DNA of 45,887 nucleotides from Campylobacteraceae bacterium. GTDB taxonomy: Bacteria; Campylobacterota; Campylobacteria; Campylobacterales; Campylobacteraceae. Shown one piece after another: positions 1 through 45,887 of the stretch (positions within the stretch are counted from its first letter, which is position 1; every line of letters starts with the position of its first letter). The DNA lies in assembly GCA_031274495.1 (NCBI GenBank), contig JAISQB010000052.1:1-45887 (forward strand). The letters are read 5' to 3'. Under the pieces are notes generated by a model. The model saw nothing but the letters and a program-made list of their open reading frames with translations, searched no databases and was not told the origin of the DNA. A program made the translations under genes and the position numbers.

Positions 1-46
1 TAAATTCATACGGTTTTTAACAAAAAGAGACGCTACACATATGGAG

Positions 47-157
47 ATTGCGGGTCAAGCCCGCAATGACGAAGAGAGTTTGGATTCCCGCCTGCGCGGG
101 AATGACGAAAAAGGAGGCAACCGTTAAGATTCCTCGTCGCTTTGCTTCGACGGAATG
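47..157. repeat. Cluster of three short palindromic dispersed repeats
   Basis: Three different hairpins follow one another. The first is a perfect 8-bp stem (47-54 with 60-67, ATTGCGGG/CCCGCAAT). The second is a 7-bp stem (85-91 with 96-102, TTCCCGC/GCGGGAA). The third is an imperfect one at about 129-156 containing TCGTCGCTTTGCTTCGACGG. Each is followed by the same tail, AATGACG. Related copies occur at 5106-5148, 5253-5270, 5340-5371, 30804-30841, 34422-34439 and 45200-45245, always between genes. Such sequences are familiar as intergenic repeats in many bacterial genomes and are often mis-annotated as small proteins. I treat them as REP-like non-coding repeats. Confidence 0.8.
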
Positions 158-222
158 ACGGAAAGGAGGGGTGTCACAACACACAGCGACAGCGATAATC
201 GCGTAATCGCGATTTTCTCTTG

Positions 223-405
223 CCCCCCATTTTGACACTGCCGAGTGTTTTAGTTTATTCAAGGAAAAAGAGCGAGGACCTGTTTGAGCGAAGCGAGTCC
301 CGCAGCTCCCTTGAATAAATTAAAACAGGAGGGTACCCCGTAGGGGCAGTGTCAACTTTGGGGGTCATTTCTTTGGTTACTTTCTTTTTGATAAAAGAAA
401 GTAAC
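223..405. repeat. Compound inverted-repeat element, MITE-like, with a flanking 13-bp hairpin
   Basis: The outer arms 223-242 and 345-364 are inverted copies; the 11 bases TTGACACTGCC are shared exactly and both arms end in C or G runs. The inner arms 247-264 and 309-326 match at 17 of 18 positions. The centre (270-308) contains GAGCGAAGCGAG, a motif repeated at 45117-45128. Immediately to the right is a perfect hairpin, 376-388 with 393-405 (GTTACTTTCTTTT/AAAAGAAAGTAAC, loop TGAT). No transposase lies nearby. The nested palindrome fits a non-autonomous mobile or REP-type element; I see no clear target-site duplication, so mobility is inference. Confidence 0.6.
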
Positions 406-483
406 AAGAAAACAAAATAATTTCGAATGAAAAAAGTTTGATAAAACCTATTGTATCTTCTTTGATTACTTAGGCTTTGTGGA

Positions 484-660
484 TTTCAAGGAAATATTTC
501 ATTTCACAAAAGCGCTTCGCTTGTTTTCGAGGAAACATTTTGCTAAAGCAAAAGCGCTACGCTTAATTTCAAGGAAATATTTCGTTTCACGAAAACGCTA
601 CACTTATTTTCACAGAAACATTTTACTTCGTAAAAGCGCTACGCTTGTTTTCAAGGAAAT
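484..660. repeat. 41-bp tandem repeat, about 4.3 copies
   Basis: Units begin near 484, 525, 567 and 608, with a partial fifth at 647-660. Each has the form TTTCAAGGAAAT, a small hairpin, then AAAGCGCTACGCTT. The small hairpins differ while keeping pairing between units two and four: TTTTGC/GCAAAA in unit two and TTTTAC/GTAAAA in unit four. Unit three has TTTCG/CGAAA; unit one has lost two pairs. AAGCG-CTA-CGCTT forms a second hairpin in units two and four. There are no unique spacers, so this is not a CRISPR array. It lies about 330 bp upstream of the first adhesin gene. Confidence 0.75.
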
Positions 661-760
661 TACGGGAGGGAGGCTTAACTCATATATCCAACATTCACAG
701 CAACTTAACAAAATATATCCCAAGAGGGATTTTTCAACAAAAAATAGCTCTAATTAAAAG

Positions 761-975
761 TATGTTAGATAAATTTCAGAACTGTATTGAATAATGCCGC
801 GCTGTAAATTGAGCTGTTTGGTGAATTTTTTTAACTGCCGGTAAAATGCTTCCTTTGTTAAGAGTATCTTTTGTGGTGGATTTGTGCGGCGAGATAGTGC
901 CCGCAAAATAAAATTTTCAATAGTATTAAACACAACGCTCAAGATGCAAGCCGCATCATTTACGGCAACAGATAG
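761..975 (+). other. Conserved leader of the first adhesin gene, with a degenerate copy of a small upstream ORF
   Basis: This stretch aligns with 5647-5958, upstream of the second adhesin gene, over most of its length with an internal deletion of roughly 70-80 bp. Alignment starts at TATGTT (761-766), matching the TATAAT of the other copy. The best block is 935-966, identical to 5912-5943 at 29 of 32 positions and containing a GCCG/CGGC hairpin. The small ORF that is open in the other copy is broken here: a run of seven T (826-832) replaces six, and further in-frame stops follow. It could be a pseudogene remnant, a structured 5' leader, or both. It ends 20 nt before the adhesin ATG. Confidence 0.5.
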
Positions 976-995
976 AAAATAGAAGAGGATTTATT

Positions 996-3900
996 ATGAG
1001 AAAAATTATATATATTAAGACCATACTTGCTGTGTTTTGTTCGCTTTTTATAACGACAAATGTTTATGCAGGAACGGCAAGTAAAGTTAACTTTGATTAT
1101 GACTGCAACTCTTTATATATCGGGCTTTATAATGGCTTGGTAGATAAGGCGACTATCAATCCTACCACCGGAGCCATTACCGCGATGAATAGTATATATA
1201 CTATAAGTGGGGATAGCTACCTTATCAGTGCGACAACTATAGCTTTAGGACCTTATGATAATGCTGATGGTCCTTTGACTATGTATCATTGGGGATGGAA
1301 TAATATATGGAATAGCTTGGGGGCACATATACAGTATTTTCAAAAAAATCAAACAAAACGAGATGCCATATATGTAGCGACAGGCACTACCAGTAAACCT
1401 ACTAACTCTCAAGCAGAGGAATTTCCGCCGCCAAGGGTAGTCAACTCTTTGCGCAATTATTGGTCGGGAGGGGAGGTCAACCAAAAGAGCGGCGAGCTTT
1501 ACCTCTCCAGCGGTGAAGATGATGCTCTTGATAAAGATAGATCCGGCAGTTGCGGAAGTCCGTATTGTTATTTTCGTATGATGATATTTCATCCCAAAAC
1601 AAAAAAATATGTTAAAAGCAGCGCAATGTCGCCCTCGACGCCAAGCGATTATACTCCCGGATATGTGGCTTCGGATATGGCGATAGACGCGGAGGGGAAT
1701 GCGTATATATTGGTTTCGGATTCTGACGGCGACAAGACAAGTCGTGTATATTGGATCATTAAAGTTAAGCCGGGAAAAGATGGTGAATCGTGGAAGTATC
1801 AGAGAATAAAAAAGATTACTTTTCCCGCAAAAACATCCGACCTTTTGGAGTGGTGGGGAATGTCTTTTTTAAATGGCAAATTGTATGTAGGTCACGCCAA
1901 TAGCCAGATAATTTATATGGTAGATCCTCTTACGGGTGCCGTCAACGAGGCATATAAATATTCCAAGACGATATACGACTTCGCCAGTTGCCAAATGGCG
2001 CCGGCTATCAACGGTAAGGTCTATTACGATAAAGATGGCGATGGCACCATAAGCGATGAGGAAAAAAACGCGAACGGCATAGCGGATGTAACCGTTCAAG
2101 TCTACAGCAAAGATAGAGGCTATCTGGGAGAGGTGCTAACAAGCGGCAACGGCGAGTATAGCTTGATATTGCCCCAGACCAAAGGCACGCTATATGTAAG
2201 GCTTAAAAGACCGCAGATAAATGGCGTGAACGCTCAGCAGACTTGGGCAAGCGGCGGGCGATATGAGTGGAGAGGCGGCGCCTATAACCACGGCAATAAC
2301 ACCGTAACGCCCCAGTGTCGCGACGGGATAAATAAGATAGATATAACACCACCGCATAAAGGCACATACGATGGAGATATAAGAGAGACTTACGCGACTT
2401 CCTGCTACGGTGCGAGAGCTGATGGCAGAGATCTATCGTCCGATAATATAAACGGCGCCAACTACTATACTATGATAGAGATGCAGACCGATAGAGCCAG
2501 TATCGAGGCAAATTTCGCCCTTGGTCCGGTAGACAGAAGCGACGCTCCAAACGGCGCTATATCCAAAGTAAACTATAACTTCAAGGAAGCCTCCCACTCG
2601 ATGGCAAAAGGTATCTATTTGGGTGACAATGTCAGTGACGATACCGCCTCTATGATGAATAATGCAAATGCCGATACGGATAAGCACGACGACAGCGTCA
2701 AGGTAAGACAAAAAGACAATCAAACCGCCTCGTGGGAGCCCCTCCAAAATTTTACCTTCACCAATAAAATCACTTATACTTTTAATGTCACCATCAAAGA
2801 GACCAACGCCAATGGCTATCTAAACGCGTGGATAAGTTTGCAAGACGGAAAAGCCGCCAATACGGCAACTTTTGATGAAAAGAAAAAGATAGCCGACAAT
2901 ATCAATGTCTCCGCCGACAAAACTTGCAGCGGCGGTATATGCTATGTGCTGTTTGATTACACGGTGCCCAATATCTCAAGCGGCATAGACGCCAAAAACA
3001 GATCAAAAGCGTATTCGAGATTTAGATACAGCTCCGTAAATGTCAACGGTATGAAGCCCTACGACGAACCAAAAGACGCCGCTTACTGGAATAACAACCC
3101 ATGGGTAATCGATGGCGAAGTGGAAGACTACAAATTTGACTATCTTTACATCAAAGACCCCGGACTTCCCGCAGGAGATGCGATAATTGTAAATGAAAGA
3201 TTTAACAAAGGGGTAGGCGAAACTCTCAAGTCTATTGATTCAGACAACCCGGACTTAGCTCTATACACGCAAGTGGCGGGCGAGCCGTTTAATGTCAAAT
3301 TTGTCTATCAGGTAGATAAAAATGTTTCAAAACTTGCCACTACGGATAATAACGTAAGTTTTACCGTAGATCTCGTTGAAGTTTCGGATGAATTTGTCGG
3401 TAGTTATACGCTCAAAGACAGCTGCGAAGCCCTTCAGGTAATCGAGCCCAATGTAAAGCACGGCAATATCAACGCCAACACTGCAGCAGTTTTTCCTCTA
3501 AACGGTATATCTACGAATAACGTATCTAAAAAGGCGACTTTTAGAGTTACATTCGGCTACGACGAGGCAACGCAAAACAAAACCTCTTGCTCTCCCGATA
3601 TGTTTGCCATCCGTCCGGCTAAATTTGAGATGGGCGGCATCAACGGCAATTTGGTAGGCGGCAAAGAGCACAACGGCAAGCTAAAAGCCGTAGATAAAAG
3701 CGGACGCACTACCGAGTCATACAATCAAACCGCCTCCCATCTAAGCTACAAAGACGCCAATCTCACCACCCCCGCCTCGTGCGATACAGCCCAGATAAAT
3801 ACGACGATCGACGATACGAATTTTTGGGTAAAGCCCGTAGGCTTCATAAAAGGCACAACAGATATGTCGGTACAGTACAACAATGTCGGCAATCTAAACT

Positions 3901-5057
3901 TTGCCCTCGCAGACAGCGATTGGACGCAGGTAGATAGGACGACGAGAGGAGACGACTGCGAGGCAAACAGTTCATCAAATGCCCACAGCTCATCAAAAGT
4001 CGGCTGCGATATAGCAAGCGACCAAAAAGCCTTCAAGTTCATACACGACAACTTTAACGCTACTGTGACGATAAGCAACGCACTTGGAGGAAATTTTACA
4101 TATCTGGCTTATGATAAAGATATGACGGCTGATGTGACTACGAGTATCATAGCAAAACTTGCCAACAACGATACGGCTACAAATTATCACCAAGGCTGCT
4201 TTGCGGAAGATGTTGAGTATAAATTTCGTCTTGACAACGGCAACTTTACAGGCTATGGAAAAAGAGACGAGCATCCAAAACGAAGAATTAAATTTTTTGA
4301 AAAAGACACTACAGCAAACATAACCGGCAACAACGACCGTCGTGACGGCACGGGAGCATTTAACATAAAAGAGGGGAACTTTGCAAAAGGAGAGGCAGGG
4401 GTCGTAAAATTTGGCTTCAACTTCGGACGCAATATCTCTAAAGGTGAAAATCCATTCACCGCCTCTTTGTCCAACTTTGCCGTAAAAGACGGCGACATAC
4501 ACGACAAAAATGTCAATAAAACGCTTGTCGCTATCCAAGGAAGCGATATCACATTCTTTTACGGCAGAGCCTTTATAGACAATTATGAGGGAAAAGATCC
4601 GATAGCCGTCAAAGTAAGATATGAGCTCTTTTGTCAGGGTGATTGCAATAAAACCGCTTACGCGCTAAGCTTCTCCGATATAAACATAGGCACCACCTCG
4701 TTTTACCTCAACAAAGAGCACAACGACGCAAATCAAGGACAAATTAAAAGCTATACTCCAGTAAAGGCTGCAATGATAAGAGGAGTATCGGCACCCGCAA
4801 ACGGCATAGGCAACATAACCCTCATAAATTGTTCCACCTGCTCCGCCCCATACGCCGACACGATATACGCCCAACCCAACAACTGGCTGATATACAACCC
4901 ATCAAACCCCACCGCGTCAGATTTCAGCTTCACAGTAAAATTCATAGGCACCCCCGGCGGATGGGCAGGCAAAGGAGAGACAAGAAAAGACAACACCACC
5001 GGCGGCGTCATAGAAGCAACCCCCGGCAATAGGACTAAATTGAAGATGGATTGGTGA
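996..5057 (+). CDS. Large secreted adhesin-like protein (MshQ-like, paralogue 1)
   Basis: A 1353-aa protein with a signal peptide of about 25 residues ending VYA, so it should leave the cytoplasm. Residues about 30-335 carry short propeller-like strands such as GNAYILV and GKLYVGH. At about 345-360 an EF-hand-like loop DKDGDGTISDEE sits at the start of an SdrD-B/Cna-B-like module. A GEVEDY motif near 705 suggests a GEVED domain, and CSPDMFAIRPAKF near 868 recalls the DUF6701/MshQ type of protein. The C-terminus ends in a conserved Asp-Trp. It is collinear with the protein at 5970-10091 and with the partial gene at 45258-45887. The ATG follows AGAGGA. No pilin gene follows it, unlike the second copy. 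Function as a pilus-associated adhesin is inferred from the paralogue's context; no exact family is claimed. Confidence 0.85.
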   Translation: MRKIIYIKTILAVFCSLFITTNVYAGTASKVNFDYDCNSLYIGLYNGLVDKATINPTTGAITAMNSIYTISGDSYLISATTIALGPYDNADGPLTMYHWGWNNIWNSLGAHIQYFQKNQTKRDAIYVATGTTSKPTNSQAEEFPPPRVVNSLRNYWSGGEVNQKSGELYLSSGEDDALDKDRSGSCGSPYCYFRMMIFHPKTKKYVKSSAMSPSTPSDYTPGYVASDMAIDAEGNAYILVSDSDGDKTSRVYWIIKVKPGKDGESWKYQRIKKITFPAKTSDLLEWWGMSFLNGKLYVGHANSQIIYMVDPLTGAVNEAYKYSKTIYDFASCQMAPAINGKVYYDKDGDGTISDEEKNANGIADVTVQVYSKDRGYLGEVLTSGNGEYSLILPQTKGTLYVRLKRPQINGVNAQQTWASGGRYEWRGGAYNHGNNTVTPQCRDGINKIDITPPHKGTYDGDIRETYATSCYGARADGRDLSSDNINGANYYTMIEMQTDRASIEANFALGPVDRSDAPNGAISKVNYNFKEASHSMAKGIYLGDNVSDDTASMMNNANADTDKHDDSVKVRQKDNQTASWEPLQNFTFTNKITYTFNVTIKETNANGYLNAWISLQDGKAANTATFDEKKKIADNINVSADKTCSGGICYVLFDYTVPNISSGIDAKNRSKAYSRFRYSSVNVNGMKPYDEPKDAAYWNNNPWVIDGEVEDYKFDYLYIKDPGLPAGDAIIVNERFNKGVGETLKSIDSDNPDLALYTQVAGEPFNVKFVYQVDKNVSKLATTDNNVSFTVDLVEVSDEFVGSYTLKDSCEALQVIEPNVKHGNINANTAAVFPLNGISTNNVSKKATFRVTFGYDEATQNKTSCSPDMFAIRPAKFEMGGINGNLVGGKEHNGKLKAVDKSGRTTESYNQTASHLSYKDANLTTPASCDTAQINTTIDDTNFWVKPVGFIKGTTDMSVQYNNVGNLNFALADSDWTQVDRTTRGDDCEANSSSNAHSSSKVGCDIASDQKAFKFIHDNFNATVTISNALGGNFTYLAYDKDMTADVTTSIIAKLANNDTATNYHQGCFAEDVEYKFRLDNGNFTGYGKRDEHPKRRIKFFEKDTTANITGNNDRRDGTGAFNIKEGNFAKGEAGVVKFGFNFGRNISKGENPFTASLSNFAVKDGDIHDKNVNKTLVAIQGSDITFFYGRAFIDNYEGKDPIAVKVRYELFCQGDCNKTAYALSFSDINIGTTSFYLNKEHNDANQGQIKSYTPVKAAMIRGVSAPANGIGNITLINCSTCSAPYADTIYAQPNNWLIYNPSNPTASDFSFTVKFIGTPGGWAGKGETRKDNTTGGVIEATPGNRTKLKMDW

Positions 5058-5375
5058 TCTGTCGTATCACCACTCCCACACCTCTCCGCGATTAACGCGC
5101 TTCGTGCGGGAATGACCTCCCACTCCCGCCACTCCCGCGCAGGCGGAAATCTAAACTAAAAAACATAATAAATCAAAGAAAATATCGGATTGGAAATCAT
5201 CCTTAAAAGTAATACGATTTTCAAGAAAAAAAGACGCTTCGCTTAGTTTAAATTCCCACCTGCGCGGGAATGGCGGGAAAGGGGAGAGGAGGTGGCGAGG
5301 GATATTTACAGTTGAACTTATAAAATGTTTGACCGTTAGGATTCCTCGTCGCTTTGCTCGCTCGGAATGATATAA
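5058..5375. repeat. Intergenic region with palindromic dispersed repeats
   Basis: The region after the first adhesin gene holds several members of the repeat family seen at 47-157: GCGGGAATGAC at 5107-5117, CCCGCGCAGGCGG at 5134-5146, the stem around 5253-5270 (one mismatch) followed by AATGGCGGG, and the TCGTCGCTTTGCTCG type at 5340-5371. The plus strand between 5266 and 5301 is rich in G runs. There is no convincing coding ORF and no good intrinsic terminator with a U tract after the stop at 5057. Confidence 0.7.
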
Positions 5376-5477
5376 TCTGATTTTTTTGTCATATTTTTGG
5401 ATTTTGGGGTGTGGGAGGGGAATCTTTACATTTAAACTTATCAATAGATGTAAGATTTAAGATTCTTTGTTGTTGAT

Positions 5478-5500
5478 GGGTTGGGTCTGTTTGGGGTGGG
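5478..5500 (+). other. Canonical G-quadruplex motif upstream of the second adhesin gene
   Basis: Four G runs occur in 23 bases: GGG 5478-5480, GGG 5483-5485, GGGG 5493-5496 and GGG 5498-5500, with loops of 2, 7 and 1 nt. This satisfies the usual G3+N1-7 pattern. Further G-rich tracts lie nearby on the same strand: 5406-5420 (GGGG, GGG, GGGG) and 5266-5284. The motif lies about 470 bp before the ATG at 5970. Whether it folds or has a role is unknown. Confidence 0.5.
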
Positions 5501-5646
5501 ATTTCGTTTGGAGCGAGAGTGGGGTGTTTTTGTGGAGTGAGATGGCGCTCTTGAAACTGAGCCGTATTATATGCAACCAATATACTCAACATTTATGTCA
5601 GCTTAAAGGATTTTGCTACAAAATATGCTTTTCAATAAAAAAAGAG

Positions 5647-5652
5647 TATAAT
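5647..5652 (+). promoter_or_regulatory. Candidate -10 box for the second adhesin/minor-pilin operon
   Basis: TATAAT preceded by an A/T-rich stretch lies at the left boundary of homology with the other adhesin leader, where TATGTT is found (761-766). Campylobacterota housekeeping promoters usually lack a strong -35 box. A start near 5659 would give a leader of about 310 nt before the adhesin ATG at 5970. Confidence 0.4.
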
Positions 5653-5718
5653 CATCAAGAGTTAAATAAAGTTTCAGTATCGCATTAGATGATACGATGC
5701 TGTAAAGCGAGGCGTTTA

Positions 5719-5958
5719 ATGAATTTTTTAACTACTACCGAGACATTACCCACTCTACTAAAAAATACAACAAATTACACCTCTTGCGGACTAATTTTGA
5801 CTATTAAAATACCATTATCTTTGATAAGGACGCTTTTTAGGGCGGACTTGTACGGAGGGGTGCAACAATACACTATCTTTAACAACAAAATTTCAGATCA
5901 GGCAGGGCGTAACGCTCAAGAGACAAGCCGCACCATTTACGGCGGCAAAGGGAATTGA
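5719..5958 (+). CDS. Possible small leader protein (79 aa) of unknown function
   Basis: An ATG at 5719 is preceded by GAGG (5709-5712) with a 6-nt spacer. The reading frame stays open to TGA at 5956-5958, just 11 nt before the adhesin start, so coupling is possible. The frame can be extended to an ATG at 5689, but that one has no ribosome binding site. The product has no signal peptide or motif that I recognise; its end reads NAQETSRTIYGGKGN. The homologous stretch before the first adhesin gene has frameshifts and stops. In the best conserved block (5912-5943) all three differences between copies change the amino acid, which favours RNA or DNA conservation over protein conservation. It is a weak gene call, recorded because of its position. 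Confidence 0.3.
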   Translation: MNFLTTTETLPTLLKNTTNYTSCGLILTIKIPLSLIRTLFRADLYGGVQQYTIFNNKISDQAGRNAQETSRTIYGGKGN

Positions 5959-5969
5959 AGGAGTTTACT

Positions 5970-8900
5970 ATGGGTGCTTTAAAAATTATGGGCGTTAAAG
6001 GGTTTACGCTAAGGGTTATGTTTGCGATAGTCTGTTCGTTTTTGTTTGCGACAAATGTTTATGCTGCAAAAGCGACGGCAAGCGCTAATCCGAATTTTGA
6101 TTACGATTGCAACTCTTTATACTTTGGTATGTACGAGAGTGTAGCAGTAGATAAAGCAACTATTAATCCGATTACCGGTGATATTAGCTCTATAAGCAGA
6201 ATGTACACTATAAGTGGACCTACCGGTCTCTCCGCTACAACAACTCTCGCTTTAGGACCTTACGGCAGTCCCGATGGGGTTTTGACTATGTATCACTGGT
6301 ACTGGGGTGATATATGGTCGTCAACGGCACTCAGAGGATTGCATCCATTTTATACACAAAGAAATCAGGCAAGCAGAGAAGCCATATATGTAGCGACAGG
6401 CACGGTTAATTCAGCTACTACAGCCGCTCAAGCAGATGTTATTCCACGACCGACCAGTAACGCATATCGTTACTGGTCGGGAGGCGAAGTTAATCAGAAA
6501 ACAGGTGAAATATATTTTTCCGGCGGCGAGGACGCTACTGTCGCCGAAAGTTCGACAGGCAGTTGTAGTTCGTACTATTGTGCATTTCGCTTGATGATAT
6601 TTGACCCTGTAACAAAAACTTCCAGAGAGAGCGGTAAGCTTGTGGCTGCAACATCAAGAGATTTTACGCCCGGATATGTCTCTTCCGATATGGCAATAGA
6701 CGCAGACGGAAATGCATATATATTGGTTTCAAACGCTCGCGGTTTAACAAATACTAAAGATTATTGGCTTGTTAAAGTTGTCCCGGGAGCCAGTGGTAGT
6801 GGGTGGAAATATCACAGAGTGAAACAGATCAGTGGACTTCCTGCTTCTACCAGATGGTACGGAATGGCATTTTTAAATGGTAAATTATATCTTGGAAGAG
6901 ACGAAAATCATGAGAACCTCTATATAGTTGATCCCCTTACAGGAGGCGGAAGAAAAATCTTGGATAGAGTAGGATATTATATCTACGACCTTGCTACCTG
7001 CCAAATGGCGCCTGTTATCAACGGTAAAGTCTATTACGATGAGAACGGAGACGGTCAGTTAAGCTCTGCCGAAAAGAGCGCGAACGGTATAGCAGATGTA
7101 ACGGTTCAAGTATATAGCCAAACCAAAGGCTATCTTGGAGAGGTGCTGACAAGCGGAAGCGGTGAGTATAGCTTGATGATACCCGAGACAAGCGGCACGC
7201 TCTATGTAAGACTTAAACAGCCGCAGATAAACGGCTCAAACGCTCATCAGACATGGGCAAGCGGCGGACGATATGAGTGGTCGGGAAGCATAAACAGACA
7301 AGGTAACAATACAGTAACGCCCGTATGCCACACCGGTATAGTCAAAAAAAATGAGAATACAATAAAAGGGGTGCCGTATCCCGGAGATACAAAATACACT
7401 TACGAGACTTCGTGCTCCGGCGCGAGAGCTGACGGCATAGATCTGTCATCCAATAACATAAACGGCGCCAACTACTACACTACGATAGAGATGGAGACCG
7501 ATAGAGCCAGCATTGAGGCAAATTTCGCCCTTGGTCCCGTAGATAGAAGCGACGCTCCGCATGGTGTTGTGTCGGGTAGGGATTATGGCTTTAGAGAGGC
7601 TGCTCACTCAATGGTAGGCGGCGTTTATTTGGGTGATGGCGTCACTGCCGATACTTTTTCAATGACAAATGATATAACCGCCAATACGGATAAAAATGAC
7701 GACGGCATCAAAGTAAAGGAGAAGGACAACAAGAGTGTGCCGTGGAGCAATCTCCAAAATTTTATCTTCACTAACAACATAGCCTATACTTTCAATGTAA
7801 CCATACAAGATAACAACACCAACGGCTATCTAAACGCATGGATAAGCTTAAAAGCGGGAGAGTTCGCCAACGTTACGACTTTCAACGCAAAGATAGCCGA
7901 CAATATCAATGTCTCCGCCAATAAAACATGTGATGATGATGTGTGCTATGTGCTGTTTGACTACATGGTGCCCAATGTCTCAAGCGGGATAGATCTCACC
8001 AGCAACAAATCAAAGGCGTATTTGAGATTTAGATATAGCTCGGTAAGCGTTGTTAGTATGGACTCTTATGACAAGCCAAGAGAAGATAGCTATTGGAATA
8101 CCCATCCGTGGGCGATTGACGGCGAAGTGGAAGACTATAGGGTCGAGTACTATTATGTCAGAAACCCGGGACTTCCCGCGGGAGATGTGATCATTGTAAA
8201 TGAAAACTTTAATGGTAAAGAGGGCGATAGTATCCTTCCCGTTAAGCCGAGCAATGATAAATTGGCTCTATATACGCAAGTGGCAAATCAACCCTTTAAT
8301 GTGAAATTTGTCTATCACAAAGACGGAAAGATAGCAAAACTTGCCACTGTGGAGGATAATGCAAGCTTTGTTGTGAGTATCGTTGAAGTTTCGGACAAAT
8401 ACGTTAATGATTATTATAAGACAGACGAATTCTGCGAAGCTCTTAATGTAACAATCGAGCCCGATGTATGGAAAGGCAATCTCAACTCCACCTCAGACGC
8501 GGTTTTTACTTTGAATGGTATAACTACAGGCAATGTATCCAAAAGGGCAACTTTTAAAGTTATATTTGGCTATGACGAGGCAGGGCAAAACAAGACTGCT
8601 TGCTCTCCGGATGTGTTTGCCATCCGTCCGGCTGAGTTTGTGCCAAAAGGTTTGAGCTCTCCTTTAGTAGGCGGCAAAAAGAATGACGGCTCCATAATCG
8701 CAGGTGATGCTAAGGGCATTACTACCGTTACATACAATCAAAACGCCTCTTCTCTAAGCTATAAAGACGGCAATCTCACCACTCCTCCTTCATGCAACAC
8801 AACCCAGATAAATACGACCGTCGACCATACTAATTTTTGGGTAAATAACACAGACTTTAGATATGGCGAAGCAGCTTTGTCGGTACAGTACGACAATGTC

Positions 8901-10091
8901 GGCAATGTAAACTTTACCATCATCGATAGTGAGTGGACGCAGGAAGACCGGATAAGTCCGACAAGAAACGACTGCAATGTAAACCGTTCGGAATATACCC
9001 ACGACGCGGCTAAGAAAGTCGGCTGCGATATAGCAAGCGGCAGGCAGGCTTTTAGGTTCATACACGATAACTTTAATGCGACCGTAAAGATACAAAACGC
9101 ATTTGCGGGAGGATTTACATATCTATCTTACGATCAAAATATGACGGCTGATGTGACTACGCATATCGCGGCAAATCTGGCGAACAACAAGACGGCTACG
9201 AATTATCATAAAGGCTGCTTTGCAAATGATGTCAGGTATGAGTTTGGAATGACAGGCGATAGAGATGATCTTCCGGGCTATGGAGCAAGAGATGGAATTC
9301 CCAAAACAAGAGTTAAGTTCTTTGAAAAAGACAATACGGCAAGCGTAACCGACAATAATAGCGGTGATGATGGCATAGGAATATTTGTCGTAGGAGAAGG
9401 AAACTTTACGAACGGAGTTGCGAATAATGTCCTGTTTGGCTTTAACTTCGGACACAATATCTCAAAAGGCGAAAATCCGTTTAATACCTCTTTGAGTAAT
9501 TATAGAGTACACGATGTTACCGGTATAAGCGACGTGGATGTCACCAATAAGACATTTGCCACCTTAGAAGACGGTAATCTTACATTCTTTTACGGCAGAG
9601 CATTTATAGACAACTACGAGGGAGAGAGCGCGATAGATGCCCATGTAAGATATGAGCTCTTTTGTGAATCGAGTGGTTGCAATAGAAGTGATTACGGTAT
9701 AAGTTTATCTGATGTAAATATGGGCACCAGCACATTTTATCTCAATAAAAGGCACAACAGTACGGATCAAGGACGGATTAATGGTTATACTTCCGTAGGA
9801 GGCGGTACAAATGTCGGAGGAGTGCCGGCACCTGTCGGCGGTATAGACGGTATAACTCTCACAAATAATTCAGGCTCTACGCCATATGCAGATACGATTT
9901 ACACACGGCCCAATACATGGCTCGTGCATGATAAGTCAAATCCCGCCGCTACGAGATTTAGCTTTACGGTGAAATTCATAGGAGGACCGGGCGAATGGGC
10001 AGGAAAGGGAGAGTCGAGAGCAGGCAATGTAACCGGAGGCGTTATAAATGCGATTCCGGGAAATAAAACCAAAACAAAGGCAGATTGGTAA
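5970..10091 (+). CDS. Large secreted adhesin-like protein (MshQ-like, paralogue 2), first main gene of the minor-pilin operon
   Basis: A 1373-aa protein; the ATG at 5970 is chosen because AAGGAG (5958-5963) lies 6 nt upstream, rather than the in-frame TTG at 5955. The signal peptide ends near VYAA (residue about 33). It is collinear with the first adhesin throughout: propeller-like N-terminal part, EF-hand-like DENGDGQLSSAE near residue 355, GEVEDY near 716, CSPDVFAIRPAEF near 882, and a C-terminal GNKTKTKADW. The stop codon is 2 nt before the start of an MshD-like prepilin gene, and two further prepilin-like genes follow with overlaps. This is the clue that the protein is exported with, or displayed by, a type IV pilus, as MshQ and PilY1 are thought to be. 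Calcium binding by the EF-hand loop is plausible but unproven. Confidence 0.85.
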   Translation: MGALKIMGVKGFTLRVMFAIVCSFLFATNVYAAKATASANPNFDYDCNSLYFGMYESVAVDKATINPITGDISSISRMYTISGPTGLSATTTLALGPYGSPDGVLTMYHWYWGDIWSSTALRGLHPFYTQRNQASREAIYVATGTVNSATTAAQADVIPRPTSNAYRYWSGGEVNQKTGEIYFSGGEDATVAESSTGSCSSYYCAFRLMIFDPVTKTSRESGKLVAATSRDFTPGYVSSDMAIDADGNAYILVSNARGLTNTKDYWLVKVVPGASGSGWKYHRVKQISGLPASTRWYGMAFLNGKLYLGRDENHENLYIVDPLTGGGRKILDRVGYYIYDLATCQMAPVINGKVYYDENGDGQLSSAEKSANGIADVTVQVYSQTKGYLGEVLTSGSGEYSLMIPETSGTLYVRLKQPQINGSNAHQTWASGGRYEWSGSINRQGNNTVTPVCHTGIVKKNENTIKGVPYPGDTKYTYETSCSGARADGIDLSSNNINGANYYTTIEMETDRASIEANFALGPVDRSDAPHGVVSGRDYGFREAAHSMVGGVYLGDGVTADTFSMTNDITANTDKNDDGIKVKEKDNKSVPWSNLQNFIFTNNIAYTFNVTIQDNNTNGYLNAWISLKAGEFANVTTFNAKIADNINVSANKTCDDDVCYVLFDYMVPNVSSGIDLTSNKSKAYLRFRYSSVSVVSMDSYDKPREDSYWNTHPWAIDGEVEDYRVEYYYVRNPGLPAGDVIIVNENFNGKEGDSILPVKPSNDKLALYTQVANQPFNVKFVYHKDGKIAKLATVEDNASFVVSIVEVSDKYVNDYYKTDEFCEALNVTIEPDVWKGNLNSTSDAVFTLNGITTGNVSKRATFKVIFGYDEAGQNKTACSPDVFAIRPAEFVPKGLSSPLVGGKKNDGSIIAGDAKGITTVTYNQNASSLSYKDGNLTTPPSCNTTQINTTVDHTNFWVNNTDFRYGEAALSVQYDNVGNVNFTIIDSEWTQEDRISPTRNDCNVNRSEYTHDAAKKVGCDIASGRQAFRFIHDNFNATVKIQNAFAGGFTYLSYDQNMTADVTTHIAANLANNKTATNYHKGCFANDVRYEFGMTGDRDDLPGYGARDGIPKTRVKFFEKDNTASVTDNNSGDDGIGIFVVGEGNFTNGVANNVLFGFNFGHNISKGENPFNTSLSNYRVHDVTGISDVDVTNKTFATLEDGNLTFFYGRAFIDNYEGESAIDAHVRYELFCESSGCNRSDYGISLSDVNMGTSTFYLNKRHNSTDQGRINGYTSVGGGTNVGGVPAPVGGIDGITLTNNSGSTPYADTIYTRPNTWLVHDKSNPAATRFSFTVKFIGGPGEWAGKGESRAGNVTGGVINAIPGNKTKTKADW

Positions 10092-10093
10092 CG

Positions 10094-10798
10094 ATGAAAA
10101 AAAGAGCTTTTACGCTTATAGAACTTGTGATAACGATAGTTATCGTGGGCATAGTGTCGCTTAGTTTTCCGATGATACTTATGCAGTCCAATAAAAATAT
10201 AGCGTTTGCGACACAGCAAGAGGCTATCTTGGCAGCTAAGACATACATAGGAACGATACTCTCTTATCCGTGGGATAATAATATTTACACTATGGGAGCT
10301 GGTGTTAAAGGGATGATACTTGAGACACGCAGTCCGGCTTCAGATAACGAGTTTAACAGGGTGGTGGGCACTAACCTTCGCGTGGGCAATATAGACGGTA
10401 GCAATAGAAGGAGGCTTGTGGATAATACATCTGCCAATCCATTTCCTAACGCTACTATCCCTGCCACTCCCAGTCTCAGCCCGATAGATATAAACGGCTT
10501 TAACCAAGCTACCCAACACTTAAACATAGCCGCTGACGATATGGACTATATCTTTAGCCTTACGCTCACGCCCACGATATCTTATGTGAGCGATGCAGCC
10601 ACCGATCCATACGCGAACGATGTAGTAAGATTTGAATTGAGCACAGGCGGCGTGGGCGGACCAACAAATATCAAAATGATATCCATGCATGTCAACAATA
10701 CCGACCCGTCCACCCCCAATGTCAATATCACACTTAGAGCATACTCCGCCAATATAGGCGAAATTGAATTATTAAATAAAGCCGGTGGAGGTTGGTAA
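10094..10798 (+). CDS. Type IV prepilin-like minor pilin, MshD-like
   Basis: A 234-aa protein starting MKKRAFTLIELV, a class III signal: short basic leader, prepilin peptidase cleavage before Phe, Glu at mature position 5, then a hydrophobic helix of about 20 residues. The -1 residue is Ala rather than the usual Gly, which prepilin peptidases often tolerate. The segment following the helix (QQEAILAAKTYIGTIL) resembles MshD/PilV-type minor pilins. The ATG at 10094 is 2 nt after the adhesin stop, so translation is probably coupled. The stop TAA overlaps the next ATG by one base. Role inferred: pilus initiation or tip complex with the large adhesin. Confidence 0.8.
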   Translation: MKKRAFTLIELVITIVIVGIVSLSFPMILMQSNKNIAFATQQEAILAAKTYIGTILSYPWDNNIYTMGAGVKGMILETRSPASDNEFNRVVGTNLRVGNIDGSNRRRLVDNTSANPFPNATIPATPSLSPIDINGFNQATQHLNIAADDMDYIFSLTLTPTISYVSDAATDPYANDVVRFELSTGGVGGPTNIKMISMHVNNTDPSTPNVNITLRAYSANIGEIELLNKAGGGW

Positions 10799-11712
10799 TG
10801 AAAAAAAACGGATTTACTATGGTAGAGCTTATATTGGTCATCATCATATTTGGCATCATCGCCACCATAGGTGCGAGTATGATAGCTACGATGTATCAAA
10901 ACTACATAAGAGCGAGGATTATAAACTATCTGCAAGCCCAAAGCGACATCACACTGCAACAGATAGCCAAAAGGCTTCAATACCGCATAAAAGAGACAGC
11001 TGTCGCCAAGATAAGCAGCAGTCCCGATATATTGCCGTTATACAATAGCGGTGTCACTGATAAATATGATGTGATACAGTGGATAGGATATAGCAATGAA
11101 GCGATGCTAACTCCTATAGTAACAGTCCCGGGGTGGAGCGGTTTTATAGACTTGAACGATGAGATAAACACTAATAGTACGAACAAACGACTCTCAACTC
11201 CCGGCAGCGACCTCGCTTTTGCAAACACTATCATCAGCGCACTTACTAATAACGCAGTTACTATGAGCAGTGGGGGAGTTGCGCTGATGTTTAAAGGTCT
11301 CCCGGTGTCGGCTGTCGATCCGGTTACGGGATACGGTTGGAATGCAACAGTCGCAGATGATGATTATGTAGTAAGAGTAACCGCAAGCACCAATAATGTG
11401 TTTAATATAGTAGGAGACGCTCCCGACACCATCTACGAACAGTACTATCTCGCTCATACGGCTTACGCGATAGCGCCTGAAGGTACAAATCCAACAGACT
11501 TTAACTTGACGCTAAGATACAACTTTCAGCCTTGGCTTGGTCAAAGATACAACGATACAAATACCAAAAGCGCTCTGTTGGCGACCAATGTGAACCTATT
11601 TAGGATTCGTCAGGTAGGCTCTACGATTCGCCTCAAACTCTGCTTGCATGACGGCAACAACAGCGGAATAGGGGACTATGTCGTTACTTGTAAAGAGGAG
11701 GTCGTGCTATGA
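10798..11712 (+). CDS. Type IV prepilin-like minor pilin, MshO-like
   Basis: A 304-aa protein beginning MKKNGFTMVELIL, with Gly at -1, Phe at +1, Glu at +5 and a long hydrophobic helix rich in Ile. The following amphipathic segment, containing DITLQQIAKRLQYRIKET, resembles the MshO/PilW group of larger minor pilins. The start overlaps the preceding stop (TAATG at 10796-10800). The stop overlaps the next gene by four bases (ATGA at 11709-11712). The product should be inserted in the inner membrane and processed by a prepilin peptidase encoded elsewhere. Assignment to MshO rather than PilW is by general resemblance only. Confidence 0.8.
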   Translation: MKKNGFTMVELILVIIIFGIIATIGASMIATMYQNYIRARIINYLQAQSDITLQQIAKRLQYRIKETAVAKISSSPDILPLYNSGVTDKYDVIQWIGYSNEAMLTPIVTVPGWSGFIDLNDEINTNSTNKRLSTPGSDLAFANTIISALTNNAVTMSSGGVALMFKGLPVSAVDPVTGYGWNATVADDDYVVRVTASTNNVFNIVGDAPDTIYEQYYLAHTAYAIAPEGTNPTDFNLTLRYNFQPWLGQRYNDTNTKSALLATNVNLFRIRQVGSTIRLKLCLHDGNNSGIGDYVVTCKEEVVL

Positions 11713-12143
11713 GAAAGGGATTTGGACTTATAATGGCTATAGCGTTTATCGTTTTGGTGGCTACTATCGGCGCGTTGGCGCTCTCTTTTTCGACGCAGAC
11801 AAGCAAACAAACGGGCGATGTCTATCTTAGAGCGCAAGCCGAACTTTTGGCAAGAAGTTCCACAGAATACGCCCTTTTGGCACTTTCGGCTCATAATATT
11901 ACAGCTACGAGTAATTGTATCAACACGCTAAATGTAGCTCACAACAACGATTTGTTTGCTATCACTATGACGATGCAATATATCGGCAACGGCTTACCGA
12001 GCGGATGCAATGTGCTCGGTAACGGCGCGGACAGTATAGACACAGTTGACTCAAATGTAACCATACTGATAGACACCGTCGTAGAGACAAGCGCCGGCGT
12101 AGAGCCCATACGCATACATAGGCGCACACTCCAAAAACTGTAA
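11709..12143 (+). CDS. Prepilin-like protein, MshP/PilX-like
   Basis: A 144-aa protein starting MRKGFGLIMAIAF. A Gly-Phe cleavage site and hydrophobic helix are present, but mature position 5 is Met, not Glu. Loss of Glu5 is usual in MshP, PilX and GspK-like minor pilins, which cap or initiate the fibre. The stretch AQAELLARSSTEYALLAL fits the amphipathic helix seen in MshP. It is the last gene of the operon: 53 nt separate it from the hpf start, and a promoter lies in that gap. The order adhesin, D, O, P differs from the Vibrio order mshD-O-P-Q in placing the large protein first. Confidence 0.75.
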   Translation: MRKGFGLIMAIAFIVLVATIGALALSFSTQTSKQTGDVYLRAQAELLARSSTEYALLALSAHNITATSNCINTLNVAHNNDLFAITMTMQYIGNGLPSGCNVLGNGADSIDTVDSNVTILIDTVVETSAGVEPIRIHRRTLQKL

Positions 12144-12158
12144 TTTTAAAGCTTGATG

Positions 12159-12167
12159 TGTTATAAT
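12159..12167 (+). promoter_or_regulatory. Extended -10 promoter for hpf
   Basis: TGTTATAAT (TGn plus TATAAT at 12162-12167) lies 30 nt before the ATG at 12197; GGAGG at 12186-12190 is the ribosome binding site. No good -35 hexamer is seen, as is normal in this group. Confidence 0.6.
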
Positions 12168-12196
12168 CCTCCTTATATTTTATACGGAGGATTAAC

Positions 12197-12712
12197 ATGA
12201 ATTTAAGTATTTCAGGCAAACAACTTGAATTGACCGACCCTATCAAAAACTACATCGAAGATGCGGTCGACGCGTTAAATAAGTACAATCTCGACACCAT
12301 CTCCACGCGAGTCATCGTCAACGCGGACGAAAAGAACGGCAAAAAGGGCTTTAATGTTGAATTTGTGATCAATCTCGCCAAAAAAGAGACTATCGTCATA
12401 AGGCAAAAAGATAAAGACCTCTACGCGGCTATAGACTTAGCAACCGAGCGAGCCAAAAAAGTATTCCGCCGCACACACGATAAGTTAACAACCCAAAAAG
12501 GCAAAGTAAAAGACGACCAGACAGAAAATATTGTCATAGACGGCGCGGACGAGATAGTACCGATGGAGCTCGAACTATACAAGCCGTTAGAGATTGAAGA
12601 GGCTTTGCAAAAACTCCAAGACTCTTCGTTGCAATTTTATGTATTCAACGACATGGACGCCAAACTCCGCGTCATCTACAAAAGAACGGATGGAAAATTC
12701 GGACTGTATTAA
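12197..12712 (+). CDS. hpf: Ribosome hibernation promoting factor, long form
   Basis: A 171-aa protein. Residues 1-100 match the S30AE fold (MNLSISGKQLELTDPIKNYI, then KKETIVIRQKDKDLYAAID). After a linker, residues about 118-171 form the C-terminal dimerisation domain of long HPF (VPMELELYKPLEIEEAL, ending DGKFGLY). Long HPF binds the decoding region of the 30S subunit and joins two 70S ribosomes into a 100S dimer in starved cells. The gene is monocistronic: own promoter upstream and two terminators downstream. Length and domains are complete. Confidence 0.93.
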   Translation: MNLSISGKQLELTDPIKNYIEDAVDALNKYNLDTISTRVIVNADEKNGKKGFNVEFVINLAKKETIVIRQKDKDLYAAIDLATERAKKVFRRTHDKLTTQKGKVKDDQTENIVIDGADEIVPMELELYKPLEIEEALQKLQDSSLQFYVFNDMDAKLRVIYKRTDGKFGLY

Positions 12713-12716
12713 TAGC

Positions 12717-12737
12717 GGCGGCACTTAGCCGCCTTTT
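12717..12737 (+). terminator. Intrinsic terminator after hpf
   Basis: GGCGGC (12717-12722), loop ACTTA, GCCGCC (12728-12733), then TTTT. It starts 5 nt after the hpf stop codon. Confidence 0.75.
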
Positions 12738-12746
12738 ATGCTTGTA

Positions 12747-12779
12747 GCGGTTGGTGAAAGACAGTAACCGCCGCTTTTT
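12747..12779 (+). terminator. Second terminator after hpf
   Basis: GCGGTT (12747-12752) pairs with AACCGC (12766-12771); a T-rich run follows from 12775. It stands in tandem with the terminator at 12717-12737. Confidence 0.6.
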
Positions 12780-12929
12780 ATTTTTTTCACCATTTTCCGC
12801 ATGTTAGCATACCTCAATCGCAGAGGAATAGAAGAGTTTGATTATTAGTCTCCATTCTGTTTCCATTTAAGCCAAATACAACAACTTTTTATTTAAAATA
12901 ACAAACATTTTTTATCAATTGGAGTTTAA

Positions 12930-14381
12930 GTGAAAACTATTTTAAAATATTTTATAAGCGTGGTGCTATTTGCAGGTGTCATTTCGGCCGGAGATGCTGA
13001 AAAGAGCATAGATGCTTATGAAAAAGGCGACTATGTGCGAGCGGCTAAACTTTTTAAAAAATCTTGCGATAACGGAGAGTTTTTGGGCTGTAACCGCTTA
13101 GGCTCAATGTATCATATCGGTGAAGGTGTAACGCAAGATTATGCCAAAGCGGCGGAAGCTTATAAAAAAGCATGTGATGGAGGATATAGCGCAGGCTGCA
13201 TCAATTTGGGCATAATGCACGAAAAAGGTAACGGTGTAACGCAAGATTATGCCAAAGCGGCGGAGTTTTATAAAAAAGCTTGCGATAACGGATATATTCG
13301 CGGTTGTTCTGATTTGGGGCTAATGTACGAAAGCGGTAACAACATAGAGCAAGACTATGTTAAAGCAGCGGAAGTTTACAAAAAAGCTTGTGATGGAAAG
13401 GATGCGTTAAGTTGCAGCTCTTTGGGCGTAATGCATATAGAGGGTAACGGCGTAGAGCGGGATTACATTAAGGCGGCGGAGTTCTTTCAAACATCTTGCG
13501 ATGGCGGAGAGTTTTGGGGATGTAGCCTTTTGGGCGCAATGTATCATGGCGGCGAAGGTGTAATGCAAGATTATACCAAAGCGGCAGCACTCTACAAAAA
13601 AGCTTGCGACGGCGGAAATATAAATGGTTGTATCAATTTGGGTGTTTTGCATGGTAATGGCGATGGCGTAGAGCGTAGCCATGCCAAAGCGGCGGAGCTT
13701 TTTCAAAAAGCTTGCGATGCAAAAGATGACCAAGGTTGTGACAATTTAATTACGGTGATAGAGCTCTATAAAAAGGCTTGCAATAGGGGAAGCACGGGCG
13801 GTTGTATCAATCTGGGTGTTTTATATAGTAACGGCGATAGCGCAAAACGCGACTACTCTAAAGCAGCAGAAGCTTACAAAAAAGCTTGCGAGGAAGAAGA
13901 TGCTGTGGGTTGCGGCAACTTGGGCTATATGTATGGAATCGGCGAAGGTGTAGAGCAAGATTATGTTAAAGCGGCAGGATTGTATAAAAGGGCTTGCGAC
14001 GGAGGAGACGCGGGAGGTTGTAACAATTTGGGGTATATATACACAAATGGTTACGGCATAGAACAAGATTATGTTAAAGCAACAGAGCTTTACAGACAAG
14101 GCTGCGACGGCGGATATAATGGAAGTTGCAGCAATCTGGGCTATATGTATGCAAATGGCTACGGTGTAAAGCAAGATTATGTTAAAGCAACGGAGTTTTT
14201 TAGGCAAGCTTGTGATGGTGGATATAGCGGGGGTTGCAATAACTTAGGCACAATATATGAATATGGGCGCAGTGTTAAAAAGGATATAAAACAAGCTTTT
14301 GAATATTACGGCAAGGCGTGCGATTTGAAATTGCAATTAGGTTGCGAAAACCACACGAGATTGAAAAGTAAATACCGATAA
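12930..14381 (+). CDS. Exported Sel1-repeat cysteine-rich protein (Hcp-like), paralogue 1
   Basis: A 483-aa protein with a GTG start preceded by GGAG. The N-terminus VKTILKYFISVVLFAGVISA is a signal peptide. The rest is about thirteen Sel1-like (TPR-type) repeats of roughly 36 residues, each with a Cys-x7-Cys pair (for example KACDGGYSAGCINLG) and motif YxxGxGVxxDYxKA. This is the pattern of Helicobacter cysteine-rich proteins, where each pair forms a disulfide between the two helices. The repeat near residues 267-285 is shortened: KACDAKDDQGCDNLI joins the next repeat without the usual loop. Sel1 proteins mediate protein interactions; some Hcp proteins bind penicillin. A substrate cannot be named here. 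A longer paralogue lies at 40082-42052 on the other strand with a matching leader. Confidence 0.88.
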   Translation: MKTILKYFISVVLFAGVISAGDAEKSIDAYEKGDYVRAAKLFKKSCDNGEFLGCNRLGSMYHIGEGVTQDYAKAAEAYKKACDGGYSAGCINLGIMHEKGNGVTQDYAKAAEFYKKACDNGYIRGCSDLGLMYESGNNIEQDYVKAAEVYKKACDGKDALSCSSLGVMHIEGNGVERDYIKAAEFFQTSCDGGEFWGCSLLGAMYHGGEGVMQDYTKAAALYKKACDGGNINGCINLGVLHGNGDGVERSHAKAAELFQKACDAKDDQGCDNLITVIELYKKACNRGSTGGCINLGVLYSNGDSAKRDYSKAAEAYKKACEEEDAVGCGNLGYMYGIGEGVEQDYVKAAGLYKRACDGGDAGGCNNLGYIYTNGYGIEQDYVKATELYRQGCDGGYNGSCSNLGYMYANGYGVKQDYVKATEFFRQACDGGYSGGCNNLGTIYEYGRSVKKDIKQAFEYYGKACDLKLQLGCENHTRLKSKYR

Positions 14382-14455
14382 GATATCCGGCGCTTAGCTA
14401 TAAAATTAAAAAATAGAAGATATGGTGGTGGTGAGGAGGGAAGTTTATATGGACT

Positions 14456-14481
14456 AAGCGGTGCATTATTGTGCCGCTTTT
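14456..14481. terminator. Terminator between convergent genes
   Basis: AAGCGGTGCA (14456-14465) pairs with TGTGCCGCTT (14470-14479) with two wobble pairs, loop TTAT, then TTTT. It can serve the Sel1 gene on the plus strand and, with a weaker tail, the minus-strand array ending at 14519. Confidence 0.6.
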
Positions 14482-14518
14482 GCATGCGAAAGTGTGAAAA
14501 TTTCTACTATTCGGGAGT

Positions 14519-14908
14519 CTACCCCATACCATCAAAAAACGCTCTCAACTCTTCGACCAATCCCTCCAAAAACGGCTCTTCATCGGGCAGCGCGAGCGAG
14601 GGGTCGCGTTGTTTTTTGCCCCACATTGGTTCGGGGAAGAATGCGTCTTCTTTGAAGCGGGACATTATGTGGATGTGTAAGTGCGGTAGGTAGTTGCCGA
14701 ACATTGCGATGTTGATTTTGGCGGGGGCATAGTAGCTTCTCATATGTTTTTCGACTATCTCCGTGGAGCGGTACAGCGCGTGCCTTAACTCTTCGGGGCA
14801 GTCGGTTAGCTCTTTGTATGGCACAGCCGTAAAAATCTTCAGCCACGGGATGTGCGACTCCTCTTTTAATACCCTGATAAACCCATTTTCAAAGATAGCC
14901 TCTTGCAT
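14519..14908 (-). CDS. HIT-family hydrolase
   Basis: A 129-aa protein with the histidine triad HLHIHI (His76, His78, His80), the catalytic signature of nucleotidyl hydrolases and transferases that cleave Ap4A-like dinucleotides or other nucleoside phosphoramidates. The segment after the triad (SRFKEDAFFPEP) resembles bacterial HIT proteins of the Ap4A-hydrolase-like branch. The ATG at 14908 overlaps the radical SAM stop (TGATG); an in-frame TTG one codon earlier is not needed. It is the last gene of the array that starts at yajC. The natural substrate is not determined by sequence. Confidence 0.8.
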   Translation of the reverse strand: MQEAIFENGFIRVLKEESHIPWLKIFTAVPYKELTDCPEELRHALYRSTEIVEKHMRSYYAPAKINIAMFGNYLPHLHIHIMSRFKEDAFFPEPMWGKKQRDPSLALPDEEPFLEGLVEELRAFFDGMG

Positions 14909-15750
14909 CAAAACTCCTTAAATCTTAATCTATACGAACACCTCTTACACAGCTCGTCCATAGGTGTACCATTTTTAAGCGCGTCCGCTCTTGCACGCTC
15001 TCGCCGCACTATATCCATCACGCCCTCATTGTTTGCGTCCCCAAGCAAAACCCGCCCCTCATAATCAAGGCAACAGGGCACCACTCTGCCATCAGACAGG
15101 ATGCCAAGCTGCGCGTTTAAGCCGAGGCATTTTGTGTTTTCCGCGATAGGCGCGTTTATGTCAGGCCAGCTAAATAGTTCGTCAAAATGGACAAGCACCT
15201 TTTTGGCTACCCGCCTATTTTTTTCGTCTATGCGCACGCCGTACTTTTCAAAAAGCGCGGCAAAAATCTGCTCATTGAACCCATTTTCGCTTCTCTCATC
15301 GTCCAAATTCCAAAGCCTTAAGTTTATAAACTCCTTGCCGTCTTTTTGCAGCTTATAGTCGATAAGTTCAAAAACTCCCCGCAGATACTCCGCTAAAGAT
15401 ATCTTCTTGTCGTTTTTGTTGAAGCTATTTAGCGAGATATTTATCTGCCCCACCGCTTCGTGCAAAAGTGTCTCTTTTTCGTGCTTTTTCAGATAAAAAC
15501 CGCTCGTCGTAAGCGACACTTTATGCGAAAATTTCGCCGCGGCGTCAAGGTAGGCGCGCAAGTTTTTATTTAAAAGCGGGTCGCCCATAATGTGCAGGGC
15601 TATCTCTTTGGTTCTGTTTTTCAGCTCCCTCGCTATCTTCTCAAACAGCGCCAACTCCATCACGCGCGGCTTATCTATCTTGGTCGGGCAAAAGCTGCAC
15701 TTAAGGGCGCAGATATTTGTAATCTCTATATAAACGCGGAAAAATTTCAT
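14908..15750 (-). CDS. Radical SAM/SPASM-domain protein
   Basis: A 280-aa protein with the radical SAM motif CALKCSFC (Cys14, Cys18, Cys21) that binds a 4Fe-4S cluster and S-adenosylmethionine. The C-terminal third has more cysteines (TKCLGLN, VPCCLDY, CKRCSYRLRF), a SPASM-like pattern for auxiliary clusters. LHIMGDPLL matches the GGEP-type region after the cluster. A comparable gene stands in the mfd neighbourhood of Campylobacter. SPASM enzymes often modify peptides, but no precursor peptide is visible here, so the substrate is unknown. The start overlaps the magIII stop and the stop overlaps the HIT start, so all three are co-translated. Confidence 0.85.
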   Translation of the reverse strand: MKFFRVYIEITNICALKCSFCPTKIDKPRVMELALFEKIARELKNRTKEIALHIMGDPLLNKNLRAYLDAAAKFSHKVSLTTSGFYLKKHEKETLLHEAVGQINISLNSFNKNDKKISLAEYLRGVFELIDYKLQKDGKEFINLRLWNLDDERSENGFNEQIFAALFEKYGVRIDEKNRRVAKKVLVHFDELFSWPDINAPIAENTKCLGLNAQLGILSDGRVVPCCLDYEGRVLLGDANNEGVMDIVRRERARADALKNGTPMDELCKRCSYRLRFKEF

Positions 15751-16412
15751 CACATCAGATCAGCAAGGGGGCGCGTATCGAGGGCTTTGGCGTTTTCCTT
15801 GCAAAACTCCACTATCTTGCCGTGAAAGCGCGCAAAAAGGGTGTTTTCGTCGATATCAAAACTATAAAGCTCGCGCACTCTCTCCCATCTACCTAAAACC
15901 CCCTCGTAAAACCACTCCTGAAGTTCGTCGTAACTCTCAAACTCATATCCAAAGCCCTTCAAAAGCCTGTTTGTGTAGCTATCTACGACCATCACAGGCT
16001 TCAAGCACGCATAGCAGAGTATCGCGTCCGCGCTCTCAAATCCCACCCCTTTTTGCGCCAAAAGCCACTCTCTATCGACATTTTGTGCGAACTCTTCAAA
16101 GCCGCCAAAATCCGCGACGATATTTTGTGATAATCTTTTGAGCCTTGCAGCTTTTTGGCTTTTGAAACCCGACTTTGCTATGAGCAGACTAAGCTCGTAT
16201 TCATCCGCGTCAGATAGCGCGAAGGGGTCGAGCAAATGGCGGCCTTTGAGGTTGGCGAGTGAAATCTCCACATTAGACCACTTCGTCTGTTGCGTCAAAA
16301 TGGCTCCTGCTACCACCTCAAACGAGCCGCTATTTGGCCACCAAAGCTTTTCGCGCTCGTTTTTTAGGTAGCCAAGCCGTTTTAATGCGAGCAACAGCTC
16401 AAAGCTATTCAC
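15750..16412 (-). CDS. magIII: 3-methyladenine DNA glycosylase, MagIII-like (endonuclease III superfamily)
   Basis: A 220-aa HhH-GPD protein. The helix-hairpin-helix LLAQKGVGFESADAIL lies near residues 117-132, followed by VVDSYTNRLL with the catalytic Asp near residue 141. There is no C-terminal four-cysteine iron-sulfur motif of classical Nth; H. pylori MagIII, about 218 aa, also lacks it. MagIII removes 3-methyladenine as a first step of base excision repair. The start is GTG, with AAAGG upstream, and overlaps the ymdB-like gene by 8 nt. Placement next to mfd groups DNA repair functions. Confidence 0.85.
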   Translation of the reverse strand: MNSFELLLALKRLGYLKNEREKLWWPNSGSFEVVAGAILTQQTKWSNVEISLANLKGRHLLDPFALSDADEYELSLLIAKSGFKSQKAARLKRLSQNIVADFGGFEEFAQNVDREWLLAQKGVGFESADAILCYACLKPVMVVDSYTNRLLKGFGYEFESYDELQEWFYEGVLGRWERVRELYSFDIDENTLFARFHGKIVEFCKENAKALDTRPLADLM

Positions 16413-17211
16413 AACGCGCCTTTGTTATCACTCTATCGTTTTGGTCGTAAATCTTTATCTTGAAAGCATCAACGCAGGCTCCGCCCTTTATCTCTAAAAC
16501 CGCCATTTGAAAGATTTTTTTGCACTGTTTTGGTATCTCAAATGGATAGCTAAGCCCCGTCAAAAAGCGCTTTATAGGTGCCTCTTTGTCCACGCCGATG
16601 ACGCCGTCCCTGCACCCTGTTAAGCCTATATCGCACAAAAAAAGCGTCCCTTTATCTATCGTCAAATCGTCAGTTCCTATATGCGTGTGGGTGCCTATGA
16701 TGGCTGAGACTTCGCCCTTTAACATCGCAAAAAGCGCCGTCTTTTCGCTCGTGGACTCTGCGTGAAAGTCTATAAAAACAGCCTTTGCCCCCTCTTGTTT
16801 GACAAAATTCACAGCCTCTTTTGCCTTTAAAAAAGGGTTGTCGCACATCGGCATAGTAAAATGCCCCATAAGATTGATGACGCCAAGCTTTTCGCCGCCT
16901 ACTTCGCATACGATAGCCCCGCGCCCGGGGACGATGTCGGGCAGATTGTACGGGCGCAATATCGGCATCGTCTTCATACACTCTATGATATCGCCCCTAT
17001 CCCAAGTGTGGTTTCCGCCGCTCATCACATCGATACCCTCGCTAAAAAGTTCCGCGGCGTTTTTCGTGTTGATGCCAAATCCGTGCGAAGCGTTTTCGGT
17101 ATTGGCTATCACAAAGTCTATACCAAACTCTTCTCTTAACCCCTTCAAATGCGCCTTTATCATATCGCGCCCGGGTCTTGCTACTATATCTCCTATAAAA
17201 CCTATTTTCAT
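16405..17211 (-). CDS. ymdB: YmdB-type metallophosphoesterase
   Basis: A 268-aa protein of the TIGR00282 family. Metal-binding motifs are visible: GDIVARPGRD at the N-terminus, NTENASHG, GGNHTWD and GTHTHIGTDD. In Bacillus, YmdB is a phosphodiesterase acting on 2',3'-cyclic nucleotides with effects on biofilm and sporulation. A cytoplasmic phosphodiesterase role is likely, with the physiological substrate open. The start codon overlaps the preceding stop by one base (TAATG). Confidence 0.88.
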   Translation of the reverse strand: MKIGFIGDIVARPGRDMIKAHLKGLREEFGIDFVIANTENASHGFGINTKNAAELFSEGIDVMSGGNHTWDRGDIIECMKTMPILRPYNLPDIVPGRGAIVCEVGGEKLGVINLMGHFTMPMCDNPFLKAKEAVNFVKQEGAKAVFIDFHAESTSEKTALFAMLKGEVSAIIGTHTHIGTDDLTIDKGTLFLCDIGLTGCRDGVIGVDKEAPIKRFLTGLSYPFEIPKQCKKIFQMAVLEIKGGACVDAFKIKIYDQNDRVITKARCE

Positions 17212-17975
17212 TAAAATTTATCTCCGAAAAGTTCAAAAAATTGCCGTGCCGTGCGCCCGCTTCTTGATGCGCGCAAGCCGGCATACCGCTTTGCCGCCGT
17301 GTGCACGAGGGCTCGTTTTTCTTCGTCCAAATGTGGAAAATAGCTATCCACTATCTCCAGATACTCACTAAAAGTGCCCTGATAAAACGACAGCCAAAGC
17401 CCAAATCTATCAGATAGCGAAATCTTCTCCTCCACGGCGTCAGAGTAGTGAATCTCGCCGCTTTTTACTATCGTCCCCTCGTTGTCCGTGTGAAACTCGG
17501 GTATCATATGGCGGCGGTTGGAGGTGGCATACACTAAGACATTTTTGGGAGGAAGCTCGATAGAGCCCTCAATGACGCTCTTTAGCGCCTTATAACTCGC
17601 ATCCCCCGCCTCAAATGAGATATCATCGCAAAATATGATAAAACGATACGGCTCCCCTCTTATCTCATCGCTTATATCAGGCAGCGCGCGAAGATCCTCT
17701 CTAAATATCTCAACGACTCTGAGCCCCTCTTCATAAAAGCGGTTTAAAAGCGCCTTGACCAAAGAGGATTTCCCAGTCCCCCGAGAGCCCCATAAAAGCG
17801 CGTGAGAGGCGCTCTTACCCTCTAAAAATCTCTGCGTATTTTCATAAAGTGCTCTTTTTTGGTCCTCGATATGCAGCAAATCTTTTAGTTCGACTCCGTC
17901 TATATCAAATACCGGCTTTAATGCCCCGCTTTTAGCCCTGTAGACAGCCGCTTTCGTGCTTTTCCACTCTACCAT
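17211..17975 (-). CDS. DUF815-family AAA ATPase
   Basis: A 254-aa protein with Walker A GSRGTGKS (63-70), Walker B-like FIIFCDDISF near 112, and a sensor-like region VLVYATSNRRHMIPE. This is the DUF815 family of P-loop ATPases, conserved next to mfd in Campylobacter. The biochemical role is not known. GGAGG five bases before the ATG lies within the last codons of mfd, one nucleotide separates the genes, and the product is probably made by re-initiation. Confidence 0.85.
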   Translation of the reverse strand: MVEWKSTKAAVYRAKSGALKPVFDIDGVELKDLLHIEDQKRALYENTQRFLEGKSASHALLWGSRGTGKSSLVKALLNRFYEEGLRVVEIFREDLRALPDISDEIRGEPYRFIIFCDDISFEAGDASYKALKSVIEGSIELPPKNVLVYATSNRRHMIPEFHTDNEGTIVKSGEIHYSDAVEEKISLSDRFGLWLSFYQGTFSEYLEIVDSYFPHLDEEKRALVHTAAKRYAGLRASRSGRTARQFFELFGDKF

Positions 17976-17976
17976 T

Positions 17977-20943
17977 TTACCTCCTTGCGCGCAAAAATCC
18001 TAAAACGGTAGATATTATATCATCATCGTCAAAGCTTGCGGCTTTAAGATATGTTTTTTTGTCGTCCTCATCCGTGATAGTGATGTTATCTTTGTAGTTT
18101 GTGATGTTTTTCAGTTTCAGGTTGGAAGCCAAAATCTTTATAATGATGAGCGATAAAAACTGCCTTGATGGCTCATCTAACCGCCCAAATCTATCCTCCA
18201 TCTCCTCTTCTATCTCATAAACCGCCGCGACACTTTCGCATCTGCTTAAGCGGCGGTATAGTTCAAGGCGCAGTCTATCCTCGCTGATGAGCCGCTCGTT
18301 TAGATAGGCGCTGATGGAGAGCTTTATCTCGACATCTTGTTTTTTGACGGCCGTTTTGTTCATAAGCTCATTTATCGCGCTCTCCAACATCTTAAGATAC
18401 AAAGAGTAGCCTATATGTTTTATGTGTCCGCTCTGGGCTTCGCCGATGAGGTTGCCCCCACCTCGTATCTCAAGGTCGTGATAGGCTAAAACCGAGCCGC
18501 TGCCAAGAAACGAGTTGGACTCAAGCGCCAAAAGTCTCTTGCGGCTGTTTTCGTTCAACTCCTCTTTGGCGTTTACCAAAAAGTAGCAAAAGCCCTGATT
18601 TTTCCCGCGCCCGACGCGTCCTCTTAACTGGTGCAGGTCTGCCATACCAAAATGCTGCGCGGACTCTATGATGATGGTGTTTACATTGGGTAGGTGGATG
18701 CCCGACTCTACGATGGAGGTTGAGAGCAGCAGGTCATACTCTCTGTTTTCAAATTTCAGTATCTCATCTTCGCTAAAAGAGTCGCTCACCTGCGAGTGGA
18801 GCACCAAAATGCGCAGATTTGGCACGACCTTTTTTAACTCTTTGGCTTTCATCTCTATCGTGGCTATGCGGTTGTGGATATAAAATACCTGCCCGCCGCG
18901 GCGAAGCTCCCTTTGGATAACTTCGCGCACGATTTTTTCGTCGTACTCTTTGACAAATGTCCTCACATCTTCGCGCTCGCTTGGCGGGGTTAGTATCTGC
19001 GAATACTGCTTGATGGAGCTTAATGCCATATTGAGGCTTCTTGGGATGGGGGTCGCGCTCATCGATAGGATATGGATATTTTCGCGCAGGTTTTTTAGTT
19101 TTTCTTTCTGCTTGACGCCGAATTTATGCTCTTCGTCTATCACTAAAAGGGCTAAATTTTTGCAAGTTACCCCCAAAAGCGCGTGCGTTCCGATACAGAC
19201 ATCAAGACTGCCGTCTTTTAGCTCTTTTAGTATCACAGCTTTCTCTTTTGCGGAGGTAAATCTGTCAAGTTTTGCCGTCTTGATGCCAAATTGTTCAAAT
19301 CTTTTGGAGACGCTTTTATAATGTTGCAGCGATAAAAGCGTCGTCGGCACGATAAAAAGTGACTGAAAACCGCTCTTTGCGGCGCAAAGAATGGCATTCA
19401 TAGCAACTTCGGTCTTGCCAAATCCCACATCGCCGCTAAGCAGCCTATCCATCACTCTGCCCGAACCCAAATCTTGCAAAATCTCTTCAACGCTCCTTTT
19501 CTGGTCGGCGGTATATGTAAAGCCCGCACTCTCCCAAAACTCCTCCAACGGCGCGCTTAGAGTATCCATCTTGAAGCCTTCGATAAGCTCCCTTTTTGCC
19601 GCGATATTGATAATCTCTTGGGCAATTTCAAAGAGTTTGATGCGCGTCTTCTCTTTTAACTTTAAAAAGCTTCCTTTGCCAAGCCTGTCAAGAACTGCTA
19701 CAGCACCGCTATCGGCGATGTAACGGTCTATGAGATTGAGATTTTCTACGGGCAGAAGCAGCTTGTCGCCGTCTTGATACTCTATAAAGACAAGGTCTCT
19801 TTTAGCCCCCAAAACGGTCGTATTTTGCAAGCCTCTAAAGATACCGATACCGTAATTTTCGTGCACGACATAATCGCCGATCTTAAGTTCATCAAGCAGC
19901 AAGGACGGATGGCGTTTGCGCTTTTTTTGAAGCGGACGGTTTAGGGAGATGATTGTTTCATCTGGCGAAGTGAGGTTGATGATGAGTGGGCTTTGGACAA
20001 ACTCTACATTGCCGCCGATCTCTATATCTGCTTGCTTTACGAGCGCTTCGCTTCTTGCTAAGATTTTGACCTTTTGGTCTTTGTGAAACTCCAAAAACGG
20101 CTTTATGGCGGATATCTGCAGGTCTTTAAAGGTAGAGGGTTCGGGTATGACGGGGATGGAGTCTAAATCTTGCGATGTGTCGTAAAACTGCGATATTTCG
20201 TCAAGTTCGCCGTCCATCTTGTAGGCGTAGACGCATTTTTTGTCGGCTATATAATTTTGCGCGTTGCCGCCAAGTGTCCAAAAGCCCAGAGATTCGACAT
20301 CTTGGCTTATACTGTTTGAACTGAGCTTCTTAACTTCGCCGCTTATCTTATCGTAAGAGTTGCTATCAAGCGAAAAGAGCGCGGGGGATAGAGTGACGCT
20401 CTCCAACTCCTCTTTTTGGCTCTTTTGCGACTCGGGCGAAAAGTATCTGATACTCTCCACTTGATTGTCAAAAAAGCAGATGCGCACCGCGTTTTCAAAA
20501 TTGGTGGGATAGATATCGGCTATATCGCCGCGAAATGAGACTTCGCCCCGCGCTTCGACGATATCCACAAAGCTATATCCCCATCGCAAAAGCTCATCTT
20601 TAAACTCGCTAAGATTTACCGTGTCGCCGAATTTTATGACGGTGGTTTTAAATAGGTGAGGTTTTGGGAGGGGGTGCAGAAGCGTTCTTATCGGCGATAC
20701 CAAAATCTTTTTTGAAGAGTTCTCTTTGTGATACTCGCCCAAAACATTGATAAGTTCAAAAAGTTCGTTTCTGTAAGACCTTAAATCGTCGCCGAAAGAG
20801 GCGCGAAAATCGGGCAGAGTAAATGTCTTTCTGCCTGCAAAAAGGACCGCGTTCTGGACGGCAAAAGCCTCTTTATCATCTTTACAGATAATAACTTCAG
20901 CTTCTCCGTTTCCTTTTAAATACTCAAAAACCGCCGCTTGCAA
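17977..20943 (-). CDS. mfd: Transcription-repair coupling factor Mfd
   Basis: A 988-aa protein, close to the roughly 980 aa usual in Campylobacterota and shorter than the 1148 aa of E. coli. Domains in order: a reduced UvrB-homology region, the RNA polymerase interaction domain starting near residue 354 (DYVVHENYGIGIFRGL), Walker A GDVGFGKTE near 504, DEEHKFG near 602, SATPIPRSLNMAL, RecG-like LRGRVGRG and translocase motif LEIRGGGNLIGEAQSG. Mfd removes stalled RNA polymerase at lesions and recruits UvrA. The start is probably the TTG at 20943, three bases after the ccmA stop; no better codon gives the conserved N-terminus MQAAVFEYL. Immediately downstream of ccmA, as in H. pylori. Confidence 0.96.
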   Translation of the reverse strand: MQAAVFEYLKGNGEAEVIICKDDKEAFAVQNAVLFAGRKTFTLPDFRASFGDDLRSYRNELFELINVLGEYHKENSSKKILVSPIRTLLHPLPKPHLFKTTVIKFGDTVNLSEFKDELLRWGYSFVDIVEARGEVSFRGDIADIYPTNFENAVRICFFDNQVESIRYFSPESQKSQKEELESVTLSPALFSLDSNSYDKISGEVKKLSSNSISQDVESLGFWTLGGNAQNYIADKKCVYAYKMDGELDEISQFYDTSQDLDSIPVIPEPSTFKDLQISAIKPFLEFHKDQKVKILARSEALVKQADIEIGGNVEFVQSPLIINLTSPDETIISLNRPLQKKRKRHPSLLLDELKIGDYVVHENYGIGIFRGLQNTTVLGAKRDLVFIEYQDGDKLLLPVENLNLIDRYIADSGAVAVLDRLGKGSFLKLKEKTRIKLFEIAQEIINIAAKRELIEGFKMDTLSAPLEEFWESAGFTYTADQKRSVEEILQDLGSGRVMDRLLSGDVGFGKTEVAMNAILCAAKSGFQSLFIVPTTLLSLQHYKSVSKRFEQFGIKTAKLDRFTSAKEKAVILKELKDGSLDVCIGTHALLGVTCKNLALLVIDEEHKFGVKQKEKLKNLRENIHILSMSATPIPRSLNMALSSIKQYSQILTPPSEREDVRTFVKEYDEKIVREVIQRELRRGGQVFYIHNRIATIEMKAKELKKVVPNLRILVLHSQVSDSFSEDEILKFENREYDLLLSTSIVESGIHLPNVNTIIIESAQHFGMADLHQLRGRVGRGKNQGFCYFLVNAKEELNENSRKRLLALESNSFLGSGSVLAYHDLEIRGGGNLIGEAQSGHIKHIGYSLYLKMLESAINELMNKTAVKKQDVEIKLSISAYLNERLISEDRLRLELYRRLSRCESVAAVYEIEEEMEDRFGRLDEPSRQFLSLIIIKILASNLKLKNITNYKDNITITDEDDKKTYLKAASFDDDDIISTVLGFLRARR

Positions 20944-20946
20944 ACT

Positions 20947-21357
20947 CTATTCTTTATCCTCTTCATCTGTCTCTTCGACGGTTATGAGACGCTGTTGGGC
21001 TGTATCTTTTTTGTGGCTTTCACCCTCAAAATAGGACTTTTGCTCAATGACCAATTCATTGCTGTAGACTATGCCCAAAAGCGTGCCGCCCTCTAAAATC
21101 TCCACGCTTTCGCAGATAGCTTTACCTTCAAATTTACCGTTAATTATCATTCTGGGTGCTTCGACCTCGCCCTTGATAAGACCGCGCTTACCGACTACGA
21201 TAGTGTTTGTAGAATACACTTTACCTGAAACCACACCGTCCACATAAAGATATGTGGAGAGTTCAAAAACACCCTCAAGCTTCGCGCCGTTTGCAACTAT
21301 TGTTGATTCTGTTTGTTTGCTAACAAGATGCTCATCACCTCTAACAAAGAGTCCCAT
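20947..21357 (-). CDS. ccmA: Bactofilin, cell-shape determinant
   Basis: A 136-aa polymer-forming protein whose core (residues about 15-110) is a right-handed beta-helix typical of bactofilins, with repeated short strands such as KGEVEAPRMIINGKFEGKA. In H. pylori CcmA works with the Csd endopeptidases to make the helical cell shape. The ATG at 21357, with AAGGAG upstream, lies 61 nt inside the 3' end of the M23 peptidase gene, an unusually long overlap. The C-terminal tail is acidic (EETDEEDKE). Confidence 0.9.
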   Translation of the reverse strand: MGLFVRGDEHLVSKQTESTIVANGAKLEGVFELSTYLYVDGVVSGKVYSTNTIVVGKRGLIKGEVEAPRMIINGKFEGKAICESVEILEGGTLLGIVYSNELVIEQKSYFEGESHKKDTAQQRLITVEETDEEDKE

Positions 21358-22157
21358 TGTACGTTTGTCTCCTTCTCAAAAATTTGTGAAAAATTATTTA
21401 AATCCCAATTCATAAAATTTATAGGATTTAATGCTCGCCCAAGAAAACGCACCTCATAATGCAGATGCGGACCGCTGGAGAGCCCTGTGTTACCCGAACT
21501 TGCGATACGGTCGCCTCTTTTGACAAATTGTCCCACTCTGACCAACATTTTTTTGTCCAAATGCCCGTAATAACTCTTAAATCCAAAACCGTGGTCCACA
21601 ATAACCAAAGCCCCATAACCTGATGTTTCGCTATATCCCGCGTACTCTACGATACCAAGAGCAGGGGCGTAAATGGGCGTTTGCAGAGGCACTCTAAGAT
21701 CAATGCCGTTATGAAAATCGTCCGTTAATTTGATAGGGTGCTTTCTCATACCGAATTTATCGGAAATGCCTTTGTGCGCCGTGACCTGACCGTTTGGTAT
21801 GAATTGCAAAAGCAGGGATTGTTGGACGGTTGTGAGGGTGATATTTGAGAGCCTCTCTTCGTGGGTCGTGTTTTCATCTTCGTGGGAGATACCGATAATG
21901 GTCTCTATCTCTTCAATCTTCTCTTTTATCACCTCATAATAGGCTATCTTATCATCTAATTCATTTTGGAGTTCGTCTTTTTTGCTGTCAAGCTGTGTGA
22001 CTTCGTGATTTAATAGTGTGATATATATAATACCGCAAGTAAACAAAAGTACGATAAAGATTAAAAAAATGGCGACGATACGCTTTAGTATATCATCTAT
22101 CGTGTAGTGGCGTGAACCTTTCACATCTGAAATGGTTATCGTAAATTTATTTCTCAT
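21297..22157 (-). CDS. csd1: M23 peptidase, Csd1-like
   Basis: A 286-aa protein: one membrane segment (about 27-50), a coiled coil (about 52-95), then a LytM domain with zinc motifs HNGID and HLH (GPHLHYEVRF). It probably cleaves DD-crosslinks of peptidoglycan in the periplasm to set cell curvature. In H. pylori two such genes, csd1 and csd2, lie between folC and ccmA; here there is only one. It overlaps folC by 11 nt and ccmA by 61 nt. Because only one copy is present, assignment to Csd1 rather than Csd2 rests on its place next to ccmA. Confidence 0.85.
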   Translation of the reverse strand: MRNKFTITISDVKGSRHYTIDDILKRIVAIFLIFIVLLFTCGIIYITLLNHEVTQLDSKKDELQNELDDKIAYYEVIKEKIEEIETIIGISHEDENTTHEERLSNITLTTVQQSLLLQFIPNGQVTAHKGISDKFGMRKHPIKLTDDFHNGIDLRVPLQTPIYAPALGIVEYAGYSETSGYGALVIVDHGFGFKSYYGHLDKKMLVRVGQFVKRGDRIASSGNTGLSSGPHLHYEVRFLGRALNPINFMNWDLNNFSQIFEKETNVQWDSLLEVMSILLANKQNQQ

Positions 22158-23292
22158 TAATATACCTTAAAAATGTCTCTATGACGCCAAACGAGCCAAA
22201 CACGAGATACTCTTCGTTTTTATCTATTCCGTTAAAATCTTTTACGCTTACCCCCATATTTATAAGAGTTGCTTTGATCTCTTCTTTAGCGTTTGCACGA
22301 TACGGATTTTTTAACTCTATAATTTCAGCCCTTTTGATAATGGGCGCTAAAATTTTTAAAGTGTTATTATAGTCTTTATCTTTATAGGAATTGTAAATAA
22401 TAACTACTTTTTTCCCTGCGAAAACAGCCGCTGCAGCTTTTGCCGCGCTAGTGTTATGTCCCGCGTCTACCGTGATATTGGGGGCTATCTTCTCCCATCT
22501 GGCTCTTAGATTTAATTTGCCGATTTTTTCCAAATCAGCTTCAATGCCGAGTAATTTAGCCGCTTTTACCGCGCTCAAAAGATTGCTTTTTAAAAAATCC
22601 GGCAGTGAGTATTTGGCGGCATATTTCTCCACGCTGCTTTCAAATTCATCTTTTTGCACATATGTAAATTCAAGTCCTAAGATAGCCTCTCTTTGCTTTA
22701 TGATCTCTACCGCCGTGCTCTCCTCTTGGGGTGCTATGAAGGCTGGATTGTTTACGCTTTGAAGTTTTGTGAAGGCTATCTCTTTTATTGTACTCCCAAG
22801 CAGATCTTGATGGTCCAAAGAGATAGATGTGACGATAGATAACTCTTTTGGGGCGACATTTGTGGCGTCAAACTCACCGCCGACCCCCGCCTCTAAAATC
22901 ATATAGTCACAATCCTCGAACGCTAAAAACGCCAAAAGTGTAGCATACTCAAAATATGAAAGTTCGCTCTCATACCCCTTTAATATCCCCAAAAGTCTCT
23001 CGTGCAGCCCATCCAACTCATCATAACTCATATACGCGCCCTCTTTATAAAAGCGCTCGTTAAATTCCAATATATGAGGCGAAGTGTAGTGCCCGATCTT
23101 AAGCCCCGCACTCTCAAGTATCTGCGCCAAAAACCTACCCGTCGAGCCTTTGCCGTTTGTGCCTATAATATGCACTGTTTTTGGCAGGTGAAACTCGTGA
23201 GCGATGACGCGGTAAATGCGCGGCATCCTTGCGTAGTCTATATGATCGTAATACAGCGGCTTTGTGTTTAGAAATTTTAGTAGAGCGCTCAT
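22147..23292 (-). CDS. folC: Bifunctional folylpolyglutamate/dihydrofolate synthase
   Basis: A 381-aa Mur-ligase-like enzyme that adds glutamate to folates using ATP. The P-loop IGTNGKGSTG lies at about residues 43-52; LEAGVGGEFDATN and SISLDHQDLLG are the magnesium and folate-site motifs; VDAGHNTSAA marks the C-terminal domain. The ATG at 23292 is preferred over an in-frame TTG one codon upstream. It is six bases after lptE and overlaps csd1 by 11 nt. The position matches H. pylori. Confidence 0.93.
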   Translation of the reverse strand: MSALLKFLNTKPLYYDHIDYARMPRIYRVIAHEFHLPKTVHIIGTNGKGSTGRFLAQILESAGLKIGHYTSPHILEFNERFYKEGAYMSYDELDGLHERLLGILKGYESELSYFEYATLLAFLAFEDCDYMILEAGVGGEFDATNVAPKELSIVTSISLDHQDLLGSTIKEIAFTKLQSVNNPAFIAPQEESTAVEIIKQREAILGLEFTYVQKDEFESSVEKYAAKYSLPDFLKSNLLSAVKAAKLLGIEADLEKIGKLNLRARWEKIAPNITVDAGHNTSAAKAAAAVFAGKKVVIIYNSYKDKDYNNTLKILAPIIKRAEIIELKNPYRANAKEEIKATLINMGVSVKDFNGIDKNEEYLVFGSFGVIETFLRYINEK

Positions 23293-23298
23293 CAAAGT

Positions 23299-23808
23299 TT
23301 ACTTTTTCTCACGCTGTAAACCTTTTATGGCGACAATGGCGGTAAATTCGTCAATCGCGTCGGCGCAGGCGTATCTTATAGCCTCAAATCTTCTCGTATC
23401 GGAGATAATACTATCTGCCTCTATCGGAAAGTCATACTGACCGTTTGTCGTAACGCTTCCCCGTTCTCCTGAGCCCAAACTATAGTCGATTTTAAGCCTT
23501 GCGATAGTCCTATAAGAGATGACATAACCGTTCGTATCATAAACCAACGGTCTAAAATCAACGCTCGCTAAAGAGACATTCAAAACCGTATCCGCGACGG
23601 CACGCTCTACCATTTTTGAGCTGAATTTATCCACAAACGCAGTCTGTACGGCGTCTTTAATCAAAACGGTATTTTGCGGGTCGGTCCTACTCATAGCGAC
23701 ATAGACATATACGCTATCGCCTATGACGCTTCTTGCCAACTGCGCGCTTGGCTTGTATCCGCAGCCTACGATAAAAACCGACAGGATTATTAAAGTTATG
23801 ATTCTCAT
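23299..23808 (-). CDS. lptE: LPS-assembly lipoprotein LptE
   Basis: A 169-aa protein with lipobox IVGC (lipidated Cys16) after a short hydrophobic signal. The region after it ([10 protein letters not shown]) and length fit LptE, the outer-membrane lipoprotein plug of LptD. The sequence is weakly conserved, so the call rests partly on position between leuS and folC. It overlaps leuS by four bases (ATGA). Lipidation would need the Lnt encoded at 29406. Confidence 0.8.
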
Positions 23809-26258
23809 ACTGCTACCAGATTTACAAGTTTTTTATTGACATAAATCTCTTTTTTGAGATTTAACCCCTCTATCCATTTTGCCGCCGCCGCTTTGCCCGT
23901 AGCGATGATCTCCTCTTCACTCGCACTAACGCTTATCTCAAACTCAGCCCTTCTTTTGCCGTTTACGGTGACCGCTAAGACCATAGTTTCAGACTCAAAT
24001 ACGTTTTCGTTTATCTCCAACTTTGCCGCGAGATTTTTACCCGCGAAATATTTCTCGCTCATCTCGCTTGCTATGTGCGGTATGATGGGCTCTAAGATAT
24101 TTAACAGTATGAAATACCCTTCAGTCCAAACGGCTCTATTCTCCTGTGCGCTTAATGCGTTAAAAGCTTCCATAGATGCGGCTATGAGGGTGTTGAACGA
24201 ATATGAGCTGTTTTTGTAACTTTCTTCGCTTTTTTTGAGCGCCTCGTAGACCTTTCTTCTGGCGTACTTCTCCTCTTTTGAAAGCGTGGCTTGCTCGATG
24301 GCGGGCAGGCTTTGGCAAGGGGTGATATTGTCGCTTCTGTCGCACACTCTTTTAATAAATTTAAAAGCCCCCTCGACCGCGCTGTCGTTCCACTCAAGCT
24401 CTTTTTGCACAGGTGCGGCAAAGAGTATAAAAAGCCGCGCCGTATCCGCGCCGTATCTTTTGATGATGCTGTCAGGGTCTACGACATTGCCTTTAGATTT
24501 ACTCATCTTAGCGCCGTCTTTTAGGACCATACCTTGAGTTAAAAGATTTGCAAACGGCTCGTCGATACCCTCTATAAAGCCCAAATCCCGCAACGATTTT
24601 GTAAAAAATCTCGAATACAAAAGGTGCAAAATCGCGTGTTCAATCCCGCCGATATATTGATCAACGCTCATCCAGTATTTGACGCTTTTTTCGTCAAACG
24701 GCACATCTTCCCACAAATCCCTTGGCGTCGTATAGCGCAAAAAATACCAGCTTGACTGCACGAAAGTATCCATCGTGTCGGTCTCTCTTTGCGCGTCGCC
24801 GCCGCATTTTGGGCATTTGGTAAATTTCCACGAAGGATGTTTATCTAAAGGATTTCCCTCGCCTGTTATCTGCGCGTCGTCGGGCAAGGTCACGGGAAGA
24901 TTCTCCTCATTTTCCGCCACCGCGCCGCATTTTGGACACAATACGATAGGTATAGGCGCACCCCAGTAGCGCTGACGGCTGATACCCCAGTCGCGGAGTT
25001 TGTAATTTATCGTTCTTTTGCCTATGCCGTTTTTTTCAAAATAGTCTATTATCTCTTTTTTCGCCGCGGCAGACGCTAAGCCGCTAAAATTTCCGGAATT
25101 TACCAAAACGCCTTGTTCGGTAAATGGAAGCGCGGTTTCATCGCCATTTGATTTTATCGTTTGGACTATGGGGAGCGCGTATTTTTGGGCAAACTCATAA
25201 TCCCTCTCATCGTGCGCAGGAACTGCCATAACCGCGCCGCCGCCGTATTCGAGCAGGACAAAGTTGGCGACCCACACAGGAATCTCCTCTTTTGTGAGCG
25301 GGTGGATGACTGAAATGCCTAAATCCAACCCCTCTTTTTCATTTGACTGGCGCTCTTTCGCGCTCTGTCTTTGCATATTTTTGATAACATTAGCGCTCTC
25401 TTCGCTAAGAAGTCCTCGCTTTAAAAGCTCATTTACGATAGGGTGATTTGGGGCAAGCGCGGAGTATGTGACGCCAAAAATCGTATCGGGACGCGTCGTG
25501 AAAACTTTGTAGCTATCAAACGCGCCGCCCAAAAGCTCTTTGGATTTGGCAGATAGCTCAAAGCTAAACTCCAACCCCTCGCTCTTTCCTATCCAATTCT
25601 CCTGCATCGTCAAAACTTGCGCAGGCCAGCGACCTTCAAGCGTTTTCAAATCCTCCAAAAGCTCTTCGGCATACTGCGTGATCTTGAGGTAGTATCCTTG
25701 CATTTCGCGCTGTTCTACGACGGTGGAGCATCTCCAACATTTGCCGTCTTCCACCTGCTCATTAGCCAGTACCGTTTGGCAGCTTTCGCACCAATTCAAC
25801 AGCGCGCTTTTTCTATATACGAGCCCTTTTTCGTACATTTTGATGAAGATATTTTGCTCGTGCTTCGTGTATAGTGCGTCGCTTGTCGCAAACTCCCTTG
25901 TCTTGGAGAACGAAAGCCCCAAGGAGTTTAGCTCGTCCCGCATAGCGTCTATATTTTCATAAGTCCACTTTTTTGGGTGGACTTTGTGTTTGATAGCCGC
26001 GTTTTCGGCGGGCATACCAAAAGAGTCCCAGCCTATGGGGTGCAGTACATTGAAGCCTTGCTTGCGGTAGTATCTTGCTATCGCGTCGCTGATCGTGTAG
26101 TTGCGCACGTGCCCCATATGTATGCGCCCGCTTGGGTAGGGGAACATACTTAAGATATATTTTTTGGGTTTTGTAAAATCCTCAAGCGGTTCAAAAGCTT
26201 TTGTCTCGTCCCATCTTGCCTGCCACTTTTTTTCAATTTCTAAAGCTTTGTATTCCAT
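23805..26258 (-). CDS. leuS: Leucyl-tRNA synthetase
   Basis: An 817-aa class I synthetase. HMGH (residues 47-50) is the HIGH signature and KMSKSKGN near residue 585 is the KMSKS loop. Between them lies the CP1 editing domain with the T-rich motif [18 protein letters not shown] and CWRC cysteines form a zinc-knuckle-like insertion. Essential enzyme charging tRNA-Leu. The start ATG at 26258 is three bases after the preceding stop. Complete and typical. Confidence 0.97.
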
Positions 26259-26261
26259 ATC

Positions 26262-26600
26262 TTAAAACTCGTCCCTTGCCCTCGCGGATTCTACGATAAC
26301 GAGTATCAGCGAAAAGAGATTTGCGACGATGGCGCCGATAGCAAGAGCGATGACCACATTGATATTGTGTGAAATCTCAAGTATCAAAAACGCCGGTATC
26401 AAGTGCAAATCCGCCACCAAAGAGCTTGCCAGAAGCTCAGCGGATAGCGTATTTTTGATGCCTATCTTTAAAAATGTGGATATAAGATTGATGCTCATAG
26501 CGACAAAAAGTACGATTTCGTTCTGCTCATACAAAAAGCCCGCCGTCGTAGTGAGGCTCATAAGAGCAAAAAATATGTATATTACCTTTCCCCAATCCAT
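26262..26600 (-). CDS. Small conserved membrane protein between secF and leuS
   Basis: A 112-aa protein with about three to four hydrophobic segments (IYIFFALMSLTTTAGFLY, IVLFVAMSINLISTFL, and a longer C-terminal one near 75-103). AAGGAG precedes the ATG. I recall similar proteins in this genome position in Campylobacterota, annotated only as a domain of unknown function (DUF6394, from memory). A link to Sec export is suggested by position alone. Confidence 0.75.
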   Translation of the reverse strand: MDWGKVIYIFFALMSLTTTAGFLYEQNEIVLFVAMSINLISTFLKIGIKNTLSAELLASSLVADLHLIPAFLILEISHNINVVIALAIGAIVANLFSLILVIVESARARDEF

Positions 26601-26609
26601 TCTTACTCC

Positions 26610-27584
26610 TTAAATAGTGCCGTGCTCGTATCTGGCGCGCATTTTTGCTTTTTCAATTTTCTCTTTCTCTTTTTTGACGATATTTGCTCTATACTCTACG
26701 ACATCGAACTTCAGCCACTTCAAAAGCGGCGCAGCTATGAAGATAGAGCTGTAGGTGCCGATGATGATGCCCACAGTCAGTACTAATGAGAAGCCGTATA
26801 TTGACTCTCCGCCAAAGAAGAGCAGAGCCGCCACGACGAAGAGAGTCGTCAAAGAGGTGAGAGTCGTGCGCGATAGAGTCTTTGAGACAGAGTTGTCTAT
26901 GATCTCGAAGAGATTTGTATTTTTTGAGGTTTTCATCTCGTCCCTGATTCTATCAAATACCACTATGGTGTCGTTGATAGAGTATCCAAGCAGCGTTAAA
27001 ACGGCGCCTAATATCTCAAGATTGACATCTATCCGCAAAAGCGCGATGACGCCTACAATGAGTATAACATCGTGAAACTCCGAAATGATAGCCGCGACGC
27101 CAAAACGCCACTCAAATCTAAACGCCACATACGCCAATATAGCTATAAGCGAGATGATAATCGCCATCAAGCCTTTCTCTTTTAGCTCGTTGCCAACTTT
27201 AGGACCCACCATATCTACGCGGCGTACCTCAAAGTTGCCTGTATCGCTTAGTGTTTTGACCATCAATTCGCCTACATCTTCGCCGATACTCTCACTGCTT
27301 CCTTGAAAGCGGATAGTTACTTCGTCTTTTGCGCCAAATTCCGTTACGCTCGCTCCGCTAAAGAGCGGCTCTTGCTCAACACTTTTTCGTATCTGGTCGA
27401 TAGGCGCGTCACCGTCTAAGTATTTGACTTGCACGACCGTCCCGCCCGCAAAATCGATACCGTAATTAAGCCCTCTGTCCACCAATAGATAGATAGTAAA
27501 CACCGCCAAAATGATAGATATGGCGTTCATAAGGGTGCTTAATTTCATAAAATTATATACTTTTGCGTGGTTAAAGATTTCCAT
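26610..27584 (-). CDS. secF: Protein translocase subunit SecF
   Basis: A 324-aa inner-membrane protein. FAGGT follows the first membrane segment, and the RND-type C-terminal block contains GYSINDTIVVFDRIRDE, the SecF signature. With SecD and YajC it uses the proton-motive force to help release proteins on the periplasmic side. The ATG at 27584 overlaps the secD stop (TAATG); an upstream in-frame extension of nine codons lies inside secD and is unlikely. Confidence 0.95.
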   Translation of the reverse strand: MEIFNHAKVYNFMKLSTLMNAISIILAVFTIYLLVDRGLNYGIDFAGGTVVQVKYLDGDAPIDQIRKSVEQEPLFSGASVTEFGAKDEVTIRFQGSSESIGEDVGELMVKTLSDTGNFEVRRVDMVGPKVGNELKEKGLMAIIISLIAILAYVAFRFEWRFGVAAIISEFHDVILIVGVIALLRIDVNLEILGAVLTLLGYSINDTIVVFDRIRDEMKTSKNTNLFEIIDNSVSKTLSRTTLTSLTTLFVVAALLFFGGESIYGFSLVLTVGIIIGTYSSIFIAAPLLKWLKFDVVEYRANIVKKEKEKIEKAKMRARYEHGTI

Positions 27585-29158
27585 TATTTCGCCCTTTCCA
27601 TACCAAACCAAACGGTGAGGTTTTTACTATTTTCGATTTTTGTGATGAGCGCCTCATATATGCCGCGAGTGCCAAGTATCGCTGTTAGCATTGAGATACA
27701 TATACCAAAGCTCAGCGTTATGGCAAAACCTTTGATAGGTCCCGTGCCGTAGACATACAACACTATCGCCACAAGGATAGTCGTGAGGTTAGAGTCCACG
27801 ATAGCCGTCATAGCGTTTTGGTAGCCGTGCTCTATCGCGGCTCTGATACTCGCCCCAGAGCGCAGCAGCTCCCTTATGCGTTCGTTGATGATGACATTGG
27901 CGTCTATACCCATACCGACCGTTAAGATGATACCCGCCATTCCGGGCAGTGTCAAAGTAGCGCCCAAAAACGCGATAAGAGCTATCAAGATGACAAGATT
28001 GCTCACGAGCGCGATAGAGGCGATGAAGCCCGCCCTTCTATAGTAAAAACACATAAACACCACTACGGAGGCAAAGCCGAACGCCAAAGCTATCGAACTT
28101 GCCCTTACGCTATCCGCTCCCAAAGATGGTCCCACACTTCGCTGTTCAAGCATCACTACAGGCGCCAAAAGCGCGCCGCTTCTTAAGGCGATGGCTATAT
28201 CGCTCGCCTCTTTATCGGTAAAACCGCCCGTTATCTGACCTGTTCCGCCACCGATACGGCTTCTGATGACAGGCGCGGAATATACCACATCATCAAGCAC
28301 GATAGCGAGCCTTTTGTCTATATTTCTACCCGTGAAATCGCCGAAAATCTTCGCACCCTGCGCATTTAGAGAAAACTCTATCATAGGGCGGTTATTTTGG
28401 TCAAATCCGACTCTGGCATTTGTGAGCATAGAGCCATCAAGGATAGGTACCGCTTTTAAAAGGTATTTGCCACTACCGTCCTTATCGGGATATATCACAT
28501 CGCCGTACGCCGCCGCCTCTTGCGGACTCATAAAATTTGCTCTATTGTTTCTGTCTTCGTCCACAGCCATCAGCTGAAGATGCGCCGCTTTTGCGATAAG
28601 CTCTTTGACGCGTTGTTCATCCGCGCGCGTTTTTACGCCGGGGATCTCGACTAATATATCCTCTTCGCTCTGTTTAGCGACGGTAGGCTCGGCAAGTCCG
28701 AACTGGTCAAGTCTGTTTCTGATAGTCTCCACAGCCTGCGTCACGGCAAGAGCGCGTACGCTCTGCTTCTCTACATCGCTTAGAGTGACCGTATAATCAA
28801 GCCCTTGTTTATCCACGGTAAGCCCGCCCATTTCGGCAAGCAAGGAGTCAAGTTTTTTCTCCTCATCCGCGTCTAAAAGTGTCAAAGTGATAGTATCGTC
28901 CTTAACTTTAAGAGCGTCTATCAGGATACGGTTGTCGTCTGTGTAGTATTTGATACCAACTGCTGTAGATTTAATTTTGGAGATTATCGCCTCGTCCGTT
29001 TTTACACCCAGGAGCATATATAGACCGCCTTGCAAATCAAGCCCCAATGATACCTTAGCTCCCTTTTCCGTCTGCAAAAATGTCGGCATACTAAATACGA
29101 TGCCAAACAGTGTCGCTATAAGGAGAATGACAAGGCGGTAGTTTAAAACTTTATTCAT
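27584..29158 (-). CDS. secD: Protein translocase subunit SecD
   Basis: A 524-aa protein with SecD motifs LGLDLQGGLY near residue 40, RNRLDQFGLAEP in the periplasmic part, and a C-terminal block of membrane segments containing GMGIDANVIINERIRE. It overlaps yajC by four bases and secF by one. Length is normal for the group. Confidence 0.96.
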   Translation of the reverse strand: MNKVLNYRLVILLIATLFGIVFSMPTFLQTEKGAKVSLGLDLQGGLYMLLGVKTDEAIISKIKSTAVGIKYYTDDNRILIDALKVKDDTITLTLLDADEEKKLDSLLAEMGGLTVDKQGLDYTVTLSDVEKQSVRALAVTQAVETIRNRLDQFGLAEPTVAKQSEEDILVEIPGVKTRADEQRVKELIAKAAHLQLMAVDEDRNNRANFMSPQEAAAYGDVIYPDKDGSGKYLLKAVPILDGSMLTNARVGFDQNNRPMIEFSLNAQGAKIFGDFTGRNIDKRLAIVLDDVVYSAPVIRSRIGGGTGQITGGFTDKEASDIAIALRSGALLAPVVMLEQRSVGPSLGADSVRASSIALAFGFASVVVFMCFYYRRAGFIASIALVSNLVILIALIAFLGATLTLPGMAGIILTVGMGIDANVIINERIRELLRSGASIRAAIEHGYQNAMTAIVDSNLTTILVAIVLYVYGTGPIKGFAITLSFGICISMLTAILGTRGIYEALITKIENSKNLTVWFGMERAK

Positions 29159-29424
29159 ATACTTTTTTCATCTACTTTCTTTACAATATACTCTCTGACA
29201 ATTTTGACAATTACGTCATCACTAAGTTTTATTTTGATAAAATTCTCGTCAACATTTGTCACTTCGCCGACTAAACCGCCGCTTGTGATGACTTTGTCGC
29301 CTTTTTTCAGTTCGGAAAGCATCTGCTTGTGAGCTTTTGCCTGACGCTGTTGAGGCATAATGATAAGAAAATAGAAAATCGCGATAAGCACAATAAGAGG
29401 TAAAAATGTCTCCAACCCTTGCAT
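29155..29424 (-). CDS. yajC: Preprotein translocase subunit YajC
   Basis: An 89-aa protein with one membrane segment (about 9-27, LIVLIAIFYFLIIMPQQRQ) and the KKGDKVITSGGLVGEV cytoplasmic motif. AAAGGA precedes the ATG. It is first in the long array. Its first 19 bases lie antisense to the start of the lnt gene. Confidence 0.93.
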   Translation of the reverse strand: MQGLETFLPLIVLIAIFYFLIIMPQQRQAKAHKQMLSELKKGDKVITSGGLVGEVTNVDENFIKIKLSDDVIVKIVREYIVKKVDEKSI

Positions 29425-30707
29425 GTAAGTCCTTTAAAGATAAAAATTTAAGTAGATATTTTATCACCTTTATTATAATAAAAGCCTTTGTTACGGCGTC
29501 CTTGCTGTCAAGTTTTATCTATTTGGCATATTTTAATATTACAAATTATTTTTTGCATTCCGTCTTTGCGTGCACCGGACTTTGGCTGCTTTTCAAGTCA
29601 AATCGTGCGGGATATTTTTTCACGGGCTTTTTTGTGGGCATCTTGTGGTTTTATTGGATAGCGCTTAGTTTTAGGTATTACGGCGATTTTATGTGGCTGA
29701 TACCTATCTTAATTTTTGGCATCGGCGTTATCTACGGACTTTTATTTCTATTTCCCGCACTCCTTACGAACTCTTCGTATCTGAAAGCCCTAACGCTCGT
29801 TTTGCTCTCGCAAATCGCCCCGTTTGGATTTAACTGGTTCAATTTTGAGTTGATGTTTTACTACACCCCTTTTGGACTTACCAGTCTGCACGCGCTCTTT
29901 TTGATTATATCCATACTGCTCGTGCAAAACAATAGCAAAGGGTATCGATTTTTGGCGGTTTTGTGCTTCATCGCGGCGTTTGATTTTTCCAATAACGAAC
30001 CGCCGAAATTGCCCGATTTTGATATCAAAATAGTACAAACGCATATCCCGCAAAATGAAAAATGGGAGCAAGAGGGCGTCGTAAAACAGGCGCAGGAGAA
30101 TTTCAAAAGCATAGAAGCCGCGATAGCAGAGAAAAAGCGGCTTATCATTTTGCCCGAAACCGCATTTGCAATGTTTTTAAATAAAAACGAAGCCGTCGTC
30201 GAGAGGCTATTGGAGTATTCGCAAAATATCGCCATCATCACGGGTGCCTTGGGCTACGAAGATGAGAAATACTACAACTCCGCATACTTTTTCGATAAAG
30301 GCGTTATGCAGCGCGCCGACAAAATAGTCTTAGTGCCATTCGCCGAAAAGACCCCATTGCCCGGCGGTATCTCTTACTATATAAACGCACTGTTTTTTGA
30401 CGGAGCCAGCGACTTTTCCGAAGCGCAAAGCCCGAGCGATTTTATAATAGACGGCGTAAAAATCAGAAGCGCCGTATGTTTTGAGGGAAGCAGAAGCGAA
30501 ATTTATGAGGGCGACCCCCAAATCATCAGCGTAGTCAGCAACAACGCGTGGTTCGTCCCCTCCACGCAGCCCACAATGCAAAACCTAATGCTTGCCCTAT
30601 ACGCCACCAAACACAATGCAATAATCCTCCACAGCGTAAACGGCAACGGCAGTAAAGTAATCACTCCAAGAAAGAGTATGGCAAAAACGGTAATAGGGTG
30701 GTTTTAG
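29406..30707 (+). CDS. lnt: Apolipoprotein N-acyltransferase
   Basis: A 433-aa protein. The N-terminal half has five or more membrane segments; the C-terminal half is a nitrilase domain with Glu in LPETAF (near 248), Lys in FAEKTPLPGG and Cys in SAVCFEG (near 357), the expected catalytic triad. It adds the third acyl chain to lipoproteins. At 433 aa it is shorter than the 512 aa of E. coli, in line with Campylobacterota. AAGAGG (29395-29400) supports the ATG at 29406, although this overlaps the divergent yajC start by 19 nt. C. jejuni also has lnt beside yajC. Confidence 0.92.
   Translation: MSPTLACKSFKDKNLSRYFITFIIIKAFVTASLLSSFIYLAYFNITNYFLHSVFACTGLWLLFKSNRAGYFFTGFFVGILWFYWIALSFRYYGDFMWLIPILIFGIGVIYGLLFLFPALLTNSSYLKALTLVLLSQIAPFGFNWFNFELMFYYTPFGLTSLHALFLIISILLVQNNSKGYRFLAVLCFIAAFDFSNNEPPKLPDFDIKIVQTHIPQNEKWEQEGVVKQAQENFKSIEAAIAEKKRLIILPETAFAMFLNKNEAVVERLLEYSQNIAIITGALGYEDEKYYNSAYFFDKGVMQRADKIVLVPFAEKTPLPGGISYYINALFFDGASDFSEAQSPSDFIIDGVKIRSAVCFEGSRSEIYEGDPQIISVVSNNAWFVPSTQPTMQNLMLALYATKHNAIILHSVNGNGSKVITPRKSMAKTVIGWF
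29472..29477 (-). promoter_or_regulatory. Candidate -10 box for the yajC array
   Basis: On the minus strand TATAAT reads at 29477-29472, about 48 nt upstream of the yajC ATG and inside the 5' part of lnt. The flank is A/T-rich, and no -35 box is obvious. Confidence 0.4.
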
Positions 30708-30803
30708 CGGTATTTTATCGTTTGTTCGCATAGCGCCTATTTATAAGCTGGGTGTATGCGTTTGTTTTTTTATAAAAATCCGTAGAAATAAGAATTCACT
30801 CCA

Positions 30804-30841
30804 TCTCCCGCCATTCCAGTTTTTGCGGGAATGGCGGGAGA
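30804..30841. repeat. Palindromic repeat between convergent lnt and kdsB
   Basis: A perfect 14-bp stem (30804-30817 with 30828-30841, TCTCCCGCCATTCC/GGAATGGCGGGAGA) with a 10-nt loop. It belongs to the GCGGGAATGGCGGG branch of the dispersed repeats. It lies between two convergent genes and may stop transcription in both directions, though no T run follows. The rest of 30708-30951 shows no gene. Confidence 0.7.
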
Positions 30842-30951
30842 GTTGATTTGTATCATAGTTTGTAAAAAAATAGCCTCGAAACTTTTGCTGCTGTACACTT
30901 TTCTTTATAGCTATTGGCAATTATTGTATTTTAATAGCAACTCTAAGTAGC

Positions 30952-31674
30952 TTAAACTGCGGAAAAAGTTTTCAGCGCCTTTTCCAAGTCCTCTGGTGTA
31001 TCTATACCGAAACTTTTGCTTTTTACCTCTATCATATTGATGGTTTTGCCAAAGTATAGCGCCCTTAGTTGTTCTAATTTTTCTATCTGTTCGATGGGGG
31101 CGGTGGGGTAGGTGCAGAAGGTGCGTAGGGAGGCGGATGTGAAGCCGTAGAGTCCTAAGTGTCCGAAATATTCGCTTTGGGTGTTTTCTCTGTCGTATGG
31201 GATGGGGCATCTTGAAAAGTAGAGGGCGTTTTGGTTTTGGTCTAGTACTACTTTGACGATATTTGGGTCGAGTGCCTCTGATTTACTTATCTTTTTGTAA
31301 CAGCTTGCCATCACCCACTCGTCTTTTTCTCTCAACTCTTCTAACTTTTTTTTCAGCGTCAAAATCACCTCTTTTTCTATAAACGGCTCATCGGCTTGCA
31401 TATTGATGACTATCTCGTCCTCTTTTAGGGAGAGTTTTTGTGCCGCTTCGTTTATCCTGTCCGTTCCGCTCTGGTGGGATTTGCTTGTCAGGACCGCTCT
31501 TATGTCGTGCTTTTGCGCGATTTGTATCACTTCGTCGCTGTCTGTGGCTATGACTATTTCGTCCAAGCCCTCGACTGCTTTGGCTGTTCTGATGACCATA
31601 GGAAGACCTAATATATCGGTCAGGATTTTGTTGGGAAATCTTGTCGAAGCGAGGCGGGCGGGGATGATGATCAT
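30952..31674 (-). CDS. kdsB: 3-deoxy-manno-octulosonate cytidylyltransferase (CMP-KDO synthetase)
   Basis: A 240-aa enzyme that joins CTP and KDO for LPS inner-core synthesis. The N-terminal motif MIIIPARLASTRFPNK, the QADEPFI motif and HLGLYGFTSASL are diagnostic. AAAGG precedes the ATG at 31674, four bases after the thrC stop. It is the last gene of the argB-cutA-thrC-kdsB cluster. Confidence 0.95.
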   Translation of the reverse strand: MIIIPARLASTRFPNKILTDILGLPMVIRTAKAVEGLDEIVIATDSDEVIQIAQKHDIRAVLTSKSHQSGTDRINEAAQKLSLKEDEIVINMQADEPFIEKEVILTLKKKLEELREKDEWVMASCYKKISKSEALDPNIVKVVLDQNQNALYFSRCPIPYDRENTQSEYFGHLGLYGFTSASLRTFCTYPTAPIEQIEKLEQLRALYFGKTINMIEVKSKSFGIDTPEDLEKALKTFSAV

Positions 31675-31678
31675 AATT

Positions 31679-33157
31679 TTAGCCTTTCAAAAAGTCGGTT
31701 ATATTTTTTTCGATTTGGGATTTATCCACGACGGCGCTGTGGAGTACCTCTTTTTCAAATAGCGAGCTGATGGAGCTTGGGATTTTTAAACTCAACTTTT
31801 CGCTGAAATTTTTGAGCGCCTCTTTGTCGGCGTATTTTTTCCTGTCACCTTGCAGAGCGTTCCACATCGTCGGGGCAAACTTTGTCCACTCGGCGGTTGA
31901 GCATATGACGCAGGGGATATTTTTGGGCTTTATCTCTTCGTACGCTTTTATGCAAGTTGCCGTGTGAGGGTCTAATACATAGCCCTCTTTGGCAAATTTG
32001 GCTATCGCGTCTAAGGCAAAATCATCATCCGAATAGACCGCGTCAAAATCCTCTCTCAAAGCCTCCAGCTCCTCTTTTTCGAGCTTGTACGACCTGTTGG
32101 CGGATAGTTCGCTCATTAGCTCTTTACATCGCTCGCTGCCGAATTTATCAAACAAAACCCGCTCCACATTTGAGGAGATGAGGATATCCATCGCGGGCGA
32201 AGTGCTTTGCAGAAGCGTTCTTTGGCTGATATCGTAAACGCCGCTTGTTAAAAGGTCGGTCAAAATGTTGTTGATGTTGGACGCTATCAAAATTTTTTCT
32301 ACGGGCAAGCCCATCTTTTTGGCGTAGTAGGCTCCTAAGGCGTTGCCGAAATTGCCGCTTGGGACTATGATGTAAATTTTCTCTCCCGCCGCTATCTCGC
32401 CCTTTTTCAAAAGCTCTATATAGCTTGATATGTGGTAGATAATCTGAAATATAATACGCCCGAAATTTACCGAATTTGCCGCGCTTAGGTTGATGTTTTG
32501 CTTTTTCAGGCTCTCTTTAAAAGAGTTTGAGGCAAGCAGTGTTTTGAGCGCGTTTTGAGCGTCGTCAAAGTTGCCGTGTATGCCGATGACTTTTAAGTTT
32601 TTCCCCTCAGCCGTTACCATTTGGAGGCGCTGCACATCGCTTGTGCCGCCGTCAGGATATAAGCAGACCACTTTTATATTCTCTCTGTTTTCAAATGTGT
32701 GAAGCGTGGCGGGTCCCGTGTCGCCGCTGGTGGCTGCTAAGATGAGATATTTTTCGCCGCGAATTTTGGCTAAATGTGAGAGGATATAACCAAAAGGCAC
32801 CAGTGCCATATCTTTAAAAGCGCGCGTTGGTCCGTGATAGAGCTCGTTTACAAAAAGGTCAGCTCCCACTTTTACGAGCGGGGCGGGGCTATTTTTATCG
32901 TCAAATGCGTCGTACAAACTCAAAGCCTCCTTTAAAACGCTCTCATCTATATCGGTGTGGAAAAGTTTTAATATCTCCAGCGCCAACTCTTTGTAATTTT
33001 TTTGCGCCATTTGGGCGAAGAATTCTTCGTCAAGTTTGGGTAGGGATTCGGGCGCATACAAGCCGCCAAAACTGGCGCTTGGATTTAGCACGGCGTATGA
33101 AAACGGAACTTTTTTTGGATTTTTTTCGTCATTGCCTCTGGTCTCTATAAACATCAT
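31679..33157 (-). CDS. thrC: Threonine synthase
   Basis: A 492-aa PLP enzyme converting O-phosphohomoserine to threonine. The PLP lysine lies in PTRAFKDMAL (Lys near 114), and SGDTGPA and PSGNFGNALG are phosphate-binding loops. The length is that of the longer bacterial/fungal-type ThrC. ATG at 33157 or the adjacent one at 33154 are both possible starts, preceded by AAAGG. It follows cutA after three bases. Confidence 0.95.
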   Translation of the reverse strand: MMFIETRGNDEKNPKKVPFSYAVLNPSASFGGLYAPESLPKLDEEFFAQMAQKNYKELALEILKLFHTDIDESVLKEALSLYDAFDDKNSPAPLVKVGADLFVNELYHGPTRAFKDMALVPFGYILSHLAKIRGEKYLILAATSGDTGPATLHTFENRENIKVVCLYPDGGTSDVQRLQMVTAEGKNLKVIGIHGNFDDAQNALKTLLASNSFKESLKKQNINLSAANSVNFGRIIFQIIYHISSYIELLKKGEIAAGEKIYIIVPSGNFGNALGAYYAKKMGLPVEKILIASNINNILTDLLTSGVYDISQRTLLQSTSPAMDILISSNVERVLFDKFGSERCKELMSELSANRSYKLEKEELEALREDFDAVYSDDDFALDAIAKFAKEGYVLDPHTATCIKAYEEIKPKNIPCVICSTAEWTKFAPTMWNALQGDRKKYADKEALKNFSEKLSLKIPSSISSLFEKEVLHSAVVDKSQIEKNITDFLKG

Positions 33158-33160
33158 CAA

Positions 33161-33475
33161 TCAGCCTTTCAGTGTTTTATCAATCCACGCAAGATATCCG
33201 CGGCTGCCCTGCTTGATTTTGAGCGCGATAATCTGCGGTACTTCGTATTCGTGGAGTGATTTTATGGTTTTTTCTATCTTTTTGTAATTTTTAGCTTTCG
33301 TCTTTATGCAAAGCTCTATCTCGTTTTCTCTTTGGACTTCGCCCTGCCATCTGTAGGTCGAAAAGACGGGCGCGAAACTCACACACGCGGCTAAGTTTTT
33401 TTCCAGCAGCCTGTCCGCTATCTTTTGCGCCAATTCGTTGTCCGCGGTGGTCGTCAAAACTATGATATAACTCAT
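33161..33475 (-). CDS. cutA: CutA1-family protein
   Basis: A 104-aa protein with the CutA1 pattern: LAACVSFAPVFSTYRWQGEV, KTKAKNYKKIEKTIKSLH and YEVPQIIAL. CutA1 is a small, very stable trimer of the PII-like fold, linked historically to copper tolerance in E. coli, with no settled function. It overlaps argB by four bases (ATGA). Confidence 0.93.
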   Translation of the reverse strand: MSYIIVLTTTADNELAQKIADRLLEKNLAACVSFAPVFSTYRWQGEVQRENEIELCIKTKAKNYKKIEKTIKSLHEYEVPQIIALKIKQGSRGYLAWIDKTLKG

Positions 33476-34323
33476 TGTTTTATTATCGTCCCGATGCCCT
33501 CATTCGTGAAAAGCTCCAAAAGTATGGAGTGCTCTATGCGTCCGTCGATGATGTGGGCGTTTTCCACGCCGCCCTCTATCGCCTCCAGACAAGCGTCCAC
33601 TTTGGGTATCATACCGCCGCTTATCGTGCCGTCCTCTTTTAGGGCTTTGATGTCGCTTTGGCTGAGTTTGGATAAGAGCTTTTTATCTTTATCCAAAACG
33701 CCTAAAGTGTCCGTCAAAAATATCACCTTTTTGGCTTGCACGCTGACTGCTATCTTGCTTGCGGCTAAATCCGCGTTGATGTTGTAGCCCGGATGTGAGG
33801 GTTCGTCGCCTGACGCGATGGGGGCGATGACGGGTATAAATCTTTCGTCTATCAGGTCGTTCAAAACGCTCTCGTCTATGTGCGTTATCTGCCCTACAAG
33901 TCCGTATTTGCCGCCATCGATGGGCTCTGCTTTGATAAAATTGGCATCTTTTCCCGTGATACCGATGGCTTTGGCGCCGTTGTGGTTTAAAAGGGTCGTG
34001 ATCTCTTTGTTGACATTGCCGCTTAGGACCATTTCGACCACCTCCATCACCTTCTCATCCGTCACGCGAAGCCCGTCTATAAAGTCACTCTTGATATCCA
34101 ATCTATCCAAAATGGAGTTGATACTCTTCCCGCCGCCGTGGACGATGATGATACGGATGCCGACTAAGTACAAAAGTACGATATCCTGCGCGAATTTTTC
34201 TTTCAAATCCGCGTTTATCTGCGCCGCGCCGCCGTATTTGATGACTATGGTTTTGTTGCGAAATTTTTTGATATATGGAAGCGCGTCAAGGAGGATTTGC
34301 GCCTTTTGTATTTTTGTTTGCAA
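33472..34323 (-). CDS. argB: Acetylglutamate kinase
   Basis: A 283-aa amino-acid kinase, second step of arginine synthesis. IVIKYGGAAQ and IIVHGGGKSIN are the phosphate-binding motifs; NINADLAASKIAV lies in the C-terminal ATP region. The start is TTG at 34323 with GGGAG six bases upstream. First gene of the argB-cutA-thrC-kdsB cluster. Confidence 0.95.
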   Translation of the reverse strand: MQTKIQKAQILLDALPYIKKFRNKTIVIKYGGAAQINADLKEKFAQDIVLLYLVGIRIIIVHGGGKSINSILDRLDIKSDFIDGLRVTDEKVMEVVEMVLSGNVNKEITTLLNHNGAKAIGITGKDANFIKAEPIDGGKYGLVGQITHIDESVLNDLIDERFIPVIAPIASGDEPSHPGYNINADLAASKIAVSVQAKKVIFLTDTLGVLDKDKKLLSKLSQSDIKALKEDGTISGGMIPKVDACLEAIEGGVENAHIIDGRIEHSILLELFTNEGIGTIIKQ

Positions 34324-34421
34324 GATTTTCTCCCGTTAAGATAAAACGAAATTCTATCAAATTTTTACCAAAATAGCCTTTAAGTTTATCGGCGCAAAAA
34401 GATATGTAAAAAAAGAGTGGA

Positions 34422-34439
34422 TTCCCGCGCAGGCGGGAA
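34422..34439. repeat. Palindromic dispersed repeat between aas fusion and argB
   Basis: TTCCCGC (34422-34428), loop GCAG, GCGGGAA (34433-34439): the same hairpin as at 85-102 with the loop inverted. The rest of 34324-34462 shows no gene. Confidence 0.7.
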
Positions 34440-34462
34440 CGGCAGAAGGGGCGCGCGGACTT

Positions 34463-37400
34463 TTAATCAGCCGCACCCTCCAAACTCAACGCCAACTCTT
34501 TTGAGGCTTTAAAGTCCGCTTTTCCTGTGGCAAGTTTTGGCAGAGTTTCTACTTTGTGAAAACTGCTTGGCATCAAAAGCGGGGCTATCTGGGCGCTTTT
34601 GACGGTCTGTAAAAACTCTTCGTAGCTGTACTCGCCCGAATACAAAAGTACGATTTTCTCACCCTTTTTCTCATCGGGAACACTTACCGCCACAAGGTCT
34701 ATCTCCGTTTTAAACAAAGATGTTATGAGGCTCTCCACGCCGGTCAAGCTTATCATTTCGCCGCCTATCTTGGCAAAGCGCGAGTATCTGTCCGCTATCG
34801 TCACAAAGCCATCCTCGTCCATATGCCCCTTGTCGCCGCTTTTGTAGTAGCGCCATTCGCCGATTTTGACGATAACTTCGTTGGTCTTCTCTTCGTTTTT
34901 ATAGTAGCCCTTCATCACTTGCGAACCGCCTATCAAGATAAGCCCGTCCTCTCCTACGGGAAGCTCTTCAAGTGTGTCTGGGTCTACTATCTTGACGATG
35001 GTCCCGGGAAGCGGCATACCGACCGTTCCCTCTTTGTGGAAAGTCAAAGGTTTGTATGAGGTGTACTCTAAGGTGTCGGGCATATTTATGCAGACAACTG
35101 GGGTCGTTTCGGTGGTGCCGTAGCCTTCGTATATATCTATGCCAAATTTTATCTTAAAGCCGTTTTTTACATCGTCTTTTAATTTCTCCGCCCCAGCCGC
35201 CGCGAGTCTTATGCTTTGAAGCATCAAGGGATGGAGCTTTTTGTTTTTGATGTAGAGCCTGAAAAATGTCGAAGTTCCAAGCAAAATAGTAGCCCGATAT
35301 CTGGCGCACAACTTGCCGATACCCACAACATCTGTGGGGTCAGCTATACAAACCGTAAATATCCCCTCGCAAAGCGGCATAAGCGTCGTTACAGTAAGCC
35401 CAAAAGAGTGGAAGATAGGCAGGGAGTTAAGCACTACATCATCTTTTCTGAAGTTTATCAAGTCGGCTACCTGTTTGATATTTGCAAGGAGGTTTTTGTG
35501 CGTTAGCTCGATACCTTTTGGGGCGTTTTCGCTGCCGCTACTGAATATTATAGTAGCGGTATCTTCTATCTCAACGGGGGCAAAATATAAAAACTCAAGC
35601 AGCCAAGTGGGTGAAAACAGTACCTTTAAAAGCGTTTTGGCGATGTCTGTTTTGGCGAATGAGTCTTTGATAGTTTCGGCGTAGATGACCCTATCTTCCA
35701 GTATCTCGCTTAAGTCAAACCCCTTTGAAAGCAGTTTTTGCTCAAATAGTTTTGAAGTGATGATGGTCTTTAGTTCCGCCGTTTCGACGGAGCTTTTTAG
35801 GGTCTCTACGCTTACGGTGTAGTTTAGGTTGATAGGCTTTTTGCCAAGCGCGAAGAGGGCTAAATTGACGATGGAGCCCGCCGCCGATGATGGCAGGATG
35901 ACGCCGATATTCTCCTCATCTTTTAACGCCCCTTTTAACTTTTTGATAAATAAAATCACAGATGTTAAGACTTTTAAGTTGCTCAGCTTCATCCCCGTAG
36001 AGTGGTCGGCTATGGATGGGGCAAAGAGGGCGCTATTGGCGCATTTTAGCCAACTGTAGTGCAGAGGTCTTTGGTTTGAGAGATAAAAATCCCACGATGA
36101 GAGGGATAGTTTGATGACGGCTTGCTTCACTTCATTTGCCTTCGCGGTGGGGCTCAGGGGTTCGCCGAATGTGATGATAATCTCTCTTTTGCCGTTGTCG
36201 CGGTGCAGCTGTTTGTAGTAATCATCCGCACGCGAAAAGGTCGAACCCCAAAGTCCTCGCAGATAAAAGGGGATAATCGGCACATCGATACCCTCCACGG
36301 CAAGCTCAAAGCCGCGCTCAAATTTGCCTATCTGTCCGTTGTAGCTTATAATCCCCTCAGGAAAGAGCGCCACAACTTCGCCGTTTTTAAGCCGCGCTCT
36401 GATACTCTCTATCGCCGAACGACTCGCACCCCCCGCTATCGGTATGACATCGAAAAATTTAAATATCCAAGTTAGATACCATTTATCATAGTATGTTTTA
36501 AACATCACAAATTTAAGCGCTCTGGGACTTGCCACCTGCAAAATGAGCCAATCTATCCAGCTTATATGGTTACCCAAAAGCAGCGCGCCGCCTGTGGGGG
36601 GGATATTTTCTATGCCGTGTATATTTGTCTTATAGCCAAGCTTTAGTATCGGGAAAAGCAGGATTCTGGCGAATAGATGAGGCACCTGCTTTATCGCGTA
36701 TATCGCCCCTAAAAAGGCTATGGAAGCTGTGATGAGAAATAGCTGAGCTGTGGAAAAGTCAAACAGCGCGAACACAACTGTTAAACCTAAAAACGACACC
36801 ATAACGCAGTTTTGGACGAAGTTGTTGCCTGCCAAAATCTTGCCCATCTGCGAGTCTTTTGAGAAGTACTGTATGACGGAGTTCAAAGGCACGATGAAGA
36901 GTCCGCCGAAAAATCCGAATATCAACGAAAATATCCCCATCGTTACCGCGTGGTCGGCAAATGTCATACCGCAGAGCGCGGCGAAAATGCCAAGCGCACC
37001 TATAGGTATGATGCCAAGTTCGATGTGTCTTTTTGAGTAGATGCCCGCTATCATCGAGCCAGTTATGAGTCCTATCGCGCTTACGGCTAAAATGCCCTGC
37101 ATAGTTACCGCGTAGTCGTCTCCTGTGACCATTTTGTAGTGTGCGGGGAATGCCGCGATGACCATTTGGGAGATGCCCCAAAAGATGCTAAGTCCTATGA
37201 TGCTAAGCCAGATATCTTTGTTGCTTCGGACTATCTTGAAGTTTTGGCGGAGGTATTTTAGCTTTAAGTACTCTTTGACTTTGAAGCTCTCTTGCGAAGT
37301 TTCGGAGGTGAAAAATGGTATCCTAAATGCAAAAACCGCCTCCAAAACGCTCAAAATCACCAGCAAAAATCCGATAGGTACCATAGAGGCTAAAATAGCA

Positions 37401-37921
37401 TTTGGTTCCGTGACGCCTTGCACATAGTACTTTTCAAAGACATTGGAAAAGATGAAGGAGCTAAGCAGTATGGCGACTATGGTCAAAGCCTGTATGACGC
37501 CGTTGGCGAGGCTTAATTTCTCGATGCCTACGATGCGCTTTATGAGTCCGTATTTGGCAGGCGAGTAGATGGCGCTCTGGACGGCGAGCAAAAATGTCAT
37601 CGCAAACGCCGCTATAAACCACCCCTGATAATAGAAAAATAGTATTAGTATGGTTAAGCCAACGGCGGATAGCGCACAGTAGCGGATGATGGTCGTTTTG
37701 GAAAATTTATCATTCAAAAAGCCCGCCGCCGAAAAGAGAAATATAAAAGGCAGCAGTATCATACTATTAACAAGTGCGGTCAAAATGACTAAAGTATGTT
37801 CGTCGTAGCTTTTGAAAAGAACATTTTGGATAGTTATCTTGTGTGCCAAATCAACGGAAGCGTTGATAAACATAATCAATACGAAGGGTAAAAAGGGGCG
37901 GATTTTTAAAAGTTCTCGCAT
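34463..37921 (-). CDS. aas: Three-domain fusion: LplT-like transporter, PlsC acyltransferase, acyl-ACP synthetase
   Basis: A 1152-aa protein. Residues 1 to about 420 are an MFS transporter with about 12 membrane segments, like LplT, which flips lysophospholipid inward. The acyltransferase follows, with NHISWIDW near 454 (the H-x4-D motif) and FPEGIISYNGQ. The last part, from about 640, is an AMP-forming ligase with FSSGSENAPKG near 795, YGTTETTPV and SGDKGHMDEDGF. Together they would import lysophospholipid, activate a fatty acid and re-acylate. In E. coli LplT and Aas are separate; fused forms exist in other bacteria. The ATG at 37921 is chosen for its AGGAGA; an in-frame extension to 38026 only translates a repeated leader. 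Confidence 0.9.
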   Translation of the reverse strand: MRELLKIRPFLPFVLIMFINASVDLAHKITIQNVLFKSYDEHTLVILTALVNSMILLPFIFLFSAAGFLNDKFSKTTIIRYCALSAVGLTILILFFYYQGWFIAAFAMTFLLAVQSAIYSPAKYGLIKRIVGIEKLSLANGVIQALTIVAILLSSFIFSNVFEKYYVQGVTEPNAILASMVPIGFLLVILSVLEAVFAFRIPFFTSETSQESFKVKEYLKLKYLRQNFKIVRSNKDIWLSIIGLSIFWGISQMVIAAFPAHYKMVTGDDYAVTMQGILAVSAIGLITGSMIAGIYSKRHIELGIIPIGALGIFAALCGMTFADHAVTMGIFSLIFGFFGGLFIVPLNSVIQYFSKDSQMGKILAGNNFVQNCVMVSFLGLTVVFALFDFSTAQLFLITASIAFLGAIYAIKQVPHLFARILLFPILKLGYKTNIHGIENIPPTGGALLLGNHISWIDWLILQVASPRALKFVMFKTYYDKWYLTWIFKFFDVIPIAGGASRSAIESIRARLKNGEVVALFPEGIISYNGQIGKFERGFELAVEGIDVPIIPFYLRGLWGSTFSRADDYYKQLHRDNGKREIIITFGEPLSPTAKANEVKQAVIKLSLSSWDFYLSNQRPLHYSWLKCANSALFAPSIADHSTGMKLSNLKVLTSVILFIKKLKGALKDEENIGVILPSSAAGSIVNLALFALGKKPINLNYTVSVETLKSSVETAELKTIITSKLFEQKLLSKGFDLSEILEDRVIYAETIKDSFAKTDIAKTLLKVLFSPTWLLEFLYFAPVEIEDTATIIFSSGSENAPKGIELTHKNLLANIKQVADLINFRKDDVVLNSLPIFHSFGLTVTTLMPLCEGIFTVCIADPTDVVGIGKLCARYRATILLGTSTFFRLYIKNKKLHPLMLQSIRLAAAGAEKLKDDVKNGFKIKFGIDIYEGYGTTETTPVVCINMPDTLEYTSYKPLTFHKEGTVGMPLPGTIVKIVDPDTLEELPVGEDGLILIGGSQVMKGYYKNEEKTNEVIVKIGEWRYYKSGDKGHMDEDGFVTIADRYSRFAKIGGEMISLTGVESLITSLFKTEIDLVAVSVPDEKKGEKIVLLYSGEYSYEEFLQTVKSAQIAPLLMPSSFHKVETLPKLATGKADFKASKELALSLEGAAD

Positions 37922-37930
37922 AATTTCTCC

Positions 37931-38034
37931 TGATAATCGTTGAACATATTGTAACCGTAAGTCATTAAAGAAAATTGCAACAAATTTCATTTGCAAAGAT
38001 AATCGTTGGGCGTATTGTAACCGCAAGTAGCTTA
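37931..38034 (-). repeat. Imperfect 37-bp direct repeat carrying a duplicated promoter-like box
   Basis: The copies at 37932-37967 and 37998-38034 start 66 bp apart. Each holds GGTTACAATA on the minus strand, giving TACAAT boxes at 37953-37948 and 38019-38014. Because 66 is a multiple of three, the extended frame of the next gene reads LRLQYAQRLS and LRLQYVQRLS, which could mislead start prediction. The nearer box would give a leader of about 20 nt. Confidence 0.5.
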
Positions 38035-38174
38035 TCTATTGTTTTAAAAGCGCCAATTAGCCAACGAGGCAAAAACCAAAATAACCACTATAGGTAAAAT
38101 TTGAACCCATTTGGGCAATTTTTAAGCTCTTACACGCTACATTTTGCAAATATCTTATACGGTAAGGCAAAAAT

Positions 38175-39047
38175 ATGAAAACAGCGCTCATACAACAAAA
38201 ATTTCACGGCAGTAAAAAAGCCACTATAAAACATACATCCAAAGCTATTGAGGAGGCGGCAAAAAACGGCGCCAAACTCGTGGTTTTAGGGGAACTTCAT
38301 CAGGAGAGATATTTTTGCGTCAATGAAAATACGGACAATTTTGACTTAGCCAAAGAGTACGAGCAAGACCTGCTTTTTTGGTCGGGGGAGGCTAAAAAAA
38401 ACGGTGTGGTTTTGATAACTTCACTCTTTGAAAAACGAGCGGCGGGGCTCTATCACAATACAGCCGTTGTATTTGAAAAGGACGGTGCAATAGCGGGCAA
38501 ATATAGAAAAATGCACATCCCCGACGACCCCGCGTTTTATGAGAAATTTTACTTTACCGTGGGGGATTTGGGGTTTAATCCCATAAAAACGAGCGTAGGC
38601 AAAATCGGACTTTTAGTCTGCTGGGACCAGTGGTATCCGGAAGCGGCGAGACTTATGGCGCTGAAAGGGGCTGATTTTTTGGTATATCCTACGGCTATTG
38701 GTTGGTTTGATGAGGATACGGATGATGAGAAAAAGAGGCAGCTTGAGGCGTGGATAACGATACAGCGCTCTCACGCGATAGCAAACGGCTTAAGCGTCAT
38801 ATCGGTAAATAGAGTGGCAAAAGAGGCTGACGATAAAGGGGCGGTTGATGGTATCCGCTTTTGGGGAAATTCGTTTGCCGCGGGGGCGCAGGGCGAGATT
38901 TTAGTTCAAGCGAATGATAAAGATGAGTGCATATTATATGTTGATGTGGATATCAAAAGAAACGAAGAGGTAAGGCGCATCTGGCCGTTTTTGAGGGATA
39001 GACGCATAGACGCTTACGGGGAGATTACGAAGAGATTTATCGACTAA
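38175..39047 (+). CDS. aguB: N-carbamoylputrescine amidase
   Basis: A 290-aa nitrilase-superfamily enzyme with triad Glu40 (VLGELHQ), Lys112 (YRKMHIP) and Cys149 (LVCWDQWYPEAAR). These motifs and the RRIWPFLRDRRID end match AguB, which makes putrescine from N-carbamoylputrescine in polyamine synthesis. The expected partner, agmatine deiminase (AguA), is not in the window. AAGG precedes the ATG. An amidohydrolase follows after ten bases. Confidence 0.93.
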   Translation: MKTALIQQKFHGSKKATIKHTSKAIEEAAKNGAKLVVLGELHQERYFCVNENTDNFDLAKEYEQDLLFWSGEAKKNGVVLITSLFEKRAAGLYHNTAVVFEKDGAIAGKYRKMHIPDDPAFYEKFYFTVGDLGFNPIKTSVGKIGLLVCWDQWYPEAARLMALKGADFLVYPTAIGWFDEDTDDEKKRQLEAWITIQRSHAIANGLSVISVNRVAKEADDKGAVDGIRFWGNSFAAGAQGEILVQANDKDECILYVDVDIKRNEEVRRIWPFLRDRRIDAYGEITKRFID

Positions 39048-39057
39048 GGGGGTTTTG

Positions 39058-40035
39058 ATGGTTGATATGCACGTGCATCTTTTGAGCAACAGAGTGAAAT
39101 TTGAGCGCTTTTATGACAAGCTTGCCATTATGTTTTTTGCAAGACGGCTTGGCGCAAATCCGAGGCGGCTTTTGAAAAATAGCTATGAAGAGTATGTGGA
39201 TACGCTGATTAGATTAGTAAGAACTTCAAAGAGCGTTAAAAGAATAGCCCTTTTTGGCATTGATGATAAGATAGATGAGAGCGGCAAGTTGCTGCACCAA
39301 GACAACACCGTATGCGCGAGCAATGAAGATGTTTTGGCGATTTATGAAAAACATCCCGATATCATTATCCCATTTTTCTCTATCAATCCTTTGAGGTCGG
39401 ATGCTTTGGAGCTTATAGAAAAGTATGCGCCCAAGGGCTTTAAAGGGGCGAAATTTATGCAAAATTATTGGGAGATAGATACGAATGACGAGAAATTTAT
39501 CCCATACTATGAAAAGTTAAAAGAGAAAGGTTTGCCTGCCCTTTTTCACATAGGAAGCGAGAGCAGCCTCCCGTCAAACAGGGCTTATGAGTCTTTAAAG
39601 ATGACTGAATTGCCGCTAAAACTTGGCGTAAAAGTGATAGCCGCCCATATGGCACTAAGTTATGAGCCTTTGAAGATACTGCGAGCCTTTAGACGCAACC
39701 CCAAATATTACCCCGAAGAGTACTTCACGCTCATCGAAATGCTAAAAACCCACGACAATCTCTACGCTGACATCTCAGCCATCTTAACGCCCGTAAGAGC
39801 CAAAGTCCTAAGACGCTTAAGCCGCGAAAAAGAGATACACCACAAACTGCTCTACGCCTCCGACTACCCCGTCCCCTTTTCCGTTATGCTCAACAGCTAC
39901 GATATGCCGTTTTTAAAAAGGGTAAAATTAGTCGCCCAAAAAAACCCATTCGACAGATACGCCCAAGCCATCAGCGAATACTTCCCAAGGGATAGTTTGA
40001 TATATACAAATTATAAAAATGTGTTGGGGGTTTGA
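39058..40035 (+). CDS. Amidohydrolase-family metal enzyme
   Basis: A 325-aa protein of the amidohydrolase 2 (ACMSD-like) type. HVH (His5, His7) starts the metal site; LFHIGSES, VIAAHMALS and LLYASDYPV supply the later His and Asp ligands of a TIM barrel. The reaction cannot be fixed. Being downstream of aguB it may be co-transcribed. The ATG at 39058 follows AAGGGGG; a TTG one codon earlier is ignored. Its stop codon lies inside the terminator stem at 40031-40076. Confidence 0.85.
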   Translation: MVDMHVHLLSNRVKFERFYDKLAIMFFARRLGANPRRLLKNSYEEYVDTLIRLVRTSKSVKRIALFGIDDKIDESGKLLHQDNTVCASNEDVLAIYEKHPDIIIPFFSINPLRSDALELIEKYAPKGFKGAKFMQNYWEIDTNDEKFIPYYEKLKEKGLPALFHIGSESSLPSNRAYESLKMTELPLKLGVKVIAAHMALSYEPLKILRAFRRNPKYYPEEYFTLIEMLKTHDNLYADISAILTPVRAKVLRRLSREKEIHHKLLYASDYPVPFSVMLNSYDMPFLKRVKLVAQKNPFDRYAQAISEYFPRDSLIYTNYKNVLGV

Positions 40036-40076
40036 CGAAAATAAGAGGTGTCTTATTGCCACCTCTTATCGTCAAA
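40031..40076. terminator. Bidirectional hairpin between convergent genes
   Basis: TTTGACGA (40031-40038) pairs with TCGTCAAA (40069-40076), and TAAGAGGTG (40042-40050) pairs with CACCTCTTA (40060-40068). The stem is 17 bp with a 3-nt AAA bulge and a 9-nt loop. It contains the amidohydrolase stop codon (40033-40035) and ends 6 nt before the Sel1 stop on the other strand. Confidence 0.7.
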
Positions 40077-40081
40077 TTTAG

Positions 40082-42052
40082 TTATTGCAAGCTTTTTTTG
40101 TAGAGTTGTTCCGCTAAAGCGCGGTTTTGTCTCACACCTTTGCCGTCTTCATACATTATGCCTAAATTGCCGCAACTTGTAGCATCTCCACTCTCGCAGC
40201 CTTTTTGAAAAAGCGCCGCCGCTTTAGCGTAGTTTTGTTGTACGCTTTTGCCGTTGTAATATATGGAGCCCAAGTTATTGCAGCTTTGAGCGTGTTTATT
40301 GTCGCAAGATTTTTCATAAAATTGGATAGCTTTTGTATAGTCTTGTTCTACGCCGTAGCCGTTCGCGTATATGAAGCCTATATTATAACAACTTCCGACA
40401 TATCCGCCGTCGCAAGCTTTTTGGAAAAGCTCTGCCGCTCTGACATAATCTTGGCTGTTGCCGTCCACATATCTTATGCCCAAATTATGACAACTCACAG
40501 CATATCCGCCCTCGCAAGATTTTTCGTAGAGTTGCACCGCTTTTGCATAGTCTTGTTTTACGCCGTAGCCGTTCGAGTACATTGTGCCAAGATTGTTGCA
40601 GCTTACGACATCTTCACTTGCGCAAGCTTTATTATAGAGTTGCACCGCTTTTGCATAGTCTTGTTTTACGCCCCCTTTGCCCGATTCGTATATTTCGCCC
40701 AAAAGACCACAACTTTGGGCATGATCCTTGCCGCAACCTTTTGTGTAAAACTCTATCGCTTTAGCGTAGTCTTGCGGTACACCTTTGCCCGATTCGTATA
40801 ATTCGCCCAGAGCGCCGCAATTGCCGGCATATCCGCCATTGCAACCTTTTGTATAAAACTCTACCGCTTTTGCATAGTCTTGTTTTACCCCCTCTTTGCC
40901 GTCATTATATATCGCGCCCAAAAAGCTGCAATCCAAAATCTCTCCGCCATCGCAAGCTTTTTTGTATGACTCTACCGCTTTTGCATAGTCTTGTTTTACG
41001 CCATAGCCGTTTGCGTATATTGTGCCCAAGATACTGCAACCCATGATATGCCCGCCCTCGCAAGCTTTTGCGTAAAACTCTACCGCTTTTGCATAGTCTT
41101 GTTTTACCCCCTTGCCGGTATAGTACATGGAGCCTAAGTTGTTGCAACTTTCAATATGTTTCTTATCGCAAGCTTTTTCGTAGAAACCAATAGCTTTTAC
41201 ATAATCTCGCTCTACGCCGTTACCGTTCGCGTATATAAAGCCGGCATCATAGCAACTCTCTATGTATCCACTCTCGCAGCCTTTTTGAAGAAGTTCGGTC
41301 GCTTTGGCATAGTCTTGTCTGTCATAATATATGGAGCCCAAGTTATTGCAGCTTGCAACATGTTTACCCTCGCAAGCTTTTTCGTAGAATTTGATAGCTT
41401 TGGCACGGTCTTGCTTTACGCCCTGACCGCTTGCGTACAGCTCGCCCAAATTGCCGCAGCTTGTGACATCTCCGCCATTGCAGCCTTTTGTGTAAAGCTC
41501 TACTGCTTTGGTATAGCTCTGTTTTACCTCTTTACCATGTTCGTATATAGCGCCCAGCTTGCCGCAATCACCGACATATCCGCCCTCGCAAGATTTTTTG
41601 TAAAATGCCGTTGCTTTGGCATAGTCTTGTTTTACCCCCTCTTTGCCGTCATTATATATCGCGCCCAAAAAGCTGCAATTCAAAGCCTCCCCGCCGTCAC
41701 AAGCTTTTTTGTGCAACTCTACCGCTTTGGCAAAGTCCTGTTTTACGCCGCGCCCACTTGCGTACATCACGCCCAAGTTGCCGCAGCTTACGATATCGCC
41801 GCCACTACAAGCCTTTGCGTAAAGCTCCGCCGCTTTTGAGTAGTTTTGCTTTATGCTTTTGCCGTTGTCATACATCGTGCCCAAAAAGCTACATCCCAAA
41901 ACTTCGCCATCATCGCAAGATTTTTGGAAAAGTTCCACCGCCCCCTCGTAGTCGCTGTTTTGGTAAGCCGCTAAGCCAACTTCAACAACTCCTGCAAAAA
42001 CCGTACCCGCGAGCAGAGCCGCACTTATGAAATATTTTAAAATAGTTTTCAC
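40082..42052 (-). CDS. Exported Sel1-repeat cysteine-rich protein (Hcp-like), paralogue 2
   Basis: A 656-aa protein; the GTG at 42052 is chosen over the ATG at 42064 because the paralogue at 12930 has the same GTG, GGAG and following sequence. The signal peptide VKTILKYFISAALLAGTVFA is nearly identical to the paralogue's first 20 residues. About 17 Sel1 repeats follow, each with a Cys-x7-Cys pair such as KSCEGGYVGDCGKLG. Two repeats are shortened in the loop (GSIYYDRQDYAKA and RYVDGNSQDYVRA). A 61-nt exact direct repeat within the gene suggests recent internal duplication. Probably periplasmic or secreted, stabilised by disulfides. Partner unknown. Confidence 0.88.
   Translation of the reverse strand: MKTILKYFISAALLAGTVFAGVVEVGLAAYQNSDYEGAVELFQKSCDDGEVLGCSFLGTMYDNGKSIKQNYSKAAELYAKACSGGDIVSCGNLGVMYASGRGVKQDFAKAVELHKKACDGGEALNCSFLGAIYNDGKEGVKQDYAKATAFYKKSCEGGYVGDCGKLGAIYEHGKEVKQSYTKAVELYTKGCNGGDVTSCGNLGELYASGQGVKQDRAKAIKFYEKACEGKHVASCNNLGSIYYDRQDYAKATELLQKGCESGYIESCYDAGFIYANGNGVERDYVKAIGFYEKACDKKHIESCNNLGSMYYTGKGVKQDYAKAVEFYAKACEGGHIMGCSILGTIYANGYGVKQDYAKAVESYKKACDGGEILDCSFLGAIYNDGKEGVKQDYAKAVEFYTKGCNGGYAGNCGALGELYESGKGVPQDYAKAIEFYTKGCGKDHAQSCGLLGEIYESGKGGVKQDYAKAVQLYNKACASEDVVSCNNLGTMYSNGYGVKQDYAKAVQLYEKSCEGGYAVSCHNLGIRYVDGNSQDYVRAAELFQKACDGGYVGSCYNIGFIYANGYGVEQDYTKAIQFYEKSCDNKHAQSCNNLGSIYYNGKSVQQNYAKAAALFQKGCESGDATSCGNLGIMYEDGKGVRQNRALAEQLYKKSLQ
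40872..41679. repeat. 61-nt exact direct repeat inside the Sel1 gene
   Basis: Bases 40872-40932 and 41619-41679 are identical. The offset of 747 bp equals 249 codons, about seven Sel1 repeats, so recombination between them would remove or add an in-frame block. Both encode SFLGAIYNDGKEGVKQDYAK. Confidence 0.85.
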
Positions 42053-42064
42053 CCAAACTCCCAT

Positions 42065-42376
42065 TGATAAAAAATATTTATAATTCTAAACGAAAAGTTA
42101 TTTTATATAGCTTAAAGGTAAGAAAAAAAAGAGTTTTTAATGTAAAACTATGATGTAATTTTCTATAGCGTAAGATAGCGTTTGGAGCAAATATCAAAAC
42201 GGCAAAAATATGCCGACAAAATAAGCTCTCTTCGCACCCGCGCCAAGAAGCCCACGACACATATACGCAAGGTAAGCCGCAAGATTATTACGACAGCATT
42301 ACATGCTGCGCATAAGCGGGTGATGACATCTCATCTATAAAATGCTGCGTAGCCGATATGTCAATTGACGCTCTTG
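42065..42376. other. Intergenic region without a recognisable gene
   Basis: About 310 bases between the Sel1 gene and the FGE-like gene. The left part (42065-42120) is A/T-rich and should carry the Sel1 promoter; TTTTTTATCAAT just before the RBS is shared with the paralogue's leader. The right part is mixed, with a small hairpin CAGCA-TTACA-TGCTG near 42296-42310 and the string ATGCTGCG twice. I see no tRNA or coding ORF. Confidence 0.6.
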
Positions 42377-43135
42377 CTACTCGACCGCCAAAAGCACTCT
42401 AAATCCCACATCGTCACCTTTGTAGTCGGGCGGTTGGGATATCCTCGCCGCGGGGCGTAAAAATTCGGCGCTGTTGTAGCAGCTACCGCCTTTGAGGACA
42501 TTTTTGTCGCCGACAAGGTTGTTTAGAGGGTCTTTTTTTGGGCTTTTGGAGTAGAAATTTTCATTGTATTTGTCCTCCACCCACTCCCAAACATTTCCGT
42601 GCATATCGTAAAGCCCCCATTTGTTGGGCGATTTTTGGGCTACGGCGTTTGGATGAAGAGATTTTGTTTTGGTGCTTTCGTAATACCACGCGTGTTTTTT
42701 CAGTTTGGACACGTCTTCAAAGTCTTCCGCCGCCGCGTATTCCCATTCGGCTTCTGTGGGGAGTCTGTATCTATTCGTATTCTCAATCGCGTTTAATTTT
42801 GATATAAAAAATCTGACATTGTGCCAAGAGACAGACTCAACGGGGTTTTTTGCCGCTTTAAATTTGCCCGGATTATGCCCCAAGACCTTTTCCCACTGCT
42901 CTTGCGTCACTTCGGTCGCGCTAAGATAAAAACTCTTGCTTATCGTCACATTGTGTGCGGGTTTTTCATTGGCGTTTTTATCTGAGCCCATCGTAAAAGT
43001 GCCCGCATCCACCAGTACAAAATCCATACCGATGCTATTTGTGTAGGTTTTGCTAAGTTTCTTATCCTCTTTCCCCGAGCAGCCGCCGATGATAAATGCA
43101 AAAGCGACCAAAAGCCAAAGATACCTACTCATCAT
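42377..43135 (-). CDS. FGE/SUMF1-domain lipoprotein
   Basis: A 252-aa protein with lipobox IGGC (Cys19), hence an exported lipoprotein. Residues about 33-252 form a formylglycine-generating-enzyme-type domain: GMDFVLVDAGTFTMGS, LSATEVTQEQWEKV, YRLPTEAEWEYAA, HGNVWEWVED and the final GFRVL. The two cysteines of true FGE, expected after GGSW near the C-terminus, are missing: the sequence is GGSCYNSAEFLRPAAR. It is therefore probably not a sulfatase activator but a binding or structural relative. One base separates it from the yciI-like gene. Confidence 0.85.
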   Translation of the reverse strand: MMSRYLWLLVAFAFIIGGCSGKEDKKLSKTYTNSIGMDFVLVDAGTFTMGSDKNANEKPAHNVTISKSFYLSATEVTQEQWEKVLGHNPGKFKAAKNPVESVSWHNVRFFISKLNAIENTNRYRLPTEAEWEYAAAEDFEDVSKLKKHAWYYESTKTKSLHPNAVAQKSPNKWGLYDMHGNVWEWVEDKYNENFYSKSPKKDPLNNLVGDKNVLKGGSCYNSAEFLRPAARISQPPDYKGDDVGFRVLLAVE

Positions 43136-43136
43136 A

Positions 43137-43433
43137 TTAACTCAATTTGATGGGGTTTTGCGCGTCTTTTCCAACGACCGTAGTCCACGGCAGGATTTTA
43201 TATGAGAGTATGAGCCCGCCTTTGACATAGGGGTCGTTTTTGACAAACTCCTCTATGGGTGCGACACCTTGCGTCAAAAACAAAAACGCCGACCCCTGCG
43301 TCCCAAGCGCGCCTGCCAAGATAAGCTCCCCTCTATCTTCCGCCGCCTTAGCCAGTGCTAAATGCTCTTTCCTAAACTCATCGCGCCTTACCATATAATC
43401 CGCCGCCGCCTCATATATCAACAAATAGTGCAT
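43137..43433 (-). CDS. YciI-family protein
   Basis: A 98-aa protein with the YciI/dimeric alpha-beta barrel pattern: HYLLIYE at the start, RKEHLALAKAAEDRGELILAG (split motif with His and Asp), and DPYVKGGLI. YciI-like proteins are small and cytoplasmic with few known activities. The ATG at 43433 overlaps the ABC-F stop (TGATG), so the two genes are co-translated. Confidence 0.82.
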   Translation of the reverse strand: MHYLLIYEAAADYMVRRDEFRKEHLALAKAAEDRGELILAGALGTQGSAFLFLTQGVAPIEEFVKNDPYVKGGLILSYKILPWTTVVGKDAQNPIKLS

Positions 43434-45019
43434 CAAAGCCCCCTATACTCTTCGTAATTACCCTTGAAATCCTCTATACTGCCATCGTCTCTTATCTTAA
43501 TGATACGGTTGGCAAACGCGTCGATAAGCTCCCTATCGTGCGTCACGCAGATGACGACGCCTTCGAACTTATACAAAGCCTCGCCCAGAGCGATGATAGC
43601 CTCCAAATCAAGGTGGTTGTTTGGCTCGTCAAGTATCAAAAAGTTGCCCCGCTCTAACATCACTTTTGAGAGCATTATGCGGTGTTTTTCGCCGCCGCTT
43701 ATGGATTTGACGCTCTTTTTCTGCTCTTCGCCCGAAAATAGCATCCGCCCCAAGCACTTTCGTATCTCATCCAAATCCTTCTTATCGTCAAACTGTTGCA
43801 GCCACTCGAAAAGCTCCATATCCCCCGTGATGATATCGGTCGTATCCTGCGGAAAGTAGCTCGTCTCTATCGTCGCCCCCCAAAATATCTTGCCGCTATT
43901 TGGGAAAAGTTCGTGCGTCAAAAGCTTGCAAAGCGTACTTTTACCGATACCGTTCGCGCCGATAAGGGCTATCTTGTCGCCTTTCTCGACTTTTATATTG
44001 ATATCTTTTAAGACCTCTTTGCCGTTGTATGAGAAGGAGAGATTTTCGATATTTAAGACTTCATTGCCGATGTCGCGCTTTTTTCTGAAAACTATACTTG
44101 GCTCCCTGCGCGAAGAGGTCTGAAGCTCTGAAATATCCAACTTTTCAAGCTGTTTTTGGCGGCTTGTAGCCTGTCTTGCTTTTGAGGCGTTCGCGCTAAA
44201 TCGGCGTATGAAGCCCTCCAAATCCTCTTTTTCTTTGAGCTTTCTCTCCCTATCCATCTCAAGCTGTTTTTGTGTGAGCGTGGAGGCGATATACCAGTCG
44301 TCGTAGTTGCCGCTAAACTCTCTTATCTTTTTAAAATCCACATCCAAGATATTGGTAACTACGGAGTTTAGAAAGTGCCTGTCGTGCGATATGACGACCA
44401 TCGTGCCGCTGTGGCGGTTGAGTTCGTTTTCAAGCCACGAGATAGCCTCTATGTCGAGGTTGTTGGTGGGTTCGTCCAAAAATAGAATATCAGGTTTTGG
44501 AAAGAGCACCTGCGCCAAAAGCACTTTAAACTTTTCAGCACTCGTGGTCTGTTTCATAAGCTCATCGTGCCTTGAAACATCAAAGCCCAAATCCTCCAAA
44601 ATCTTCTCTATCGTCACCTCATACTCGTAACTTGGGTCCTCTTCGGCGCAGATGATTTCAAGTTCGGCTAAGCGGTTGTTCACGCTCTCATCTTCAAAAT
44701 CGCCGCTCTCGTATAGTTTCTCTTTCTCTTTTACGGCGTCGTAAAGCCTTTTGTTGCCGTAAAGAACGGCGTCTTTTATACTGAAATCCTCAAAGGCAAA
44801 TTGGTTTTGACCCAAAACGCCCACTTTTAGGGCGCTATTGATCGCCACATTGCCCGAGCTTGGCTCCAGTTCGCCTGATAAAATCTTTAAAAATGTACTC
44901 TTACCCGCACCATTCGCGCCGATAAGCCCGTAACGCTTCCCGCCGTCAAGTTTAAGACTTATATCTTCAAATAAAATCTGCCCTGCAAATCTCATCGTAA
45001 TATTGTTTATCTGTACCAT
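43433..45019 (-). CDS. ybiT: ABC-F ATPase, YbiT-like
   Basis: A 528-aa soluble protein with two ATPase domains. Walker A GANGAGKS lies at 34-41 and GANGIGKS near 358; LDEPTNNLD and LDEPNNHLD are the Walker B regions. SISGGEKHR is the second signature, while the first is degenerate (TTSAEKFK), as in YbiT. A charged linker (ERKLKEKEDLEGFIRRF) joins them. ABC-F proteins act on the ribosomal E site; some give antibiotic resistance, but this subgroup is mostly housekeeping. The ATG at 45019 (MVQINNITM) fits the family better than the extension to 45070. Confidence 0.9.
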   Translation of the reverse strand: MVQINNITMRFAGQILFEDISLKLDGGKRYGLIGANGAGKSTFLKILSGELEPSSGNVAINSALKVGVLGQNQFAFEDFSIKDAVLYGNKRLYDAVKEKEKLYESGDFEDESVNNRLAELEIICAEEDPSYEYEVTIEKILEDLGFDVSRHDELMKQTTSAEKFKVLLAQVLFPKPDILFLDEPTNNLDIEAISWLENELNRHSGTMVVISHDRHFLNSVVTNILDVDFKKIREFSGNYDDWYIASTLTQKQLEMDRERKLKEKEDLEGFIRRFSANASKARQATSRQKQLEKLDISELQTSSRREPSIVFRKKRDIGNEVLNIENLSFSYNGKEVLKDINIKVEKGDKIALIGANGIGKSTLCKLLTHELFPNSGKIFWGATIETSYFPQDTTDIITGDMELFEWLQQFDDKKDLDEIRKCLGRMLFSGEEQKKSVKSISGGEKHRIMLSKVMLERGNFLILDEPNNHLDLEAIIALGEALYKFEGVVICVTHDRELIDAFANRIIKIRDDGSIEDFKGNYEEYRGL

Positions 45020-45160
45020 TATGTCCGCTTTATTTTGTATTAAAAGCGCTATTGTAGCAGACAAAGCCAAAAATAAAAATACAAACGCGTCAAGCGTGGC
45101 GGACTATTGTCGACAGAGCGAAGCGAGATTGCCCGTTTTATAAGTTTGACCGATTCCCAC

Positions 45161-45245
45161 GGATTGCTGCACAATCCCAAGAGACGACAAAGAGAAAAAC
45201 CATTCCCGCATAAAGCACGTCAATCACTATGATGTGCGGGAATGG
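45161..45245. repeat. Palindromic repeats between the ABC-F gene and the third adhesin gene
   Basis: GGATTG/CAATCC (45161-45166 with 45172-45177) is a small hairpin; CCATTCCCGCA/TGCGGGAATGG (45200-45210 with 45235-45245) is an 11-bp stem with a 24-nt loop, followed by CGG. The adjacent GAGCGAAGCGAG (45117-45128) is shared with the element at 223-405. These belong to the intergenic repeat family of the window's left end. No gene is seen in 45071-45257. Confidence 0.65.
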
Positions 45246-45257
45246 CGGTGCAACAAA

Positions 45258-45887
45258 CTACCAATCTACCTTCATTTGAGTTTTATTACCCGGGATTACA
45301 TCTATGACGCTGCCGGTTACATTGCCTTTGCTCACACCCCCCTTTCCTGCCCATCCGCCAGGGACTCCGATGAATTCCACTTTAAAGCTTGAGTTTGTGG
45401 CGGTGGGATTTAGCTTATCGTGTATGAGCCATGTATCAGGCAAAGTGTGAACCGTATCGGCATGCGGTGTAGAGCCTGAAATATTTCTGAGAGTTATATT
45501 GGATATGCCGTTTCTAAGGAGTATTGATGTTGTATTAATTTCCACACTTTTACCTTTTTTGTTAGGAATATATCCGGTAGAGATAGGGATATATCCTTGA
45601 TCCATACTGCTATGCTTTGAATTAAGATAAAAGTCAGTATAGTCCATATTTATATCAGAAAAGCTTAGACTATAAGTAGTTTTGTTGCAGGTACGACAAA
45701 AGAGTTCATACCTCACTTCGGCGCTTATCGGGCTCTCTCCTTTGTAGTTATCTATAAAAACTTTACCGTAAAAGAATGTGAGGTTGCCCCCTTCCATGGT
45801 GACATTTGCCTTATGAACGTTTAAATCAAAGATATCTGTATTGTTTACGGCAAAATCAGCCAAAGAGGTGCTAAAGGGCTCCTCGCC
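45258..45887 (-). CDS. Large secreted adhesin-like protein (paralogue 3), C-terminal part only
   Basis: The reading frame is open from the stop at 45258 to the window edge; the first residues seen (GEEPFSTSLADFAV) align with GENPFNTSLSNYRV of paralogue 2, so the gene starts outside the window. The 209 visible residues match the ends of the other two: GNLTFFYGKVFIDNYKGE, SLSFSDINM, DTWLIHDKLNP, VPGGWAGKGG and final GNKTQMKVDW. A TTG at 45863 is inside the gene, not a start. It is oriented opposite to paralogues 1 and 2. Confidence 0.85.
   Translation of the reverse strand, partial: GEEPFSTSLADFAVNNTDIFDLNVHKANVTMEGGNLTFFYGKVFIDNYKGESPISAEVRYELFCRTCNKTTYSLSFSDINMDYTDFYLNSKHSSMDQGYIPISTGYIPNKKGKSVEINTTSILLRNGISNITLRNISGSTPHADTVHTLPDTWLIHDKLNPTATNSSFKVEFIGVPGGWAGKGGVSKGNVTGSVIDVIPGNKTQMKVDW

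Follow-up and report, generated by a model that had tools for sequence, protein, structure and literature searches.

The MSHA pilus of Vibrio cholerae retracts through PilT, and its putative adhesin is MshQ, whose loss lowers surface MSHA (PMC7096442). A survey of 2019 already listed MSH systems from Epsilonproteobacteria; the mandatory genes of the MSH pilus model include mshL, mshE, mshG, mshM and mshA, and a single locus is usual but not mandatory (PMC6668835). Another closely related system is the DNA-uptake machine of Campylobacter jejuni, encoded by the cts operon, which is ctsRDPXEF (PMC10893306).

We analysed a window of 45,887 nucleotides, which is contig C42 of a 1.8-Mb Campylobacteraceae genome (97 contigs, 99% complete). 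At positions 5970-12143 of the forward strand there is an operon of four genes, whose Msh names were given here from models, gene order and profiles and not by direct comparison with the Vibrio Msh proteins. The first gene, Q (5970..10091), encodes a putative MshQ-type secreted adhesin of 1373 aa, recognised by its ORF, the homology of its C-terminal module and synteny. Its N-terminus is a hydrophobic Sec signal whose last residues are VYA. After a 2-nt gap comes D (10094..10798, 234 aa, MshD-like minor prepilin), which overlaps O (10798..11712, 304 aa, MshO-like minor prepilin) by 1 nt, and O shares an ATGA overlap with P (11709..12143, 144 aa, MshP/GspK-like prepilin). The first-pass annotation had described a 1373-aa secreted protein followed by three prepilin-like genes, and we verified these ORFs with their coordinates, gap and overlaps. 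The conserved right-hand neighbour is hpf (12197..12712, +), a ribosome hibernation factor by sequence, which is thought to lie outside the pilus. Just past hpf a cysteine-rich secreted protein with Sel1-type repeats is encoded (12930-14381, +), and another one is found at 40082-42064 on the minus strand.

Regarding the three small proteins, D and O carry Gly-1, Phe+1 and Glu+5, and both passed the cut-offs of Pfam N_methyl and NCBIfam TIGR02532, their likeness to named pilins being chiefly N-terminal. P has a prepilin-like N-terminus with Gly-1 and Phe+1 and lacks Glu5, as GspK-type pilins do. The GspK model matched P alone weakly (E 0.006), and it matched 13 of the 15 members of the P family, with a best E of 4e-5. 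These matches of D, O and the P family agree with the earlier placement of the small proteins in the type IV filament superfamily. O was not detected in plasmids by tblastn.

We compared 80 named loci from Campylobacteraceae MAGs, Sulfurospirillum, Sulfurimonas, Arcobacter, Nitratiruptor and Campylobacter showae. Beside O, D was found in 78 and P in 79 of them, hpf lay downstream of P in 65 of the 77 assessable loci, and a Q-module protein was encoded directly upstream in 58 of 69. Campylobacter showae CC57C, for instance, has the order fliW-Q-D-O-P-hpf. Therefore, a special move of the adhesin to the front in this genome, as the first-pass annotation had supposed, is not supported, because most loci of the phylum start with Q. 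Its supposed enlargement is not supported either, since Q-module proteins of the phylum commonly have 1200-2800 aa. That a giant surface protein and unrelated minor pilins are neighbours by chance is extremely improbable given this recurrence in several families and the overlaps and tiny gaps in the window, although in six lineages that place is taken by an unrelated LVIVD-like lipoprotein or lacks a Q. This lipoprotein, of about 340 aa and with propeller-like repeats, replaces Q upstream of D-O-P in deep lineages (L183, L186, L190, L191, L196 and L176); it is fragmentary in L176 and L196 and may be an alternative tip protein. In a rumen Campylobacter sp. MAG, a 2128-aa Q-module protein (L214:7132-13518, minus strand) is encoded immediately beyond the downstream end of proC-D-O-P-hpf and in the opposite direction, which is possibly an intermediate arrangement.

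In six relatives (L226, L228-L231 and L234) the genes for the Q-module protein, D, O, P and a prepilin are followed by I-J-K-L-M-N-E-G in a compact and co-directional arrangement, where G is beyond the stretch in L228 and L234 and I, J or K fall under the detection cut-off in some. Both kinds of system coexist in the genome G195, where L226 holds the compact one and L227 together with L236 the split one, which is orthologous to that of the window. Thus, the contiguity of Q-D-O-P with the assembly genes in six relatives gives good support to the assignment to an MSHA-type pilus. This assignment rests on the relatives because D-O-P and the assembly locus are on separate contigs in the genome analysed here.

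Contig C75 of this genome carries a complete assembly locus with the gene order MshI-J-K-L-M-N-E-G-like. The secretin scored 270.3 bits with the NCBIfam MshL model TIGR02519 (cut-off 250.2), which was its best-scoring model. MshE matched T2SSE (PF00437, 446 bits) and MshEN (PF05157, 64 bits), and the MshG platform protein matched T2SSF (PF00482, E 5e-52). MshM was called from AAA_22, which it matched above the cut-off, from its site between L and N and from its homology to M of the compact operons, rather than with a dedicated MshM model. The MshN-like protein is a TPR protein, and I, J and K were named mainly by position. In addition, we found one A24 prepilin peptidase (contig C19), prepilins that are candidate major pilins in the role of mshA (C59), a PilT-like ATPase (C65) and a separate type II secretion system with its own pseudopilin genes (C95). 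The MSH genes are therefore split over C42, C75, C59 and C19, while relatives have single-locus versions. The search for mshE, mshG, mshL, mshM and a prepilin peptidase that the first-pass annotation had recommended thus located all of them, and since assembly ATPase, secretin, platform and peptidase are present, its proposal stands against the objection of missing machinery. Its reading of the genes as an MSHA-type minor-pilin operon headed by an MshQ-like adhesin is backed by this machinery and by the synteny of the relatives. We also considered D-O-P as pseudopilins of the C95 system and rejected it, because C95 has its own set and the D-O-P genes of relatives are contiguous with MSHA genes. 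Far from other pilus genes, contig C79 encodes two tandem FimT/GspH-like prepilins (L031:203-883 and 983-1627), possibly MshC-like.

Among the MshE copies examined, those of split systems, including that of the window genome (L028:6561-8315), lack the N-terminal RLGxxL motif, whereas those of compact operons (L226, L229, L230 and L231) begin with an RLGxxL-type MshEN motif. Motifs of this type are associated with c-di-GMP binding.

The part common to the Q proteins is the C-terminal stretch of about 640 aa, which reaches the protein end in nearly all the full-length ones. In Q it spans residues 726-1373 (8145..10088, +) and is predicted to be a chain of Ig-like sandwiches, proposed as a pilus-docking stalk. 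When this C-module was aligned with DUF6701 proteins by hhalign, the probability was 100 with an E of 3e-63 over 578 columns. The C-module profile of the window genus alone matched 18 of 20 DUF6701 protein segments (E 3e-22 to 5e-63), and the profile of DUF6701 proteins matched Q at E 1e-64, while shuffled and N-terminal controls gave no match. An iterated profile containing both groups had served to set the limits of the segments, but the two compared profiles were built separately. Pfam DUF6701 (PF20419) matches only 5 of 45 Q homologues, and neither P0001, P0002 (Q itself) nor the C-module alone reached its gathering score. Judged from these profiles, the C-module is a divergent DUF6701/MshQ module overlooked by Pfam, where MshQ, which we take, with the first-pass annotation, to be a DUF6701 protein, was represented by DUF6701 proteins. 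Of 298 sampled genomes, 148 encode the Q-module, which Pfam mostly fails to detect. AlphaFold2 gave an all-beta model of the C-module (pLDDT 86), for which Foldseek returned only generic multi-Ig chains with low TM-scores, and a search of solved structures by sequence found nothing useful for Q.

The head of Q (residues 31-725, 6060..8144, +) probably starts with a beta-propeller. An SdrD_B-like domain (353-419) comes next, and then a region that closes with the motif IDGEVEDY. The propeller-like Foldseek matches cover the first 300 residues or so of a low-confidence AlphaFold2 model (pLDDT 65), and the SdrD_B match (E 3e-4) is below the Pfam cut-off. Of the EF-hand and GEVED-like modules that had been described in Q, the former was not significant (Pfam E 0.64) and the latter was weak and sub-threshold (E 0.024). 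This head is common to genus members and to invasin-like giants of about 3.2 kaa that have no C-module and are not beside pilins. In two genus members the C-module protein encoded upstream of D-O-P bears another head, and the Q heads of compact operons contain LamG (2e-37), H-type lectin (2e-7) or beta-helix (2e-15) domains. As far as domain comparison can tell, the Q family is a case of modular head exchange on a conserved, proposed docking module. The giants themselves (about 3,270 aa; L241:2378-12181 and L242:9368-19222) are followed by a probable outer-membrane protein of about 800 aa, and the copies in the window's own genome, on contigs C83, C62 and C15, run off the ends of their contigs.

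At least four Q-module genes are present in the genome. The first-pass annotation overlooked two in the window, namely a tandem paralogue (996..5057, +; 1353 aa, 61% identical to Q), which has no minor pilins of its own and is a candidate alternative tip adhesin, and a third protein truncated where the contig stops, of which the C-terminal 209 aa remain (45258..45887, -). The fourth, on contig C84, is also partial. We considered gene conversion between the two tandem copies and set it aside, because identity ranged from 47 to 78% per window of the alignment with no sharp block.

The orphan copies away from pilins, the occurrence of the Q head on giants without a C-module and the GspK-like character of P could also mean that Q is a substrate exported via an MSH-type or type II pseudopilus and then released or surface-anchored. 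We regard this as quite improbable, because the C-module sits at the C-terminus of nearly all full-length Q and is the common part of the operon-linked proteins, a Q-module gene opens complete MSHA operons, and the type II locus has its own pseudopilins.

Our preferred reading is that Q-D-O-P is probably the tip operon of a retractable MSHA-type (type IVa-related) pilus with Q as its tip adhesin. From the operon, the homologies, the machinery and the conserved synteny, which are results of the computation, we infer the cap position, docking, ligand, retraction and the loading of orphan Q. The prepilins would presumably be cut by the single A24 peptidase, and D, O and P would form the cap that initiates the filament, with P, which lacks Glu5 like GspK, as the proposed outermost pilin. 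MshI-J-K-L-M-N-E-G of C75 would extend the filament through the MshL secretin, and PilT would probably retract it. Q would cross the inner membrane by Sec and dock with its C-terminal Ig-like chain on the D-O-P cap. If Q is docked in this way, its head would project from the pilus tip. The exchangeable heads may bind a surface or glycan, and the orphan paralogues may load on the same cap.

The strongest rival, which is compatible with adhesion, is that the machine is mainly a Cts-type DNA-uptake (competence) pilus, with Q as an accessory tip protein or a binder of DNA or biofilm matrix and adhesion secondary. Actually, the K-L-M-N-E-G order of C75 is that of ctsR-D-P-X-E-F, and the C. jejuni-like clusters G102 and G046 share order and protein homology with the assembly locus. 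The proteins of G102 have 103, 470, 202, 195 and 519 aa, which match the published 105, 472, 202, 195 and 519 aa of CtsR-D-P-X-E (PMC8308473). Furthermore, the genomes of group g3, called C. jejuni-like on gene features and not by name, have fliW-proC, a ctsT-like prepilin, another prepilin and P; in C. jejuni proC is cj1076 and ctsT is cj1077 (PMC8308473). With the N-terminus removed, the third gene of this trio still matched P (hhalign 87%, E 4e-6) and the second matched O weakly (E 0.001), while ctsT matched D through the prepilin N-terminus only. Relatives also have pilins between uvrB and priA, as Cj0683 precedes priA in C. jejuni (PMC10046745). ComEC is present too, but it is also found in many bacteria that are not competent. 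Against DNA uptake as the main function, the lectin-type heads of relatives point to surface binding, and no Q-module match was found in the 37 g3 genomes that matched MshL, so the DNA-uptake version can do without Q. Therefore, we consider this rival rather unlikely, and the pilus with Q as tip adhesin remains our preferred reading.

We suggest, as an idea that is somewhat less than evenly probable, that one MSHA-type machine of Campylobacterota serves as a platform for several giant adhesins, which are interchangeable on a single D-O-P cap and exchange heads with other surface proteins through recombination, and that C. jejuni Cts is an adhesin-less descendant of this adhesive pilus, CtsT and its two neighbours being D-O-P. 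The first-pass annotation knew of no description of such a pilus in this phylum, which the 2019 survey (PMC6668835) and the matching cts operon order contradict. For the breadth of the Q-module, the Q-first order, the head exchange and the correspondence of D-O-P with ctsT, we found no description in a literature search that covered mainly open-access papers. A widespread hidden family gains a location and a function that experiments can probe, and a connection is drawn between adhesion by the MSHA pilus and DNA uptake in Campylobacter, which are usually treated separately. If this is true, the tip pilins of an MSHA-type system can be studied in ctsT and its neighbours, and adhesins that swap heads are candidates for the choice of surface or host by these bacteria.

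Compared with the known systems, the one described here shares with the MSHA of Vibrio and Shewanella (mshH-Q) an MshL-class secretin, an MshEN-bearing MshE, MshG, MshM, MshN, equivalents of I, J and K, D-O-P minor pilins adjoining a large MshQ/DUF6701-type protein, and a prepilin peptidase encoded elsewhere. However, Q ends the locus there and leads the minor-pilin genes here, and this genome differs in its several contigs, its exchangeable heads and orphan Q paralogues, and an MshE without the RLGxxL of compact systems. C. jejuni Cts (ctsRDPXEF, ctsT, ctsG and ctsW) has the same K-L-M-N-E-G order, a D/O/P-like trio beside fliW and pilins near priA, but in C. jejuni-like genomes the Q module is absent and the counterparts of D and O are divergent proteins of small size. 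The type II secretion system has homologous ATPase, platform, secretin and pseudopilin classes, with P resembling GspK, but this genome encodes it separately on C95, and MshL is the best-scoring model for the secretin of C75. Finally, PilY1/PilC, the type IVa tip adhesins, are likewise large Sec-exported proteins thought to sit on a minor-pilin tip complex and have a probable beta-propeller. The likeness seen is one of layout. In Q the propeller forms part of the N-terminal head, and docking is proposed for the Ig-like chain at the other end.
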